Source: Bacillus sp. ISL-55 (lineage in GTDB: Bacteria > Bacillota > Bacilli > Bacillales > Cytobacillaceae). Taken from it: a stretch of 64,000 nt of DNA. Positions within the stretch are counted from its first letter, which is position 1, and each line of letters opens with the position of its first letter. Under the pieces are notes generated by a model, which did not search any database, was not told the origin of the DNA, and saw only the letters and a list, made by a program, of their open reading frames with translations. Of this stretch, positions 1 to 64,000 are shown one piece after another. Location of the stretch: assembly GCF_018613155.1 (NCBI RefSeq), contig NZ_JAGGQU010000037.1:1-64000 (forward strand), in the 5' to 3' direction. The position numbers and the translations under genes are program-made.

Positions 1-44
1 GCGGAGCGATTTCGTTCTTCTTGTGTTTCAGAAATTGCGAATTA

Positions 45-62
45 GGGACGATTCACGTCTCA
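45..62. repeat. Short intergenic repeat, copy 1 (GGGACGRTTC family)
   Basis: GGGACG, a short centre and GTCTC form a small imperfect inverted repeat. Related copies lie at 6586-6604 and 25053-25071, where the ends are a perfect GGGAC/GTCCC pair. It looks like a REP-type intergenic element. This is the most diverged copy. Confidence 0.4.
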
Positions 63-84
63 CAGAATTTGAACATATGACCTT

Positions 85-146
85 GGAGCGGTTTTTCAAA
101 ACCGGAGGACCGTTCCCGCTTTTTTAAAATGGAAGGTGTGGAGAAC
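85..146 (+). promoter_or_regulatory. Duplicated hairpin leader, copy 1
   Basis: A 7-bp stem (CGGTTTT/AAAACCG, 89-104) is followed by a GGACCGTTCC-like block, a T-run and the ribosome site GGAAGGTGTGGAG. The same order of elements recurs at 947-1002 before the second lipoprotein gene. There the stem differs in length but still pairs. Function is unknown; RNA-level control or an attenuator is possible. Confidence 0.45.
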
Positions 147-884
147 TTGAAGAAGTGGATCATGTTGACTGTGAAAATATTAATGGTAGTTATGGTTGGA
201 GCAGGATGCATGAGTTCCGAAAGCAAGGTTATCAAGCACTTGGAAAATAAATATGATGAGAAATTTAAAGTAGAAGATGTTGATAAGGCTAGTGCATTAT
301 TCCCTTCTCTCTCTGGGAAAGACAAAATTTTCGCCTATCCAGAAGGAAAACCTGAGCAATTATTTGTAGCGGGTGAAAGCCAGAACAAAGAAGGGGAAAT
401 ATACGATACTTATATACTGGCCAAATGGGGAGAAGAGCTGGAAGAGACTATGGAGCAGGAAGTGAAAAAACAAATTCCTGATGTTAGCGACTTTAAGATT
501 TATCTACGTATAGCAGATAGTAAATACGATGAGAGTATGATGGATACTTCCATATATGATTACCTAAAGAATATTAATAAGGAAGTTGACGTTGTACTGG
601 TTGCTGCTATAAAAACCTCTGGCCAACCAGACATTAAGCCTTACAATGAAGGACTATATAATTTATACCAAAAGTTAAAAAGCCTAAACACAGATTTTTA
701 TACACTCTCAGTTGGGTTTGTAGAAGATTCCTTGAATAGTGACGAGTATATAAGGACCTCCAATGGGAACAATACTCCATGGTCTAATTTAAAGGGAGTA
801 TATGGAGCTGTAGTTGTAAACGATAGCTTTCAAATAAGTAAACCTGAGGGTATGAACGAATATTATGAGGTTTATGAGGAGTAA
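129..884 (+). CDS. Putative lipoprotein, paralogue A (candidate T7SS immunity lipoprotein)
   Basis: This encodes a 251-residue exported lipoprotein of a family I cannot name with confidence. A Lys-rich start and hydrophobic stretch lead to the lipobox-like MVGAGC, so the mature protein would begin at that Cys, tethered outside the membrane. The ribosome site GGAAGGTGTGGAG sits just before TTG 147, so TTG 147 (245 residues) is a better start than ATG 129. The next gene is a clear paralogue: both share the LKKWI start, the CMSSE sequence after the lipobox and a late YIRTS motif. Together they precede a T7SS-type lipase. In staphylococci a lipoprotein neutralises the T7SS lipase TslA, so an immunity role is a reasonable inference but is not shown by the sequence. 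Confidence 0.75.
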   Translation: MEGVENLKKWIMLTVKILMVVMVGAGCMSSESKVIKHLENKYDEKFKVEDVDKASALFPSLSGKDKIFAYPEGKPEQLFVAGESQNKEGEIYDTYILAKWGEELEETMEQEVKKQIPDVSDFKIYLRIADSKYDESMMDTSIYDYLKNINKEVDVVLVAAIKTSGQPDIKPYNEGLYNLYQKLKSLNTDFYTLSVGFVEDSLNSDEYIRTSNGNNTPWSNLKGVYGAVVVNDSFQISKPEGMNEYYEVYEE

Positions 885-946
885 TAACAAGCATATAAGG
901 ACAAATGATAACTCTCGAGTGCCGATTAGTTAGAATACAGGATCTA

Positions 947-1002
947 GGGGCGGTTTTTAAACCGGACGGTCCCTGTTTTTTAAAACGGAAGGTGTGGAGA
1001 AC
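947..1002 (+). promoter_or_regulatory. Duplicated hairpin leader, copy 2
   Basis: The stem CGGTTT/AAACCG (951-964), a GGACGGTCC palindrome, a T-run and the same ribosome site repeat the leader at 85-146. The pairing is kept although the bases around the loop differ. This suggests the gene and its leader were duplicated as a unit. Confidence 0.45.
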
Positions 1003-1782
1003 TTGAAGAAGTGGATCAAGCTGACTGCGGCAATTTTATTCGTAATTATGGGAGGTGCGGGGTGTATGAGTTCGGAGAATAAGGTTTTAGCTAAATTAGA
1101 AGAAAAGTATAACCAAAAGTTCTCAATAGAAGGAGTCAAAGAAGGCAGCAAGGCTTTTGCTCAAATGTATGGTAAGGATAAGCTGACTGTGCATCCGGAA
1201 GGGAATCCTGAGGTAGTTTTTCTGGCGCAAGAGGACAAAGATGACAAAGAATTTGTGAATGATAATTATGTCCTAGCTAAGTGGGCTGAAGAATTAAAAG
1301 CAAAGCTTGCGGATCAAATTGAGAAAGAACTCCCTCCCGGAACTCCGTACAAAGTTTTATTGAGAATTGCGCCAGATAAATATGATAAGTCCATGGTTAA
1401 TATGTCATTTGATGAGTATTTAGAAAAAGGCTATCAAGATTTTTCTGTGGTTTTAAAGGCAGGTATTAAGACGGAAGGCAAACCAGAGGTTAGTCAATTT
1501 AACGAAAATATTTATAACTTGTACAACTTGATGAAATCTGTAGGAACAGAAAGATATACAGTTTCAGTAGGGTTCGTTGACAATTCAGAAGATATCTCAG
1601 ATTACATAAGGACATCACTTGTAAATAATATTGCCTGGTCAAATTTAAAAGCTAAAGTTTATGGTGAAGTTAATGTAGATTACCGTTTTGATCCAGAAAA
1701 CAATTCGGGAATGGTTGATGAGTCGCTTGTACTAACCGGACCCGAAAGAATAGCTGTTAATTACCAGCCATTCGGGGAGTGA
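994..1782 (+). CDS. Putative lipoprotein, paralogue B (candidate T7SS immunity lipoprotein)
   Basis: This 262-residue protein is a tandem paralogue of the preceding gene. It has the LKKWIKL start, a hydrophobic segment and the lipobox-like MGGAGC, and then aligns along its length with paralogue A. Conserved stretches include YxLAKWxEEL, YxxLLRIAxxKYD and YIRTS. GTG 994 and TTG 1003 are both possible starts; TTG is better spaced from GGAAGGTGTGGAG. It ends 4 bases before the lipase gene, so the two are very probably co-transcribed. The divergence between the copies would fit two immunity variants, or one immunity and one accessory protein. No enzyme motif is visible. Confidence 0.75.
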   Translation: MENLKKWIKLTAAILFVIMGGAGCMSSENKVLAKLEEKYNQKFSIEGVKEGSKAFAQMYGKDKLTVHPEGNPEVVFLAQEDKDDKEFVNDNYVLAKWAEELKAKLADQIEKELPPGTPYKVLLRIAPDKYDKSMVNMSFDEYLEKGYQDFSVVLKAGIKTEGKPEVSQFNENIYNLYNLMKSVGTERYTVSVGFVDNSEDISDYIRTSLVNNIAWSNLKAKVYGEVNVDYRFDPENNSGMVDESLVLTGPERIAVNYQPFGE

Positions 1783-1786
1783 TTAG

Positions 1787-3199
1787 ATGTCCTTGGATAA
1801 ATTGACAGACGAAGAAAAAAGTATTCTTTTGCAGTTATCATATTTGGATTTGCCGCCCGAACTTACTGTTAGTGATAAATCAACTCTTACCATTGATGAG
1901 GTGTTAATACAAATATCTGATAACGAAATAGAAGTCGATTCTGATCGATTTGACAATATAAAAAACTTCCTAAGAGATAATCCAAATACCAGCCTTAAAG
2001 ATATTAAATTAACAGGCTACCAAAATCACAACCCAAACGAGGCGAACAATACAGAGGGTGAATCAGACGCCGGTTTCGTTGGCTATGCAATCAAAGATGG
2101 TGAAGGTAATGGTGCAGTGTTATTCCGCGGCAGTGAGAATCCCTTTAATTGGGGCCATCTTAAAACAGATTGGGGAGGGAATTTAGCCGCTGGTATGAGT
2201 ATTGAAACCAAGCAGCATGACGAAGCTCTCGCCTTTTATGAAGCAAATATGAAGAACCTGGATGGAGACATCACGATTTATGGTCATTCTAAAGGCGGAA
2301 ACCTTGGTTCATGGGTTTTTGTGAATAATTATCAAGATTCAAATGTCAATGCCTATATCTTAAATGGGGCTCCACTTTGGTGGTTTGATTTAGATGAGGG
2401 TCAGAAAAATGCGATGAAAGGTGATCGTTTTACCTTCATCACTTTTAATGGAGATATCGTATCCCATCTGGGATTTGCCCCGTATGTTGATAAGATTGTG
2501 TCGATCAATAAACAGCATGGAGATTATTGGGATCCGTTTTATCCGCATTATGAGACCAGCGGAGTATACAACAAGGATGGCAGTTTCGCATCAGCTCGAA
2601 GTGCGGATACATGGGGAGTAGCCGATATGGCTTTGGATGTGTTCCATTCACTTGGCAGTATGCGGGATTACTTACCAAGGCAGATTGCCAAGGCATGGAT
2701 AGTAATCGGCGCAGCGACGTTGGACATTATTTATAACACCTGGCAGGGAATAGTCGAACAGGCCAATTATGTAAAAGAGCAGGCATTAATGTATATTTCT
2801 AAAATACAACAAACCGGGCGGGAATTAGTTGGCAAGGTGAGTAAATTCTTTGAAACTGTTGCCATGCGGGCAAAAAGCTTTATAACAAAAGTCATTGATT
2901 ATATGAACGGCAACAACTTCCCAATCGAACCCTATATAAAAGTAGACATCCCAAGGCTGTTCTACTATGCAAACCGTCTGCGATCGGTGCAAAGGCGGAT
3001 CGCCCAGCTCAATGACATGATTGATGATTTATACTGGGAAGCGGGTGTCATGGGACTGGATAATGTCCTCGCAGCGGATATCGCCTCATCCTTCGATATC
3101 CGGATTCCAGAAAGCATCAATTACCTGAACCGGACGGCGGAACTTTTACAGCAGAATGAGAGGTATCTCGCCGGAAAAGCCGGTTCAATCAGGGGGTAA
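1787..3199 (+). CDS. Lipase-like T7SS effector with N-terminal catalytic domain and C-terminal helical domain
   Basis: This is a 470-residue alpha/beta-hydrolase of the Mbeg1-like/DUF2974 kind. The nucleophile elbow is GHSKGG with Ser168. Asp223 (FNGDIVS) and His254 (YPHYETSG) are good candidates for the rest of the triad. There is no signal peptide. Residues 290-470 are predominantly helical and end in an amphipathic region (about 375-465), which resembles the targeting domain of LXG toxins but at the opposite end. This matches the reversed layout of Staphylococcus aureus TslA, a T7SS-secreted phospholipase with small helical partners and a lipoprotein antagonist. Here lipoproteins lie upstream and small helical/WXG100 proteins downstream. 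Secretion by T7SS and phospholipase activity are inferred. Confidence 0.75.
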   Translation: MSLDKLTDEEKSILLQLSYLDLPPELTVSDKSTLTIDEVLIQISDNEIEVDSDRFDNIKNFLRDNPNTSLKDIKLTGYQNHNPNEANNTEGESDAGFVGYAIKDGEGNGAVLFRGSENPFNWGHLKTDWGGNLAAGMSIETKQHDEALAFYEANMKNLDGDITIYGHSKGGNLGSWVFVNNYQDSNVNAYILNGAPLWWFDLDEGQKNAMKGDRFTFITFNGDIVSHLGFAPYVDKIVSINKQHGDYWDPFYPHYETSGVYNKDGSFASARSADTWGVADMALDVFHSLGSMRDYLPRQIAKAWIVIGAATLDIIYNTWQGIVEQANYVKEQALMYISKIQQTGRELVGKVSKFFETVAMRAKSFITKVIDYMNGNNFPIEPYIKVDIPRLFYYANRLRSVQRRIAQLNDMIDDLYWEAGVMGLDNVLAADIASSFDIRIPESINYLNRTAELLQQNERYLAGKAGSIRG

Positions 3200-3202
3200 A
3201 CA

Positions 3203-3394
3203 ATGGATCCGAAAGTGAGAAGCAAGATTAACAGGATTGCGGCGGAAGCGAACGCGATCGCCCGTGAGCTGGAGGATATCTCGAATGGCCTCAGTCATGA
3301 ATTCAAGGGGATTGGCTCGGTAAAAGCTGCATCAGGATTGCGGCGTTCTGCGGAGAAATACCGCTATGTAAGCTATAAGTTAAGAAGAATATGA
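3203..3394 (+). CDS. Small helical protein, candidate targeting partner of the lipase
   Basis: This 63-residue basic protein begins 4 bases after the lipase stop codon. It appears to be two helices with a short glycine-containing turn around residues 34-40. It has no signal peptide, no membrane segment and no WXG motif. T7SS LXG-type toxins usually need small helical partner proteins that pair with the targeting domain, and this gene sits where such a partner would be expected. The assignment rests on size, predicted helices and position only. ATG 3203 overlaps no other strong start. Confidence 0.6.
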   Translation: MDPKVRSKINRIAAEANAIARELEDISNGLSHEFKGIGSVKAASGLRRSAEKYRYVSYKLRRI

Positions 3395-3429
3395 CTCTAT
3401 TGGACATCACTTGAAAGGAGGTGGAAAGA

Positions 3430-3732
3430 ATGGCAAGATCGATCACTGTTGAACCAGCAAAGCTTGAAACGACTGCTAACAAGATTGACCAGCAGGCAGC
3501 TGATTACGAAAGAAATTACAAAGCTCTTTTCAACGAAGTCGAAGCGATGGCGGCTGCTTGGCAGGGAGCTGATAACCAGGCTTACACTGCACAAATCAAA
3601 GGCTTCATGGACGACTTCAACAAAATGACTCAGTTGATGAGACAGTACTCAGAGTTCCTGAAGATGAGCGCGAAGACCTACCGCGACACTCAGAGCGAAG
3701 TCATTAACCAGGCTAAGAGATTGAGCAACTAA
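3430..3732 (+). CDS. WXG100 family protein 1
   Basis: This is a 100-residue WXG100 (EsxA-like) protein. Two helices flank a central WQG at AAAWQGADNQAY, and the C terminus carries the YxxxxxE-type region typical of secreted WXG proteins. A strong ribosome site (AAGGAGG) is spaced 8 bases from ATG 3430, which decides the start over GTG 3421. Proteins of this family form four-helix dimers and are exported by the EssC/YukB ATPase. The machinery is not in this window, so the genome must supply it elsewhere. The gene lies between the lipase partner gene and a second WXG100 gene. Confidence 0.9.
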   Translation: MARSITVEPAKLETTANKIDQQAADYERNYKALFNEVEAMAAAWQGADNQAYTAQIKGFMDDFNKMTQLMRQYSEFLKMSAKTYRDTQSEVINQAKRLSN

Positions 3733-3762
3733 TCCATAACATAACGCAGGAGGTGAAATACA

Positions 3763-4065
3763 TTGGCAGGAGATGGAATCAAAATCTCGCTCGGCGAGGT
3801 TAGCAAAACGGCGGGCCAAATCCGCACCCTGAATCAGCAATTATCTACTAGATTAGAAGAAATCAAGAAAGACATGAACGCACTAGCGTCATCATGGAAC
3901 TCCGACGCATCCAACACAATCCGCGGCAACTTCAACTCACTTGCACCACGATTTGAAGAATATCGCCAGGTCGTCGACAGCTACGCCAAATTCTTGGATA
4001 ACACTGTCACAAACTACAACACTGCAGAAACAGCGATCAACAACAACGCCAGCTCTTTTAAGTAA
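3763..4065 (+). CDS. WXG100-like protein 2 (variant WNS motif)
   Basis: This is a 100-residue helical hairpin protein of the WXG100 superfamily. The turn reads SSWNSDAS, with Ser in place of the canonical Gly, as in some partners of heterodimeric WXG pairs. It starts at TTG with GGAGG 9 bases upstream. It lies 30 bases after WXG100 protein 1, and the similar lengths and adjacency suggest the two form a heterodimer. An N-terminal GIKISLGEVSKTAG segment resembles other Firmicute Esx-like proteins. The exact partner is an inference. Confidence 0.85.
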   Translation: MAGDGIKISLGEVSKTAGQIRTLNQQLSTRLEEIKKDMNALASSWNSDASNTIRGNFNSLAPRFEEYRQVVDSYAKFLDNTVTNYNTAETAINNNASSFK

Positions 4066-4068
4066 GCA

Positions 4069-4122
4069 TTTTTTACAGAGGGGAAGGGGCAAGCAGCTGG
4101 TGCAGTTTGCCCTTCTGTAAAA
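4069..4122 (+). terminator. Long imperfect hairpin after the WXG100 genes
   Basis: TTTTACAGA pairs with TCTGTAAAA, and inside it AAGGGGCAA pairs imperfectly with TTTGCCCTT. The loop holds CAGCTG. No long U-run follows, so it is an unusual terminator or an RNA-stability hairpin at the end of the toxin and partner genes. Confidence 0.5.
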
Positions 4123-4151
4123 TAAACCCCTGTGACATGGCGGCAAGCATT

Positions 4152-4270
4152 CAACGGGGATTATCTGTGAGTCAACGGGGATTATCAGTTAATCAACAGG
4201 GATTATCCATCATCCAACGGGGATTATCCGCAGTATAACGGGGATTAAAAGCGGTGCAACGGGTAATATT
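4152..4270. repeat. Phased array A: six copies of CAACGGGGATTATC at exactly 21 bp
   Basis: Copies start at 4152, 4173, 4194, 4215, 4236 and 4257, so every step is 21 bases. The first four keep the 14-base word almost perfectly; the fifth and sixth decay. The 7-base spacers differ completely. Twenty-one bases is two DNA turns, so all words face the same side of the helix. It lies between the WXG100 genes and the FHA gene. Confidence 0.85.
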
Positions 4271-4296
4271 AGCAGTTGTCCTGGGAGATGCGAGTC

Positions 4297-4391
4297 CAAC
4301 CGTCGAAAAAAGGTGACCAACCGTTGATAAAATCACCTCGACCGTCGATTAATGTACTTTAACCGTCGATACTAGACCTTCAACCGTTGAT
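4297..4391. repeat. Phased array B: five copies of CAACCGTCGAT at exactly 21 bp
   Basis: Copies start at 4297, 4318, 4339, 4360 and 4381, again with exact 21-base steps. Consensus is YAACCGTYGATA with variable spacers. It follows array A, but the 40-base offset between the arrays breaks the phase. The word is different apart from a shared CAAC. Nothing else is visible in the 420-base gap before the FHA gene. Confidence 0.85.
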
Positions 4392-4488
4392 ATAAGGGTC
4401 CCAGTCAAAAACAAATCGCATTTTTGCTGAAAAAACTAGGGCGGACAGGCCAAAACCATACATAAATTCAAATTGGAGTCGAAAAGCA

Positions 4489-5805
4489 ATGATCAAACAT
4501 GCGGATTTTAAATTAGAAAGCTATGGAATTTCGAAATTCCTTTATTTTCATGCTGGAAGCAAGGCAGACATCGATGGCAGCCAGGTTGAGCTTTTGAGAA
4601 CGAGCCGAATTCCGGGAATTCTGCCATGTGCTGCGATTCTTGAAGGGGATAACTGCTTTCTTCGCTATGACATGATTTCCGATAACACGCTTGAGATGCT
4701 GAATTCCACGCCAGCAACGAAAGAACAGCTATACAATAGCTTCCTCAACATTGCCGAAACACTGGTGGATGCCCAAGCTAGCGGCATGGATATCGAGAAC
4801 TTCGTGTTCAGCCAGCGTGACATCTTTATTGATAATTTTTCAAACAGATTAGTTTTTATCTACCTTCCTGTAAAAAATAATGTTTTTGAAAAGGTATCAC
4901 TTAAAGACTTTTTGCGTGAATTGCTCTTATCGGCTCCTTACGATGAAACCGATGACGCCGCATTTTTTATCAAACTCCATAACTATCTGGTCGAGACAGA
5001 CGATGTCTCTCCGGAACATCTGCTGGAAAAAATGAATGAATTGGTCGGAGATGAAACACTCGTACGGCAGCCTTATAAGATGCCTGAAAAGCCGAAGCAG
5101 GAAGCAGCAACATCGGCACCTGTCCAAACAGATGAAGAAAGCATAACGGAAGAACCAGAGCTTGAAACACCATCCATCAACCCGAACTTCTACAGCCCGG
5201 GCAGCGAGGTCCACACCATGAAAACAAGCGTCGACAATGGCGTGCTGACTTCTGAGTATACAAGCCAGAAAAAGGACGTAAAAACAGGCCGCAAGCTTGA
5301 AATCGAGGAAGAAGTTAACTACAAGCGGATTACCAGGGCGGAGCTTGGAGAGAACAATACGCTGTTAAGAGATGCGGCGAAACTAGGTGGCGGCACATCA
5401 ATCAACATCCAGCCAGCCTTGTCCAGCAGTGAGCCAGAGCACGAGGGCACCACGGTACTTGGCGTAATGGCAAATGAGGACGAGGGAACGACGACTCTTG
5501 GCCATTCCAGCCGCAGGCCGTTTTTGCTGGCAGTCTCCAAGAATGAAAAAATCACGATTGCCAAGGACTTTTTTAAAATTGGCCGGGATCCGATGAGAGC
5601 GGACTTTGCCTCTGAAAACAAAGTAATCGGCCGGGTGCATGCTCACGTGATCATATCGAACGGCGAATATTTCCTGGAGGACAATCACTCAACCAACGGC
5701 AGCTACGTAAACGGCGTGAAGTTGTCACCAAAGGAAAAAGTCAAAATCAAACACGAAGATAAAATCAAGCTCGCGAATGAGGAATTCGTCTTCAGGCTTT
5801 ATTAA
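4489..5805 (+). CDS. FHA-domain protein with N-terminal DUF6382-like domain
   Basis: This 438-residue cytosolic protein probably binds phosphothreonine. Residues 1-190 resemble the DUF6382 domain that often precedes FHA in Firmicutes. A linker rich in Glu, Pro and Lys follows. The FHA domain spans about 345-438 with the expected loops GRDPMRAD (365), GRVHAH (381) and NHSTNGSYVNG (399). Just before it are two motifs, EGTTVLG (Thr321/322) and EGTTTLG (Thr334-336). These match the Thr motifs in the membrane protein at 8797 and resemble the ETT switch of mycobacterial GarA. Phosphorylation by the kinase encoded two genes downstream, with intramolecular FHA binding, is a good model. The gene is 15 bases upstream of the PP2C gene. 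Confidence 0.85.
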   Translation: MIKHADFKLESYGISKFLYFHAGSKADIDGSQVELLRTSRIPGILPCAAILEGDNCFLRYDMISDNTLEMLNSTPATKEQLYNSFLNIAETLVDAQASGMDIENFVFSQRDIFIDNFSNRLVFIYLPVKNNVFEKVSLKDFLRELLLSAPYDETDDAAFFIKLHNYLVETDDVSPEHLLEKMNELVGDETLVRQPYKMPEKPKQEAATSAPVQTDEESITEEPELETPSINPNFYSPGSEVHTMKTSVDNGVLTSEYTSQKKDVKTGRKLEIEEEVNYKRITRAELGENNTLLRDAAKLGGGTSINIQPALSSSEPEHEGTTVLGVMANEDEGTTTLGHSSRRPFLLAVSKNEKITIAKDFFKIGRDPMRADFASENKVIGRVHAHVIISNGEYFLEDNHSTNGSYVNGVKLSPKEKVKIKHEDKIKLANEEFVFRLY

Positions 5806-5820
5806 AGGGGGGAACAAAAG

Positions 5821-6609
5821 ATGACATTTCAAGTGGCCTACTATACGGACATTGGAATCAAGAAGAAAACCAATCAAGACGGCCTTCTATTAAAAACAGC
5901 CAGGACCCCAGAGGGTGAAATCGGCTTGTTCGTCATCTGCGACGGAATGGGCGGCCTTTCCCACGGTGAGCTGGCGAGTGCGACGGTAATTAGAGGGATG
6001 TCACACTGGTTTGACAACGACCTTCCGGAAATGCTGGAGGCAGGAATCGCGGAAAGTGATATTCCTGGCCGGCTTGAGGAGCGCATTCGCGAGCTGAACA
6101 AAAAGATCATTGATTATGGCGAGACTTCGAATATCAAACTCGGGACAACGATCACAGCCTTGCTCATCCTCCACAAGCAATATTTCATTTTACAAATCGG
6201 GGACAGCAGGGCGTACAGCATCAGTGACCAGCTTGTAAAATTGACCGAAGACCAGACGCTCGTAGAACGCGAGCTGCAGCGAGGCAATATTACCGCAGAA
6301 CAGGCAAGGATTGATTCGCGTCGGAATGTACTGCTCCAATGCGTTGGCGCCACAAAGGACATCAACGTCGTCATCACATCCGGCGAAGTAGAAAGCGGAA
6401 CAATGTTTATGCTTTGCACAGACGGATTTTACCATGAAATCAGCGATGAAGAAATGCTCACAAACCTTAATCCGCAACATTTCACCAGTGAAAAAACCAT
6501 GAAAGAAAAGCTCGTTCAACTCGTCGAGCTCGCAAAAAAACGCCAGGAAACAGATAATATCTCGATTCTGCTGGCAAGGGACATGGGGACGGTTCTCGCG
6601 TCCCACTAA
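5821..6609 (+). CDS. PP2C-type Ser/Thr protein phosphatase
   Basis: This is a 262-residue PPM/PP2C phosphatase of the PrpC/Stp1 type. It shows metal-binding motifs near the start (TNQDG and CDGMGG), a central TTI segment, GDSRAY, LTEDQTL and the final TDNISIL. It should remove phosphate from Thr/Ser residues, with two Mn/Mg ions at the active site, and so oppose the adjacent kinase. A very strong ribosome site (GGGGGG) precedes ATG. The last codons coincide with a GGGAC/GTCCC repeat (6586-6604), so the C-terminal residues (DMGTVLASH) appear to come from that element. It lies in a tight FHA-phosphatase-kinase order typical of phospho-signalling operons. Confidence 0.92.
   Translation: MTFQVAYYTDIGIKKKTNQDGLLLKTARTPEGEIGLFVICDGMGGLSHGELASATVIRGMSHWFDNDLPEMLEAGIAESDIPGRLEERIRELNKKIIDYGETSNIKLGTTITALLILHKQYFILQIGDSRAYSISDQLVKLTEDQTLVERELQRGNITAEQARIDSRRNVLLQCVGATKDINVVITSGEVESGTMFMLCTDGFYHEISDEEMLTNLNPQHFTSEKTMKEKLVQLVELAKKRQETDNISILLARDMGTVLASH
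6586..6604. repeat. Short intergenic repeat, copy 2 (inside the PP2C 3' end)
   Basis: GGGAC and GTCCC flank GGTTCTCGC. The copy at 25053-25071 has the same 19-base layout. Here the element supplies the last codons of the phosphatase gene, so it has been absorbed into coding sequence. Confidence 0.5.
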
Positions 6610-6623
6610 ATGGGGTTTATTGG

Positions 6624-8609
6624 ATGAAGGAACCAACCATCCCCGCGTTTCTGGGAGGAATGACTTTGATACAAATTGGCACAATCATTGATGACAGATA
6701 TGAAATATTGAAGGAAATCGGGCGCGGCGGGATGAGCGTCGTCTATCTGGCGATGGACAACCGGCTGAACAAATCGCTCGTCGTCAAGGATATCCGCAAG
6801 CGCAGCAACAGCAATAATGAGCTCTTGATCAACAGCCTGGTTGTCGAGGCGAACATGCTGAAGAAGCTCGACCACGGTTCGCTGCCGAAGATCTATGACA
6901 TCATCGAGTCTGAGGGCGACATCTACGTGGTGATGGACTATATCGAAGGCGAATCGCTCAAGGAAAGGCTTAAGCGCGACGGCAAAATCCCGGCAAAAGA
7001 AGTGATTGAGTGGGCGAAACAGCTGAGCGATGTCCTCGGTTATCTGCACACCAGGAAGCCATACCCGATCATTTACCGTGACATGAAGCCGGACAATGTC
7101 ATGTTGACACCGGAAGGCAAAATCAAGCTGATTGACTTCGGGATCGCGCGTGAATTCAAGACCGAGAATCTCTCTGACACTACGAATCTCGGAACGAAAG
7201 GGTACGCAGCTCCTGAACAGATTTCCGGCAGGCAGACCGACGCGAAAACCGATATTTATAGTTTGGGAATTACACTCTATCATCTTGTCACCGGAAAAAG
7301 CCTGAGCGAGCCGCCTTTTGAGATCAGGCCAATCCGAGAATGGGACCCGTCGCTTCCGGAAGGCCTCGAGCATATCATCAAAAAATGCACACAGGCCGAG
7401 CCGGCGAACCGCTACCAGAACTGCGAGGAGCTGAGCTATGACCTCGAGCACATCAACAGGCTGACGAAGGGCTATAAGAACATGCTGATCAAGAAGCTGG
7501 CGATGTTCCTCGTTCCGGCTGTGCTTTTCCTGGCGTTCTCAACAACCTCTGCCCTCGGCTACAAAGGAATGAAAAATGAGCAATTCCAGGATTATATGAA
7601 TCTCGTAAACCAGGCAAGCATTGCGCTGATGGACGGTGAACAAACCGAAGCCATTAAGCTCCTCGAGAGCGCGATCCGCGTCGACAAAGAACGTCCGGAA
7701 GCATACATCAATCTGCTTGATTTATATATCAATAGAAACCAGACAGACGAAGGACTCGCCAAGATGGAATCATACATACAGGATAAATACGGGGCAGTCC
7801 ACGAGAATAATGAAGTTCTTTTTAAAATGGGGATGACCTATTTCGATGTGCAACGGGATTATAACAATGCGCTGAAATACTTTCAGCAGATTGATGAAAA
7901 AGAACTGCCGGATGCGAAATATTACAAGTCGCTGGCAACGACAATGAGCAGCCTGAACGTCGATTATACGAAATTCGCCGGTGATCTCCAGGAGTTCCAC
8001 CAGTACAATGACGGCCTGGCAAATGACGGCAAAAAGATCGATAACTATAACTCTCTAGCAAATATCTATATTTCATATAAGAGCCAGATTCCTGAATCGA
8101 ACACCCAGGCAATCGATATTGTCCAGAAGGCGAAGGAAATCCTCGCCAAGCTTGAAAACGAGCAGCTCCAATTCAAATACGAGATGGAATTCGAACAGAA
8201 ACTGGCCCAGGCCTACTACAGCCGCGGCGTAAATTCAGAGGATAAGGCAAGTGCCCGCGATGACTTTGAAAAAGCAATCGAGCACTATAACAACCTTCTG
8301 GACCTGAACGTGGCCGATCAGGAAGATGTCTATGTCAAAATTGGCGTCATCTATCAGGAAATGGGCGAATTCTCTCGCGCAGTTGAGCACTTCCAGAACA
8401 CGACGCTAAAAAAATTCCCTGATAGCATCAATGCCTACGTGAAGCTTGGTAACCTCCTCCTCGATATCGAGCAAGGAAAAGAAGAAGGACAGCGAAACTA
8501 CGCTAAAGCTAAAGAAATTTATGAAAAAGCAGCCACCCTGACAGGCGCGAAAGGCGATGAAGCATTCAAAAAACTCACCAGGCGCATGGAGAACTTGAAT
8601 ATTTTATAG
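6624..8609 (+). CDS. Membrane Ser/Thr protein kinase with extracytoplasmic TPR region
   Basis: This is a 661-residue Hanks-type kinase. Motifs are GRGGMSVVY (G-loop, about 33-41), Lys55, YRDMKPDN (Asp153; Tyr replaces the usual His), DFG (171) and APE (196). The activation loop contains DTTNLG (Thr186/187), which resembles the Thr motifs in neighbouring proteins. A membrane segment at 291-312 follows, and the remaining 340 residues carry TPR-like repeats predicted to lie outside. Most Firmicute kinases of this layout have PASTA domains there, so a TPR sensor is unusual. ATG 6624 is listed, but GGGAGG at 6653-6658 is ideally placed for TTG 6666, which would shorten the protein by 14 residues. 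Confidence 0.93.
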   Translation: MKEPTIPAFLGGMTLIQIGTIIDDRYEILKEIGRGGMSVVYLAMDNRLNKSLVVKDIRKRSNSNNELLINSLVVEANMLKKLDHGSLPKIYDIIESEGDIYVVMDYIEGESLKERLKRDGKIPAKEVIEWAKQLSDVLGYLHTRKPYPIIYRDMKPDNVMLTPEGKIKLIDFGIAREFKTENLSDTTNLGTKGYAAPEQISGRQTDAKTDIYSLGITLYHLVTGKSLSEPPFEIRPIREWDPSLPEGLEHIIKKCTQAEPANRYQNCEELSYDLEHINRLTKGYKNMLIKKLAMFLVPAVLFLAFSTTSALGYKGMKNEQFQDYMNLVNQASIALMDGEQTEAIKLLESAIRVDKERPEAYINLLDLYINRNQTDEGLAKMESYIQDKYGAVHENNEVLFKMGMTYFDVQRDYNNALKYFQQIDEKELPDAKYYKSLATTMSSLNVDYTKFAGDLQEFHQYNDGLANDGKKIDNYNSLANIYISYKSQIPESNTQAIDIVQKAKEILAKLENEQLQFKYEMEFEQKLAQAYYSRGVNSEDKASARDDFEKAIEHYNNLLDLNVADQEDVYVKIGVIYQEMGEFSRAVEHFQNTTLKKFPDSINAYVKLGNLLLDIEQGKEEGQRNYAKAKEIYEKAATLTGAKGDEAFKKLTRRMENLNIL

Positions 8610-8780
8610 AAGGAAGCAAAGGGCTTTCCCTTCGCTCCAAAGCAGGAGCAAAGAGAATATCCTAAGCTTCTGAATGCAGAACCATAGAGATTATCCTATG
8701 CCCCTGAAAGCAGAAGCAAAGAGTAAATCCCTATGCTCCTAAAAGCAGAAGCACAAGGTACGTCCCCATGCTCCCAAGGA
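8610..8780. repeat. Five tandem hairpin-forming units of about 34 bp
   Basis: Units begin near 8610, 8642, 8676, 8710 and 8745. Each has an AGNAGCAWAGNG left arm and a CYTATGCTCCT-like right arm around a short loop, so each can form an imperfect hairpin. The first unit (GGAAGCAAAGGG, CTTT, CCCTTCGCTCC) directly follows the kinase stop codon. Single hairpins with the same GAAGCAAAGG arm act as terminators at 42731 and 44556. Confidence 0.65.
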
Positions 8781-8796
8781 AGGCAGTTGAAGAAGA

Positions 8797-9429
8797 TTGG
8801 CATACCAGATCATGTTTTACGGCGGTTTGGCTGGCGCGGTGATCGCGCTGGTGATAGCCATCCTCGCATATGTAAAAATCAATATTGCCCAGGTCATTAC
8901 AGATCTGACGGGCTGGAATTTTCCGGGTGCGGGGAGAAAAGCCCGGAAGAAAACGACCAGCATCAAGGCCGAAACAAGCACAAAGCCGACGACAAAGGAA
9001 ATCCATGTCCGCAAGAATGTTGAAAAAGAAGTGGCGGCTGGTGAGTATGTTGAACCCACCGAGAAAATGGCGGGCGGTCAGCTTGAGCAAACAGCTCTTT
9101 TGAGCCAGGAGAGCTTCCGAAAAACAGACTTGCTTAAACAAGAAGGCTTGGAGCCGACAGCTTTGTTAAAAGAAACTTCAGTGCGAAAGCCAGTTGCAGC
9201 AGCAGTTTCATCCAACCAGGGCGTTTCATATGAGTCACCAACTGAGACAACCATCCTGTCCGATTGGAATGAAACCACCGTCCTGACGGCAGACCATGAT
9301 GAAACGACTTTACTTGGTGAAACAACACTATTGGATGACTTCGAAGAAACGACCTTGCTGTCAGAAGAAGAACCACGTTTTAAAAAGCAGGTGGATATAG
9401 TCATGGTCCATTCAGAAACAATCATTTAA
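8797..9429 (+). CDS. Single-pass membrane protein with repeated E-T-T-x-L motifs in a cytosolic tail
   Basis: This 210-residue protein has a membrane segment at about 8-30, followed by a basic patch (GRKARKK) that should face the cytosol. The remaining tail is predicted disordered. It carries eight copies of a motif of the form [EQKP]-T-x-[ILV]-L at residues 98, 109, 120, 150, 159, 169, 175 and 184; the last five are ETT[ILV]L. Two like motifs precede the FHA domain of the protein at 4489, and the kinase activation loop has DTTNLG. A multi-site kinase substrate that docks FHA domains is a strong hypothesis. It starts at TTG; ATG 8812 is an alternative. I do not recognise a named family. Confidence 0.8.
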   Translation: MAYQIMFYGGLAGAVIALVIAILAYVKINIAQVITDLTGWNFPGAGRKARKKTTSIKAETSTKPTTKEIHVRKNVEKEVAAGEYVEPTEKMAGGQLEQTALLSQESFRKTDLLKQEGLEPTALLKETSVRKPVAAAVSSNQGVSYESPTETTILSDWNETTVLTADHDETTLLGETTLLDDFEETTLLSEEEPRFKKQVDIVMVHSETII

Positions 9430-9587
9430 GTCATGTGAATCACACGGAACACTGACTCAAGTTACTATACGCACGCTGGTTATGGTGATCTTAACCGTGC
9501 CAATCGATAGATACCCGTGGACCTTCCGCCAGAATCGAACAAATAACCGTCCACTCCAAAACTACTAAATAAAAAGGAGAATAAGAG

Positions 9588-12500
9588 ATGCTCGAACCGA
9601 GGAAAAAGAAGAAACGCCCAGGCAACAAATGGGCTGCCGTCATCCCGATCTTGTTAGTTTTGATTGTGTCTGTGGTAATTTTTAATGGCAAGGCGCTTTC
9701 TACATTAACGAATGTTGACAAAGTAATTGAATTCCAAGGCCAGGAATGGAACATGGCGGAGTCGTTTAACAAGGATTGGCAAACCAACAACAATCCTGTT
9801 ACATTCACTGTTGATTTGCAGGATGATTTCAGTAAAGCGAATCTCCAGGGACAAGATGTTCAGGCACCGTTTAACATCACGGCTGACCAAAACGGGAATC
9901 CAATTTCAGTTACAGACATTGTCCCTGTAGGCGGCACAGAATTTGCTGGGAAGTATATCGTGAAAATCCCAGTCAGTACTGATGGAGAAATCGATATCAA
10001 AATAGAATTTATAAATGATGAGTCATGGAAACTCGATTCTGAGACTAAGACATTCACCATCACACGAGACACAACCGCTCCTATTGTAAAATTGTCTGGA
10101 GCAGATAATGGCACTCTGTCAAGCGAGGGTGTCAAAATCGATGTTGAAGTGATAGAGGAGCATTTTGCTGCCGAAAAAGTAGAAGTTACTGTTTCAAAAA
10201 ACGGCAACCCATACAATGTGGGTGACTGGGGGTCGGCAAAGAGCAGATCTTATTCTTTCAGTGAAGAAGGCGAGTATCTTTTCACAGTAAAAGCGTCAGA
10301 TAAGGTTGGAAACGAAAGCAGCCAGGAACAGCTGAATTTTGCAATCCGAAAAAAGGCTCCTGAGCTGACGGTGTTGGCAGGCGAGAATCCCCTTTCTAAA
10401 GGAGAAGTTTCAAAAACGGACAGTGTAAATCTTAAGATTTCAAGCAAAATCAAGATTGAAACTGCGTCGGTAACAGTTCTTAAAGATGGGGAGCAAATAG
10501 AAACAAAAACTTTCCCCGCTGGAGATTGGGAAACCAACCTCAACTATCCAACACCAGGTGAAGGAGAATACGAATTCCAGGTGAAGGTTAGGGAAAAGCA
10601 TGCTAGGGGCGAGGAACATTCACTTCCATCATTTTCTTTCACTGCCGACAAAACGGCTCCAAAGCTTGCAATCCTGGATGTGGAAAATGGCGGTTTATAC
10701 GAAACAGACAAAGATGTAAAAGTAACAGTTGATGAAGCACATACGGGCAATGCTCACTTTGAAATCAAGAAAAAGGACATCAATGGAGAGGAAACATCGA
10801 AAAGTGTTGAAGTGAAAGACGGAAAGGCCAGCTATAAAACCAATGGCGAGGGTCAATATACCGTAACATTGAACGCAACGGACGCTGCTGGCAATAAGGC
10901 TGAAGAGAAAAGTGTTACGTTCAAAATCGACAAAGATGGTCCAATTCTCTCTATCTCAGAAGATGTGGATGGAAAGTATTTTAAGACAGACAAGGAGCTG
11001 ACATTCTCAGTAAAGGATATCAGTCTTGTAAAAGCGAATCTTAATGTGAAAAAGGATGGAGAGCCATATACGATCGGCACTTTCATCGAAAAATTTTTTA
11101 CTTCCACGGTTACGCACAATTTTACGGAGGAAGGCACCTATGAAGTTGATCTAAACTCAAAAGATGGAAAAGAACGAGAGAAATCGCATCCTCCGGTGAC
11201 TTTCACAATTGATAAAAATGATCCAGTAATCACAGCATCAGCTGTTGAAAAAGTAAAAGATGAAAAGAAATACTACGAACTGACTGTAGATATAGCTGAC
11301 GATTATATCGACTGGAACAATACGAGCATGAAAGTTTTAAGGAATGGCAAGACACTTTCCGAAATCACAGGAAAAGAAGTGGCTAAAACACACGTGATTG
11401 AAGAAGATGGCGAATATGCCTTCGAAATCACAGCGGCAGACAAAGCTGGCCGTGTCACGACCAAAAATGATTTGAAATTCACCATCGATAATACGGATCC
11501 CAAACTGTCCATCAATGGTGTTGAGAATGGAGGGTATTATCAAAAACTCGAAAATCTCGAACTAGCGATCGAGGATTTAACTTTCGTAATCGGAGAAACG
11601 AAACTGGAAGTACTGAAGGATGGGGAACCATACGATATCGGAAAGGATGAGTGGACTGTCCTGACGAAAGGCGGGCTTAAGAGAGCGGTCAAGAAGCTGA
11701 GCTTCGACAAGGATGGCGATTACGAGATCAGCCTGATAACGACAGATTTATTTGGCAATAAAAATACTCTTGAACCAGTCAAGTTCACAATCGACACAAT
11801 CCCGCCTGAGTTAAAAATTGAAAGTGTATCGGATGAGGATGAGTCAGGAAAGGATCTTAATGTAAAGGTCTCTGTTACTGATAAAAACATCGATCTTGAT
11901 GAAACATTTCTCAATGTTACAAGGAATGGCGAGGAGTATCTGGCCGAAAAAGGACAGAAGGTTTCTGGCGTCCATCCATTCACAGAAGATGGGATATATG
12001 TCATCAGTCTCGAATCAACAGATAAAGCAGGAAACAAAAAGAGCCACCAACAACTGACATTCACTGTCGACAAGTCAAAGCCAACACTTGATATTACGGG
12101 TTTTGAAGTTGGGGAGCATTATCAAAAGCTTGAAGGTGTCGAATTATCCGTAGAAGATTTGACCCTCGATTTAAATGAAACGAAGATCGAGGTATTAAAA
12201 GACGGCAAGCCGTACGAAATTGAGAATGGCGAATGGAATGAAGCTTCAAAGGGTGTTCTCAAAAGGGCAACCCGCAAGCTAAACTTTGATGAAGATGGGG
12301 ATTATGAAATCAAACTGACCTCAATGGACAGGGTTAAAAATCTACATTCATTTGGTCCTGTCAAATTCACAATCGATAATACCGAACCGGTCATCGAGCT
12401 AAGTGGAATTGACGAGGAAGATTTCGTCCAGAAGGGTAAGTCGGTCAAGGTGAAAGTAATCGAACATAATTTCAACGATAACAAAGTAACCATCGAAGCA

Positions 12501-14978
12501 ACAAAGGACGGAAAGCCATATGATTTCGGTAAATGGGAAAACAAGGATGAAGTCACTGAATTGAGCCACACCTTTAACGAGGACGGTGACTATCAAATTA
12601 CGGTAAATGCAATTGACCGCGCAAAAAAACAAGCGAAGTCCCAAACGCTGAGTTTCACTGTCGACAATATCAAGCCAATCATCAAAGTCACTGGAGCAAA
12701 CAATAACACTTATTATAACAGTGACAAAGAAATTAAGATCGCTGTAGAAGAGCATAACTTCGCAAATAACAAGGTAGATATCAAGGTGACAAGGAAAGTT
12801 GAAGTTGATGGCAATCCAGTTAACTTCCCGATCAGCGAATGGAAAAATGTAAAGGAGCTTTCTGAAATAAGCCATGAGTTTGACCGTGATGGTGAGTATC
12901 AGATTACCATAGAAGCGAAGGATGCTGCCGGAAATGCTGCCGATACGCAAACGCTCCTGTTCACCCTTGACTATATCGATCCGGAACTGAGCATCACAGG
13001 TGTTAGTGATGATGAACATTACCGTACAGACAAACCAGTCAGCATGAAGATTGCCGATCGCAACATCGACCTGACCCAGACAGAACTTAAGGTCGTGCGC
13101 AATGGCCAGCCTTACAAAATTGGTAATCCGGAACTGAAAGGCAAAACAGCTGCTGATAAGGTTTTCAATTTTTCGCAGGAAGGCAGCTATGTGATCGACC
13201 TGAATACAACGGACAAAGCTGGCAACAGCAAGAAGCATGACCGGGTTACTTTCATCATCGACAAAACCAACCCAGTCGTGAAAATTGATGGAGTAGAGAA
13301 CAACTCATTCAATCCAGAAAACAAAAACGTGACCATATCAATCGATGAGTTAAATTATGAAACAAACGATGTAAGCATCAGCGCAACAAAAGATGGTGCT
13401 GCATTCTCGATCGGCAGCTGGAAGAACACCGGGAAGCTATCTAAATTAGAATACAATTTTAACAGGGATGGCCTTTACACGATTCAGGCAACTGCAAAGG
13501 ATAAAGCCGGAAACGGTCCAATCGCTGAGAAAAGGACATTTACAATCGACAAAACCAAGCCGGAAATCGAGATTACAGGTGTCGAAAATAATGCCTATTA
13601 CAATGTTGATAAGCCAGTTAACGTTTCAATCAGGGACGTAAACCTCGATATCAACAAAATCACGGTGACCAGGAATGGAGCACGATACAATGCCGGCGGT
13701 TTCTCTGTGAATCGAAACACCGCTTCACTCCGCCATAACTTCAGCGGCGAAGGTGATTACAACATCTTGGTGGAAGCAACCGATAAAGCGGGCAACAGCT
13801 TCAGCAAGACGATGACATTCACGATCGACAAGACGAAGCCGGTCATCACCCCGAAATTCAAAGGGCAGAATCGTGTCATTAAAGACGGAGAATATATCAA
13901 TGAAGTATTCACTCCTGAGTTTGCCCTCACTGAAGCAGAGGATATGATCGTTTCTGCAACTCTGAACAATGGCACAAACCTTGGTAAAAACATTCCTGTT
14001 GCCGCAAGGGAAATGAAATATATTTACAAAGTTCTCGCACGCGACAAAGCAGGCAATGAATCAACACTGGAAATCAGCTTCACGTTGGATACAACAAAGC
14101 CAGCACTGAATATTACCGGCGTACTTGACGGCTTTTTCAATAAAGACATCACGCCGAAAGTGACGTATGCAGACATCTACCTGGATAGCAGCAAGACATC
14201 CGTTACCTTGAACGGCAAGCCATTCGAAAACGGAACAAAGCTTGAATACGAACAGGATTATATTTTAAAAGCGGTAATAACAGACTTGGCGAAGAACGTT
14301 TCATCAAGAACAATCGTCTTCACCATTGATAAAACAAAGCCAGTCATCAAGTTCAAAGAGCCAATTTCCAATAAATATTTCAATGCCGATCTCCTGCCGC
14401 AGCTGTTGATCGATGATATGAGTTCTTACGACATCATCGCGATGATGCTTGACGGAAAGCCATATGAAGCAGGGGATCCAATTAAAGAAGAAGGAAAGCA
14501 CGTCATGTTCTTCGAAGTAAAGGATAAGGCAGGCAATATCCAGCAGTTAAGCGTCGAATTCATCATCGACAAAACCGCGCCAAAGGTAGTTTATGAAGGT
14601 GTGAAAAATAAAGAAAAATACTATGACCCAGTCGACATTTCCATCCGCCTGGATAATCCGAATGATAAAATAAAATCGGTCATGATCAACGGTGAAATGT
14701 TTGATGGCGATGTAGTAGAAGAGGATGGCTACAGGGTCATCAAAACCAAGTTGGCAGAAATTAAGCCATACGAGATCAAAGTAACGGCAAGTGATGAAGC
14801 AGGCAATGAAAAAACAACCGTCATTTCATTCGAAATCGTCGAAAAAGGAGCCTTAGTGAAGTTTTATGAAAATAAACCTTTGCTCGGCGGGACGGTTGCT
14901 GGTTTTGTTGGACTGCTTGGAGCAGCAGCAACAGTGCTGGTTAGAAGACGAAGGGTTAGAGTAGAAGAAGAAGAATAG
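9588..14978 (+). CDS. Giant surface protein: about 17 Ig-like repeats anchored by two membrane segments
   Basis: This 1796-residue protein has a cytosolic KKKKR start, a membrane segment at about 16-34, roughly 17 Ig-like domains of 85-100 residues, and a second membrane segment near 1765-1785 followed by the tail RRRRVRVEEEE. Each repeat opens with a variant of FTIDKTKPxIxITGV and usually holds a VTRNG/VLKDG strand and an AxDKAGN turn. There is no LPXTG motif. Both ends should therefore sit in the membrane, with the Ig chain looping out through the wall. Repeats 5-6 and 7-8 look like a duplicated pair. It follows the phospho-tail protein by 158 bases and ends at a strong terminator. A ligand-binding, adhesive or wall-sensing role is possible. 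Confidence 0.88.
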   Translation: MLEPRKKKKRPGNKWAAVIPILLVLIVSVVIFNGKALSTLTNVDKVIEFQGQEWNMAESFNKDWQTNNNPVTFTVDLQDDFSKANLQGQDVQAPFNITADQNGNPISVTDIVPVGGTEFAGKYIVKIPVSTDGEIDIKIEFINDESWKLDSETKTFTITRDTTAPIVKLSGADNGTLSSEGVKIDVEVIEEHFAAEKVEVTVSKNGNPYNVGDWGSAKSRSYSFSEEGEYLFTVKASDKVGNESSQEQLNFAIRKKAPELTVLAGENPLSKGEVSKTDSVNLKISSKIKIETASVTVLKDGEQIETKTFPAGDWETNLNYPTPGEGEYEFQVKVREKHARGEEHSLPSFSFTADKTAPKLAILDVENGGLYETDKDVKVTVDEAHTGNAHFEIKKKDINGEETSKSVEVKDGKASYKTNGEGQYTVTLNATDAAGNKAEEKSVTFKIDKDGPILSISEDVDGKYFKTDKELTFSVKDISLVKANLNVKKDGEPYTIGTFIEKFFTSTVTHNFTEEGTYEVDLNSKDGKEREKSHPPVTFTIDKNDPVITASAVEKVKDEKKYYELTVDIADDYIDWNNTSMKVLRNGKTLSEITGKEVAKTHVIEEDGEYAFEITAADKAGRVTTKNDLKFTIDNTDPKLSINGVENGGYYQKLENLELAIEDLTFVIGETKLEVLKDGEPYDIGKDEWTVLTKGGLKRAVKKLSFDKDGDYEISLITTDLFGNKNTLEPVKFTIDTIPPELKIESVSDEDESGKDLNVKVSVTDKNIDLDETFLNVTRNGEEYLAEKGQKVSGVHPFTEDGIYVISLESTDKAGNKKSHQQLTFTVDKSKPTLDITGFEVGEHYQKLEGVELSVEDLTLDLNETKIEVLKDGKPYEIENGEWNEASKGVLKRATRKLNFDEDGDYEIKLTSMDRVKNLHSFGPVKFTIDNTEPVIELSGIDEEDFVQKGKSVKVKVIEHNFNDNKVTIEATKDGKPYDFGKWENKDEVTELSHTFNEDGDYQITVNAIDRAKKQAKSQTLSFTVDNIKPIIKVTGANNNTYYNSDKEIKIAVEEHNFANNKVDIKVTRKVEVDGNPVNFPISEWKNVKELSEISHEFDRDGEYQITIEAKDAAGNAADTQTLLFTLDYIDPELSITGVSDDEHYRTDKPVSMKIADRNIDLTQTELKVVRNGQPYKIGNPELKGKTAADKVFNFSQEGSYVIDLNTTDKAGNSKKHDRVTFIIDKTNPVVKIDGVENNSFNPENKNVTISIDELNYETNDVSISATKDGAAFSIGSWKNTGKLSKLEYNFNRDGLYTIQATAKDKAGNGPIAEKRTFTIDKTKPEIEITGVENNAYYNVDKPVNVSIRDVNLDINKITVTRNGARYNAGGFSVNRNTASLRHNFSGEGDYNILVEATDKAGNSFSKTMTFTIDKTKPVITPKFKGQNRVIKDGEYINEVFTPEFALTEAEDMIVSATLNNGTNLGKNIPVAAREMKYIYKVLARDKAGNESTLEISFTLDTTKPALNITGVLDGFFNKDITPKVTYADIYLDSSKTSVTLNGKPFENGTKLEYEQDYILKAVITDLAKNVSSRTIVFTIDKTKPVIKFKEPISNKYFNADLLPQLLIDDMSSYDIIAMMLDGKPYEAGDPIKEEGKHVMFFEVKDKAGNIQQLSVEFIIDKTAPKVVYEGVKNKEKYYDPVDISIRLDNPNDKIKSVMINGEMFDGDVVEEDGYRVIKTKLAEIKPYEIKVTASDEAGNEKTTVISFEIVEKGALVKFYENKPLLGGTVAGFVGLLGAAATVLVRRRRVRVEEEE

Positions 14979-14992
14979 CTGTTTTGAAATTG

Positions 14993-15025
14993 GACCCGGG
15001 GTCAAGCGATGCTCCCGGGTCTTTT
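14993..15025 (+). terminator. Terminator after the giant Ig-like gene
   Basis: GACCCGGG pairs with CCCGGGTC across a 13-base loop, followed by TTTT. It closes the accessory cluster before mbl. Confidence 0.85.
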
Positions 15026-15306
15026 ACTGGAAAAAACGTTTTGTCTTTTCCAGTTCGCGGAATCCCGGCAAAGTTTCGTGGGGTTAAAATCATTTTTCGC
15101 ATAATAATGGGTGAGTTTCGCGGAAATCGTACTGAAAATCGACGGAAATCAATGTTTTGAATTGAAAAAATAACGCTGAAGACACTAATTAACAGGATAG
15201 TAGGTAGTGCATAACCGATTCCACATAAAATATTTTCAATCAGATTACGCAATCTAATATAATGTGACAAATTCAAACAAATTGTTTCAAATTTTTCATC
15301 ATTCGG

Positions 15307-15335
15307 TTACTTATTTCCTATCATTGTGATAAAAT
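15307..15335 (+). promoter_or_regulatory. Candidate SigA promoter of mbl
   Basis: TTACTT, 17 bases, TAAAAT, about 155 bases before the mbl start. The match is moderate. The rest of the 14978-15490 gap shows no gene. In B. subtilis spoIIID lies directly upstream of mbl; I do not see it here. Confidence 0.4.
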
Positions 15336-15490
15336 AAACAATTAGGGTAGAATATGGTTCGCAGATTGCGGCAGCGTCTGTGTAATCTCGGACATCGTGA
15401 TCTATTTTACATAGATAAGGCATTTCGTCAGCTGAGATAACGAGGCTTAATCAGCCGCAGCCAGCCATTTGTCAAGGAGGAAAAAGCAAA

Positions 15491-16495
15491 ATGTTTGCAA
15501 GGGATATCGGGATTGACCTTGGTACAGCCAATGTGTTGATCCATGTAAAAGGTCGAGGAATTGTCTTGAATGAACCGTCTGTAGTGGCGATTGATAAGAA
15601 CACGAACAAGGTTTTGGCTGTTGGGGAAGAGGCGCGCAAAATGGTTGGGCGTACACCTGGCAATATTGTTGCGATTCGCCCGTTGAAGGATGGAGTAATC
15701 GCAGATTTCGATGTTACGGAATCAATGCTTAAGCATTTCATCAATAAATTGAATGTAAAAGGTTTCTTGTCGAAGCCACGCATCCTGATTTGCTGCCCGA
15801 CGAACATAACGAGCGTTGAGCAAAAGGCAATCAAGGAAGCTGCTGAAAAGAGCGGCGGCAAGAAGATTTATCTTGAAGAAGAGCCAAAAGTAGCGGCAAT
15901 CGGCGCTGGCATGGACATTTTCCAGCCTAGCGGCAACATGGTTGTGGATATCGGTGGCGGAACAACAGATGTAGCTGTTCTATCAATGGGGGACATTGTT
16001 ACATCCCAATCGATTAAAATGGCCGGCGACAAGTTTGACGCAGAGATTTTAAGTTACATTAAACGTGAATATAAGCTGTTGATCGGTGAGAGAACAGCTG
16101 AAAATATCAAAATCCAAATTGGGACTGTCTTCCCAGGCAGCCGCAGCGAAGAAATGGATATCCGCGGACGTGATATGGTATCCGGACTTCCACGCACGAT
16201 TACCGTTCGTTCTGAGGAGATCGAAAAGGCATTGAGAGAATCAGTCGCTGTGATCGTCCAGGCTGCAAAAACAGTCCTGGAGAAAACTCCACCAGAATTG
16301 TCTGCAGACATCATTGACCGCGGCGTCATTCTGACAGGCGGCGGCGCATTGCTTCATGGCATCGACCAGCTTATGCAGGAAGAACTAAAGGTGCCTGTAT
16401 TGATTGCGGATAATCCAATGGATTGTGTTGCAATCGGCACAGGTATTATGCTTGATAATATTGACCGCATCGCAGGTCGTCGCGGAATCATCTAA
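15491..16495 (+). CDS. mbl: MreB-like actin Mbl
   Basis: This 334-residue bacterial actin is closest to B. subtilis Mbl. It begins MFARDIGIDLGTANVLIHVK and keeps the actin ATPase motifs: phosphate 1 (DLGTAN), phosphate 2 (DIGGGTTDVAV, about 157-167) and adenosine (LTGGGALLHG). It polymerises along the membrane and guides the elongation complex that inserts lateral cell-wall peptidoglycan. The start is fixed by CAAGGAGG. It is followed by a terminator and then the flagellar pair, the same order as in B. subtilis. The protein ends AGRRGII, slightly different from the B. subtilis tail, as is common between species. Confidence 0.97.
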   Translation: MFARDIGIDLGTANVLIHVKGRGIVLNEPSVVAIDKNTNKVLAVGEEARKMVGRTPGNIVAIRPLKDGVIADFDVTESMLKHFINKLNVKGFLSKPRILICCPTNITSVEQKAIKEAAEKSGGKKIYLEEEPKVAAIGAGMDIFQPSGNMVVDIGGGTTDVAVLSMGDIVTSQSIKMAGDKFDAEILSYIKREYKLLIGERTAENIKIQIGTVFPGSRSEEMDIRGRDMVSGLPRTITVRSEEIEKALRESVAVIVQAAKTVLEKTPPELSADIIDRGVILTGGGALLHGIDQLMQEELKVPVLIADNPMDCVAIGTGIMLDNIDRIAGRRGII

Positions 16496-16500
16496 AATAA

Positions 16501-16549
16501 AAATCTGGAATTACTTCGGTAAAATCGCCGCAGGATTCCAGATTTTTTT
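16501..16549 (+). terminator. Terminator after mbl
   Basis: AAATCTGGAAT pairs with ATTCCAGATTT around a loop, followed by a run of T. Confidence 0.85.
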
Positions 16550-16699
16550 GCATTTTACCCATTTTTTCTGGTATAAAACCCAAAATCCTACATTTTCCTG
16601 CAAATTTTTAATGTTTCTTGCCGATATATTTCTTATAATAGAAAGTAGTGAAAAAATTTCCTGTTGTTCAGGGATTTTTCCAATAAAGGGTGTGAGACT

Positions 16700-17518
16700 A
16701 TGTTTAAAGGTTTTTATACAGTAGCTTCCGGTATGCTTGCGCAGCAACGCAGGACGGAAATGCTGACGAATAATATGTCCAATGCCAATACGCCGGGTTA
16801 TAAGGCAGACCAGGCTGGGATGAGAGCTTTCCCGGAAATGCTGCTCCAACGCTTCGACAAGCAGCAGATCCCGACGGAGAATGGCTTGAATTTGCCGTTC
16901 AACAAGGAGATTGGCACAATCAATACCGGTGTTTACATGCAGGAAGCAATCCCGAAATTCATCCAGGGTGATTTGCGCGAAACTGGACGGAAGACGGACG
17001 TTGCATTGCTCGATATAAATATGCCCGAAAATGGCTCAGTGTTTTTTACTGTGCGCAATACGGATGGCACAGTTCGTTATACAAGAAATGGGAATTTTAC
17101 GGTTGATGCACAAGGGCGTTTGACGACTGGCAGCGGCCATTATGTGCTGGACTCAGCAGGCCAGCAAATCCAGCTTTCGAGTGACCGTTTTACCATAAAT
17201 GAGGGCGGTGTCCTGATCGGTGAAAATGGCGAGGAGGCAACTCTTGGGGTTGCCTATGCGAACAATCCGCTGCGGATGATCAAAGAAGGCGACGGACTGT
17301 TCCGGACGGAAGACGGCGGCGCATTGCCGACTGCTTTTGGTGCAGCCGGCGTTCAGTTCAGGACGCAGCAGGGTTTCCTTGAGCAATCCAACGTCGATAT
17401 CAGCAGGACGATGACCGACATGATGTCAGCTTATCGAGCGTTCGAAGCCAACCAAAAGATTCTCCAGGCTTATGATAAAAGCATGGAAAAGGCTGCGAAC
17501 GAAATCGGAAGGCTATAG
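16700..17518 (+). CDS. flhO: Flagellar basal-body rod/hook-family protein FlhO
   Basis: This 272-residue protein of the FlgG/FlgF rod-hook family matches B. subtilis FlhO, including MLKG-like start, AQQRRTEMLTNN, MRAFPEMLL, GSVNTGVYMQE-like and the final FEANQKILQAYDKSMEKAANEIGRL. FlhO is part of the distal rod that links the basal body to the hook, and is exported by the flagellar type III apparatus without a signal peptide. ATG 16700 is preferred because AAAGGGTGTGAG precedes it; upstream in-frame codons have no ribosome site. It lies 64 bases before flhP. Confidence 0.95.
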   Translation: MFKGFYTVASGMLAQQRRTEMLTNNMSNANTPGYKADQAGMRAFPEMLLQRFDKQQIPTENGLNLPFNKEIGTINTGVYMQEAIPKFIQGDLRETGRKTDVALLDINMPENGSVFFTVRNTDGTVRYTRNGNFTVDAQGRLTTGSGHYVLDSAGQQIQLSSDRFTINEGGVLIGENGEEATLGVAYANNPLRMIKEGDGLFRTEDGGALPTAFGAAGVQFRTQQGFLEQSNVDISRTMTDMMSAYRAFEANQKILQAYDKSMEKAANEIGRL

Positions 17519-17582
17519 TATTCTGGATCAAATTTTAAAAGGAATCGTACTCCTGACACGGAGGCGCATTGAGGTATAAAAT

Positions 17583-18431
17583 ATGAACAGAACAATGATC
17601 ACCGCAACCAATACATTATCCCAGCTGCAAAAGCAGATGGACATGATCAGCCATAATCTGGCCAACATCGATACAGCTGGTTATAAGCGCCGTGAAGCGT
17701 CTTTTACCGATTTGCTTGTGCAGGAATATCGCAACCAGCCGAATAACACCCTGGAGCCGCAGAACCGGATGACTCCTTTTAACATTCGCCAGGGTATTGG
17801 TGCAAGGCTTGGGCAAATCCAGTTGGTCCTTTCACAGGGCAGTTTGAAATCAACCGGAAGAGACCTTGATACGGCATTTACCACAGAGGGACAATTTTAC
17901 CGGGTGATGGTCCAAAATGAAGACGGAAGTTCAGCGATGCGTTTGACTCGAAATGGTGCACTTTATCTGTCGCCGCTTTCTGATACTGAGTCAATGCTTG
18001 TCAATAGCGACGGTCATGCGATTCTTGATGAGAATAATCAGCCGATTACAATTACAGGTAATGTGAAAAACTTTAGTATTAATGATACAGGCCTTTTAAC
18101 AGCTGAAATGTATGATGGGACAAGCCAGGAAGTGAATCTTGGTGTAATATTGATAAATAAGCCTCAATTTTTAGAGCAAAAAGGGGCGAATCTGCTTGGA
18201 TTGCCAGACAATCTGGCTGCGCTCGGCGTAACCGAGGATGAGGTCATGACGAATCTGACAGGCCCGTTGAGAAATCAAATCGCCATCCAGCAAGGAGTCC
18301 TTGAGCAATCAAACGTAGATATGAGCAAAGAAATGACGGATTTAATCAATGTTCAGCGGAGCTATCAGTTCCACTCCAAATCGATTACACTTGCCGATCA
18401 AATGCTCGGACTAGTGAACGGAATCCGTTAA
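17583..18431 (+). CDS. flhP: Flagellar basal-body rod/hook-family protein FlhP
   Basis: This 282-residue rod protein pairs with FlhO. The N-terminal heptad region (TLSQLQKQMDMISHNLANIDTAGYK) and the C-terminal region (SNVDMSKEMTDLINVQRSYQFHSK) are the conserved coiled-coil ends of the FlgE/F/G family. FlhP is needed to finish the rod and start hook assembly. The middle carries the typical D1 domain with GRDLDTAFTTEGQFY and RNGALYLSPL. It is probably co-transcribed with flhO and the short gene that follows 19 bases later. Confidence 0.94.
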   Translation: MNRTMITATNTLSQLQKQMDMISHNLANIDTAGYKRREASFTDLLVQEYRNQPNNTLEPQNRMTPFNIRQGIGARLGQIQLVLSQGSLKSTGRDLDTAFTTEGQFYRVMVQNEDGSSAMRLTRNGALYLSPLSDTESMLVNSDGHAILDENNQPITITGNVKNFSINDTGLLTAEMYDGTSQEVNLGVILINKPQFLEQKGANLLGLPDNLAALGVTEDEVMTNLTGPLRNQIAIQQGVLEQSNVDMSKEMTDLINVQRSYQFHSKSITLADQMLGLVNGIR

Positions 18432-18450
18432 GAGGGGAAGAACAATCAAA

Positions 18451-18711
18451 ATGGCTTTGAACAAGAATAATCAAGAAGCAATAACGCGTGAAGAAGTTAA
18501 AAAAGAGAAGAAAACACGCGAAAAAAAGAAAAGAATCCGGATTCGCCTTATTCCAATCTGGCTTCGGATTATTATTGTGGTCCTGCTGTTAGCGGGAAGC
18601 ATCGTGCTCGGCGCCATGTTCGGCTACGCTGTAATGGGCAGCGGCAAAGCGAAGGATGTATTTGAGAAGTCAACCTGGACTCATATTATAGATCTGGTAA
18701 ATGGAGAATAA
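18451..18711 (+). CDS. EpuA-like small membrane protein (annotated elsewhere as RNA polymerase subunit beta)
   Basis: This 86-residue protein has a very basic N terminus (KKEKKTREKKKRIRIRL), one membrane segment (about 38-61) and a short outside tail. It matches small proteins often labelled DNA-directed RNA polymerase subunit beta or EpuA in Bacillaceae and streptococci. The label comes from fusion or neighbourhood in other genomes, and there is no catalytic polymerase domain here. The location next to flhP and before fabZ is the usual one. GAGGGGAAG gives a good ribosome site. Its true role is not clear. Confidence 0.8.
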   Translation: MALNKNNQEAITREEVKKEKKTREKKKRIRIRLIPIWLRIIIVVLLLAGSIVLGAMFGYAVMGSGKAKDVFEKSTWTHIIDLVNGE

Positions 18712-18719
18712 TTTTTCGG

Positions 18720-18748
18720 AAGGAAGGGAGATTTCCCTTCCTTTTTAT
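18720..18748 (+). terminator. Terminator after the flhO-flhP operon
   Basis: AGGAAGGGA pairs with TCCCTTCCT over a 4-base loop, followed by TTTT. Confidence 0.85.
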
Positions 18749-18797
18749 TTATTTTTTAGTACAATGGTTAGTAAGTATTAGTAGGAGGTACTAAATA

Positions 18798-19220
18798 ATG
18801 ATGGACATAACTCAAATCAAAGAAATCATCCCGCACCGCTATCCATTTTTACTCGTTGATAAAATTCTGGAGATCGAAGAAGGTAAAAGGGCAGTCGGCA
18901 TCAAGAATGTAACGGCGAACGAAGAGTTTTTCAATGGGCATTTTCCTGATTACCCGGTTATGCCAGGTGTGCTGATTGTGGAAGCGTTGGCTCAGGTTGG
19001 AGCAGTAGCCGTTCTAAAGCTTGAAGAAAACCGCGGCAAAATCGGCTTTTTCGCCGGAATCGACAATTGTCGCTTTAAAAGGCAAGTAAAGCCAGGCGAT
19101 CAGCTTCGCCTTGAAGTTGAAATGATTAAGCTCCGCGGTCCGATTGGAAAAGGTAAGGCAGTCGCGACAGTAGATGGCGAACTGGCTTGTGAAGCGGAGA
19201 TTACATTTGCGATAAAATAA
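18798..19220 (+). CDS. fabZ: 3-hydroxyacyl-[acyl-carrier-protein] dehydratase FabZ
   Basis: This 140-residue hot-dog-fold enzyme dehydrates 3-hydroxyacyl-ACP to trans-2-enoyl-ACP in fatty-acid elongation. The active-site His48 lies in FNGHFP and Glu62 in VEALAQVGA, both intact. The N-terminal [11 protein letters not shown] motif is standard. The length is normal for the family. Two ATG codons stand in tandem; GGAGG is spaced for either. In B. subtilis the homologue (formerly ywpB) also lies after the mbl-flhO-flhP group. Confidence 0.97.
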
Positions 19221-19231
19221 TTATTTTTGAG

Positions 19232-19261
19232 AGAACTCAATTTGATTTGGGTTCTTTTTTT
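19232..19261 (+). terminator. Terminator after fabZ
   Basis: AGAACTCAA pairs with TTGGGTTCT (one G-T pair), followed by seven T. Confidence 0.85.
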
Positions 19262-19278
19262 ACATAATTAGGAAGGCG

Positions 19279-19371
19279 GTGCAATTATGGTTGTTGAACA
19301 TGCAATTATTGATGTGGAGCGTGCAATTTAACGAGATGAGCGTGCAATTACGTTGGCGAATGGTGCAATCA
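19279..19371. repeat. Phased array C: five copies of GTGCAATTA at exactly 21 bp
   Basis: Copies start at 19279, 19300, 19321, 19342 and 19363, every step 21 bases. The word is RTGCAATTA, with 12 variable bases between. It begins 18 bases after the fabZ terminator. Layout matches arrays A, B and D, but the word is different. No coding sequence uses the rest of this 430-base gap. Confidence 0.85.
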
Positions 19372-19657
19372 TCGTTCTACACCAAGAGAATAATTTTTCC
19401 AGTTGGTTTATCCGCTGAAATTCATTTGCAATTTAAGATGAAAATTACCTACTATTATAAAATACGGGTTTTATTAGAAATTTAAACGAGTAATTGGCGC
19501 ATTTACAGTCCTTCGTCGCCAAAATACCTTCCCCGAACCGAAAATCCGGGTAATTTTTACAAAAAAACATGCAAGTTTTTTTCATTGATGGGCAATATAA
19601 CAGCAGACCCGTGCAACAGGTCTCAAAAATACCTATTAATGAAAGGGGCTTTTACTC

Positions 19658-19969
19658 ATGAAGAAAAAGCTATTAATGTTAATCGGTGGCTCATTGCTAT
19701 CGGCTATGTTCCTTGCTGGCTGCGCGAATGATCAGGATCCCCCTCCGGATGATGATGTGGATATCGAGAATCCTGCGGACAACAATGGCGATATGAATGG
19801 TGACAATGGCAATGTCGACGATGATGGCATGATGGATGACAACAACGGCGAAAATAACGACATCAACACTGAGAATGATGGTGACATGATGGAGGACAAC
19901 AATGAGCCTGGCGAAGACGCTGTTGAAGACAATCTTGATATGAACGACAAGAACAATAACGATCAATAA
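19658..19969 (+). CDS. Small acidic Asp/Asn-rich lipoprotein
   Basis: This 103-residue protein has a clear lipoprotein signal (MKKKLLMLIGG, lipobox LAGC). The mature part is almost only Asp, Asn, Glu, Gly and Met, with no hydrophobic core. It would be a highly negative, disordered polymer on the outer face of the membrane. Binding of cations or a spacer role is possible, but no family is recognised. AAAGGGG is a good ribosome site, and a terminator follows. The tail has no canonical calcium-binding loop. Confidence 0.8.
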   Translation: MKKKLLMLIGGSLLSAMFLAGCANDQDPPPDDDVDIENPADNNGDMNGDNGNVDDDGMMDDNNGENNDINTENDGDMMEDNNEPGEDAVEDNLDMNDKNNNDQ

Positions 19970-19978
19970 ATGGAAAAA

Positions 19979-20010
19979 GGGCAGGGGGATGGATTCCTGC
20001 CCATTTATTT
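19979..20010 (+). terminator. Terminator after the acidic lipoprotein
   Basis: GGGCAGG pairs with CCTGCCC over a 10-base loop, followed by ATTTATTTT. Confidence 0.75.
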
Positions 20011-20073
20011 TGGTTAAAGAATTTGATCGTGTTTTAATGGCGCATGGAAACCCCAACTAGTCCATTTCTCCAT

Positions 20074-20105
20074 AAAAAAAACTCCAGCCAGTCAGCAGGA
20101 GTTTC
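20074..20105 (-). terminator. Terminator of ywpF (minus strand)
   Basis: Read on the minus strand, AAACTCC pairs with GGAGTTT, followed by eight T. Confidence 0.85.
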
Positions 20106-20106
20106 A

Positions 20107-20541
20107 TTACACTTTCTTCGGCTGCAAAATCTGCGGCCTTGTTATGATTTTATCCTTGAATTCGGTAAGCAGTTCTTCGCCTTTGTAGCCTTTATCAAGC
20201 AGGTACTCCAGCAGTTTTTCCGGATAATCGCTCTTCGGTTTCGTGAGTTTTCCTGTTAAAAGAATGCTGGCGTGTGTCTTCAGCTTCTTCACGCAGCAGA
20301 CTTTTGTCACGAAGGCTGCCGGATCGTTCTCGCGTTTGGTGATGACGACTTGGACGATGATTTCTTTGTCGTTGTCGCACGCATCCTGGAAATAGGGAAT
20401 GTATTTATGGTCAGTAAAAACTTCGACGAGCCACGTGCCTTTTTCATCCTCTTTATTGATAATCAGGCCGTCTTCCATTTCGATATCCACTAAAGCATCA
20501 TCATCAGCAAGCTGCATTGAAATCAACTTAAACGTCTTCAT
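20107..20541 (-). CDS. ywpF: YwpF-like conserved protein
   Basis: This 144-residue soluble protein matches Bacillus YwpF (MKTFKLISMQL start, FTDHKYIPYF, KPKSDYPEKLLEYLLDKGYKGEELL). The function of the family is not established. It sits between fabZ and ssbB on the opposite strand, close to its B. subtilis position. ATG 20541 is chosen because GGGAGG lies 8 bases upstream; the in-frame GTG 20550 overlaps that site. No signal peptide or membrane segment is present. Confidence 0.88.
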   Translation of the reverse strand: MKTFKLISMQLADDDALVDIEMEDGLIINKEDEKGTWLVEVFTDHKYIPYFQDACDNDKEIIVQVVITKRENDPAAFVTKVCCVKKLKTHASILLTGKLTKPKSDYPEKLLEYLLDKGYKGEELLTEFKDKIITRPQILQPKKV

Positions 20542-20801
20542 GTCAACCACCTCCCGTAATACTTGTCCAAATTATAACACAGGATGAAATCAAAACGAAA
20601 AAAAGCCCACTTTTCGAAAAGGAAATTTCAGAATTGCTAAAAATCAGTTTTGAGGATACCAGATGAGTGGAAAACTCCATTATTAACGATAAAACTGCTA
20701 AAGTATCACAGTTTTCACAGACGAAAATACGATTTTCGACATTTTACTACAGCGCGAGAAAGGAATATCATCAAGGTATCAAGGAGAAAGGAGATGAAAA
20801 G

Positions 20802-21221
20802 GTGATCAATCAAGTAACGCTAGTAGGCAGGCTGACCAGGGATCCAGATCTCAGGTATACACCGGATGGCAAAGCGGTGTCGAACATAACGCTTGCGGTG
20901 AACAGGCATTACAAAAATGCCAGCGGGGAAATCGAGGCCGATTTTGTCCATTGCATCCTCTGGGGAAAAACAGCTGAGAATACGTCCAACTATTGTAAAA
21001 AAGGCTCAGTCCTTGGAGTCACCGGGCGCATCCAGACAAGAAACTATGATAACCAAGAAGGCAAACGTGTCTATGTGACTGAGGTCGTGGCCGAGGGAGT
21101 CAGATTTTTAAGTACAAAGCCAGCCGGCACTAGAGAAACCCAGCAGGCATCGCAACCTCCTCGGCAGCCGGAAACTGTTCCCCCAGCACCGCCGCAAAGA
21201 GAGGAGCTTCCATTTGCATAA
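20802..21221 (+). CDS. ssbB: Single-stranded DNA-binding protein (SsbB type)
   Basis: This 139-residue OB-fold protein begins [22 protein letters not shown] and continues with [31 protein letters not shown], the SSB core. The C-terminal linker is rich in Gln, Pro and Thr and ends EELPFA, close to the DDLPF tip that recruits partner proteins. GTG 20802 follows AAAGGAGATGAAAAG and is the true start; longer in-frame extensions have no ribosome site. SsbB coats incoming single strands during transformation, and its gene is usually under ComK. A comK homologue lies at 57884 in this window. Confidence 0.93.
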
Positions 21222-21420
21222 CGATACCGATTCAATTGAAAAGCTGCTAGTCAGCCTGATTAAAATGGTTGGAAAAAACAATGAGAAGGTAGAGGAACTC
21301 ACCAAGCGTGTCCGCCAGCTCGAAATCGCCTCCAAAGAACAGCAGATCAATCGCGTCTACTCCTTCATTGCGGAACCGCCACGACCCAATTCAAATAGAA
21401 AAGAATATGTGCGGAAATAA
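21214..21420 (+). CDS. Small coiled-coil protein overlapping ssbB
   Basis: This 68-residue protein starts at TTG inside the last codons of ssbB (8-base overlap) with AGGAG 7 bases upstream. Residues 8-45 form a charged coiled coil ([20 protein letters not shown] and on), followed by a basic tail. The overlap suggests translational coupling with ssbB. Bacillaceae commonly have a small open frame at this place, but I do not recognise a named family and cannot state a function. Confidence 0.6.
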
Positions 21421-21522
21421 GAATAACAACACTTGCGAATTTTTCCTCATCATTCCCTCACAAAGAACCTATAAGAGACAAATTCAATAAACCCTATCTC
21501 CAATAAACCCTCTAATTTTGAT

Positions 21523-21547
21523 GCCGGCTGATTAAGCCGGTTTTTTT
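21523..21547 (+). terminator. Terminator after the ssbB operon
   Basis: CCGGCT pairs with AGCCGG, loop GATTA, followed by seven T. Confidence 0.85.
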
Positions 21548-21567
21548 ATAAGCCTTCTATAAATTAA

Positions 21568-22089
21568 TCAGTCGAACTGATTCATCCAATGTGTCTGGAT
21601 TTCACCTTTTTGATTATAGTAGTCTTTCTTTCCATTACGAAAGAATGATTCCCCGCAGTCTGTTGCGGTAATCTGAACGCTTTGAAATCCAATCTCTTTT
21701 TCGCTCTCTCCTGTAAAGCTACCTATCTCCAATCCGTGAGTACAATACTCATCAATAGGGGTCCTTTTTCCCTTTGAATCTACATAATAATACTTATTGT
21801 TCATAATTCCAGACTCGATTTCCGTAGTAGAGGTGAAATACACTCCATATTGACTTATATCGGTTCCTTTTAATTCTTCCAATACTTTTAGCTTGATAGG
21901 TATTACGGAATAATCTTCTTCTTTTCTTATAGCAGGGGCATCCGGGATACCATAATAAACCATTAGCGTACCCTCATAACCCTCTGGGATAAGAAAGATA
22001 TTATTAGTTCCTTCTTCTGTATCTAGAAATGAACAGGCAGCCAGGAAAACAGTAGTAGAAATTATCATGAATATTTTCTTCACTGACAT
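21568..22089 (-). CDS. Lipoprotein (resembles DUF6843)
   Basis: This 173-residue lipoprotein has the signal MSVKKIFMIISTTVFLAACSF with Cys in a LAAC lipobox. The mature domain begins with FLIPEGYEGTLMVYYG, followed by YYYVDSKGKRTPI, which is like lipoproteins that I recall as DUF6843. Two Cys (in EYCTHG and TDCGE) could pair. The family has no known role. It has its own start, downstream of a complex inverted repeat that separates it from ywqA on the same strand. Confidence 0.75.
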   Translation of the reverse strand: MSVKKIFMIISTTVFLAACSFLDTEEGTNNIFLIPEGYEGTLMVYYGIPDAPAIRKEEDYSVIPIKLKVLEELKGTDISQYGVYFTSTTEIESGIMNNKYYYVDSKGKRTPIDEYCTHGLEIGSFTGESEKEIGFQSVQITATDCGESFFRNGKKDYYNQKGEIQTHWMNQFD

Positions 22090-22135
22090 ACACTCTCTTC
22101 TTTAAAGATATTAAGATAACACTTCTAAGAAGCAT

Positions 22136-22200
22136 AGAGACGCCCCTTTGCTTCCTTCGTCTAGCTAAACGAAGGGAAGTAGAGTACGCCCCGTGTCTCT
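22136..22200. repeat. Nested inverted repeat between the lipoprotein gene and ywqA
   Basis: AGAGAC (22136) and GTCTCT (22195) form an outer pair. Inside, CTTCCTTCGT (22151) pairs with ACGAAGGGAAG (22169). It could end the ywqA transcript on the minus strand, but it lacks a U-run. Confidence 0.5.
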
Positions 22201-22204
22201 TTCC

Positions 22205-25030
22205 TTATGATAAAAACACCAATTCATGCAATTCATCTGTAGACAGCTCGGTAATCCAGCTGTCGCTCTGGATGATCTGGTCATTCAGCGACTGCTTCTT
22301 CTCGAGCATCGCGTCGATTTTTTCCTCGAGCGTTCCGGTGCTGATCAGCTTGTGCACATGGACGAAGCGGCTTTGCCCGATACGGTACGCACGGTCGGTT
22401 GCCTGATTCTCAACAGCCGGATTCCACCAGCGGTCATAGTGAACAACATGGTTTGCTGCGGTAAGATTTAAACCGGTTCCGCCGGCCTTGAGCGACAGCA
22501 GGAACACTGGGAATTCGCGGTTCTGGAATTTCGTGATCAAATCATCACGCTTCGTTTTTGGCAGGCTTCCGTTCAAGAACGGGACATCAATGCCGAATTT
22601 CTTTTTCAGAGCGGACTGGATCATTTCGCCCATGCCGATGTACTGGGTGAATATGATGCAGCTTTCTTCCTGTTCGAGCACAGCACTGACGAGCTCAATC
22701 ATTTTCTCCATCTTCGCAGAGCGGTCAATTAGCTGTTTTGGATTTTCCTCTTTCAAATACAACGCAGGATGATTACACAGCTGCTTCAGCCTGCTCAATA
22801 ACTGCAGAATCAAACCTTTGCGCTCGAAGCTCGATAACGTTTCAATCTGCGCGAAGGTATCCTTGACGAGCTGCTCGTATAACGAAGCCTGCTCGGCAGA
22901 AAGCGGGCAGTATTCCTTCTGTTCGACCTTGTCAGGCAGATTCAGCGCCACATCTTCATCCTTCTTCGTCCGTCTCAGCAGGAATGGCTTGATCAGCGAC
23001 TGAAGCTGGGTGATTTTTTCCTTCTTGTCTTCTTTTTCAATCGGCAGGATGAACTGCTTCTGGAATTGTCCGGCGCTGCCAAGATAGCCGCGATTCGTAA
23101 AGTCAAAAATCGACCACAGCTCAGACAGGCGGTTTTCCATCGGCGTTCCGGTCAGGGCGATATGGTGCTTGCCCTTCAGCTTCCGTACAGCACGCGACTG
23201 CTTCGTATCGGCATTCTTGATATTTTGCGCCTCATCAATCGCGATACTGCTCCATTCCACACTCTCGAGCTCCTCGAAGTCCAAGTGCGTCAGACCATAG
23301 GACGTCAGTACAATATCAGAGCCCTTGGCTTCTTCGGTAAAAGTGCTGCCTTTCAGGCGGTTTGGCCCGTAATGAAGGTGGACACGCAAATCAGGGGCGA
23401 AGCGCTCAATCTCTTTCTGCCAGTTTCCGAGAACGGAAGTCGGACAGATGATCAATGCAGGGTGATTGTCGTTTTCCTGCTCTTTTACCGACAGAATGTA
23501 AGAAATCAGCTGAATCGTTTTCCCGAGTCCCATATCATCCGCCAGCAAGGCGCCAAATCCATACTTCCGCAAAAACAGCAGCCAATTCATGCCAAGCTTC
23601 TGATACGGGCGGAGCTCACCATTCAGTCCGGCAGACACAGGCATATCCGGTATTTCCTTCGTTTCCGACAGCTGCTTCATCATCTGCTTCCAGTGGCGGT
23701 TCAGCTCAATCTGGATTTTTGCGAAAGCCCTTGGGTCATCCATTCCTTCTCCGTCTTCTTCTTCATCAGAAAGCTCCTGTTGCAGCAGGTCCCGGATGTG
23801 TAGGCCCTCTTTATCCGCTTTTTTCATCATCTCCTGAATCTGGCGAATGAAGCCATGGTCAAGCTTAATCCAGCGGCCCTTCAGATACACAAGCCGGCGC
23901 TTCTCATTCACGAGGCGCTGGAAATCATCCTCGCTCAGGTCAACACCGTTCATGGAGAAACGCCAGTCATAATCAAGCATGGCATTCAAGCCGACAAACG
24001 AGCGGCGATAGCCAGTCTGTCCCTTCAGTCGCGCCTTCACCTTCAGGTTCGTGTTCTTGATTGCTTCCCACCACGAAGGGAGGAGGATTTCAATGCCGAG
24101 CGCAATCAGCGTTTCGCTCGCCTCGGTCAAAAACATCCACGCTTCATCCTCGGTGAGTGAAGACTTCAGGCGGCCATCTTCCTCAATCCATGGAAAAATC
24201 GCTGCGAGTCGCTTTTCTTCATCCTCAACCTTATCGCTGAAAAAGTCCCAGCCAGCAGGATAGATTTCATAGTCTCGGGCTTCAATCAGCATCGGCTCTT
24301 CTTTTCCACGCAAAAATAACCCAAGCTTCCAGTCACCGAGATCATCGATTGGCTCTTCGAGTCGCATTCCAATCGAAAACGGTGCCGGATTTTCCTTCAG
24401 GCCAATCCATTCAAGCCAGCGGTCTTCATCAAAGTAAGCTGCCAGCTGTGAAGCCGAAAGCTGCTTATTCCGCAATACATCAAGCTTGTCGCCAAGCAGG
24501 TACTTCATGGTCTCATTCTCATGGAAATAAGACTCCAGGGCATGATGGAACAGGTCGGCCACAAATTCCCGCACCGGTAGCTTCTCGTCATTTACCTTGA
24601 GAGCTTCCTCCCAAAAAGGTTCATGAAACTCATCAAGCACACTCTCAGGAAGCTTCCAACGGAAATCCTCCCCATCAAGCTGGGTAAAATCAGGATGCCA
24701 CTCCTTCGCCAGGACCGCATCGTAAATCGCATGGGCCGTCGATAGGCAGATGTCGCCAAGCTCATCCCATTCCCATTCAACAAGCCGGTTGAAGCTCTCC
24801 TCGCCGAACAATGTCACAAGCTGCCAGGCACTCAAGGTCACTCCCTCATCGGCGCCCCATTTGTCTGAATCCAGCATCGTCCCGTAATAACTCTCCTTAT
24901 GGCGGAAAAAGAGCAGCTTCTTCCATTCAGAGGGCTTAAGGTCAAAACCATCAAAATCCTCCGCACTCAAAAAATAACGCCCGCCCACAACCGGCATCAC
25001 ATCTATATGAATCTGCTTAATTTCAAGCAT
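22205..25030 (-). CDS. ywqA: SNF2-family DNA/RNA helicase YwqA
   Basis: This is a 941-residue SNF2/RapA-type ATPase. The N-terminal half (1-450) is the bacterial SNF2-associated region, and the motor occupies the C-terminal half. Motif I is DDMGLGKT, motif Ia ICPTSVLGNW, motif II DEAQNIKN, motif III ALTGTPMENRL, and the C-lobe shows SLKAGGTGLNLTAANHVVHYDRWWNP and QATDRAYRIGQ. Such proteins use ATP to translocate on duplex DNA and remodel bound proteins. ATG 25030 has GGAGG 7 bases upstream and is preferred over the upstream in-frame codon 25051. It is followed upstream by ywqB, as in B. subtilis. Confidence 0.93.
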   Translation of the reverse strand: MLEIKQIHIDVMPVVGGRYFLSAEDFDGFDLKPSEWKKLLFFRHKESYYGTMLDSDKWGADEGVTLSAWQLVTLFGEESFNRLVEWEWDELGDICLSTAHAIYDAVLAKEWHPDFTQLDGEDFRWKLPESVLDEFHEPFWEEALKVNDEKLPVREFVADLFHHALESYFHENETMKYLLGDKLDVLRNKQLSASQLAAYFDEDRWLEWIGLKENPAPFSIGMRLEEPIDDLGDWKLGLFLRGKEEPMLIEARDYEIYPAGWDFFSDKVEDEEKRLAAIFPWIEEDGRLKSSLTEDEAWMFLTEASETLIALGIEILLPSWWEAIKNTNLKVKARLKGQTGYRRSFVGLNAMLDYDWRFSMNGVDLSEDDFQRLVNEKRRLVYLKGRWIKLDHGFIRQIQEMMKKADKEGLHIRDLLQQELSDEEEDGEGMDDPRAFAKIQIELNRHWKQMMKQLSETKEIPDMPVSAGLNGELRPYQKLGMNWLLFLRKYGFGALLADDMGLGKTIQLISYILSVKEQENDNHPALIICPTSVLGNWQKEIERFAPDLRVHLHYGPNRLKGSTFTEEAKGSDIVLTSYGLTHLDFEELESVEWSSIAIDEAQNIKNADTKQSRAVRKLKGKHHIALTGTPMENRLSELWSIFDFTNRGYLGSAGQFQKQFILPIEKEDKKEKITQLQSLIKPFLLRRTKKDEDVALNLPDKVEQKEYCPLSAEQASLYEQLVKDTFAQIETLSSFERKGLILQLLSRLKQLCNHPALYLKEENPKQLIDRSAKMEKMIELVSAVLEQEESCIIFTQYIGMGEMIQSALKKKFGIDVPFLNGSLPKTKRDDLITKFQNREFPVFLLSLKAGGTGLNLTAANHVVHYDRWWNPAVENQATDRAYRIGQSRFVHVHKLISTGTLEEKIDAMLEKKQSLNDQIIQSDSWITELSTDELHELVFLS

Positions 25031-25052
25031 TGACACACCTCCCTGGGACATA

Positions 25053-25071
25053 GGGACGGTTCTCTTGTCCC
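25053..25071. repeat. Short intergenic repeat, copy 3 (ywqA upstream)
   Basis: GGGAC and GTCCC flank GGTTCTCTT. This is the same 19-base layout as 6586-6604. It overlaps no gene and is just upstream of the ywqA start on the minus strand. Confidence 0.55.
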
Positions 25072-25155
25072 TCTATTACACTAAACTAAAGCAGGGGGGC
25101 AAACTTTACGTGAGCAAAGGATATGCCCACGTGCTTCCACCTCGCTTTGCTTCTG

Positions 25156-26784
25156 TCACTCCACCTCAATTAGCTTGCTCCGTGTACACTCTTCGTGAAA
25201 AGCGCGCAGTCGTTTCGTCCTCACAAGCAGTTTTCCGAAAAACTCTTCCCACTCTGGCACGCGCTTCATTTTTTTATAAACCGTACGAAGTTTTTTCAAC
25301 AACCGTGCGGCCTGCTTATAGCTGCTGCGGTTTTTCATCTCAATTAAATCGCCTACCATCTGGTGGTACAGCGGAATCAAGACTTCAGGAGCTTCTTTTT
25401 GTAAAATTTTGATTCGCTCGCTTGAAATCGAATTATATTCAAAGCCGAAGTAGGACTGTAATTCGCCCCATTGTTCGTACTGCTTTTTTTCAAATAATGA
25501 ATCCTCGTATTCGTAAAAGCTGTATGGCATAGCCTGTGCCAGTGCCCGGTCGTACAGCTCGCCGCGGCCAATCTCACGCGTATACGTCCCGACAAGCTTC
25601 AACGCATAACGCGTGAATTTTTTACAGGCATAATAATCCCCAAGATGCTTCAGATAATTCCGCAGCTGCTGGACGAGGTATTCGATGAAAGGTCCCATCC
25701 GGTTCCATTCGCGCTGTACGCGGAAGCCATCGAGCCAGTAAAACATATATGGAAGGGAACCGACAGGGAGAGCGGTGAATCGCTTCAACGCTTCTCCGTC
25801 CTGCTTCGCTAAAACAAGCTGATGAATCAAAGCAATTTCCTCAATCTGATCCCGCTTGTCATCGCCAAACACTTCAAGTCGCGCCCGCTCAGCCTCACGC
25901 CATCCTGTATTTTTTAAAAGCTTTTCCCACAGCAACCGATACAAATCAATCCGATCATAGCCAACAGAAGCATCGGGCATCGTCAATCCAATTGTTTCGT
26001 CCTTTAGTTTTTCCAGGAACGAATCAAAAGAAAACGGCATCGTCCCATAAGCAAGACGCTCAATGTATTCCTCTGCATCATTGAACAAATCCTCGAACAA
26101 CGGCCGGTAATACCGGTCCATTGTCGGCTCATCATCGTGCCCGAATTCGCGAGCCAGTTCAGTGAGCAAATTAAAGGAATGGACCGACGATGCGATCATA
26201 TAAAGATTTTTCCAAACGGCCTCCAGAGGAGCGGAAACTTCAACGCGGCGAATGTAGGATCGAAACAATCCGGGCACAACATAAGCCCTAGGTTCACCCT
26301 GGCCTTTGATAATTTCCTCGAAACTTTCCCGGAAAAAGGCGGCCCAGCTATCGTAATCATGTCCCGACCTGCCCTCCTTCTTCACCAAATCCTTCACGCG
26401 CTGCAAACCCCATTTTTCAGCATTCAGCTGCTCCTTTGCAGGCTTGCGCCAGGCCTCGACCCAGTCAGAAACACTCGCGACATCACCGTATGCCTGAAAA
26501 AACGCAGCTAGACGATGGCGACAGAAGGAATTAGCAGGGCAAGTGCAGCTGCTCTCTTCGGGATCTGATACATTTATGTACACACGAACCGGTGTCACGT
26601 CCTGGACCGTCGCCCAGATTGACTTCACCATATATTTCAGATGGTGGACTGTCCCCTGGCGATAAAGCATCAAGCCTTTCTGCACAAGGCGTGCTTCTTC
26701 CTCGACCTCAGATCTCAGCATCGTATTCAGTTTCGCGCCAGCTTCTTTAAAAATCGGTGCCTGGTGATCAGGTATGACAGCCAC
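25156..26784 (-). CDS. ywqB: SWIM zinc-finger protein YwqB
   Basis: This 542-residue protein carries a SWIM zinc finger near residues 78-90: CTCPANSFCRHRLA gives the C-x-C-x(n)-C-x-H ligand set. The rest is mostly helical with no other motif I recognise. SWIM domains bind nucleic acid or protein partners. In Bacillus it is encoded upstream of the SNF2 helicase, so a shared role in DNA transactions is likely. The start is GTG 26784 with GGAGG 8 bases away. The gap to ywqA is about 125 bases and holds one REP-like repeat. Confidence 0.88.
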   Translation of the reverse strand: MAVIPDHQAPIFKEAGAKLNTMLRSEVEEEARLVQKGLMLYRQGTVHHLKYMVKSIWATVQDVTPVRVYINVSDPEESSCTCPANSFCRHRLAAFFQAYGDVASVSDWVEAWRKPAKEQLNAEKWGLQRVKDLVKKEGRSGHDYDSWAAFFRESFEEIIKGQGEPRAYVVPGLFRSYIRRVEVSAPLEAVWKNLYMIASSVHSFNLLTELAREFGHDDEPTMDRYYRPLFEDLFNDAEEYIERLAYGTMPFSFDSFLEKLKDETIGLTMPDASVGYDRIDLYRLLWEKLLKNTGWREAERARLEVFGDDKRDQIEEIALIHQLVLAKQDGEALKRFTALPVGSLPYMFYWLDGFRVQREWNRMGPFIEYLVQQLRNYLKHLGDYYACKKFTRYALKLVGTYTREIGRGELYDRALAQAMPYSFYEYEDSLFEKKQYEQWGELQSYFGFEYNSISSERIKILQKEAPEVLIPLYHQMVGDLIEMKNRSSYKQAARLLKKLRTVYKKMKRVPEWEEFFGKLLVRTKRLRAFHEECTRSKLIEVE

Positions 26785-27090
26785 AGCGATTCCTCCGTTC
26801 CCAAAGCATCATTCGATCCTTTTTTACAAACACGTCAAAATTCGACAAGTTGGTTATACAAGTTTTGTTAAAATTACATATAAATTTGAAACGAAAAAAA
26901 CATATTCTTCTATTATACCCAAAAAAGATTCATTCGAGGAGAGGGGATATGTGTTTTCAGAAGCTGAAGAAACAAAATGACAAGAACGACCAGTGAATGA
27001 GTGGACAAAATTCGCGATATTAATTTAATAATTGAACCTTTTCATATAAAATAAAGGAAGAATAAGACTTAACCATCTGGGGGACAAACG

Positions 27091-27753
27091 ATGAATAACC
27101 GAGTAGAACTGCTTCGCGGCCTGTTTAATTATCCATACTATACATATAAATTGAAGGATGCCGAGCATGTGCCGGGAGTTTGGAAAAATGCCACGCTGCT
27201 AATCTTGCTGAGCGGACTGGTCTTTGGGCTAAGTGCCTATTTCGGAATCGGCTCTGAATATCTTTCAAAAAAGCTGACATCGATATCCAGAGAAGAATAT
27301 GAGATGCACAAACTGCTGTTCATGGCAGGCCAAACTATTCTTGGTCTCGTTTTCGGTGCCATAATGATTTTCCTGCCGGCACTATTTTTCTGGACGCTGT
27401 CAGATCTTGAACTGAGAAAACTGCTGACAATCCAATTTTTTGTCCTGCCAATCTATCTTTTTGAAAAATTAATCTGGATCCCGCTCGCACTTTCGCTCGG
27501 GCTGACTCAAGTTTCATCACCGTTCGCGCTAGGCACGATTGCACAATACCTAACCGGTAATGATTTCATTATCTATTTCTTTGCGACTATTTCAATGTTT
27601 AAGGTATGGGCTATCTTCATAGAGTACAAATATTTGAAAATGCTGACGGAAAAAAATACAAAAGTAGTCATGCTAATGGTGGTTGGAATCAATCTTATCA
27701 TCTGGCTATTTTCATCACTCGTCTCATTCATTCAATTCGATAAGATTTTATAA
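27091..27753 (+). CDS. Yip1-family membrane protein
   Basis: This 220-residue integral membrane protein has about five membrane segments and a short soluble N terminus. It resembles the Yip1/YknW family, whose members in B. subtilis are accessory parts of an MFP-ABC exporter (YknWXYZ) that protects against the toxin SdpC. It ends 14 bases before the membrane-fusion gene, and they overlap in the ribosome site region. No ABC ATPase or permease follows, so the pair is incomplete relative to YknWXYZ. GGGGGAC precedes ATG 27091. Confidence 0.75.
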   Translation: MNNRVELLRGLFNYPYYTYKLKDAEHVPGVWKNATLLILLSGLVFGLSAYFGIGSEYLSKKLTSISREEYEMHKLLFMAGQTILGLVFGAIMIFLPALFFWTLSDLELRKLLTIQFFVLPIYLFEKLIWIPLALSLGLTQVSSPFALGTIAQYLTGNDFIIYFFATISMFKVWAIFIEYKYLKMLTEKNTKVVMLMVVGINLIIWLFSSLVSFIQFDKIL

Positions 27754-27767
27754 GGGAGGTGCACCAC

Positions 27768-29003
27768 TTGAAAAAAAAGACAGCGATTCTACTATCCGCC
27801 GGCGTTATTTTTGTCTCCGGGAATCTCTATTTAGCATTGAAGGAAGACAGCAAGGCGCTGCGGTCCTCCTATATCAATAAATGGTCATCCGCAGGGAAGG
27901 ACAACTTAATTGAGACGCTTCATGCCTCCGGTGTTGTTACGCCTGAGGAGGAGCATCAGGTGTATTACAATGACGGGGATGGGGAATTTAAGGGCTTCCT
28001 GGTAAAAGAAGGCGATAAAATCGACAGTGGAACACCACTGTACGAATATTCATCGAATAATATCGATGAAGACCTGGCAAGGCTTAAGGCAGAAAAAAGC
28101 CAACTCGTCACAGAAGCGAATTTGATTGATGATCAAATCAAGCAGCTGACCTATCTTCAAAGTGTCTCCGCTTCGACATCCGTGGCAAGTACTCCTGTTA
28201 TGGGGGATGGATACGGCAGCAGTAATGACTCCAATGACCTGATGAACATCTCGATTGAAAAAGAAATCTATGATAAGCAGCGTGAAAAAGGCCGTGTAGA
28301 ATCCGAGATTGAGAAATATGAAGATTTGATAGATTCATACGAGGGCAGCAATGAACTCGGCAAGAACAGTGAAGTCTCAGGCACAGTAAAACAAATTAGC
28401 TACGAGTTGAAGAATCCGATCGTCACGATCATTTCTGATAAGCCTAAGGTGGAAGGAACTTTCAGTGAGCGAGATTTGAAGGCTGTTGAGGAAGGTATGG
28501 AAGTATATGTGCAATCTGATCTGTTCAATGGGAAGGTTGCTGGGATATTGACCAAGATTGCCGACTACCCGGAAACAGAACCTTCTGTAAAAAAAGAGAG
28601 CTACTATCCATTCGAAATCACACTTAGTGAAGAAACCGAAGAACAAATCCTAAAAGGGTCGCATGTCGAAGTCAGTGTCATCACTTCACAGGTGTTAAAC
28701 GCAGCGACGGTACCGGAAAGATCCGTCGATAAAGGCAAGAAAAACAGCTATGTTTTCGTCATCAACGATAGAGGTTTGGTCAAAAAACGTAAAATCACTA
28801 AAGGACTCGATTCGGGCGGCAAGACTGAAGTGAAAAAAGGAGTCAAACCGGGAGAACTCATCGTCAAACAAACAAAAGACGTTCAGCAAATAAATAGCCC
28901 ATTTTTCAGCAAATTGAATCCCGATAAATTGACCAAAAAAACTTTCAAAGATGAAGGGAAGCGCAACATATTCAAACAAGTAATGGTCGGTTTCTTCAAA
29001 TGA
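27768..29003 (+). CDS. Membrane-fusion (HlyD/RND adaptor-like) protein
   Basis: This 411-residue protein is an efflux adaptor. It has one N-terminal membrane segment, a beta-barrel/lipoyl half-motif region (ASGVVTPEEEHQVYY; GFLVKEGDKIDSGTPLYEY), a coiled-coil hairpin (about 85-190), and a C-terminal ERSVDKGKKNSYVFVINDRGLVKKRKI segment typical of MacA/YknX adaptors. The true start is probably TTG 27768; GTG 27759 lies inside GGGAGGTG. It would work with an ABC exporter such as MacB or YknYZ, but none is encoded nearby. The Yip1 gene upstream is its likely partner. Confidence 0.82.
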   Translation: MKKKTAILLSAGVIFVSGNLYLALKEDSKALRSSYINKWSSAGKDNLIETLHASGVVTPEEEHQVYYNDGDGEFKGFLVKEGDKIDSGTPLYEYSSNNIDEDLARLKAEKSQLVTEANLIDDQIKQLTYLQSVSASTSVASTPVMGDGYGSSNDSNDLMNISIEKEIYDKQREKGRVESEIEKYEDLIDSYEGSNELGKNSEVSGTVKQISYELKNPIVTIISDKPKVEGTFSERDLKAVEEGMEVYVQSDLFNGKVAGILTKIADYPETEPSVKKESYYPFEITLSEETEEQILKGSHVEVSVITSQVLNAATVPERSVDKGKKNSYVFVINDRGLVKKRKITKGLDSGGKTEVKKGVKPGELIVKQTKDVQQINSPFFSKLNPDKLTKKTFKDEGKRNIFKQVMVGFFK

Positions 29004-29007
29004 TTTA

Positions 29008-29018
29008 ACAGGTGCCTG
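29008..29018. repeat. ACAGGTGCCTG repeat, copy 1
   Basis: ACAGGTGCCTG lies just after the adaptor gene stop. A second copy, extended to ACAGGTGCCTGACAC, is at 29118. I recognise this palindromic word as a common intergenic repeat in Bacillaceae. Confidence 0.5.
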
Positions 29019-29080
29019 AAACTGTCCAAGATTTTTTCGCAAAAACTATAATCAAATGAAGAGAAATATAGATAATCAGA

Positions 29081-29107
29081 GGAACGTTTCCTTAACGTTC
29101 CTTTTTT
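29081..29107 (+). terminator. Terminator after the adaptor gene
   Basis: GGAACGT pairs with ACGTTCC over a 7-base loop, followed by TTTTTT. It lies between the two ACAGGTGCCTG copies. Confidence 0.85.
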
Positions 29108-29117
29108 AGTATTTTTG

Positions 29118-29132
29118 ACAGGTGCCTGACAC
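29118..29132. repeat. ACAGGTGCCTGACAC repeat, copy 2
   Basis: This is the longer form of the repeat at 29008-29018, 110 bases downstream. The two copies frame the terminator. Confidence 0.5.
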
Positions 29133-29818
29133 GATACTCATGTTTTAGACATAGCCGGTCTCTATGTCTCCATGGTTTCTGCTTCAGGTATTTCTCTTGG
29201 GTTCATCGTAGGATGCGCTTTAATGACTAAGAATACACATCGAACATGATGGCAACAGAAAAAAATTAATGTACACTAAAGTGTTTAGTGTTTATGTTCC
29301 TAACCTGGTGGTAAAACAAAACAGGCACTAGTATCATTTGCATGGGTACCAGATTATTACACCTAGGTATATTCCTATATAGGATCTTTCTCCAATATTC
29401 CACTCCGTATGGGAGTCCACAATATTAACCGATTGTTCTGCCGGAGCAAAAAGGGCTTTTCAATTGTGATGTTGGCACGCACTGTAAATAACTGAATCAC
29501 ATAAATTAAAAAAAGGATAATTTATTCAATTTCTTTAATGTAACAACTCATTTAACTGATTGGGATAAAGTATACCTGTTCCTTTAACAGTATAGGTATC
29601 TTCAGTTGCGTTTTTTTAGGGAAGGCGGGAAGCCGCTTTTTCTTCCTCAATTCAAAACTTGTAAATTGTAAGCATTGATAATAATAGGTATATATATAGA
29701 TGACAAATTTCAGCATAAATACGATGAATAGCTCTGTTTTATCTGGAAATCTATTTACAAATGTCTGCGATTTTAATAGAATATTGTCATTGCAGACAGA
29801 AAACAGGAGGATCATGCA
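29133..29818. other. Gene-poor gap with a possible membrane-protein remnant
   Basis: No gene with a start and ribosome site is visible. Near 29140-29245 a plus-strand frame reads a short hydrophobic stretch (GLYVSMVSASGISLGFIVG) with no start codon and an upstream stop. It could be a decayed membrane gene. The rest is AT-rich and featureless to my eye. Confidence 0.35.
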
Positions 29819-29974
29819 GTGAGACCATCTGAGGTAAAAACAACGGAAATAAATCAAGAACTCTTTTTTGACGTCATTAGAAAGACCTATGAAAAAGGGA
29901 AAAACACTGATGAGCTTACAATACAGAAACTTATGGAAGATTTAATCATAGATTTAAAGACATGCACAGAATAA
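29819..29974 (+). CDS. Small protein, 51 residues
   Basis: This frame starts at GTG with AGGAGG 8 bases upstream and ends with TAA just before a strong terminator. The product (MRPSEVKTTEINQELFFDVI and on) is charged and appears helical, without signal or membrane segment. A perfect ribosome site and terminator support it as a real gene. I recognise no family. It is the sole gene in an otherwise empty stretch before galU. Confidence 0.6.
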   Translation: MRPSEVKTTEINQELFFDVIRKTYEKGKNTDELTIQKLMEDLIIDLKTCTE

Positions 29975-29975
29975 A

Positions 29976-30012
29976 AAACTGGCTTCCTCGAGATGAGGCT
30001 GCCAGTTTTTTT
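29976..30012 (+). terminator. Terminator before galU
   Basis: AAAACTGGC pairs with GCCAGTTTT, followed by TTTT. It ends the 51-residue gene and insulates galU. Confidence 0.8.
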
Positions 30013-30120
30013 GTTTCGAAATATTTGTTTCGAAATATCTATTAAAATACTTCTCCGTCATATTGTTTAGAAAGCTTCGTATATTTATATCAAGAGGAAA
30101 GTGAAAAGGGGGAAAACAAT

Positions 30121-30996
30121 TTGAAAAAGGTACGGAAAGCAATTATTCCTGCTGCTGGATTGGGAACCCGCTTCCTTCCGGCTACAAAGGCAATGCCAAA
30201 AGAAATGCTGCCAATAGTGGATAAGCCGGCAATCCAGTATATTGTAGAAGAAGCGGTAGCATCGGGAATTGAAGAGATAATGATTGTGACAGGTAAAGGA
30301 AAACGTGCCATAGAGGATCATTTTGATTTCTCCCCTGAGCTTGAACGGAATCTAGAGAGTAAAGGGAAATTTGCCCTCCTTGAGCAGGTACGTTATTCTA
30401 CCAATCTTGCTGATATACATTATATTCGGCAAAAAGAGCCAAAAGGTCTGGGGCATGCAATTTGGTGTGCACGAAATTTTATTGGAGATGAGCCATTTGC
30501 TGTATTGTTGGGCGATGATATTGTTCAGAGTGAAACACCTTGCTTAAAGCAGCTGATAGACCAATATGAAAAAATCCTTTCATCGGTAATTGGAGTAAAA
30601 TCTGTTCCTCCTAAAGAAACCTACAAATATGGCGTCATTGAACCGTCGATTCAGGAAGGCCGGCGCTATAAGGTCGAGAGACTAGTTGAAAAACCTGAGC
30701 CAGGAACTGCTCCATCAAATCTTGCCATAATGGGAAGATATATACTTACACCAGAAATATTTATGTTTCTTAAAGATATGGAGCCTGGAGCAGGAGGGGA
30801 AATACAACTTACGGATGCTATACAAAAACTTAATGATATCCAGAGAGTCTTTGCCTACGAATTTGAGGGGAACCGTTATGATATAGGTGAAAAATTGGGC
30901 TTTATCAAAACAACTATTGAATTTGCTTTACAGGATGAAACATTACATGATGAAATAGTGAGCTATTTAGACTTAATTTTGCATCAAGAACGTTAA
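30121..30996 (+). CDS. galU: UTP-glucose-1-phosphate uridylyltransferase GalU/GtaB
   Basis: This 291-residue nucleotidyltransferase makes UDP-glucose from UTP and glucose-1-phosphate. The N-terminal motif [27 protein letters not shown] is the nucleotide-binding signature. Later motifs are VLLGDDI, YKYGVI, EKP and EIQLTDA. Starts at TTG with GGGGG upstream. UDP-glucose feeds teichoic acid glucosylation, glycolipids and exopolysaccharide. The partial galE at the right edge and the pgaCD-like pair use related sugar nucleotides, but the genes are far apart. B. subtilis has several paralogues (gtaB, yngB, ytdA), and I cannot tell which this is. Confidence 0.95.
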
Positions 30997-31090
30997 AAAT
31001 ATATGAATAATCAAAAAACTATATTGACTAGGACTTTTTTCCTGTATACCATAGTAAGTAACTAAATTTATTTGGATGGATGGCGTACAA

Positions 31091-31462
31091 ATGAAAGTGG
31101 AAACTGTTATTTATGTTATTAACAATTTTGTGGGTAAAGGGCACTATGGGAATGCAAGGGATTTAATAAAAAAAGAGTTTAAATGAATTACTGAGCCTTC
31201 CTATTTTTCCTTGTTAAACAACGAAGCAAAGGAATTTGTGAAACTAATAGCAAAAGAACAGGAGGATGGCGCTTTCAGCTTGTTAAGTGAAAAGGACAAA
31301 AAGATCCTTACTCTGCTAAATGAAGCAGTACGTGAAGTTAAGCTTCCATATGCAAGGAAATTATATTTTGAACACAAGGAGTTATTCACCAAAAATTATT
31401 CCCAAAAATGGTTGACAGAAGATGCGAGATTTATGTGTTTTGCCTGGGAGAAAAATGTTTAA
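31091..31462 (+). pseudogene. Small gene interrupted by one in-frame UGA
   Basis: ATG 31091 opens a frame that runs 31 codons (MKVETVIYVINNFVGKGHYG and on) to TGA at 31184. The same frame then continues without another stop to 31462, so the full product would be about 123 residues. The downstream part is helical and charged, and ends in FAWEKNV. The simplest reading is a nonsense mutation (for example CGA or TGG to TGA). A separate downstream start at TTG 31211 has no good ribosome site. I recognise no family, and nothing suggests selenocysteine here. Confidence 0.6.
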
Positions 31463-31566
31463 TGATGTACTAATTATACAATTTTGACAAAGTAGTCCTT
31501 ATTATTAATTTTAAGTAACTGAATTTAATTTGACCTTATTCCACACTAAACGGATTAGAATGATTA

Positions 31567-31611
31567 AAAAAGGCATGATGAGCAGATTATTTTATGCTCA
31601 TCATGCCTTTT
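31567..31611. terminator. Strong bidirectional terminator
   Basis: AAAAGGCATGATGAGCA pairs with TGCTCATCATGCCTTTT, a 17-base perfect stem. It separates the interrupted gene (+) from the minus-strand pair at 31680. Confidence 0.85.
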
Positions 31612-31679
31612 GATCATTCCTCAAAAAAGCCAAGTCTATTTTTTACGCATTTGTAACTAAAAAACGTCTTCTTAAGTCA

Positions 31680-32144
31680 CTATCTCTTTGTCCGGTCGCT
31701 GACAATTTCTTTCAGTGTCTGGAGGATTACTGGATAGTCTTTTTTTGAAATCACATAAAAAGTTGGTATGTAGATACGTTCTCCGCCTGCAGCATTCAGG
31801 ACGTAAGCAGGAGTCTTGATTCCTAGGTATCCCGTCGGAATATTGTTTTCTTCCTCAACATCCTTGATCGTGTCCAGCTTAAATGATTTGTCTCTGATTG
31901 TGATGGTTTCCTTGTCGTAGCAGAACATCTGTTTATCTTTAAATAATAGAATGATGAGCATAATAGCCATCCTGCCAAAAAAGGCAATTCCGAGAACACC
32001 GGCTGTAACGGAAATTACCTTCCTGAGAGTAGGAGCCTCCAAATACATGCTCGCGAGAATCAGGGCAACCCCTGTCAGGATAAAACCAACACATAACATA
32101 ATGCGTCCAATAATTGTTTTTGTGCGATAATTTACTGTTTTCAT
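31680..32144 (-). CDS. Membrane protein of the YfjD/DUF5381 kind
   Basis: This 154-residue protein has two membrane segments near the N terminus (about 13-33 and 43-67), followed by a PH-like beta domain (KETITIRDKSFKLDTIKDVEEENN; YVLNAAGGERIYIPTFYVI). I associate this layout with DUF5381 proteins such as B. subtilis YfjD. In B. subtilis that family lies beside a YfjB-type T7SS substrate. Here its upstream neighbour on the same strand, 4 bases away, is a shortened copy of such a substrate. The family name is from memory and needs a profile search. Confidence 0.6.
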   Translation of the reverse strand: MKTVNYRTKTIIGRIMLCVGFILTGVALILASMYLEAPTLRKVISVTAGVLGIAFFGRMAIMLIILLFKDKQMFCYDKETITIRDKSFKLDTIKDVEEENNIPTGYLGIKTPAYVLNAAGGERIYIPTFYVISKKDYPVILQTLKEIVSDRTKR

Positions 32145-32148
32145 GTTT

Positions 32149-32403
32149 TCACCTTATATTCTTTAATCTAAGATATTTGATTGGTTTCCATGCTAGAAAG
32201 GACTTTTTTAATAATTCTTCCCATGCTATTTTATGAAGTATTTTGCCAATCTGCTGTCGGGCTTTGATTTTAGGATCTACAGAGTTCTTTAATGTCATCA
32301 GATTACTTGTAAGATTGTCTAGGACATGAATTTTCCGTGCTAAACCCTTATTTGTATTCATAATAGTTCCGGGGGTAATTTTTATTGAGTGCACTTTAAT
32401 CAC
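32149..32403 (-). pseudogene. Truncated N-terminal fragment of a T7SS substrate
   Basis: This 84-residue frame matches the N-terminal helical region of the YfjB-like protein at 60482: both have K-x-L-A/T-x-x-V/I-x-x-L then L-K-N/G-S-V/L-D-x-x-I-x-x-R. From about residue 56 the sequence loses this pattern and ends early, where the full-length homologue has about 350 more residues. The start has AAAGGCGGTG upstream, so it could still be expressed. It is probably a 5' remnant left after a deletion, with the DUF5381-like gene as the other survivor of that locus. Confidence 0.55.
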
Positions 32404-32602
32404 CGCCTTTTGAATTGTAGTAACTGATCAATTATAATTAAGTATTATTATAAACTGTTATAATATTTGTAAAAATTTACCTGGTGTTATGAAAAAATGA
32501 ATCTTATTATCTTATACAATAAATCTATATGTATTAACATCTTCTTTTCTGACAGTCTGTCTCAGATTGGATTAATATATAGTTTTTATATAGGGGATCA
32601 TT

Positions 32603-33340
32603 ATGAAGAAAAAAAGTAATGAAGCAGATTTTTATAAAATTAAAGTCGCTGCGTACGATCGCCTGCATCCGGACAGTATTTCAGTTTGGTTTTGGGCAAG
32701 CCTGGTATTGAGTGCAATTATGATCTTAATTCCAAATTACGTTCTTAAAGAAAGTGGGTTCGATGGAAGTCCTTTCTTAATTATGACTGTTGATATTGCA
32801 AAGATTCTTTTATTCGTTCAGTTAGGATTTGCTATCTTTTTTACACTAGAATCTATAGCATATAGTCTTCAAAAACTTCAATCAATTATCGTCAGTGTTG
32901 TAGTCATCAAAGTATCTCTTGATATGTACGTATTTTACTTTACTGTTACGGAAACAACTTTTGGCACACCAGAGTACTTAACAAATACAGGTTTAATTTT
33001 AATGGCTGGGGGCTTTGTTTTCTTGGCAATATCTACGATCCGTGCGATCAAAAGGGTTAAACAGGGAGAATTAAGGAAAGAAGGAAAAGGCCTTTATAAT
33101 TTCCAAGCATCTAAGGGGTATGTCAGTCTTCCAATCCTTTTTGCGGCGACGATGATTGTCGGGGCATATGTCCGGTCTTTTTCAGATGCAGCAGACAGCT
33201 TTGGCATGTTCCTCATTCTTCTTCTTTGTGTAGTGTTGCAATATGGAATAGCGATGGCATGGCCAGAATTTTTACTTTTAACTTATTGCAAATATAAATT
33301 TGAGTCTTTCATTGTTCCTAGACGTAAACGAAGGAAGTAG
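32603..33340 (+). CDS. Multi-pass membrane protein of unknown function
   Basis: This 245-residue protein has about five or six membrane segments (near 27-45, 57-80, 88-108, 125-143, 170-190 and 200-222) and a very basic end (PRRKRRK). No transporter or enzyme motif is visible. AGGGGATC is placed well before ATG 32603. It stands divergent from the T7SS remnant, so it could be the membrane partner or immunity protein of that broken locus; this is only an inference from position. Confidence 0.65.
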   Translation: MKKKSNEADFYKIKVAAYDRLHPDSISVWFWASLVLSAIMILIPNYVLKESGFDGSPFLIMTVDIAKILLFVQLGFAIFFTLESIAYSLQKLQSIIVSVVVIKVSLDMYVFYFTVTETTFGTPEYLTNTGLILMAGGFVFLAISTIRAIKRVKQGELRKEGKGLYNFQASKGYVSLPILFAATMIVGAYVRSFSDAADSFGMFLILLLCVVLQYGIAMAWPEFLLLTYCKYKFESFIVPRRKRRK

Positions 33341-33344
33341 AAAA

Positions 33345-33623
33345 ATGGGAATGCGACTTGGGGAACGGTTACTCTCCTATGGTTATAGATATATATTGAA
33401 TTTCACTAGTATTTTTATCTGTTCCGCTAAATTGCAGCTGCTTAGTTGTTTAAAAGGATATTGTCGATGGGTTCGGTTCTACACAGTGGTAGCGCGTTTT
33501 TAAAGTGAATTTTCGGCTATACCAATGTTCCTGATGATACTGTTGCTAGGCCCGCTATACATCAAGGAAAGACCAATTTTAAAAATGGGTGTGTCTTTTG
33601 AAGAGCGGGTCAGGAGCCTGTAG
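33345..33623 (+). pseudogene. Likely remnant of a small gene
   Basis: A frame begins at ATG 33345 with GGAAG upstream (MGMRLGERLLSYGYRYILNF) and stops at 33503. Another frame at 33525-33623 reads MFLMILLLGPLYIKERPILK and ends VRSL. Neither is convincing alone. Together they look like the two ends of one decayed membrane gene. A strong terminator follows. Confidence 0.35.
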
Positions 33624-33648
33624 GCAATGATTAGCTTCTAGGGTTATG

Positions 33649-33680
33649 AAAAAGCGGAGGACTCAGCCCTCCGCTTTTTT
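33649..33680. terminator. Bidirectional terminator
   Basis: GCGGAGG pairs with CCTCCGC over a 7-base loop, flanked by A-run and T-run. It serves the M14 peptidase gene on the minus strand. Confidence 0.85.
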
Positions 33681-33687
33681 CATACTC

Positions 33688-34896
33688 TTATAAACTTGGT
33701 GAATAAGCAGTTTGCGGGATGTTATCATATTCATCCGCGTCAAGCGTCTCTACTGATCCATCAACCACTCCGTTGATGATTCCATATAAGCCGGTTTCTA
33801 CTGCTTTAACCAGCTGGCCTTTTTTCTTTTGTCCCAAGGAGTGCGATTGGCCTCTTACTTCGAAAAGGACAGTGCCGCTTCCATTCAGTGCGAAGCTGCC
33901 AAGTGCTGTTCCAGGAAGGTCCAGGTTTTGCTGGTAAAGGGTGATATTATTGAATGGTGAGTTTTCACCGAGTGACTGCAACGCATTGTAGGCAGCCAGA
34001 TTCAATTGCTTGGAATACTCGAAATTATAGTTGTCCTTATATTCGGCATACTTAGAGCCTTCTGCTGTATTAGGGTCCGGAACGAAATCTGCTGATAGGG
34101 ACATGGTGACAAGGTCATCTGTGCCTTCAACATAATACTGGCCCTGATGGTGAAGGTCGACGAAGACATCTACTTTCCCGAACTCGGCTTGAAGCTTTTT
34201 ATACACATCGCGCACGGTTTGTGATTCAGGTGTGATGTACCAGCCAGCTTTACTTGATGTGCCAGGGAAATCTTCTGCCTTTGGAACATAATCAAGGTCC
34301 GGATTGAAGTCACGATTCACGTCAAATCCTGGTCTGCCATTATAATCTCTGTCCTGGAGAATGCGATTGTTATAGTAATTCCAGGAAGGTGCTGCAGCTG
34401 CAAGCTGAGGGAAATCCTCGACGACTTCTTCCCATGACATATCATTGCCGCGGCGGTCCAGCTCTGACGCATCAGGATTCATTTTTGGCAAGGTAACAAG
34501 CGTAATTTCCTCTCGGATTTTTTGAGCTTCAGGTGAATTGCTGGATCCCAGGTATTGAAGCATGCTGAGCAATGCCTCGGTACCAGTGTTTTCATTGCCA
34601 TGGATCTCGCTTTCAATCAGGACAACTTTTTCTCCAGCCCCTACTCTTGCCTGGTAAATATCCCTTCCCTTGTTAGATTGGCCGACAACCTCCAAAGCCA
34701 CTTTGCCTTGGCTGTTCGCTTCGATCTGCTGCAGTCGTTTGACCATTTCCGCATAATCAGTATATCCATTGACAGAATAAACCTGATTTTCATTGTAGAG
34801 TTTCCCGTTTGGCGAGTTTGTTGCCAGCGTTGGCGTGGCAAGAGCAGTACATAATGCCAACACACTTAGTCCGGTGATTACTTTGTTTTTCTTCAA
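33688..34896 (-). CDS. Secreted M14 zinc carboxypeptidase
   Basis: This 402-residue exported protein has the signal MKKNKVITGLSVLALCTALA, probably cut near ATPTLA. The M14 zinc site is His99 and Glu102 (EIHGNENTG) with His249 (VDLHHQG). The substrate-binding region has DVNRDFN, and the catalytic Glu is in VLFEVRGQS. It should remove C-terminal amino acids from peptides outside the cell. The start is TTG with AAGGAG 9 bases upstream. The gene stands alone, between a terminator and the divergent LacI regulator. Confidence 0.9.
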   Translation of the reverse strand: MKKNKVITGLSVLALCTALATPTLATNSPNGKLYNENQVYSVNGYTDYAEMVKRLQQIEANSQGKVALEVVGQSNKGRDIYQARVGAGEKVVLIESEIHGNENTGTEALLSMLQYLGSSNSPEAQKIREEITLVTLPKMNPDASELDRRGNDMSWEEVVEDFPQLAAAAPSWNYYNNRILQDRDYNGRPGFDVNRDFNPDLDYVPKAEDFPGTSSKAGWYITPESQTVRDVYKKLQAEFGKVDVFVDLHHQGQYYVEGTDDLVTMSLSADFVPDPNTAEGSKYAEYKDNYNFEYSKQLNLAAYNALQSLGENSPFNNITLYQQNLDLPGTALGSFALNGSGTVLFEVRGQSHSLGQKKKGQLVKAVETGLYGIINGVVDGSVETLDADEYDNIPQTAYSPSL

Positions 34897-35173
34897 CGAC
34901 GATCACTCCTTAAACTAGTAAAAGTAATTTCCCTAGCTATTTTAATAAGGTTAGTAGAGAAATGTTGCTGCAATTTGTCGAATATTTCGGTTTTCGAAAT
35001 AAATGAGAGGAAGGGACTAGAGTGCCTTGGGGGAATGGTAGTTTTGATTTAGGAATAGAAGAGTAGAAGAGTATGTCTATTTTCCTGAATTTTTGAATTG
35101 AAGCAACAATTGGAAGAGCGAAAAGAAAATTAGATAAAAAATATACCATATCAAATTTTATTTAAAAAAATAG
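34897..35173. other. Intergenic gap between the M14 peptidase and lacI-type genes
   Basis: No coding sequence, repeat or RNA is visible in this AT-rich divergent region, apart from the regulator promoter that begins at 35174. Confidence 0.5.
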
Positions 35174-35221
35174 TTGAAAGGGTTTACATAAAGTGATATT
35201 ATAATCGCGTAAACGTTTTCG
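35174..35221 (+). promoter_or_regulatory. Promoter and operator of the LacI-type regulator
   Basis: TTGAAA, 17 bases and TATTAT form a SigA promoter. GTAAACGTTTTC (35209-35220) overlaps the expected transcript start. It matches the half-sites of the perfect GTAAACGTTTAC at 36292, so the regulator probably represses its own gene. Confidence 0.65.
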
Positions 35222-35256
35222 TTTTTTACGTATCTTTGGTACAAAGTAGGTGGGAT

Positions 35257-36264
35257 ATGTCCTATACGATTAAAGATGTTGCCAAGAAAGCAAATGTTTC
35301 AATAGCAACAGTTTCAAGGATTCTGAATGGCCAGGCAGGTTACTCGGAAAAGACTAAAATAAAAGTCTTGAAGGTTATCGAAGAGCTTGGATACTCACCT
35401 AATGCTGTTGCCAGAGGGTTAATTAATAAAAGAACCCATACAATTGGTGTTCTTTTCCCGAAGTTATCCAGCTCACTGGTAACAGATCTGCTGGATGGGA
35501 TTGAGAAGGCAGCGAATGAAAATGGTTCCAGTGTTATTGTTTGCCACACGGAGTCTAATGGCGAAAAAACAATGAACTATCTTCAGTTGCTGGTAGAAAA
35601 AAGGGTGGATGGAATCATCTTTGCGAGTGAAATCCTGAAGGATGAATACTATCAATACGTGATGAAATCCAAAGTTCCCATTGTACTGCTATCAACAGAA
35701 TCTTATGCATTCCCTGTTCCGTATGTTAAGGTGAATGACTTTCATGCCGCTTACTCAGCTGCTAAGTATTTAATCGATAAAGGCCATAAAGAAATCGGTA
35801 TGATCAGCGGCAATAAGGAAGATATTGTTGCCGGGAAACCGAGGATCGATGGTTTTCAAAAGGCTCTAGCTGACAATGGGATTGCCTGCGGTGAGAGAAA
35901 TATCGTTAACAGCAGTGGGTTTAGTTTTCAGGATGGGTTAGTTGGCTTGAAAAAAATGAAAGAACAATTCCCTGAAGTAACAGCGATATTTTCTGCCAGT
36001 GATGAAATTGCCATGGGTGTTTTATCGGCTGCTTACCAGCAGGGAATAAAGGTTCCAGAAGAGCTTTCTGTTATTGGTTTCGATAACTTAAACCTTGCAG
36101 AAATGACGATTCCGCCGCTCACTACCATTGGCCAGCCGCTGGTTAAAATGGGAGAAGTTGCAGCACAAATGTTATTTAAAGTATTGGAAACAGGTGAAAT
36201 CCCCGAAAGCCGGATTATGCCTCATAAAGTAATTGAAAGATTAAGTGTAAAAGAGAGAATTTAA
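35257..36264 (+). CDS. LacI-family sugar-operon repressor
   Basis: This 335-residue regulator has the LacI helix-turn-helix at the start (TIKDVAKKANVSIATVSRIL, about 3-22), the hinge (YSPNAVARGL) and a periplasmic-binding-like core ending FDNLNLAEMTIPPLTTI. It resembles MalR/LacI repressors of oligosaccharide operons. ATG 35257 is the start: AGGTGGG precedes it, and the upstream in-frame codon has none. It lies upstream of the ABC operon on the same strand, with operators before both. The effector is unknown; an alpha-glucoside such as isomaltose or maltose is likely from the operon content. Confidence 0.92.
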   Translation: MSYTIKDVAKKANVSIATVSRILNGQAGYSEKTKIKVLKVIEELGYSPNAVARGLINKRTHTIGVLFPKLSSSLVTDLLDGIEKAANENGSSVIVCHTESNGEKTMNYLQLLVEKRVDGIIFASEILKDEYYQYVMKSKVPIVLLSTESYAFPVPYVKVNDFHAAYSAAKYLIDKGHKEIGMISGNKEDIVAGKPRIDGFQKALADNGIACGERNIVNSSGFSFQDGLVGLKKMKEQFPEVTAIFSASDEIAMGVLSAAYQQGIKVPEELSVIGFDNLNLAEMTIPPLTTIGQPLVKMGEVAAQMLFKVLETGEIPESRIMPHKVIERLSVKERI

Positions 36265-36291
36265 TGACTCTCTTTTTCTCAGGACATTTGA

Positions 36292-36303
36292 GTAAACGTT
36301 TAC
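36292..36303 (+). promoter_or_regulatory. LacI-type operator (perfect 12-bp palindrome)
   Basis: GTAAACGTTTAC lies 33 bases before the solute-binding-protein start. It matches the operator at 35209-35220 in 11 of 12 bases. It resembles a CcpA cre, but the flanks differ from the cre consensus, so the local LacI protein is the likelier ligand. Confidence 0.75.
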
Positions 36304-36336
36304 GTAAATGAGCGTAAAAACTTAGGAGGTATATAC

Positions 36337-37569
36337 ATGATTAAGAAAATGACAGCAGGTGTAATCGCATTAACATTGGGAGCTTCTTTATTAGCGGGTT
36401 GTTCATCAGACAAAGCAGAAGATGGAAAAGTCACATTGGAACTTTTCTCTAATAAATCTGAGAGCATCGAGACATATAAGGGGTTAATTAAAGAATTCGA
36501 AAAGCAAAATCCTGATATTAAGATCAAACTGGATGCACCGCCTGAAGCAGAAACCGTTTTAAAGACGCGTCTGACTAAAAATGATCTTCCGGATATTATG
36601 TCCATTGCCGGAAACGCAACTTATGGAGAATTAGGGCGTGCAGGTGTATTGGAAGACTTCTCAGGTTCTGAACTGGAAAAGAAAGTTCAGCCTTCCTATG
36701 TAGACATGGTTAACCGTCTAGTTGGACCTGAAAAAGAAGGCACATTTGGTCTGCCATATGCAACAAATGCAAACGCAGTTATTTATAATAAAGCAAAGTT
36801 TGAAGAGCATGGACTGACGGTTCCAACTACTTGGGATGAGTTTGTCGCAAGCCTGGAAAAAGTAAAAGCAGCGGGAGACACTCCGATCTACTTTACATTG
36901 AAGGATGCATGGACAGGCATGATTGCATGGAACTCGCTTGGCGCTAACGTAGCCGGTGAAGATTTCGCAGAAAAGAAGAATGCCGGTGAAGCATCATTCG
37001 CTGAAAACTATGATGAAGTAGCGGATAAAATGGCGACATTGGTGAAGTATGGCCACAAGGATAATATGGGTGTTGCCTACGGTGACGGGAATAATGCTTT
37101 TGCCAACGGAAAGTCTGTCTTCTATCTTCAAGGTAACTGGGCTATTCCAGAAATCCTGAAAGCAAACCCAGATATGGAATTGGGTGTGTTCCCAATGCCG
37201 GTTACAAATGACCCGGCAAAAAATAAATTGGTATCGGGCGTTGACGTACTCCTTACTGTTAGCAAAGATACAGAGCATAAAGAAGAAGCAATGAAGTTCG
37301 TTGAATTTATGACGGATCAAGAAACGGCTAAAAAGTACATTGACGAGCAAAAGGCCTTCTCTGCAATTGAAGGTGTTTATCAGGAAAACCCTGTTTTTGA
37401 AGGAATCAAAGGAAACTTTGAAACTGGTGCGATTACAAGCTTCCCGGATCACTATTACCCAGCAGGAATGGGAGCTGAAAACTTGGTGCAGGAATTCCTA
37501 ATCAAGAAGGACAAAGAAAAGTTCCTGAAAAAAATGGACAGCGAGTGGGAAAAAGTACAAAATCGCTAA
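36337..37569 (+). CDS. ABC sugar-binding lipoprotein
   Basis: This 410-residue family 1 solute-binding protein has the lipobox LLAGC at about 18-22. The mature part starts with VTLELFSNKSESIETYKGLI and continues with typical MalE-like helices and the GLPYATNANAVIYNK signature. It captures an oligosaccharide outside and passes it to the two permeases that follow. The ribosome site TAGGAGG is 8 bases from ATG. A stem-loop at 37579 between it and the permeases may let it be made in excess, as in many sugar ABC operons. Confidence 0.93.
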   Translation: MIKKMTAGVIALTLGASLLAGCSSDKAEDGKVTLELFSNKSESIETYKGLIKEFEKQNPDIKIKLDAPPEAETVLKTRLTKNDLPDIMSIAGNATYGELGRAGVLEDFSGSELEKKVQPSYVDMVNRLVGPEKEGTFGLPYATNANAVIYNKAKFEEHGLTVPTTWDEFVASLEKVKAAGDTPIYFTLKDAWTGMIAWNSLGANVAGEDFAEKKNAGEASFAENYDEVADKMATLVKYGHKDNMGVAYGDGNNAFANGKSVFYLQGNWAIPEILKANPDMELGVFPMPVTNDPAKNKLVSGVDVLLTVSKDTEHKEEAMKFVEFMTDQETAKKYIDEQKAFSAIEGVYQENPVFEGIKGNFETGAITSFPDHYYPAGMGAENLVQEFLIKKDKEKFLKKMDSEWEKVQNR

Positions 37570-37578
37570 TCCGCAAAG

Positions 37579-37608
37579 AAGCCAGGGTGTCTTATGCCCT
37601 GGCTTTCT
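37579..37608 (+). terminator. Intercistronic hairpin/attenuator in the sugar operon
   Basis: AAGCCAGGG pairs with CCCTGGCTT over a 9-base loop and is followed by TCT, a weak U-run. It probably reduces downstream expression relative to the binding protein. Confidence 0.6.
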
Positions 37609-37625
37609 AAAAAGGAGTTGTCAAC

Positions 37626-38489
37626 ATGAATAAGAAAAGTAATGTTTTCCTGGTCATTGCCATACCTGCCTTTATTCTATTTTTCATTTTTCATACCTAT
37701 CCTGCATTGCAAGGGATTTTTTACAGCTTCACGGACTGGAAAGGGTATGGGGATTGGAACTTTGTAGGATTGAAAAACTATTTAAATGTATTTGATGATG
37801 GCCGTGCCGGAGACGCGTATCTGTTCACTTTTAAATTTGCTATTGTTTCTACGATTCTAGTCAATATCATTAGCCTTGCAGTGGCAATAGGACTTAATTC
37901 GAAAATCAAGTTCCATAAGACGCTTCGGGCGATTTACTTCCTGCCTTATATTCTCAGTATTTTAATTGTTGGTTTTATTTTCAATTTCATCTTTGCTCAT
38001 TTCCTTCCGCGAATTGGTGATGCCTTCGGCTGGGAATTCCTGAGCAGAAATATTCTCGGTAATCCTGATCTTGCATGGATAGGAATTGTCATTGTCGCAG
38101 TTTGGCAAGCCGTTTCCTTTAACACCATTCTATATCTGGCAGGTCTTGTTACAATTTCGGAAGATCTATATGAAGCAGCAAGCATTGATGGGGCAGGTGT
38201 CTGGACAAAGTTCTGGAGGATTACTTTCCCGTTAATAGCACCGTTCTTTACGATTAACATGGTTTTATCCCTCAAGAATTTCTTGATGGTATTCGACCAA
38301 ATCGTCGCATTGACAGGCGGCGGACCTGGTAAATCAACGGAATCGATTTCCCTGCTTATCTACCGCGGCGGTTTCGAAGGCGGAGAGTTTGCCTATCAAT
38401 CTGCCAATGCTGTGATTTACTTTATCGTGATTATCATCTTCTCTGTCATTCAATTGAAATTCTTAAATAAAAGAGAGGTGGAAAACTGA
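37626..38489 (+). CDS. ABC sugar permease, MalF-like
   Basis: This 287-residue inner-membrane permease has about six membrane segments. The EAA loop is EAASIDGAGVWTKFWRITFPLI (residues about 182-203), which contacts the ATPase. It pairs with the next gene, whose ATG overlaps this stop by one base (TGATG), so they are translationally coupled. No ATPase gene is in the cluster; as in B. subtilis the general MsmX-type ATPase probably energises it. Ribosome site AAGGAG. Confidence 0.93.
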   Translation: MNKKSNVFLVIAIPAFILFFIFHTYPALQGIFYSFTDWKGYGDWNFVGLKNYLNVFDDGRAGDAYLFTFKFAIVSTILVNIISLAVAIGLNSKIKFHKTLRAIYFLPYILSILIVGFIFNFIFAHFLPRIGDAFGWEFLSRNILGNPDLAWIGIVIVAVWQAVSFNTILYLAGLVTISEDLYEAASIDGAGVWTKFWRITFPLIAPFFTINMVLSLKNFLMVFDQIVALTGGGPGKSTESISLLIYRGGFEGGEFAYQSANAVIYFIVIIIFSVIQLKFLNKREVEN

Positions 38490-39310
38490 TGAATCGCAAA
38501 AAAAATAGCTGGCTGATTACCACTCTCTTGATTTTAGGTTCATTATTAATCCTTTTTCCACTATATTTAACGGTTACAATCGCTTTTAAAACTCCGCCTG
38601 AAATGGCTGGGAATTTATTGGCGCTACCTAAGACATGGTCATTTAACAACTTTGCCAAAGCGATAGAAATGACCAATTTTTTCAATGCTTTTAAAAACAG
38701 TGCTTTCGTAACGATTTTTGTGGTCATCTTTACCGTAATGACGAATTCACTTGTTTCTTATGCGATCGCAAGAAACATGCATAAAAAGTTTTATAAGTTT
38801 CTTTTCTTCTACTTTTTAAGTGCGATGTTCATTCCTTTTCCAATTATCATGCTTCCGCTTGTAAAACAAACAAGTGCATGGGGTATGGATAATCTGGTAG
38901 GACTGATCATCCTGTATATCGTATTTAATTTATCCTTTAATGTATTTGTCTACATCGGATACATCAAGTCAATCCCTATTGAACTGGAAGAGGCTGCAAT
39001 CATGGATGGCGCGAGTACCTGGGGTGTTTTCTGGAAGGTCATCTTCCCGCTGCTTGCACCAATGAATGCAACAGTCGCAATCATTACGAGTCTTGGAGCA
39101 TGGAATGACTTCATGCTGCCGCTTGTGTTGCTGAGTGACAGGGAAATGGCAACATTGCCTCTCGTTCAGTATATATTCCAATCGCAATTCAGCACAGATT
39201 ATAATCTAGCATTTGCCTCTTATTTGATGGCTCTTGCGCCAATGATCATCGTGTACATTTTTGCCCAGAAATGGATCATTAGCGGTGTGATGAAAGGTTC
39301 GATAAAATAA
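38489..39310 (+). CDS. ABC sugar permease, MalG-like
   Basis: This 273-residue permease is the second half of the channel. The EAA loop is EAAIMDGASTWGVFWKVIFPLL (about 169-190). The C terminus is KGSIK, a common MalG-type ending. About six membrane segments are present. It is coupled to the first permease by a one-base overlap and followed 32 bases later by an alpha-glucosidase gene. Confidence 0.93.
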   Translation: MNRKKNSWLITTLLILGSLLILFPLYLTVTIAFKTPPEMAGNLLALPKTWSFNNFAKAIEMTNFFNAFKNSAFVTIFVVIFTVMTNSLVSYAIARNMHKKFYKFLFFYFLSAMFIPFPIIMLPLVKQTSAWGMDNLVGLIILYIVFNLSFNVFVYIGYIKSIPIELEEAAIMDGASTWGVFWKVIFPLLAPMNATVAIITSLGAWNDFMLPLVLLSDREMATLPLVQYIFQSQFSTDYNLAFASYLMALAPMIIVYIFAQKWIISGVMKGSIK

Positions 39311-39342
39311 ACCTAGTAATGAAATGATCGGAGTGTATTGAT

Positions 39343-41028
39343 ATGAATAAGACCTGGTGGAAAGAAAGCGTAATTTATCAGATTTACCCAAGAAGCTTTA
39401 ATGATTCCAATGGTGACGGTGTGGGCGACATCAACGGAATCACGGAAAAAATCCCTTATTTGAGCGAGCTTGGAATTGATGTCATCTGGCTGTCTCCAGT
39501 TTATCAATCACCAAATGATGATAATGGCTATGATATTTCTGATTATCGGAATATCATGGACGAGTTTGGCACGATGCAGGATTTTGATAAAATGCTGACT
39601 GAAGCTCATCAGTACGGAATTAAAATCATGATGGACCTTGTTGTCAACCACTCAAGCGATGAGCATGCATGGTTCCAGGAATCCCGCAAGTCAAAAGACA
39701 ACCCGTACAGAGATTATTATATATGGAAAAAGACTGACAATGGTGAGCCGCCAACGAACTGGGGCGCTGCTTTTGGCGGAAGCGTTTGGGAACTGGATGA
39801 ACAGACAGGTGAGTATTATCTGCACCTTTTCAGCAAAAAGCAGCCTGACCTGAACTGGGAAAACCCTGTTTTAAGAAATGAAGTATATGAAATGATGCGT
39901 TTCTGGCTGGATAAAGGCATTGACGGTTTCCGGATGGATGTCATCAATTTCATCTCGAAAGATACAAGCTATCCTCAGGGAGAAGTACGCGAAGGCCATA
40001 AATATGGGGATGGAAGCAAGTATTATATGAACGGCCCGAAAATACACGAATTCCTTCAGGAAATGAACAAAGAGGCACTAAGTGATTATGACACAATCAC
40101 TGTCGGGGAAATGCCGGGAGTTTCGGTCGATGAAGGCAAGCTTTATACAGGTGCAGATCGAAATGAATTGAATATGGTGTTCCATTTTGAACATGTTGGC
40201 TTGGGTGATGGCCAATTCGGCAAATGGGATCCGCGTGAATGGAAGCTGACACAGCTGAAGGAAATCTTCACGAAGTGGCAGAAAGGTTTAGAAAAAGATG
40301 GCTGGAACAGTCTTTACTGGAGCAACCACGACCAGCCGCGAGCTATTTCACGCTGGGGCAATGATTCGGATGAATACAGAGTTACTTCTGGCAAGATGAT
40401 TGCTACCTGTCTTCATATGATGCAGGGAACTCCATATATTTATCAAGGTGAAGAAATTGGCATGACGAACGTCAAATTTAATGATATCAATGAATACCGG
40501 GATATCGAAACATTGAATGCTTATCGTGATTTAACTCCTGATTCCTTGACCCATGAAGAAATTTTCAAGGGAATCCATGAGCGCGGCCGTGATAACGCAA
40601 GGACTCCTGTTCAGTGGGACAGCAGCCAAAATGCAGGCTTTACAACAGGAAAGCCATGGATCAACGTGAATCCAAATTATGAAACAATCAATGCCGAAGC
40701 AGTTTTAAAAGATGAAGAATCTATTTTCTATTACTATAAGAAGCTAATTCAACTCAGAAAGCAAAACGAAGTAGTCGTGTACGGCACATATGACTTATTA
40801 ATGGAAGATGATGAGCAGATTTTTGCTTTCACGAGGACACTTGGGGATGATCAATTATTGGTGGTCTGTAACTTCAGTGACCAGCAACCAGTCTTTACAC
40901 TTCCAGAAAGTGTACGATACTCATCGAAAGAATTGCTGATTTCTAATCTTAATGTCGATGAAAATGAATCCATCGATGAATTGACGCTTCAGCCTTATGA
41001 AGCAAGAGTGTATGTATTAAATAAATAG
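39343..41028 (+). CDS. GH13 oligo-1,6-glucosidase (isomaltase type) 1
   Basis: This 561-residue cytosolic glycoside hydrolase has the usual GH13 regions: region I DLVVNH, region II GFRMDVIN (Asp nucleophile), region III VGEMPG (acid Glu) and region IV NHDQPR. Val directly after the nucleophile is the feature I associate with alpha-1,6-specific members of GH13_31 (isomaltase, MalL). The enzyme should release glucose from isomaltose-type oligosaccharides taken up by the ABC system. It has no signal peptide, in agreement with action after uptake. The length is normal. Confidence 0.93.
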   Translation: MNKTWWKESVIYQIYPRSFNDSNGDGVGDINGITEKIPYLSELGIDVIWLSPVYQSPNDDNGYDISDYRNIMDEFGTMQDFDKMLTEAHQYGIKIMMDLVVNHSSDEHAWFQESRKSKDNPYRDYYIWKKTDNGEPPTNWGAAFGGSVWELDEQTGEYYLHLFSKKQPDLNWENPVLRNEVYEMMRFWLDKGIDGFRMDVINFISKDTSYPQGEVREGHKYGDGSKYYMNGPKIHEFLQEMNKEALSDYDTITVGEMPGVSVDEGKLYTGADRNELNMVFHFEHVGLGDGQFGKWDPREWKLTQLKEIFTKWQKGLEKDGWNSLYWSNHDQPRAISRWGNDSDEYRVTSGKMIATCLHMMQGTPYIYQGEEIGMTNVKFNDINEYRDIETLNAYRDLTPDSLTHEEIFKGIHERGRDNARTPVQWDSSQNAGFTTGKPWINVNPNYETINAEAVLKDEESIFYYYKKLIQLRKQNEVVVYGTYDLLMEDDEQIFAFTRTLGDDQLLVVCNFSDQQPVFTLPESVRYSSKELLISNLNVDENESIDELTLQPYEARVYVLNK

Positions 41029-41032
41029 TGAA

Positions 41033-41056
41033 GGGGCCTAATGAGGGCCCTTTTTC
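41033..41056 (+). terminator. Weak terminator between the two GH13 genes
   Basis: GGGGCC pairs with GGGCCC (imperfect), followed by TTTTT. It may reduce expression of the second glucosidase. Confidence 0.6.
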
Positions 41057-41089
41057 ATTGAAAAATAGCGGATGGATTGAGGTGCTAAT

Positions 41090-42721
41090 GTGAAGAAAAA
41101 ATGGTGGAAAGAAGCTGTAGTTTATCAAATTTACTGGCGAAGCTTTTATGATTCAGATGGTGATGGCTTTGGTGATTTGAAGGGAGTCATTGAAAAGCTT
41201 GATTACATTAAAAGTCTTGGAATAGATGTAATTTGGCTGAACCCTTTCTACGAATCTCCAGATTGTGATAATGGCTACGATATCTCAGATTATTATCGTG
41301 TGATGGAGAAGGCCGGAGATATGGCGATTTTTCAGGAATTGGTCCAGGAGATTCATAACCGGGGAATGAAGGTGATCATGGATTTAGTCGTCAATCATAC
41401 ATCTGATCAGCATCCATGGTTTCAGGAATCCCGCTCCTCTAAGGATAATCCGAAGAGGGACTGGTATATTTGGGAGGATCCGAAGGAAGGGAAGGAGCCG
41501 AATAATTGGCGTTCCTATTTTGCGCCATCATGCTGGGAACTTGACCCTGAAACAGGGCAATATTATTATCATTCCTTCGCGGTGGAGCAGCCGGACCTTA
41601 ACTGGAAAAATCCTCAGCTCAGGAACGAGATTTATAAGATGATGCGATTTTGGCTTGATAAAGGAATCGATGGTTTCCGGATGGATGTGATCAATCTCTT
41701 GGCAAAAAGAGAGGATTTTTCTGACTCAGAAAATCCATATGATATTAGTTACCTGGCAAATAATCCAGGTATACACGATTATCTGCAGGAAATGAATTCC
41801 GAGGTACTTCAGCATTATGATGGGATGACAGTAGGGGAGATTCCTTTTGTTACACCGGAGGAAGGTTTGCTCTATGTAGATGAGAGCCGGAATGAGCTTA
41901 ATACATTATTCCATTTCCAGGTGGCTGACGAGATGCCAACCTGGGACTTGCTGCGTTATAAGAAAATCCAATTAAGCTGGTATGAAGGCTTAAATCAAAA
42001 AGGCTGGAACTCACAATTTTTAAACAATCATGACCATACAAGGCAAGTGACACGTTATGGAAATGACGGGAAATACCGTGAGGAGTCTGCCAAGTTGTTA
42101 GCTACCATGATTCATACGCTGCCAGGAACACCTTACGTTTATCAGGGCGAGGAAATCGGGATGACAGGAGTCAGGTTTGATTCAATTGAGGATTACAACG
42201 ATATTGCCATGCGAAATAAATATCATGAAGAAGTAGCAAAAGGACGAGACCCACAAGAGGTCTTTGAGAGCCTGCTGCTGTTGAGCCGTGATAATTCAAG
42301 GACACCGATGCATTGGAATGATGCCCCGCAGGCAGGATTTACAAGCGGCGAGCCATGGATCAAAGTGAACCCGAATTTCAAGGAAATCAATGTGGAAGCG
42401 GCATTAAAAGATCAGGACTCCGTCTATTATTTTTACAAAAAGCTTATCAGTCTGCGAAAAGAAAATGAGGTTATGGTATACGGTGATTATCAGGATTTAC
42501 TGCCTGATGATGAAAATCTGTATATCTACACGCGTTCTTACAATGGAGTAACGTGGCTGGTTGTACTGAACCATACAGATGAGCAGCGAACCTTTACTTT
42601 CGCTGCAGAATTCAAGCTTAGGGAAAAACAGCTGATTATCAGTAATTATAAGCCGAAAACGGAAAGCGATGAAAACTTGTTGGACCCGCATGAGGCGAGG
42701 ATTTATCAAATTATTGAGTAG
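41090..42721 (+). CDS. GH13 oligo-1,6-glucosidase (isomaltase type) 2
   Basis: This 543-residue paralogue has GH13 motifs DLVVNH, GFRMDVIN, VGEIPF and NHDHTR. Val after the nucleophile again points to alpha-1,6 specificity, so the operon holds two related enzymes rather than one alpha-1,4 and one alpha-1,6. Loops differ from the first copy, which may change chain-length preference. The start is GTG with GAGGTG upstream. A GAAGCAAAAGGA-type terminator follows, ending the operon. Confidence 0.93.
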   Translation: MKKKWWKEAVVYQIYWRSFYDSDGDGFGDLKGVIEKLDYIKSLGIDVIWLNPFYESPDCDNGYDISDYYRVMEKAGDMAIFQELVQEIHNRGMKVIMDLVVNHTSDQHPWFQESRSSKDNPKRDWYIWEDPKEGKEPNNWRSYFAPSCWELDPETGQYYYHSFAVEQPDLNWKNPQLRNEIYKMMRFWLDKGIDGFRMDVINLLAKREDFSDSENPYDISYLANNPGIHDYLQEMNSEVLQHYDGMTVGEIPFVTPEEGLLYVDESRNELNTLFHFQVADEMPTWDLLRYKKIQLSWYEGLNQKGWNSQFLNNHDHTRQVTRYGNDGKYREESAKLLATMIHTLPGTPYVYQGEEIGMTGVRFDSIEDYNDIAMRNKYHEEVAKGRDPQEVFESLLLLSRDNSRTPMHWNDAPQAGFTSGEPWIKVNPNFKEINVEAALKDQDSVYYFYKKLISLRKENEVMVYGDYQDLLPDDENLYIYTRSYNGVTWLVVLNHTDEQRTFTFAAEFKLREKQLIISNYKPKTESDENLLDPHEARIYQIIE

Positions 42722-42730
42722 GAAGCAAGT

Positions 42731-42761
42731 GAAGCAAAAGGACGCTCCTTTTGCTTCTTTC
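42731..42761 (+). terminator. Terminator after the sugar operon (GAAGCAAAAGG type)
   Basis: GAAGCAAAAGGA pairs perfectly with TCCTTTTGCTTC over CGC, followed by TTTCT. The arm is the same family as the units at 8610-8780. Confidence 0.85.
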
Positions 42762-42937
42762 TGTTGGAACGGTACATGCACAGTAACAACTACCAGACGA
42801 TTACTAACAAATATCCTCTTTTAAAAATCAAGTAAAACATCCTCCAAATACTACCAAATATTTAAGATTGCTAATCTATCACCCGCAAAGTATTATCTTC
42901 TTAATACTACTAACATTATAATAGGACGGGTGCGACT

Positions 42938-44176
42938 TTGATCAATTACTTGGTGCTGTTTCTGTTTTATTATCCACTTGTCATGGGGATTGTTTGGATT
43001 ACAGGAAGTTTAATATATTATGTAAAAAAAGAGAAGCAGGATCTCTTCTTTGAATACAATGCTGAGGATCTACCTTTTGTTTCCTTGCTGATTCCTGCAT
43101 ACAATGAGGAGCAGACAATTGAGGAAACGGTGAAGTATACTTCAAGCCTTAATTATCCTAATTATGAAGTGATCGTCATCAATGATGGAAGCAAGGATCG
43201 GACACTTCCAATACTAAAATCTCTGCTGGATCAGTACCCGAACTTGCGTATCGTCAATGTCGTGAATAATAAAGGAAAGGCGAATGCTCTGAAGCAGGGT
43301 GTGCTGGCCGCAAAAGGTGAACTCATCGCGACGATTGACAGTGATGCAATCTTGGATAAGGATGCGCTTATCCATATCGTTCCTCATTTTATCACTCCGA
43401 ATAATGGAGAGAGGGTTGGCGCGGTTACCGGCAACCCAAGGATCCGCAACCGGACAAGCCTTCTCGCGAGAATCCAGCTGGTAGAATACGCTAGTATTAT
43501 CGGTTTAATAAAAAGGACACAAAGAGTGCTCGGCAAAGTCATGACGGTTTCTGGTGTGTTTGTTGTTTTTCGCAAAAAAGCCCTGCTGGACGCGGGGATG
43601 TGGGATACTGACCTAATTACGGATGATATCGGGATTACCTGGAAGCTGCAAAGAAGATTTTGGGATGTCCGATACGAACCAAAGGCACTTTGCTGGATGC
43701 TTGTCCCGGAAACGTTAAAGGGAATCTGGAAGCAGCGCCTGAGATGGACCCAGGGAGGAATCGAAGTCATCCTGCGACACATGGATATCTTTCTGGATTG
43801 GCGTCAGCGAAGATTGTATCCGGTCTACATCGAGCAGGTAATGAGCGTCCTCTGGTCGATCACCTGGTTTGTGTCACTACTCATCATGGTTTACCAATAC
43901 ATTGTTCATCAAGAATTCATCTTGCCGACATTATGGATCGGCAACTATCTTTCTATTATTTGTCTGCTGCAATTCCTGGTTGCGCTCTATATTGAAAGGA
44001 AGTATGAAAAAGGGATTCTTAAATACATGCTATGGGGTATCTGGTATCCAATCCTTTACTGGCATATCAACGCCCTGCTCGTCATTAGGGCATTGCCGAG
44101 AGGGTTGAAAATACTCAGGAAAAATAAAGATCAATTTGCAACATGGGAAAGTCCAGACCGCGGACTCCATCTATAA
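42938..44176 (+). CDS. PgaC/IcaA-like processive glycosyltransferase
   Basis: This 412-residue family 2 glycosyltransferase has an N-terminal membrane segment, a cytosolic GT-A domain and two or three C-terminal membrane segments. Motifs are PAYNEE, VINDGSKD, TIDSDA, TDDIGI and the processive QRLRW (in KQRLRWTQGG). It should polymerise beta-1,6-N-acetylglucosamine from UDP-GlcNAc and push it across the membrane. The following gene looks like its small partner PgaD. No deacetylase (PgaB/IcaB) or IcaC is nearby, so the product could stay acetylated or be modified from another locus. Start TTG 42938 has only a weak ribosome site. Confidence 0.85.
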   Translation: MINYLVLFLFYYPLVMGIVWITGSLIYYVKKEKQDLFFEYNAEDLPFVSLLIPAYNEEQTIEETVKYTSSLNYPNYEVIVINDGSKDRTLPILKSLLDQYPNLRIVNVVNNKGKANALKQGVLAAKGELIATIDSDAILDKDALIHIVPHFITPNNGERVGAVTGNPRIRNRTSLLARIQLVEYASIIGLIKRTQRVLGKVMTVSGVFVVFRKKALLDAGMWDTDLITDDIGITWKLQRRFWDVRYEPKALCWMLVPETLKGIWKQRLRWTQGGIEVILRHMDIFLDWRQRRLYPVYIEQVMSVLWSITWFVSLLIMVYQYIVHQEFILPTLWIGNYLSIICLLQFLVALYIERKYEKGILKYMLWGIWYPILYWHINALLVIRALPRGLKILRKNKDQFATWESPDRGLHL

Positions 44177-44185
44177 GGAGAAAAT

Positions 44186-44554
44186 ATGATTATTAACAAC
44201 AAACAGTCAAAACCGCGAAAAATCATAGACCTGCTTTTCACCTTGTTCGGCTGGGCATTTCTCGCATTGTTCCTGTATAACTTCATCACTCATTTCGAGG
44301 GCGATCTTGACTTTACATTCCTGGAACTGAATTTAGCCAACGCGAATTCAATCCTGCTTATCACCGTACTAGTGGTAATCACAAGCGTCGTCTTCCTCAG
44401 CTGGTGGAGTTCATACAACAGGCGCAAATACGGACATCTAAAAAGAAGAACATTCCCGCCACAGACAAGCGAAAAAGAGCTGGGTGAGTATTTTCAGGTA
44501 GCAGAAGACGAATTGCAGAGTATACAAAACAGTAACTATTTTGAACGGAGTTAG
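44186..44554 (+). CDS. PgaD-like small membrane partner
   Basis: This 122-residue protein has two membrane segments (about 16-36 and 54-74) and a cytosolic basic/acidic tail, the layout of PgaD/IcaD. PgaD binds PgaC and is needed for poly-GlcNAc export. It starts 9 bases after the pgaC-like gene with AAGGAG 6 bases before ATG, so they form a tight pair. PgaD families diverge quickly, so the name rests mainly on size, topology and position. Confidence 0.75.
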   Translation: MIINNKQSKPRKIIDLLFTLFGWAFLALFLYNFITHFEGDLDFTFLELNLANANSILLITVLVVITSVVFLSWWSSYNRRKYGHLKRRTFPPQTSEKELGEYFQVAEDELQSIQNSNYFERS

Positions 44555-44555
44555 C

Positions 44556-44587
44556 GGAAGCAAGGGAATCCTTTGCTTCTTTTTTTG
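44556..44587 (+). terminator. Terminator after pgaCD-like pair (GAAGCAAGG type)
   Basis: GGAAGCAAGG pairs with CCTTTGCTTC, followed by a run of T. Same hairpin family as 42731. Confidence 0.85.
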
Positions 44588-44714
44588 CTATAGGTTAATA
44601 AATATTGCCTGGGGTGAAAGGAAGGTCAAGACAAGAAAACGGAAAGGCCTATTCACTTTGTGTTTGCTATAATTACGCTAAGACTTTTGAAAAATAAGGA
44701 AAAAGGGATTTTAT

Positions 44715-44753
44715 ATGAATAGATTATTAGCATGGAGCGCTGTGTTACTATGA
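44715..44753 (+). pseudogene. Promoter plus 12-codon start of a lost gene
   Basis: TATAAT at about 44690, AAGGAAAAAGGG and ATG 44715 are correctly spaced, but the frame ends after MNRLLAWSAVLL. This reads like the start of an exported or membrane protein cut by deletion or mutation. Nothing coding follows on this strand. Confidence 0.35.
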
Positions 44754-44931
44754 TGTGCACTAAAGGATAATTCGATTTTCACATGTTCAAGAAAAGTTAG
44801 TTTAAGACCATTTCAATTCAATATCTTTTTGGAATTGCACCATTATCTCCCCATATTTTTTAGCAGGTAATAATAAACCGGCCACAGAATTTAACCCATG
44901 AACCTGCGTTTATTTTTCTCCCACTAATCTC

Positions 44932-45141
44932 CTAATACCCCGTCTCTACCATTCTAATGAAATCGTCTAACGCATGTTCTTGCAGAATCATAATCCGAGG
45001 CAGTTCATACCTGTCACTCTGATCCGTGCTGAGTCCACCGCCTACTTTGAATGCGCCTTTAAATCCTAATTCTTCTAAAACGGAAAAGAAACGGCATTGT
45101 AGCTTCCATAAATAAACGGTTATTTGGAAAAAAGCCAGCAA
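44932..45141 (-). pseudogene. Possible 3' remnant of a gene
   Basis: A 69-residue minus-strand frame reads RFFSVLEELGFKGAFKVGGG and then YELPRIMILQEHALDDFIRMVETGY. It starts inside the terminator of the 5'-nucleotidase gene and has no ribosome site. The composition looks like real protein, so it may be the C-terminal part of a lost gene. I cannot name the family. Confidence 0.35.
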
Positions 45142-45164
45142 ACATACTAGGTTTGCTGGCTTTC
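45131..45164 (-). terminator. Terminator of the 5'-nucleotidase gene (minus strand)
   Basis: AAGCCAGCAAAC pairs with GTTTGCTGGCTT around an 8-base loop; a T-run follows on the minus strand. Confidence 0.85.
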
Positions 45165-45169
45165 ATTCA

Positions 45170-46807
45170 TTAATTAATGGCCTGATCGATAATACGGCCT
45201 TCGACAACAGGACTTACTGTCTTGTTTTCTTGTTGATTCACATATTCAGTGAAGATTTCCCAGTCGACGAAACCAGGCTCGCTCACACGGCCTTCACTGT
45301 AAGCTTTTCCGAATACGTCATATCCATCTCCACCTTTAGCGGTGAAGGTGTTAGTTGCAACTGCATATGTTTTGTTAAGGTCAAGATTTACGTAGTTGAC
45401 GCCATCTTCTTTTACTTCAACTAACTGGATACGCTGGCCAGCAGGAAGAGAGCTGTCGTACGTAAATTTCAAGCCTGACACTTGCAGGAAACCTCCTGAA
45501 GCTGTTGGGGCATCCTTGACGCTATGCTCCAGGGCTTCTTTGATTTCGGCACCAGTTAACTGCATAATTGCCAATGAGTTTCCGAATGGCATTACCTCAA
45601 GTACTTTTGCCATCGTAATGTCTCCAGCATTAACGGATGTACGGATTCCGCCGCCGTTCTGAACTGCGATGACTGTATCAGGATTGATCGTTTTGGCTTT
45701 TGCGAGCATTCCATCTGTAATCAAGTTTCCTAGATTCGTTTCACCTGTTCTCGCTGCAGGGTTTCCACCAATCAAATCAACAGTTGTTGACCCGATTACT
45801 GTGTTTTTCATTTCATCAACAGCAGGTTTGTATTTCTCGTTCAAGATTTGAGCTGCTACTGCATCATCTTCAAAGGTATTAACATCCAGCAACTCACCCG
45901 AATATTCAATGACTCGACCATTTTTATTAAATTTCACATCCAGAGTACCCAGAAATTTGCCATATTCGTTTGCTTGGACGATGACTGTCGGTTCTTTTCC
46001 TGCCTCTACTAAAACTGGTTCAGTCAATTTAACGTGAGTGTGACCGCCTACAATCACATCAATGCCGTCTACTTCCTCGGCCAATGTCAGGTCATTGTCC
46101 CCGCCGCCATCATTCAAACCGATATGTGTAAGCGCGATGATTTTATTAACCCCTTGTTCTTCAAATGCTTTTACAGCTTCTTTTGCTTCTTTAATGTAAT
46201 CAGTGAATTCAACATCATCTCCAGGACTGGAGATGTCTACTGTTTCAGCCGTTGTAAGGCCAAAGATCCCAATCTTTTCCCCGTTTACCTCTTTTACTAT
46301 GCCCTTGTAGACTTCACCATCATTTGCTTCAGATGAAAACTCGTTATTTGCAAGCATATTCATGTTTTGATCTTTTTCAAAGTTGACGTTCGCGCTGACA
46401 AATGGAAAATCGGCTTCCTTTACAAACTCTGCCAAAGGGGCCGTTCCTTTATCAAATTCGTGGTTTCCAAATGTCATGGCATCATAGCCTGCCAAATTCA
46501 TGAATTCTAGATCTGCCAGTCCTTGGAACTCGTTAAAATATAGTGTTCCGGAAAAAACATCTCCGGCATCTAATAACAAAGTGTTAGCGTTTTCCTCTCG
46601 CACCTGGTTAATGGCTGCAATTCTTTTTGCTACGGAGTCTAAATGCGCATGCGTATCATTTGTATGCATGAGTGTTAATTCAAAAGGCTTGCCCGGCTTC
46701 TTGCCCTTCATGTTTGCTGATACTGCAGGAACAGCAAGTGATGTCAAAAGAACAGCAGAGGCAGTTACTGACAATAGTTTGCGGTAGAACTTGCTACGGT
46801 AGTTCAT
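45170..46807 (-). CDS. Secreted bifunctional metallophosphatase/5'-nucleotidase
   Basis: This 545-residue exported enzyme has a long signal peptide (cleaved near VPAVSA). The metallophosphatase half has HTNDTHAH (metal ligands), DAGDVFSG, FGNHEFD and GGHTHV. The C-terminal 5'-nucleotidase domain starts near residue 330 with NLGNLITDG, QNGGGIRTSV and KGGDGYDVF. It hydrolyses nucleotides outside to nucleosides and phosphate. It has no LPXTG or membrane anchor at the end, so it is probably released or bound loosely to the wall. ATG 46807 has GGAGG 9 bases upstream and is preferred over ATG 46813 and the upstream TTG. Confidence 0.93.
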   Translation of the reverse strand: MNYRSKFYRKLLSVTASAVLLTSLAVPAVSANMKGKKPGKPFELTLMHTNDTHAHLDSVAKRIAAINQVREENANTLLLDAGDVFSGTLYFNEFQGLADLEFMNLAGYDAMTFGNHEFDKGTAPLAEFVKEADFPFVSANVNFEKDQNMNMLANNEFSSEANDGEVYKGIVKEVNGEKIGIFGLTTAETVDISSPGDDVEFTDYIKEAKEAVKAFEEQGVNKIIALTHIGLNDGGGDNDLTLAEEVDGIDVIVGGHTHVKLTEPVLVEAGKEPTVIVQANEYGKFLGTLDVKFNKNGRVIEYSGELLDVNTFEDDAVAAQILNEKYKPAVDEMKNTVIGSTTVDLIGGNPAARTGETNLGNLITDGMLAKAKTINPDTVIAVQNGGGIRTSVNAGDITMAKVLEVMPFGNSLAIMQLTGAEIKEALEHSVKDAPTASGGFLQVSGLKFTYDSSLPAGQRIQLVEVKEDGVNYVNLDLNKTYAVATNTFTAKGGDGYDVFGKAYSEGRVSEPGFVDWEIFTEYVNQQENKTVSPVVEGRIIDQAIN

Positions 46808-47092
46808 TAACATTTTCCTCCTTGTAAACAAAATAGTAATGCTATTAAGCTAGGTATCTTTCTCAAACACTTCAATTCTATCAAAGTTAGCATACAGAAA
46901 TATTTAAAAAACAGAATATTTGTTATTTTGATAAAATAGTCACGGTAATAAAGAACTAATTGTCATTGGCATCTATAAAATAAATAGGAGTAAAGCCTAC
47001 TATTGCTTTTGTGGAAAATTCCACTTAATTACAAAGGACTTTTAAATAATTTAGCGAATTATTTTGAAATATAGATAGAATGTTGGGGGAAC

Positions 47093-47797
47093 ATGATGAA
47101 AAAGAGAGGAATACTAGTTAAACTAGGAATTTTATTTGGATTGATCCTTACTGGATGCTCAGATAGGAACCAAGAGGAAACGGTGGTCATGACAGAGGTT
47201 AAAAAGACAACAAAACCTCCTGCTGAAGTAATGATACCTGTCACTAGGGATTTCATGCCAAATATGAACTTTGTGCCACGAAGCAATATACCAACTCATA
47301 TCGTGTTGCATTTTATAAGCAATGCCGCGAATAAACCTGAAAACCCTTATATGTATGAAGATATCAGGGGAGTCTTCATTGAATACGATGTCTCCCCTCA
47401 CTATATGATTGATCGTAATGGAGAAATTTATTTCCTGCTTCCGGAAAGCCGGGCTGCCCGTCATGCAGGCAAGGGGGAAATTGAGGATTTTCCTGAATAC
47501 GAGGATCAATTAAATAAATATTCAATTGGCATAGAGTTAATGGCCATTGGGACCGAAGAAGAAATGCAGCAAATCATGTCCCCGGATCATTACAGAAAAA
47601 TTCCCGCAGAACATATCGGTTACACGGAAGCACAATATCAAGCTCTTAATCTGTTGATTGACGATATACTGGCAAGGAATAAAAAGATTGATAGAAATAG
47701 AGCCCATATCATCGGGCATGATGAGTACGCGCCAGACCGTAAAACAGATCCTGGCGATTTGTTTGATTGGGACAAAATCCTCTTCACTCAAGAGTAG
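47093..47797 (+). CDS. N-acetylmuramoyl-L-alanine amidase (Amidase_2) lipoprotein
   Basis: This 234-residue lipoprotein (lipobox LTGC at about 19-22) has an Amidase_2 zinc domain. Likely metal ligands are His in IVLHFISN and His in RAHIIGHDEY, plus Asp in KTDPG; SIGIEL and RHAGKG are typical family strands. It should cut the bond between muramic acid and L-Ala in peptidoglycan or released muropeptides, tethered to the outer membrane face. GGGGG before ATGATG is the ribosome site. It is a single gene. Confidence 0.88.
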   Translation: MMKKRGILVKLGILFGLILTGCSDRNQEETVVMTEVKKTTKPPAEVMIPVTRDFMPNMNFVPRSNIPTHIVLHFISNAANKPENPYMYEDIRGVFIEYDVSPHYMIDRNGEIYFLLPESRAARHAGKGEIEDFPEYEDQLNKYSIGIELMAIGTEEEMQQIMSPDHYRKIPAEHIGYTEAQYQALNLLIDDILARNKKIDRNRAHIIGHDEYAPDRKTDPGDLFDWDKILFTQE

Positions 47798-47938
47798 TGC
47801 TTGTTCTGCTCTAGTTCCTTTTTAATATATTCTGATACCATAACAAAGGATTAATAGACAGCCAAGCTTTTTCAATTTTCAAGAAGAAAAGCAAGAGTTC
47901 AAAGGTCTTCTCAGCAACAATTATTCGAGGAAGATAAA

Positions 47939-48028
47939 ATGAATGACCCCTTAGCTCAGTATTTTATCAATTTGGTTCAAGATGAAGAAAAACGGACAGA
48001 ATTACAACAAAAGTTAAATTCCTTATAA
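47939..48028 (+). CDS. Micro-protein, 29 residues
   Basis: ATG 47939 with GAGGAAG 8 bases upstream opens a 29-residue frame (MNDPLAQYFINLVQDEEKRT and on) ending in TAA just before a terminator. It is acidic and helical. Ribosome site plus terminator support a real small gene, but no family is known to me. Confidence 0.4.
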   Translation: MNDPLAQYFINLVQDEEKRTELQQKLNSL

Positions 48029-48076
48029 TAAAGTAATTAATACGATTGCTTGTTAGAAATAAATTCAGTGCAGCAT

Positions 48077-48107
48077 AAATCCGTTAGTGTTCTAACGGAT
48101 TTTTTAA
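48077..48107 (+). terminator. Terminator after the micro-protein
   Basis: AAATCCGTTAG pairs perfectly with CTAACGGATTT over a 4-base loop, followed by T. Confidence 0.85.
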
Positions 48108-48151
48108 TTATTATAAAGCTTGAACTCGCACTTCATAAGGGAGAACATTTA

Positions 48152-48316
48152 ATGATTTTACTTGTGATCCTACTACCTATTAAGCTAATAGCTTGTAGCA
48201 TTAGCGGTGAACAAAATTTTAGTAATGGTGAAATAAGATAGGGCAGAAAGTAGAGAAGTTCCTTTCTGCTGAAAGTGCAATCAAAGAAAAAACAGACCTT
48301 TCCATCTTCCAATAAG
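48152..48316 (+). pseudogene. Frameshifted lipoprotein remnant
   Basis: AAGGGAG and ATG 48152 start a lipoprotein-like signal (MILLVILLPIKLIACSISG, lipobox LIAC). The frame stops at 48241. Another frame goes on directly with IGQKVEKFLSAESAIKEKTD and stops near 48316. Joined, they look like one short lipoprotein broken by a frameshift. Confidence 0.35.
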
Positions 48317-48335
48317 GTTTCGAAGAGATTGAAAC

Positions 48336-48385
48336 ACAAAAATTCCCGGATAGGGACATTTTTTATCCTGTCATCTATCCGGGAT
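48336..48385 (-). terminator. Terminator of the lipoprotein gene at 48426 (minus strand)
   Basis: On the minus strand TCCCGGATAG pairs with CTATCCGGGA, followed by ATTTTTG. Confidence 0.8.
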
Positions 48386-48425
48386 TATAGTTTAAACACT
48401 CATGAAGGGTGCTTGTCATATTCAT

Positions 48426-49007
48426 TTATTTAAGTGTAAATAAATATTCATTGGATCCTACGATAGACACCCAGTTTGTTTGGTAGACCATTTCTTTTGG
48501 CTTGCTTCCTTTAGGGATTGGGAAATACAGTCTTCCACTATTCTTTCCTCCTGGACGCACGGCTGCTTCCTTTAACGTTACATCCATCAGAGTTTGTTTA
48601 ATGAATGTGTTTACCTCAATTTCAACTCCATTGTCATCAAAAAACTTGAAGGAATAGAGGGTGACAAGATTTGGGGAGGTTTCCTTATCTCCGGTATTTT
48701 CATAGGAAACATCAAGCTGTACATAGTCATACTTGCTGTTGAGGTCAGCATCACTAGATTTATTTTCAACAATCTGATAGTCACTGACCATGATTTTCAC
48801 TTCAGTAGAATGTTCAGGATTAATGCTAGTTTTAGCCTTGAAGGATTTGTTCAGTTTTACTTTTTTTGACTCTTTCTGCGGTTTCTCCGCTCCTTCCGCT
48901 AGAGCTTCGACAGTTTTGGTTTTTTCAGGCTTCACTTCTTCGTTCACTGAGGAACAACCAGTAGTTATGATAATGGATGAAATAAGAATTAGAAAGAATT
49001 TTTTCAT
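48426..49007 (-). CDS. Lipoprotein with DUF4352/DUF5067-like Ig-fold domain
   Basis: This 193-residue lipoprotein (lipobox ITTGC) has a Glu/Lys-rich linker to about residue 60, then a beta-sandwich-like domain. The latter has YDYVQLDVSYENTGD and YSFKFFDDNGVEI strands and the late GGKNSGRLYFPIPKG, a pattern of DUF4352/telokin-like domains. Such proteins are usually of unknown role on the cell surface. It lies 11 bases downstream of a small membrane gene on the same strand. Confidence 0.75.
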   Translation of the reverse strand: MKKFFLILISSIIITTGCSSVNEEVKPEKTKTVEALAEGAEKPQKESKKVKLNKSFKAKTSINPEHSTEVKIMVSDYQIVENKSSDADLNSKYDYVQLDVSYENTGDKETSPNLVTLYSFKFFDDNGVEIEVNTFIKQTLMDVTLKEAAVRPGGKNSGRLYFPIPKGSKPKEMVYQTNWVSIVGSNEYLFTLK

Positions 49008-49017
49008 ATGTAATCTC

Positions 49018-49353
49018 CTACTTTGCTTTATAATATTGTTTTGGCATGTTGATTCCTTTTACAGACCGGAACTTCAGTGATTTATAAACCTGTAATTTCA
49101 TTTCATAGCTTACTAGCGGACTTTGGTATATATAGGCGTATGCCTCCCGCATCCTGCTAAAGTATTTTGTAGAGTGTGGAATCCACCAAATAGTGCGAAT
49201 GCTATTGTAAAATTGTAAGGCATCTTCCTCTCTTATCTGGTCATTTCGCCTTAATTTGGACAATGCCATTTTTATTTTGAGGGCGAAAACAATTTGTAGA
49301 GGAATCCAGGTCAATAGCAGTAACGTAATTAACCCCAAAAATATAAACTTCAA
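49018..49353 (-). CDS. Small membrane-anchored protein of unknown function
   Basis: This 111-residue protein has one N-terminal membrane segment (about 3-24) and a soluble basic part rich in Tyr. No family is recognised. It directly precedes the lipoprotein gene on the minus strand, so the two are likely co-transcribed. Confidence 0.65.
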   Translation of the reverse strand: MKFIFLGLITLLLLTWIPLQIVFALKIKMALSKLRRNDQIREEDALQFYNSIRTIWWIPHSTKYFSRMREAYAYIYQSPLVSYEMKLQVYKSLKFRSVKGINMPKQYYKAK

Positions 49354-49666
49354 AACACCAGTCCACCTTTTCTGAGTAATAATACCTATAATATCGGCTG
49401 AAAAAGAAAACTTTTTAATGGTATTTGGAAAATTTTACTCATAGAGGGAAAGCAATTGGCATACCTAAATCCACTTATATTATGAAAAAGACGTAGTCGC
49501 ATGCAAAAAGGGCGAGTGATTTCATTATTTAGTATCTCTCCAGCAAACGGAAATAATGTTTTTAATGATTTTTGAACTATAATTATTTAACCTTCTTATT
49601 GGGATATGGGAGAATATTAACATATTCTGTATTCTTGAAAACAAAGTATGAAAGGGGAGAGATAAT
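49354..49666. other. Intergenic gap
   Basis: This divergent AT-rich region holds no visible gene, repeat or hairpin apart from the ribosome site AAGGGGAGAG of the following gene. Confidence 0.5.
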
Positions 49667-50236
49667 ATGTGGGTTAATGTACTTCCACAAACTGTGCTTA
49701 AGGATTCATATACATTTAATTTTATTTTGATGATCCGCGAATGGGATGAAAAAACGGGAAAAGATAAAGTGGAAGATTATTACCAATTAATTTTCACTAT
49801 CATAAATGCTTTAGGAGAGGACTATCGAGAGTATGAATTCTTCTTACCTTTTATGGAATGGGATACTAAAGGGAAACATACAGGGTTGTTTGTTGATGAA
49901 CCACCAGAGATGACCAAAGAATATTATACAGCTTCTTTTAATACAGTAGTTTATGTAATTAAAAAAGTTTTAGAAGAGAGCCGAGTTAGTGAAGAATTGC
50001 TGGTACTAGGGTTGATTGCGAAAATTGCTAAAGAATTTAAACTGGAGATAAGTGTTAGAGACAAGAAAATTGATGGCCTTAAGAAAGCTTATGAAAGCGG
50101 AAGACATCCGAATCAAAAAGGGATAGGAGCATTATTAGATAAACTTCAAAGTGAGGAGTATATTAAGAATCTTAAATATCAGCTTGCTGTATGGGAAGAA
50201 CTTGTAAGGAAACAAAAATATATTAATTTTCTTTAG
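49667..50236 (+). CDS. Protein of unknown function
   Basis: This 189-residue soluble protein starts MWVNVLPQTVLKDSYTFNFI and is helical in its C-terminal half. It has no signal, membrane segment or known motif. A strong ribosome site (AAGGGGAGAG) and a downstream terminator support a real single gene. I do not recognise the family. Confidence 0.65.
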   Translation: MWVNVLPQTVLKDSYTFNFILMIREWDEKTGKDKVEDYYQLIFTIINALGEDYREYEFFLPFMEWDTKGKHTGLFVDEPPEMTKEYYTASFNTVVYVIKKVLEESRVSEELLVLGLIAKIAKEFKLEISVRDKKIDGLKKAYESGRHPNQKGIGALLDKLQSEEYIKNLKYQLAVWEELVRKQKYINFL

Positions 50237-50240
50237 TAAA

Positions 50241-50271
50241 GACAGGCAACGAAGTATGTTGCTTGTTTTTG
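50241..50271 (+). terminator. Terminator after the 49667 gene
   Basis: ACAGGCAAC pairs with GTTGCTTGT (one G-T pair), followed by TTTTTG. Confidence 0.75.
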
Positions 50272-50409
50272 TTATTTTTTCAACTATGACATTTGTTTTC
50301 TGAACAAATTTGGACACATTTTCCACCAGTCTTAATATTATTGCTTTATATTTTCCGTCGATATAAGAGTATGGTGCTCTAAAAATTTTTAGGTAAGGTA
50401 GGAATTCGT

Positions 50410-51894
50410 ATGGAAAAACTTGAAAAAATGCAAGTTGAGGAATCTAAAAAGAAGAACTTTCTAATGTTTTGTGTATTTTCTTTATCCCTTTTGGCAGGAT
50501 TCGCGAAATCTTTAGTATCGAACGACTTAACCCAGAGTTTAATCTATGGCTCTGAGCTACTCCTCTTTACATTGGCTTTTCTTCTAGTTCAAAGATTCTT
50601 TAAGAAATATTGGTTATTCCCTTATATCGGCATTGGTATGGCTTTGTTCTTTACTACAGTTGGAGGTTATTTAACTGGTGGAGGATGGTCAATTTTAATT
50701 ATTTCATTTTTTATGGCAATCTTTTCAGTTGTTCAATTAAACAAAAAAGTATTTATAATGGGGTATGTCTTAGGTTTTATTCCATTAATTATCACTCACA
50801 TATCAGGTACGAAGGAAATTGAAACAATCCAGGCAAATGCCCCGACTACTTTTTTAGTTTATGTTTTATCCGGAATACTTTTATATGTGATTGTTCACCT
50901 TAACCAAAAGCAAACCACAACAATAAATAACCTAATTCTTAACTCTGAAGAAAATGCCTTAGAACAAAAAAGGCAGAAGGAATTTATACAGATCAACATG
51001 AGAAAAATACTGAAAGATGTATCAGATACAAATAAGCATATACAAAGCAATCTAATGGCACAAAGCGAGATAAAGCAAGTCATTAATGAGGTATCTGTTG
51101 GAAGCCAGCAGCAAAGCGAGCAAATTAATTCCATCTCTGAAAGTGCAGAAGTCTCACTTGAAGTAATGCTCCAATTACAAGAGATGATGAAGAATTTGGC
51201 TAAAGATGCTCTGCAGACAAAAGAGATTACAACTTCTGGTGGAAAAAAAGTGTTGTTGTTCAACAAAGACGTAAAGGACATACAAGCGTTTATATCGGAT
51301 CTAAATCTTATGTTTAATAGTTTGAGTAATAAAATCAAAGAGACAAGCTCTTTTTCGGATGCCATTAAGCAAATTTCCGAACAAACGAATTTATTAGCAT
51401 TAAACGCTTCAATCGAAGCTGCTAGAGCAGGTGAAGCTGGCCGAGGTTTTTCAGTTGTTGCTGAGGAAATAAGAAAACTTGCAGAAATCACTAATACCAC
51501 AGCTCAAAATATTACCGTTAATTTATCTGAAGTAAGTAAGGATAATGAGACCACCCTATCGAAAATGGGGACCAGCGAAGATAAAATTGGTGCCATGATA
51601 AATTCTTCTGGAGAAATTGTTCATTTTTTCGAGGAAATATCCAGTAGTTTTGAAAGGATCAATACTGACTTAGATAAGACCGAAAAGTTATCGGAAGAAG
51701 TAGTTAGCAATAGTGCAAATGTCCAAAAATCGACCGCGGAATTAGCAGCAATTCTGGAACAAGCTAGTGCAAGTCTGGAAGAAATGAGTGCTACAGTAGA
51801 AACATTGACTAGCGATAGCTCAAAAATTGCAGTATCAATGGAAAGTACAACAGTCAATGCAACCAATATCTTGCAGGAATCAGAAGAAGAGTAA
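50410..51894 (+). CDS. Methyl-accepting chemotaxis protein without an outside ligand domain
   Basis: This 494-residue receptor has about six closely spaced membrane segments (20-165), no large extracellular domain, and a cytosolic signalling coiled coil. The hairpin tip is [24 protein letters not shown], which binds CheA/CheW. Methylation-type Glu/Gln regions flank it. The ligand is not known; multi-pass MCPs of this kind often sense membrane or intracellular state. The gene is isolated, with only a weak AGGTAGG ribosome site. Confidence 0.9.
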
Positions 51895-51969
51895 TAACCT
51901 AATTTCTTGTCAGAATGAGAAACCGACTAGCACTACTCTGAAAAAGTGAAAATCTTAAAAAGGTTAAAA

Positions 51970-52004
51970 GCAGTTTGTAAGATTCTTCTTGCAAACTGTT
52001 TTTT
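51970..52004 (+). terminator. Terminator after the chemoreceptor gene
   Basis: CAGTTTG pairs with CAAACTG across a 14-base loop that can extend the pairing, followed by TTTTTT. Confidence 0.8.
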
Positions 52005-52281
52005 ATTGGTCTATCCGACTAGACATTCGCCATTTTAGGGGTTGTTGAGACTTATAATGGTTACAGAGCTTTTAGAGATACATAAGAAGTTCTTATATAG
52101 GCAAAAAATACCTTTCAAGATTATCCGGACATTCTCACAACATGGGAATCAGAATTCATTAGGCTGCTTCTGTATGATTCCTCTTTCTCAGTTCCTCTTT
52201 AATATCATGATTCCCTAGTAGTATTTTCCCGAATCCATTCTATTTTTGTCGAAATTATTACGCTATTCGAAGTATTCGTGC

Positions 52282-52307
52282 TATAATCCGTTTTGTAAGC
52301 GTTTACT
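52282..52307 (+). promoter_or_regulatory. -10 element and CcpA cre site of the esterase gene
   Basis: TATAAT (52282-52287) is followed by TGTAAGCGTTTACT (52294-52307), which fits the cre consensus TGWAARCGYTWNCW at every position. The cre covers the expected transcript start, so glucose repression by CcpA-HPr is likely. The -35 region is poor. Confidence 0.8.
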
Positions 52308-52389
52308 AAAATTAACTAATTTTACATGAATAATTTAGTAAAATTTTACGAAATTAGTAGCGCTTTTAAAATTCATTGGGAGGGTATTT

Positions 52390-55300
52390 ATGAAGAATAA
52401 GAAATTCGTTTCATGGTTGTCGATTGCTATTTTGCTATGTTCATTAATTCCATCAAGTGTTGTTGCATTTGATGGTGAAACCGGTGAGAATGGCAAGCTT
52501 GATCTGTCAGGAGATTGGTTTTTTACCCTCGGAGATAATGTAGAGGAATATTCAAGAATGGATTATGATCATTCGAATTGGAAGACTTTAAAACCTGGTA
52601 CAGGCTTTTTGAGTGGCGCGGATTTCCCGGAGAATTCTTTTGCCTGGTACCGGACAGAATTTGTTGTCCCAAAAGGTTTTTCTAAGGATGTATTAACACT
52701 TGCGCTTGGGAAGATAGACGATGGAGATGAAGTGTACCTGAACGGCAAGCTTCTTGCTTCGACTGGTTTTGAAGATGGGCAGTTCAACGAATCCTTCTGG
52801 TCACAAAGCAGAGAGTACGAGCTTCCCGCTTCAATGCTTAAGTATGGGAAAGAAAATGTATTGGCTGTAAGAGTTTATAATGCCGGCGGTGGCGGAGGAA
52901 TCTATGAGGGGCCGTTAGGAATCTTCAATGAAACGGCTTTAAGAGGAGAAAAAGGGCTTCCGAACCAACTTGCGGATAAAGAGGAAACAAAGCAGCTCCT
53001 GAAGTTTGTTAAGGCGCAACAGCGTTTCCTTGAAACGAAGAAGCTCGATTCATATATTGAAACTTTTTCAGATGCATTTTTCCATGACGGATATGACAAA
53101 GAGAGACAGCATAGTCTTGTAGAACGCTGGACGGATGAATACGATGTGATTGATCAAAGGGATGAACGTACAGTCGTTTTTAAAGACGGAGATACTTACA
53201 TTTTATCAACCTATCGAACGATTTCCGGAAAGCAAACCGGACAGAATAAGACATTAGTGGATGAAAAACAGGAGCGTTTTTTTACTAAAAAAGATGGGGA
53301 TTTTTACGAAACTGGAAATCAAAGCCGATTCTATCAGGATACTTATTACTCTGACTCGTTCCAAAAGGAAATGAGTTACCGGGTTTATTTACCAGACGGA
53401 TATTTACAGTCCAAGGAACAGTATCCTGTCGTATACCTTTTACATCAGTATGGAAGTTCCAGTCAGCAGTACGAGGTTGATCAGCTTAATCAGAAGCTCG
53501 ACAAGTGGATGGAAGAGGGCAAAATACAAAAGATGATCGTTGTAATGCCAGATACATCCGGAAACAGCTGGTATGTCAACAAACCAAATGAGCCATGGAT
53601 GGACTTGATCACCGAGGATTTTGTACCGCAGGTCGACAGCATGTACCGCACAATTGATGATCCGAATTTCCGTGCCATTTCCGGTGTATCTATGGGTGGG
53701 TTTGGTGCCTATGTGATCGGTCTGAACCATCCTGAGCTTTTCCGCTCGATAGCCAGTCATATGGGAGCATTGAGTTTTGAGTTTGAAGGGCAGAATCCTC
53801 TTAAGCTAATTAAGAGTTTAAATGAAAAAGAGGAAGATCCAAATGCGGCAATTACAAAACTAAAACAGTTTTCTTTCTACCTTGATGGCGGTACGGAAGA
53901 TGCTTTGACATCAAGGGCAAATTCAACGAACGATATCCATAAGTATTTTAGGAATTATAATATTCCGCATCAGTACAGCACACGCGCGGGCGGGCATGAC
54001 AGCGAGTTTTATTTAGCATCGATGGATAAGTCCTTTGTGATGCACAGCAGCCATTTTACCAAATCACTTGCCAGCGGCAGTTTGAAGGTTAGCCCCCAGG
54101 CTGTAAGCAGTGATGAAACCGAGGTAGCAGCACAATATACCGTTTCAGTCGGTGAGGATATTGAGAAGTATTCTGGGGAAAGTGCGAAAGTTCCAATGGC
54201 TATCTCTCTGCAGGTTGATGACCCTCAAGGGCAGGTAGTTTATAAAGAGACCAAAGAGATCCCGGAAGCTCAGGCAAAAGGATATACGGGAGAGTTTTCA
54301 ATCCCGACGGAACAATTAAAAGAATCTCAGAATTTCACAGTGAAACTATCTCTATCTCTTCTCGGCAAAAATATCGATATCTCCAGCAGGCCGCTGATCA
54401 TGGTCAGCCAGGTCGTTATGGCTGATGGCGAGGCCCATTTTGACCTGCTTGGTGATTGGAAGTTCAAGCTTGATGATGAACCGAGTAGCCCGGTAGATGG
54501 AAATTCTGCTGATACGAATGGATGGTCAGTAGTTCAGCCTGGACTGGAATGGTGGAAAAACGGTTTCGGCGGATACGAAAACATCCAAAGCTACAACGGT
54601 GGTGCTTGGTATGTAAGGGAATTTGAGCTGCCGGAACAATTCCCGGCCAGTGGTTTGACTCTGCTAGGTGGAAAGATTGATGATGCAGACGAGATTTATG
54701 TTAACGGCCAATTGGTTGGAAGCACAGGAATGGAAAATGGTGAGTTTAAGCAATCACATTGGGCAGAACTGAGAAAATATAAACTTGCTGATTCAATTTT
54801 AAAGCCTGGAGAGACAAACAAAATTGCGATCAGACTCTTTGATAACAATGGTGATGGGGGCTTATACTCCGGTCCAATCGGACTTTATTCGGAAATATCC
54901 CTGAGAAAAGCCAAAGGCCTTCCATATGAAAAGCCAGATGCAGCAGTCGAACAGCAAGTTAAGGACCTTTTCGTAGAACAAATTACAGCTTTGAATGAAA
55001 AGGATCTTGAGGGATTCAGCAAAACCATCTCAGCAAACTACTTCAATGATGGCAAAAAGAAGAAGGACCTTATCAAACGTATTGAAGATTGGTTTGCTAA
55101 GGACGAAGTAGTTGCAGAAGCTGATAAACTCCAGGTCTATATTGACGGAGAACAACTACTGCTTGAGGGCAATCTAGTTGTAAAAGGAAGAGAAGCTGAT
55201 GGATCCACAGAGATTTTAAAAGAGGAGAGCATGTCGAACCATTTTGCCTTTGAAAATGGGGTTGTCTTGGAGACGGGAAACCAAAAGAGATTTTTCGTGG

Positions 55301-56001
55301 ACAGTTATTATTCTGGAAGTCTGGGTGCAGAAAAGACAGCCCGTGTTTATCTGCCTGAAGGCTATGAAAACAGTGATAAGCAGTATCCAGTCGTTTATCT
55401 GCTTCATCAATTCCAGAGTGACAGCTCTGCGTTCGAATTGGATAAGGTTGACCTGATCCTTGACCAGGCAATTGCCGGAAAAGAAATAGGTGAAATGATC
55501 GTCGTCATGCCTGACTCTGACGGGATGAGCTGGTGGGTCAATCAGGAAAACGGCAGCCAGTGGATGGATATGGTCACAAAGGATTTGGTCCCATACATCG
55601 ATCAAACTTACAGAACCATCGCTGATAAGAATCAACGCGGAATTTCCGGAGTTTCAATGGGCGGTTTCGGTGCGTATGTGATCGGCATGCAAAACACAGA
55701 CTTGTTCACATCGTTCGCCAGCCATATGGGAGCGTTAAGCAGCACGGTCGCAGGCAAAAATCCGATTCAGCTCGTGAAGAATGCTGATCCAGAGAAACTG
55801 CGTGAACTATCGTTCTATTTTGATAGCGGAGACGAGGACTTCTACAAGTTCGACATCCCGGCAATTGACCTGCATCACTATTTGAAATCAGTAGGGGTGC
55901 CGCATGAATTCGAAATCAGAAGCGGAAATCACAACAGTGAATTCTACACAGGCTCCATTGTAAAATCATTCAAGCATCACAGTGAACATTTTAGAAATTA
56001 A
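52390..56001 (+). CDS. Secreted tandem esterase: duplicated lectin-like plus esterase D modules
   Basis: This 1203-residue protein has a signal peptide and two copies of one layout. Copy 1 (about 30-560) and copy 2 (about 680-1203) each contain a galactose-binding-like jelly roll (DLSGDWFFTLGDN; DLLGDWKFKLDDE), a short NTF2-like segment, and a feruloyl/esterase-D hydrolase. The nucleophiles are Ser434 and Ser1089 in GVSMGGFGAYVIG. Both Asp and His sites (FYLDGG/GGHDSEF; FYFDSG/GNHNSEF) are present, so both copies look active. An Ig-like linker (about 565-675) joins them. The enzyme probably removes acyl groups from plant or microbial polysaccharide. Confidence 0.9.
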   Translation: MKNKKFVSWLSIAILLCSLIPSSVVAFDGETGENGKLDLSGDWFFTLGDNVEEYSRMDYDHSNWKTLKPGTGFLSGADFPENSFAWYRTEFVVPKGFSKDVLTLALGKIDDGDEVYLNGKLLASTGFEDGQFNESFWSQSREYELPASMLKYGKENVLAVRVYNAGGGGGIYEGPLGIFNETALRGEKGLPNQLADKEETKQLLKFVKAQQRFLETKKLDSYIETFSDAFFHDGYDKERQHSLVERWTDEYDVIDQRDERTVVFKDGDTYILSTYRTISGKQTGQNKTLVDEKQERFFTKKDGDFYETGNQSRFYQDTYYSDSFQKEMSYRVYLPDGYLQSKEQYPVVYLLHQYGSSSQQYEVDQLNQKLDKWMEEGKIQKMIVVMPDTSGNSWYVNKPNEPWMDLITEDFVPQVDSMYRTIDDPNFRAISGVSMGGFGAYVIGLNHPELFRSIASHMGALSFEFEGQNPLKLIKSLNEKEEDPNAAITKLKQFSFYLDGGTEDALTSRANSTNDIHKYFRNYNIPHQYSTRAGGHDSEFYLASMDKSFVMHSSHFTKSLASGSLKVSPQAVSSDETEVAAQYTVSVGEDIEKYSGESAKVPMAISLQVDDPQGQVVYKETKEIPEAQAKGYTGEFSIPTEQLKESQNFTVKLSLSLLGKNIDISSRPLIMVSQVVMADGEAHFDLLGDWKFKLDDEPSSPVDGNSADTNGWSVVQPGLEWWKNGFGGYENIQSYNGGAWYVREFELPEQFPASGLTLLGGKIDDADEIYVNGQLVGSTGMENGEFKQSHWAELRKYKLADSILKPGETNKIAIRLFDNNGDGGLYSGPIGLYSEISLRKAKGLPYEKPDAAVEQQVKDLFVEQITALNEKDLEGFSKTISANYFNDGKKKKDLIKRIEDWFAKDEVVAEADKLQVYIDGEQLLLEGNLVVKGREADGSTEILKEESMSNHFAFENGVVLETGNQKRFFVDSYYSGSLGAEKTARVYLPEGYENSDKQYPVVYLLHQFQSDSSAFELDKVDLILDQAIAGKEIGEMIVVMPDSDGMSWWVNQENGSQWMDMVTKDLVPYIDQTYRTIADKNQRGISGVSMGGFGAYVIGMQNTDLFTSFASHMGALSSTVAGKNPIQLVKNADPEKLRELSFYFDSGDEDFYKFDIPAIDLHHYLKSVGVPHEFEIRSGNHNSEFYTGSIVKSFKHHSEHFRN

Positions 56002-56021
56002 AGATGTCCATATTACCTTTA

Positions 56022-56064
56022 AGCGAAACAACCATTAACCTTTTAGGCGGATGGTTGTTTCGCT
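56022..56064 (+). terminator. Hairpin after the esterase gene
   Basis: AGCGAAACAACCAT pairs perfectly with ATGGTTGTTTCGCT over a 15-base loop. No U-run follows, so it may be a stability hairpin. Confidence 0.6.
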
Positions 56065-56179
56065 ATGTGTTCCAAAAGCTCCTCATATAACATCTCAATT
56101 TGCTTTGATAAGTTATTTTTCTGTAAAATCGGGTAAATACTAACTAATAACCAAACCCAAACAGAAGGCAGGGATTGTA

Positions 56180-56446
56180 ATGAAAAATGACAAGAACTCT
56201 AACTTTTATAAACAAGAAATGAACTTGAATATGTACATGGACGCCGTTCATGATACAGATAATACTGAACTGATTCTGTTACGAGAAAAGACAAGGTATA
56301 CGGATGGAGCAAATACGATCATTCAAAAAGTTCAGAATGAGTTTTTGGAGAAAAAAAGAATGGAAGAAATCGACCTTGCTCTAGCCAATAAAGACAAGGA
56401 AAGATTCATGGATTTGACTTCGGAGAACTGGAAGGATGCTTTGTAA
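56180..56446 (+). CDS. IDEAL-domain protein
   Basis: This 88-residue cytosolic protein ends with the IDEAL motif region (RMEEIDLALANKDKERFMDLT), a short helical domain of about 35 residues found in many Bacillus proteins. The N terminus is flexible. In other IDEAL proteins this motif is an interaction module; the role here is not known. Start GCAGGGATTG is a moderate ribosome site, and a terminator follows. Confidence 0.82.
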   Translation: MKNDKNSNFYKQEMNLNMYMDAVHDTDNTELILLREKTRYTDGANTIIQKVQNEFLEKKRMEEIDLALANKDKERFMDLTSENWKDAL

Positions 56447-56477
56447 GGTGAAATGGATGGGTATTTGGATAATATAG

Positions 56478-56517
56478 AAAGCCTGAAACCAAATGAAATG
56501 AATGGTTTCAGGCTTTT
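56478..56517 (+). terminator. Terminator after the IDEAL gene
   Basis: AAAGCCTGAAACCA pairs with TGGTTTCAGGCTTT over 11 bases, followed by TATTT. Confidence 0.85.
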
Positions 56518-56618
56518 ATTTATAAATGTTTTCCTTCGCAAAAGGTCGTGCTCTAGATTTCATCGTCGTTCCTTCATCTTCATTAATAACTGGAAGAAAT
56601 CGAGTGAAATTTCCAGTT

Positions 56619-56730
56619 CGCCAATATATCTTGCTTTTCGCCAATAAAGAGGAGGATTTCGCCAATAAAATCTGAAAATCGCCAATAAATTTTTATTATC
56701 GCCAATAAAATTGTGAACTCCGCCAATAAA
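56619..56730. repeat. Phased array D: six copies of CGCCAATAAA at 20-21 bp
   Basis: Copies start at 56619, 56639, 56660, 56680, 56700 and 56721, so steps are 20, 21, 20, 20 and 21. The word is CGCCAATAWA, with 10-11 variable bases between. The layout matches arrays A-C. It lies just past the stop of the sigma gene on the minus strand. Confidence 0.85.
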
Positions 56731-56760
56731 AGGATTTTCTCAGTAGTTCAGCAGCCAGTA

Positions 56761-57252
56761 TTAATCAACAATCTGCAATAATTGCTCCTTTAGCTTACTT
56801 TTAGCTCCGTTTCGCCACTGTTTGACTGCTGACAAGGACACATGCTCTTTTTCAGCAATTTCTTTGACGGACAATAAATCAACGCAAGTGTAGATAACCC
56901 ACTTTGTTTCTTTTTCAGTTAAACCATGACAATAGCTGAGCAGAAATTCGATTTCAAGCGGTTGGTCTGCATTTGTTTCTTCGACTGACTCCCAGTATTC
57001 TTCTTTAGGATGTATGCTCCGCTCTTCCAACCGGTTGTTGCGGTTCATTTCATTCAGGATTTGCCCTTTTATATAGCTATAGGCATAATTTGAGAATTCC
57101 CCTTTAACCGGATCAAAAGCTTCAGCTGCTTCCCAAAGCCCTACCAGTCCAATATGGAAATACTCTTTCTGATTTTTATAGATATGCAAGGTCCTTATAA
57201 TTTTGTGAATCATAGGTTCATACTGTTTGGCTAATAGATCAAAATTGTCCAT
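56761..57252 (-). CDS. Small sigma-70-family factor
   Basis: This 163-residue protein has a region 2 (YKNQKEYFHIGLVGLWEAAEAF and then FSNYAYSYIKGQILNEM) and a region 4 helix-turn-helix (SVKEIAEKEHVSLSAVKQWRNGAK). It is shorter than housekeeping sigma factors and lacks regions 1 and most of 3, like ECF-size or SigH/ComX-like factors. ATG 57252 is the start: GGAAGG is 7 bases upstream, while an upstream extension has none. It is divergent from comK across 630 bases. In staphylococci SigH and ComK both act in competence, so a link is plausible. Confidence 0.8.
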   Translation of the reverse strand: MDNFDLLAKQYEPMIHKIIRTLHIYKNQKEYFHIGLVGLWEAAEAFDPVKGEFSNYAYSYIKGQILNEMNRNNRLEERSIHPKEEYWESVEETNADQPLEIEFLLSYCHGLTEKETKWVIYTCVDLLSVKEIAEKEHVSLSAVKQWRNGAKSKLKEQLLQIVD

Positions 57253-57883
57253 TTGCAATCCTTCCTGGATCGCGCGCGACTGACTTATATTCCCGGGTAG
57301 CTTTAAGATACCTTTGAAAGTGGGAGTTGAGCCAATCCTGAAAAAACAATTTTGGATACAAAATAGCTCAATAAACAGCCTGTTTAGCATCCAAAAATCA
57401 ATTTTCAAAAGTTATTAGACAATTTAATAAATAAAGAGTGCAAAATTGAGTTTTACCTTAAAATGTGAATATTATTTGTCCAGCAAAGAAAATATTTTTT
57501 ATAGGTTTTATAGGAAATGTTAGCACTATTAATAGATAAGAAATGAGGGGTTTTCAGAGGGAAATTTGAGAAATATATCGCTAATTGAAGAGATATTTTT
57601 AAAAAACCATATATTATACTGAAAAAACATTTTCTTTGCAATATTCCATAAGTTCTAATGTGTTTAGACAGGAACAATGCAGATTTACTTATAAAAGGAA
57701 AAATTTATATAATAATACCAGTGGGGGTTAATGGGAGTGATGTGGAGTAACATAATAAAAAATAAAGAAGCCCTCGGGGAAAATGTCTTGGCGGACTCCC
57801 GAGGACGAGTGTTGGGTATACCAACTATGTTAGTATACCTTTTCTAATCAAATAATCAATAGATTTTATGAGGAGAGGAAAGA
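57253..57883. promoter_or_regulatory. 630-base divergent region between the sigma gene and comK
   Basis: No gene is visible. CCTCGGG (57772) pairs with CCCGAGG (57798). Next come TTGGGTATACCAA and a second GTATACC before the comK start. Several A-runs and T-runs resemble ComK boxes (AAAAN5TTTT) with one mismatch, such as near 57620. ComK autoregulation is likely by analogy with B. subtilis but is not proven here. Confidence 0.45.
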
Positions 57884-58432
57884 ATGGACGTGCTAACGAA
57901 TTACATACTCAACGAAGAATCAGTGTTATTGACTGGAGAATATAATGTTAACGGAAAGCTATACGCCAGGGTGATCCAAGGTGAAGACACATTCCTGGTT
58001 GATATGAAACCTTTAAAAATCATCAATGAAACGATGATTGGGGTGGGCTCGGATTTTAAAGCAGGGCGTAAAAGTGCAAGAAGACTGCTGGGAGATGTCA
58101 GCATGTGCCCGATTAAGGTTAACTGTAATCTAGGAATCTGGCTATTCCCCACCAAGTCATACAATGATGATTTCTGCATCTGGTTCTCTTTGATGCATGT
58201 AAAAGGCACAAAAGCACTGGGAATACGCAGAACAGAAGTAGAATTGAGTTATGGCCATAAAGTCGTCATCCAAATGAAAGAATCCTCCTTTAATCAAAAA
58301 AGGAAAAAAGCAGAAGAATTAAGAGAAAAGATGACCAAGAACTCAAAAGGACCTCTGACCTTTTATGTAGAACAAAAGAAAGGGATTGAGATGATCGAGG
58401 GAGAAGGGGTAAAGCGGTATACGCTTAAGTAG
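57884..58432 (+). CDS. comK: Competence transcription factor ComK
   Basis: This 182-residue protein matches ComK: FLVDMKPLKII, SDFKAGRKSARRL, CPIKVNCNLGIWLFPTKS and WFSLMHVK correspond to conserved parts of the B. subtilis protein. ComK binds AT-boxes as a dimer of dimers and switches on DNA uptake and recombination genes, including ssbB. The protein is slightly shorter than in B. subtilis (192). The strong GAGGAGAGG ribosome site fixes ATG 57884. It lies directly upstream of glpK, which is unusual, because glpF usually stands there. Confidence 0.9.
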   Translation: MDVLTNYILNEESVLLTGEYNVNGKLYARVIQGEDTFLVDMKPLKIINETMIGVGSDFKAGRKSARRLLGDVSMCPIKVNCNLGIWLFPTKSYNDDFCIWFSLMHVKGTKALGIRRTEVELSYGHKVVIQMKESSFNQKRKKAEELREKMTKNSKGPLTFYVEQKKGIEMIEGEGVKRYTLK

Positions 58433-58562
58433 AAGTAAAATTTAAGGGCTAATCATACCCTTATGCAGCAGCATCTTACCCCAATTTTTTTTATTTAGAC
58501 CTTTATGTTAAATGAGAGAGCATCAGAAGAGTGGAAAAAAATGTAGTCCGACACAAAAATCA

Positions 58563-58591
58563 TTGAAAGCGATTTCTGTGTAATGTATACT
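58563..58591 (+). promoter_or_regulatory. SigA promoter with cre site upstream of glpK
   Basis: TTGAAA, 17 bases and TATACT form a near-consensus promoter. TGAAAGCGATTTCT (58564-58577) overlaps the -35 and matches the CcpA cre consensus at 13 of 14 positions, so carbon repression is likely. Confidence 0.8.
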
Positions 58592-58620
58592 GCTAGTAAG
58601 TTAATAATCGTGATGGAGTC

Positions 58621-60194
<1,574 letters not shown>

Positions 60195-60222
60195 ATCCGG
60201 GATGAACCATTTCCAATAATAT

Positions 60223-60262
60223 AAAGACCAAAGAGCTTGGAAAGTGCTTTTTGGTCTTTTTC
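60223..60262 (+). terminator. Terminator after glpK
   Basis: AAAGACCAAA pairs with TTTTGGTCTTT with an inner AGC/GCT pair, followed by TTTTTC. Confidence 0.85.
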
Positions 60263-60481
60263 TATTCAGAGGAATATTTTAATAAGTTTTATGGTAATTG
60301 TAAAAAACTCTCTTGAGTACATGGCCTCGAATAATGGACCAATGGCACTTTTGAAGGTCATTCCTTTAAGGATAAGATTAAAAGGACTTTACATTATTGG
60401 CTTTCATTTGACGGAGGCATCAATAATGTAGGATATTAATGTTAATTACCTTAATTTTCTATTTAATAATAAAGGGGTGCC

Positions 60482-61717
60482 TTGAGAAGTATGCAGTCAA
60501 TAAAATTTAAAGGTGTTTTTATTCAAGGTATTAATCCAGAGGTCAGGCGGCTTGCAACACAGGTCGGACAGCTGCAGCTTGGTGTATCCCGGGTAAAAGG
60601 AAGCCTGGATGGAAGAATCTCATCGCGTCGCGGAATCAGTGCAAACCTTGCCAAAGCAGGCAGTTCCCTGGGAAGGATAGAACAAAGATTGAATGAGCTG
60701 AGCTCATTCGTTAACCAATCAGTTCATTCCTATACATCTGCAGAAAATAATGTGAACAAGAGGGCTGTTACACTTGTTTCTTCATGGAATAAAGGATTCG
60801 GTTTATCTGCCGGGAACAACTCCGTCGCCAAAGCCATAGATAAAGCAGTGACAAAAGTAGATAAGAAAAAATCAACCTTTGATGAAATACTAAGTTACTT
60901 TGGTACACTTAATGAAAAGATGGGATTGATGGATGCAGCACTTATAGGCTCACAACTGACTTCAATGGCAACGGCATTTACTGTTGGCAAAAAGCTGCGA
61001 ATTCATTACTTTGGCGGAAAACCTTCACTCTGGCAAAAATTAAAAGGAGGATATAAGTTTTCTGTCGGTGCGGATGCATCATGGACCAGCAAAGGGAAGT
61101 ACAGCTCGAAAACGGCTAAATTCTTGTATGACTTTGCAAAATCAACACCAACCAACCCTGTAGCAAAACAACTGCACAAAATCGTATCCTCCTACAATAA
61201 TCCATCAGCTGTTCTCAAACATGTGGCAGGCTTCCCGAAGAACGCCAATTTCATGAGAGCGGAATATTTAATGAAGTCTGTCCATGAAAGAATTGAAATG
61301 GGAACAAAGGGCGTGTTAAAGTCCGCGGCTGAAGCGAAGGGGTTCGCTAAGGTTGGGAGAGGAATTCCTGTTGTCAGTACGGGGATTACTTTCGCTGCTA
61401 GTGTTGCAGAGTTTAATAGTTCAATTAACAATAATAAAGGATTTGGAGAGAGTCTAGGAAGATCCTTCGGCGGTCTTGCCTTAGACATGGCAGCCATAGG
61501 AACGGGAGCTAAAGCTGGTGCTATGATTGGCAGTTTGGGTGGTCCGGTTGGTGTTGTTGTAGGAGGAGCGGTCGGAGGGTTTGTAGGTGGTCTGGTCAGT
61601 GTGAAATTTGGGGATCAAATAAAGGATTATGGAGGACGGGCTGGAAAAGTGGCTGGTGATTATTTAAAGTCAAAAGTTGATGGGTGGAATAAGTCCATAA
61701 AAAGCTGGTTCAACTAA
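60482..61717 (+). CDS. YfjB-like candidate T7SS toxin with C-terminal glycine zipper
   Basis: This 411-residue protein has an N-terminal WXG-like helical region (about 1-105; LGVSRVKGSLDGRISSRRG, LSSFVNQSVHSYTSAENNV) and no signal peptide. The last third holds a glycine-zipper stretch (about 340-374; GAMIGSLGGPVGVVVGGAVG), which is typical of proteins that insert in membranes. Length and region match B. subtilis YfjB as I recall. T7SS toxins such as TspA of S. aureus use a similar zipper to depolarise membranes. Start is TTG 60482 after AAAGGGGTG, with ATG 60491 as an alternative. The next gene is a small membrane protein, a possible immunity factor. Confidence 0.68.
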   Translation: MRSMQSIKFKGVFIQGINPEVRRLATQVGQLQLGVSRVKGSLDGRISSRRGISANLAKAGSSLGRIEQRLNELSSFVNQSVHSYTSAENNVNKRAVTLVSSWNKGFGLSAGNNSVAKAIDKAVTKVDKKKSTFDEILSYFGTLNEKMGLMDAALIGSQLTSMATAFTVGKKLRIHYFGGKPSLWQKLKGGYKFSVGADASWTSKGKYSSKTAKFLYDFAKSTPTNPVAKQLHKIVSSYNNPSAVLKHVAGFPKNANFMRAEYLMKSVHERIEMGTKGVLKSAAEAKGFAKVGRGIPVVSTGITFAASVAEFNSSINNNKGFGESLGRSFGGLALDMAAIGTGAKAGAMIGSLGGPVGVVVGGAVGGFVGGLVSVKFGDQIKDYGGRAGKVAGDYLKSKVDGWNKSIKSWFN

Positions 61718-61754
61718 AATTGCTAGAATACTAGTAAAGGTGGATATCGTTTAT

Positions 61755-62093
61755 ATGAATGCCGAAGAAGTAATATTTTTTATAGAGAAAACAATTGCAA
61801 TGTGGTTTGTCTTTCAAAGCGGGTACGGTATGGCAGTCCTTTTAGTGGGGAGAGTCATGATTGAATATTATGAGTGGGGCATTTTTGAACAACCATCAAC
61901 ACTCTATGAAAAGACCATTAATACCCTGCTTACAGTCACAGCAGGAATAGGTCCGTTTGTGTACAAAAAATTATACAAGGTCAATTGGTTAATCAGAAAG
62001 ATTCTTATGCTTCTATTTTTGATTCTTTTCGGCCTTGCTGGAGTCATCATTTTCAATATTGTTAGTATTCTTTTACGTGCGATCTTTCTATAG
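61755..62093 (+). CDS. Small membrane protein, candidate immunity to the YfjB-like protein
   Basis: This 112-residue protein has three membrane segments (about 14-34, 48-68 and 84-108) and little outside sequence. AAAGGTGG is 11 bases before ATG 61755, and GTG 61740 is a less likely start. It follows the candidate toxin by about 40 bases. A small polytopic membrane protein next to a membrane-active T7SS toxin is the classic immunity layout, but the sequence has no family I recognise. Confidence 0.6.
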   Translation: MNAEEVIFFIEKTIAMWFVFQSGYGMAVLLVGRVMIEYYEWGIFEQPSTLYEKTINTLLTVTAGIGPFVYKKLYKVNWLIRKILMLLFLILFGLAGVIIFNIVSILLRAIFL

Positions 62094-62174
62094 CTAGAAC
62101 TATTTTCTATAGAGCGCAAATCAACAGACTTTTTCTTGATTTAATTTAGATATTATTAGAAGGATGTGAAAGGA

Positions 62175-62972
62175 ATGAAGCCTCTTTTAGCGTGTACAAC
62201 GGAAGAACTGGCATTATTAGTGACATTTTGCGGTTATCCGGCAGTAGGTAAAGGAATAGCTGAATCTTCTATGGATGGTCTGACACCTGAAAAGTGGGAA
62301 TCAGTCATGCAGGCTACGATCCATCAATTAATGCTGAAACAAATATGGGACTATGAAAGAGAAGCGAATAACGAAGCTCCAATCAGCATGGAGATGGAAG
62401 CCTTTATTAAATCCTATGTAGAATCACAATGGATGATCCGTTGTTCACACGTACCGGACCAGCACATATTAATGATTCATAAAATTAATGACGACACCTG
62501 GCTTTCCCACTTGATCGACCGGGATATCATCCATGAATTTGCTTATATAACTTCAGAAGAACTTCCATCACATATTAGAGAATATTATTCTTTTTCGAAT
62601 ATTTCTTATACAGATGGCATGTCATTCAAATTAACTGAGCAGGATTTTGATTTTCTAAGTGATAAAAGTAATCTATCAAGACTTGACGCTCATACATATT
62701 TGTCCCTAGAGGAAAAGGAAGCTCTTAATGAGTTCACAAATGCTCTGGATGCGAAGACATGGTCACTGAATAATATATCGATGTTCAATCTTCCTACCCT
62801 GGAAGCTGACCCAATGCTTACGAATATCCTGTTCTTCCTGCCCTCCTCAAAAGGGATATGGGTGGTGGAATACACAGACGATGCAGAGAGACCTGTCCAG
62901 ATTCAATTGCAGTCTTATGAAGACTGGGAAAACATGCTTGATGGGGTAGGACAAATAGCTTCAGCATTATAG
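62175..62972 (+). CDS. YfjC-like protein, possible EspG-fold T7SS chaperone
   Basis: This 265-residue soluble protein resembles B. subtilis YfjC in length and location after a YfjB-like gene. The start MKPLLACTTEELALLVTFCGY and the central YTDGMSFKLTEQDFDFLS are of EspG-like style, so a role as a targeting chaperone for the upstream substrate is conceivable. This fold assignment is a guess. ATG 62175 is chosen over GTG 62166 because AAGGA is 10 bases before it. A terminator follows. Confidence 0.55.
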   Translation: MKPLLACTTEELALLVTFCGYPAVGKGIAESSMDGLTPEKWESVMQATIHQLMLKQIWDYEREANNEAPISMEMEAFIKSYVESQWMIRCSHVPDQHILMIHKINDDTWLSHLIDRDIIHEFAYITSEELPSHIREYYSFSNISYTDGMSFKLTEQDFDFLSDKSNLSRLDAHTYLSLEEKEALNEFTNALDAKTWSLNNISMFNLPTLEADPMLTNILFFLPSSKGIWVVEYTDDAERPVQIQLQSYEDWENMLDGVGQIASAL

Positions 62973-62976
62973 ACGT

Positions 62977-63001
62977 AAGGAGCCGAAAATGGCTCCTTTT
63001 C
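62977..63001 (+). terminator. Terminator after the YfjB-like cassette
   Basis: AAGGAGCC pairs with GGCTCCTT over a 6-base loop, followed by TTC. Confidence 0.8.
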
Positions 63002-63030
63002 TTGTGAGATAAGAAAGTATGCTTCGAGAA

Positions 63031-63101
63031 TTGTCCAGCTCCAGCGCTTGTCAGGGCTAAACGAGACACTTGCGCTTTTCTTATTCCGTCTAGCAGGCGC
63101 C
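63031..63101. repeat. Bacillaceae intergenic repeat (CCAGCTCCAGCGC type)
   Basis: The segment TTGTCCAGCTCCAGCGC, a GTCAGGGC block and the later GTCTAGCAGGCGCC form a long imperfect inverted repeat. I recognise this as a repeat type found in many Bacillus genomes. It lies between the T7SS cassette and galE. Its function is not known. Confidence 0.55.
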
Positions 63102-63191
63102 ATTTGTTGTATAATCAATGGTGGATAAACGAATGAAAAAGTAGTAAAATTTTTAGTAAAATATAATGAAATTTTACCGGGAGGGATTGTC

Positions 63192-64000
63192 ATGGCAGTT
63201 TTGGTAACTGGCGGCGCGGGTTATATTGGCAGCCACACTGTATTGGAGCTTCTGAAGCGCGGGGAAGAAGTTGTGATCATCGATAATTTACAAAAAGGGC
63301 ATAAAGCAGCCTTAATGAGTGAAGCTAAGTTTTTTGAAGGGGATTTAAGGGATCCTGCCTTCCTTGATCAGGTCTTCACTGAAAATCAAATTGATGCGGT
63401 CGTGCATTTCGCAGCAGACTCGCTTGTGGGTGAAAGTGTTGAAAATCCGCTTAAGTATTACGACAACAATGTCGGAGGCGCAATATCACTTCTGAAAGCG
63501 ATGTCAAAATACAATGTGAAGAAAATTGTTTTCTCATCCACGGCAGCAGTTTACGGAGAACCTGACCAGGTGCCGATTCCAGAGACGCTACAGACGAATC
63601 CGACTAATCCTTATGGAGAAACTAAGCTGGCAATCGAGAAGATGCTGAAATGGTCTGAGCAAGCCTATGGCATCCAGCATGTCGTACTCAGGTATTTTAA
63701 CGTTGCCGGTGCTGACCTTGATGGCAAACTGGGGGAAGATCATCAGCCAGAAACACATCTGATTCCGATCGTTTTACAGGTTGCGTTGGGCAAACGTGAA
63801 AAAATCATGATTTTTGGGGATGATTATGACACTCCGGATGGCTCATGCATTAGGGATTATATCCATGTGACGGACCTTGCGGATGCTCATATCCTCGCGA
63901 TTCAGAGATTGCGTGAGGGTGGCTCGAGCTCTGTTTATAATCTGGGGAATGGCAACGGCTTCTCTGTAAAGGAAGTGATTGAGATTTCGCGTAAGGTAAC
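63192..64000 (+). CDS. galE: UDP-glucose 4-epimerase GalE (5' part, cut by window edge)
   Basis: The frame runs off the right edge after about 269 codons. The SDR-extended NAD-binding motif GGAGYIGSH is at the start, SSTAAVYGE holds the Ser, and YGETK holds the Tyr-Lys pair. It interconverts UDP-glucose and UDP-galactose, or the GlcNAc pair. RYFNVAGAD and CIRDYIHVTDL are typical GalE segments. GGGAGG is 6 bases before ATG 63192. It could supply substrate from galU for wall or exopolysaccharide sugars. Confidence 0.96.
   Translation, partial: MAVLVTGGAGYIGSHTVLELLKRGEEVVIIDNLQKGHKAALMSEAKFFEGDLRDPAFLDQVFTENQIDAVVHFAADSLVGESVENPLKYYDNNVGGAISLLKAMSKYNVKKIVFSSTAAVYGEPDQVPIPETLQTNPTNPYGETKLAIEKMLKWSEQAYGIQHVVLRYFNVAGADLDGKLGEDHQPETHLIPIVLQVALGKREKIMIFGDDYDTPDGSCIRDYIHVTDLADAHILAIQRLREGGSSSVYNLGNGNGFSVKEVIEISRKV

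What the first reader, a model, noticed from the sequence alone, without database searches (positions are those of the whole stretch)
4489..9429. A kinase, phosphatase and FHA module that shares one Thr motif across three proteins
The tail protein (8797) has eight [EQKP]-T-x-[ILV]-L copies, five of them ETT[ILV]L. The FHA protein has EGTTVLG and EGTTTLG before its FHA domain, and the kinase activation loop has DTTNLG. This is the pattern expected if the kinase phosphorylates all three and FHA then docks on the tail, in itself a graded eight-site switch. With WXG100 genes upstream and a giant surface protein downstream, it may connect surface sensing to T7SS. I know of no described system with this composition.
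Basis: partly seen in the sequence, partly recalled or inferred. Interest (0 to 1): 0.82.

Follow-up and report, generated by a model that had tools for sequence, protein, structure and literature searches.

The report
Threonine-array tail of a secretion system
A Bacillus relative carries a recently described kind of protein-export machine, and one of its small membrane proteins bears a conserved row of identical threonine motifs that look like phosphorylation-controlled docking sites for the export motor, which could explain how the machine is switched on.

Summary
In detail: the tail protein has 8 [EQKP]-T-x-[ILV]-L copies, 5 of them ETT[ILV]L (20,000 shuffles: mean 0.13, maximum 3); the FHA protein has two TTxL motifs; the kinase loop reads DTTNLG. 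But the system is described: it is a type VII secretion system of the T7SSe/T7SSj group (Garrett, Higginson & Palmer 2024). Its ATPase and YukD lie on another contig; 13 of 13 congeners with the tail have all genes side by side. What seems new is the array. Among 93 distinct proteins at the tail's position in Bacilli and Clostridia (five clearly unrelated), T-x-[ILV]-[LM] occurs 570 times against 42 by shuffling; the serine version is depleted (11 against 25); 250 control proteins show no excess. This fits pT-x-x-L FHA ligands. The likelier reader is the ATPase's FHA2, with canonical pThr residues in 14 of 15 ATPases; the FHA protein lacks at least one of the two key residues in all 37 distinct copies from loci with the ATPase in view. 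Its DUF6382 domain is modelled as a kinase fold without catalytic motifs: a pseudokinase. Phosphorylation and binding are inferred, not shown. New variant of a known kind.

The parts
129..884 (+). lipoprotein-like paralogue A (copy number varies in relatives)
994..1782 (+). lipoprotein-like paralogue B
1787..3199 (+). Mbeg1-like alpha/beta-hydrolase; candidate T7SS substrate (role inferred)
   Evidence: Pfam Mbeg1-like 8e-5; partial SA1320-family match far below its cut-off
3421..3732 (+). WXG100 protein (TsxA-like)
   Evidence: Pfam 8.9e-14
3763..4065 (+). second WXG100 protein (TsxA2-like)
   Evidence: Pfam 1.5e-12; NF035934 over its cut-off
4489..5805 (+). J: DUF6382 (pseudokinase fold) - disordered linker - FHA
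   Evidence: Pfam; AF2 models and PDB fold searches
5446..5499 (+). two TTxL motifs in the J linker (GTTVL 5446-5460, GTTTL 5485-5499)
   Evidence: T and L columns 44/45 and 41/45 in a 45-row alignment
5521..5802 (+). FHA domain of J; pocket R366, G381 (S in about half of relatives), H384, N403
5821..6609 (+). F: PP2C/PPM phosphatase
   Evidence: Pfam PP2C_2 3.7e-11; NF033484 6.7e-53 but below its cut-off
6624..8609 (+). D: Ser/Thr kinase with C-terminal TPRs; one TM helix between them inferred from relatives, TPRs then outside
   Evidence: Pfam kinase 2.5e-52 and TPRs; TM at about residue 270-285 in six relatives
7176..7193 (+). DTTNLG in the kinase activation loop
8797..9429 (+). K: single-TM protein with threonine-motif tail, predicted cytoplasmic
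9088..9360 (+). the eight T-x-[ILV]-L motifs of K
9588..14978 (+). I: giant Ig-domain envelope protein (TsxI-like)
   Evidence: Pfam Big_13 4.3e-67 and other Ig-like families; next to K in 13 of 13 congeners

Best explanation
The finding is the regulatory half of a type VII secretion system of the T7SSe/T7SSj group. K is a phospho-docking scaffold. Kinase D senses an envelope signal (probably through its TPR domain outside) and phosphorylates threonines in the membrane-tethered cytoplasmic tail of K and in the linker of J. The resulting pT-x-x-L sites recruit and cluster the secretion ATPase through its canonical FHA2 domain, and J (pseudokinase plus a diverged FHA) joins the complex. Phosphatase F resets it. 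Shown here by sequence: gene content, linkage in relatives, conservation and threonine specificity of the motif, pocket residues, predicted folds. Inferred: phosphorylation, FHA2 binding, topology, sensing, direction of control.
For: Locus: ATPase and YukD on C44; order C-B-lipo-Mbeg1-WXG-WXG-J-F-D-K-I in 13 of 13 congeners fetched (in L048 several genes are split). Tail, DUF6382 and EssC occur together in 13 congeners and are all absent in the other 7 (Fisher 1.3e-5, without correction for kinship). Array: 93 distinct proteins, 570 motifs against 41.7 shuffled, Ser version 11 against 24.7, Val 27 against 25.0; thinned to 50 proteins at 50% identity, T 286 against 19.6, S 4 against 12.7; 250 other small single-TM proteins from the loci, T 72 against 62.3, S 63 against 71.0. 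Logo: acidic -2/-1, L at +3 in 97%. FHA ligands are given as pTxx[I/L/V] or pTxx[E/D], pT preferred over pS (PMC8786283, passages). J linkers: T 109 against 11.1, S 9 against 11.3; motif (looser pattern) in 61 of 65. Tail side of the TM more positive in 86 of 93. ATPase FHA2 pocket canonical in 14 of 15. Precedent: PpkA-dependent pThr14 of TssL is bound by Fha and activates T6SS (PMC3953482, passages).
Against: No phosphorylation or binding was measured. A diverged pocket may still bind, so J's FHA is not excluded. 18 of 124 kinase hits have no such neighbour by my rule (L130 is one whose K lies one ORF further), and 8 of 80 named loci gave no candidate with at least 2 motifs; in five of these (L153, L157, L164, L185, L186) the next gene found was a large protein, labelled Ig-type in three. 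Several Clostridial tails have only 1-2 motifs. WXG proteins show a mild T excess (21 against 9.7) and PP2C proteins an excess for both T (65 against 44.0) and S (58 against 36.1). The ATPase pockets come mostly from the window's clade. The ATPase's own ETTIKI stretch is only partly kept, even within the genus.
Confidence: 0.6

Rival explanations
1. One reading: the FHA protein J, not the ATPase, reads the phosphorylated tail, or J's own phosphorylated linker folds back on its FHA as in GarA/OdhI.
For: J's FHA model is close to solved OdhI, GarA, FhaA and EmbR FHA domains. The TTxL motifs sit just before it, as recalled for GarA/OdhI (recalled, not looked up). R, H and N of the pocket are kept in the window. 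Outside ATPase-bearing loci J often has both R and S: 11 of 14 in loci with two or more phosphatases, 8 of 15 in loci without the kinase in view, 5 of 43 with the kinase only.
Against: In loci with the ATPase in view 0 of 37 distinct J have both R and S (27 R/G, 7 K/S, 3 other), and 0 of 4 in loci with WXG only, whereas ATPase FHA2 keeps both in 14 of 15.
Confidence: 0.3
2. The array is a non-phosphorylated binding motif (short beta strand or hydrophobic patch) that happens to contain threonine.
For: Hydrophobic +2/+3 residues and fairly regular spacing could serve any peptide groove.
Against: Ser is depleted and Val or Ile at position 0 is not enriched (Val), though these would suit a beta strand; J linkers show the same Thr-only pattern. 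The kinase beside K is there by construction of the set and is no independent evidence.
Confidence: 0.12
3. Multisite phosphorylation acts as a bulk-charge or counting device (timer) or kinase decoy without any FHA partner.
For: Copy number varies widely, and copies are gained and lost within the genus.
Against: The near-fixed L at +3 (97%) and Thr-only use are FHA-ligand features not needed for bulk charge, though a kinase preference could also give the +3 residue.
Confidence: 0.1
4. Low-complexity repeat expansion without function.
For: Repeats expand and contract in tails.
Against: Motifs persist where K aligns at only 26-38% identity and spacers differ; codons of the copies differ; controls are flat.
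Confidence: 0.03

Closest known systems
T7SSj (Garrett, Higginson & Palmer 2024, PMC11217815)
   Same: A, B, C, D, F, I, J, K components; kinase with C-terminal TPRs; no TseH-like gene seen at the window locus; ATPase FHA with pThr residues
   Different: Reported from a small subset of Clostridium; here in Mesobacillus, Neobacillus and other Bacillaceae. Two WXG100 genes, whereas the paper counts T7SSj among systems with one. The threonine array and the kinase fold of DUF6382 are not in the text I read.
T7SSe (same paper)
   Same: Two WXG100 proteins, B, C, D, F, I, J, K
   Different: The paper sets TsjD's TPR domain apart from TseD; D here has TPRs. No TseH-like gene seen in the window.
T6SS threonine phosphorylation pathway (PpkA-PppA-Fha-TssL)
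   Same: Membrane kinase, phosphatase, FHA protein, and a pThr site on a membrane component
   Different: One mapped site (Thr14) on TssL in A. tumefaciens (PMC3953482, passages) against a multi-copy array here; unrelated machine.
T7SSb pseudokinase EssB/YukC with the EssC/YukB FHA region
   Same: Pseudokinase plus ATPase FHA region
   Different: There the interaction is judged phosphorylation-independent (PMC9600267, passages); here ATPase FHA2 keeps the pThr residues. No sequence match of DUF6382 to solved EssB.
GarA/OdhI
   Same: Thr motif just before an FHA domain, phosphorylated by a Ser/Thr kinase (recalled)
   Different: Metabolic regulators without array or pseudokinase (recalled).

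Membership tests
T7SSj | EssC-type ATPase with FHA bearing the pThr residues | tested here: met
   one TIGR03928 hit over cut-off, 1130.8 bits, on C44; FHA2 with R, SxxH, N
T7SSj | kinase D with C-terminal TPR | tested here: met
   Pfam TPRs; same clade as two Clostridium D with TPR
T7SSj | B, F, I, J, K present | tested here: met
   B on C44, adjacency inferred from congeners
T7SSj | a single WXG100 gene in the cluster | tested here: not met
   two WXG100 genes; the paper lists only T7SSe and T7SSg with pairs
T7SSj | no TseH | tested here: inconclusive
   none seen between D and mbl in the window; genome not searched for H
T7SSj | TsjC phylogenetic position near T7SSf/T7SSb | not tested
   no named T7SSj or T7SSb ATPase in my tree
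T7SSe | second WXG100 (TseA2) | tested here: met
T7SSe | TseH present | tested here: inconclusive
   not seen in the window; an 83-88 aa single-TM protein that may be H follows I in L070 and L076, two of five non-TPR loci printed
T7SSe | kinase without TPR C-terminus | tested here: not met
   D has TPRs
FHA pThr reader (J) | canonical R and S in the pocket | tested here: not met
   R366 but G381 in the window; 0 of 37 distinct J from loci with the ATPase in view
FHA pThr reader (ATPase FHA2) | canonical R, SxxH, N | tested here: met
   own genome; 14 of 15 distinct ATPases longer than 1430 aa
pseudokinase (DUF6382) | kinase fold without catalytic motifs | tested here: met
phosphorylated FHA-ligand array | phosphothreonine at the sites and FHA binding | not testable with these tools
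   sequence only

The most novel reading that the evidence does not exclude
K defines a general, valency-tunable phosphothreonine docking tail: a membrane-tethered array that, once phosphorylated, gathers FHA-bearing motor proteins. The F-D-K-I module is portable: it serves T7SS ATPases through their FHA2, and in Gracilibacillus and relatives it sits beside Tad pilus genes, in one genome with no T7SS ATPase found.
Probability: 0.4. Interest if true: 0.85.

Novelty: new variant of a known kind. Interest (0 to 1): 0.66.

Why it matters
The 2024 description of these T7SS subtypes suggests phosphorylation control but, in the text I read, names no target and no ligand for the ATPase's FHA domain. 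A conserved, threonine-only T-x-x-L array gives exact candidate sites, a candidate kinase, phosphatase and reader, and a peptide-level test. It would parallel the T6SS threonine pathway in Gram-positive bacteria, and the Tad-linked copies suggest that the switch can move between machines.

Tried and rejected
Literature searches: DUF6382 gave 1 paper; T7SSe with type VII secretion 2, one unrelated by title; TseK/TsjK/TseJ/TsjJ 63, of which the 20 shown held one relevant; phosphoproteome with C. acetobutylicum and FHA 0; broader searches were seen as listings. Of PMC11217815 I read sections 9, 14 and 16 whole, the abstract and passages; figures and supplements were not read, so the array or the fold could be shown there.

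Ordinary repeat expansion was disfavoured by codon differences, spacer change and controls. DUF6382 to solved EssB by sequence: only three weak unrelated hits; EssB is not among the rows shown for the fold, which excludes nothing. The kinase-loop match is not used as evidence. A raw DNA pattern count in the genome was uninformative. Searching the tail in its own genome at E up to 10 gave only itself.

Dropped or chosen rows: A2 holds the window's J and 44 of the 66 rows; A3 the window and 49 of them. The 65 are the distinct J with an FHA hit. The K set includes five proteins that by eye are not K (L083, L084, L085, L090, L107, with 0, 2, 2, 3 and 1 motifs); the thinned set left out L083 and L107 only. 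ATPase pockets were read only in proteins over 1430 aa. In one search five J pockets were not parsed by the pattern (none in ATPase-bearing loci). L109 was fetched but not used.
Full report
OBSERVATION. The genes are where the finding says. The tail protein K (8797-9429) has eight [EQKP]-T-x-[ILV]-L motifs, five of them ETT[ILV]L; 20,000 shuffles of its 170 C-terminal residues gave mean 0.13 and maximum 3, and there is no serine version. The FHA protein J carries GTTVL and GTTTL before its FHA domain, and the kinase loop reads DTTNLG. The last two fit T-x-x-L only.

IT IS A T7SS. The window starts at the first base of contig C31. The genome's only match over the cut-off of the EssC family (TIGR03928, 1130.8 bits) is on contig C44, followed by YukD, which ends 49 bases before that contig's end. 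In the 13 congeners fetched the order is ATPase, YukD, lipoproteins, Mbeg1-like, two WXG100, J, F, D, K, I (in L048 the ATPase, J and I are split). Tail and DUF6382 occur in the same 13 of 20 congeners; EssC occurs in those 13 and in none of the other 7 (two of the seven assemblies are only 87% and 66% complete). Garrett, Higginson and Palmer (PMC11217815; sections 9, 14 and 16 read whole, passages elsewhere) described T7SSe (two WXG100, B, C, D kinase, F phosphatase, H, I with Ig domains, J = DUF6382+FHA, K = one TM helix with a short unstructured cytoplasmic stretch) and T7SSj (similar, D with TPR, no H). They suggest phosphorylation control; the text I read names no target and no motif in K.

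WHICH SUBTYPE. A search with kinase domains found 379 relatives, of which the best 80 loci were kept. Their kinases and the window's (80 rows) form two clades: 39 rows including the window and two Clostridium (support 100), and 41 others. Four of four first-clade D proteins scanned had TPRs, and none of four from the other clade. The window locus has T7SSj features (TPR kinase, no H seen) and a T7SSe feature (two WXG100). I place it in the T7SSe/T7SSj group without filing it under either; loci of its kinase clade extend to many Bacillaceae.

THE ARRAY. In loci L039-L189 (not L054 and L109; some genomes occur twice), 106 of 124 D-type kinase hits have as next gene within 1 kb a small single-TM protein: 92 distinct, 93 with the window's own. 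The 18 without one are listed there. By eye five of the 93 are not K (L083, L084, L085, L090, L107; 8 motifs in all). In the 93 tails T-x-[ILV]-[LM] occurs 570 times against 41.7 in shuffles (maximum 63); the serine version 11 times against 24.7; Val at position 0 is at expectation (27 against 25.0). Thinned to 50 proteins at 50% identity: T 286 against 19.6, S 4 against 12.7, V 8 against 11.7. Position +3 is L in 97%, -1 is E in 50%, +1 mostly T, E or A. In 250 other small single-TM proteins of the loci the counts are 72 against 62.3. WXG proteins (21 against 9.7) and PP2C proteins (T 65 against 44.0, S 58 against 36.1) show milder excesses. Of the 80 named loci, 72 list at least one candidate with two or more motifs. 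Motif variants differ between relatives (ETTLL, PTALL, GTEVL, ETELL), and spacers look unrelated. The tail side of the TM is the more positive in 86 of 93, so the tail is predicted cytoplasmic.

J CARRIES THE SAME SITES. In a 45-row alignment (the window and 44 of 66 listed J), T321 and L324 are kept in 44, T334 and L337 in 41, although identity to the window falls to 19%. In all 65 distinct named J with an FHA hit, linker T motifs number 109 against 11.1 expected and Ser 9 against 11.3; 61 of 65 have a motif by a looser pattern.

WHO READS THEM. A review gives FHA ligands as pTxx[I/L/V] or pTxx[E/D], with pT strictly required (PMC8786283, passages). The phosphate-contacting Arg and Ser are named for A. 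tumefaciens Fha (PMC3953482, passages). ATPase FHA2 keeps Arg, SxxH and Asn in 14 of 15 distinct ATPases over 1430 aa, mostly of the window's clade. Distinct J by context: ATPase in view, 0 of 37 with both Arg and Ser (27 R/G, 7 K/S, 3 other); WXG only, 0 of 4; kinase only, 5 of 43; two or more phosphatases, 11 of 14; no kinase in view, 8 of 15. I therefore favour ATPase FHA2 as the main reader. That is inference.

TAD CONTEXT. G148, which holds the L141 locus, has no EssC hit at 1e-60, and its K still bears five motifs. The module is thus not tied to a T7SS ATPase.

VERDICT. Observation confirmed. The array, its threonine-only use, the pocket contrast and the pseudokinase fold make T7SSe/T7SSj regulation directly testable. 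No step of phosphorylation or binding has been shown.

Noticed in passing
L141, L133, L056 (J-F-F-D-K-I loci): The module sits beside prepilin-peptidase and TadE-like genes; G148 (the L141 genome) has no EssC hit although its K still has an array.
   Followed up: partly
C-terminal end of K, window 9388-9426, and relatives: The last residues of K are conserved separately from the array (a loose hydrophobic-H/N-T/S pattern fits 61 of 93); perhaps a strand that docks on a partner.
   Followed up: no
window 4110-4400 and 8620-8780: Intergenic stretches hold short degenerate direct repeats by eye (CAACGGGGATTATC-like and AACCGTCGAT-like before J; GCAGAAGCA-like before K).
   Followed up: no
L048 (G015): J, I and the ATPase each appear as two overlapping ORFs, probably assembly errors or decay.
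   Followed up: no
L110 and L170: L110 is titled Chryseobacterium sp. ISL-80 but is a Mesobacillus-type locus on a contig of the same length as congener G013's; L170, a 'Bacteroidales' MAG, carries a Bacillota-type locus. Both look mislabelled or contaminated.
   Followed up: partly
L070 and L076, after I: An 83-88 aa single-TM protein after the Ig gene, perhaps TseH; seen in two of five non-TPR loci printed and not in the window.
   Followed up: partly
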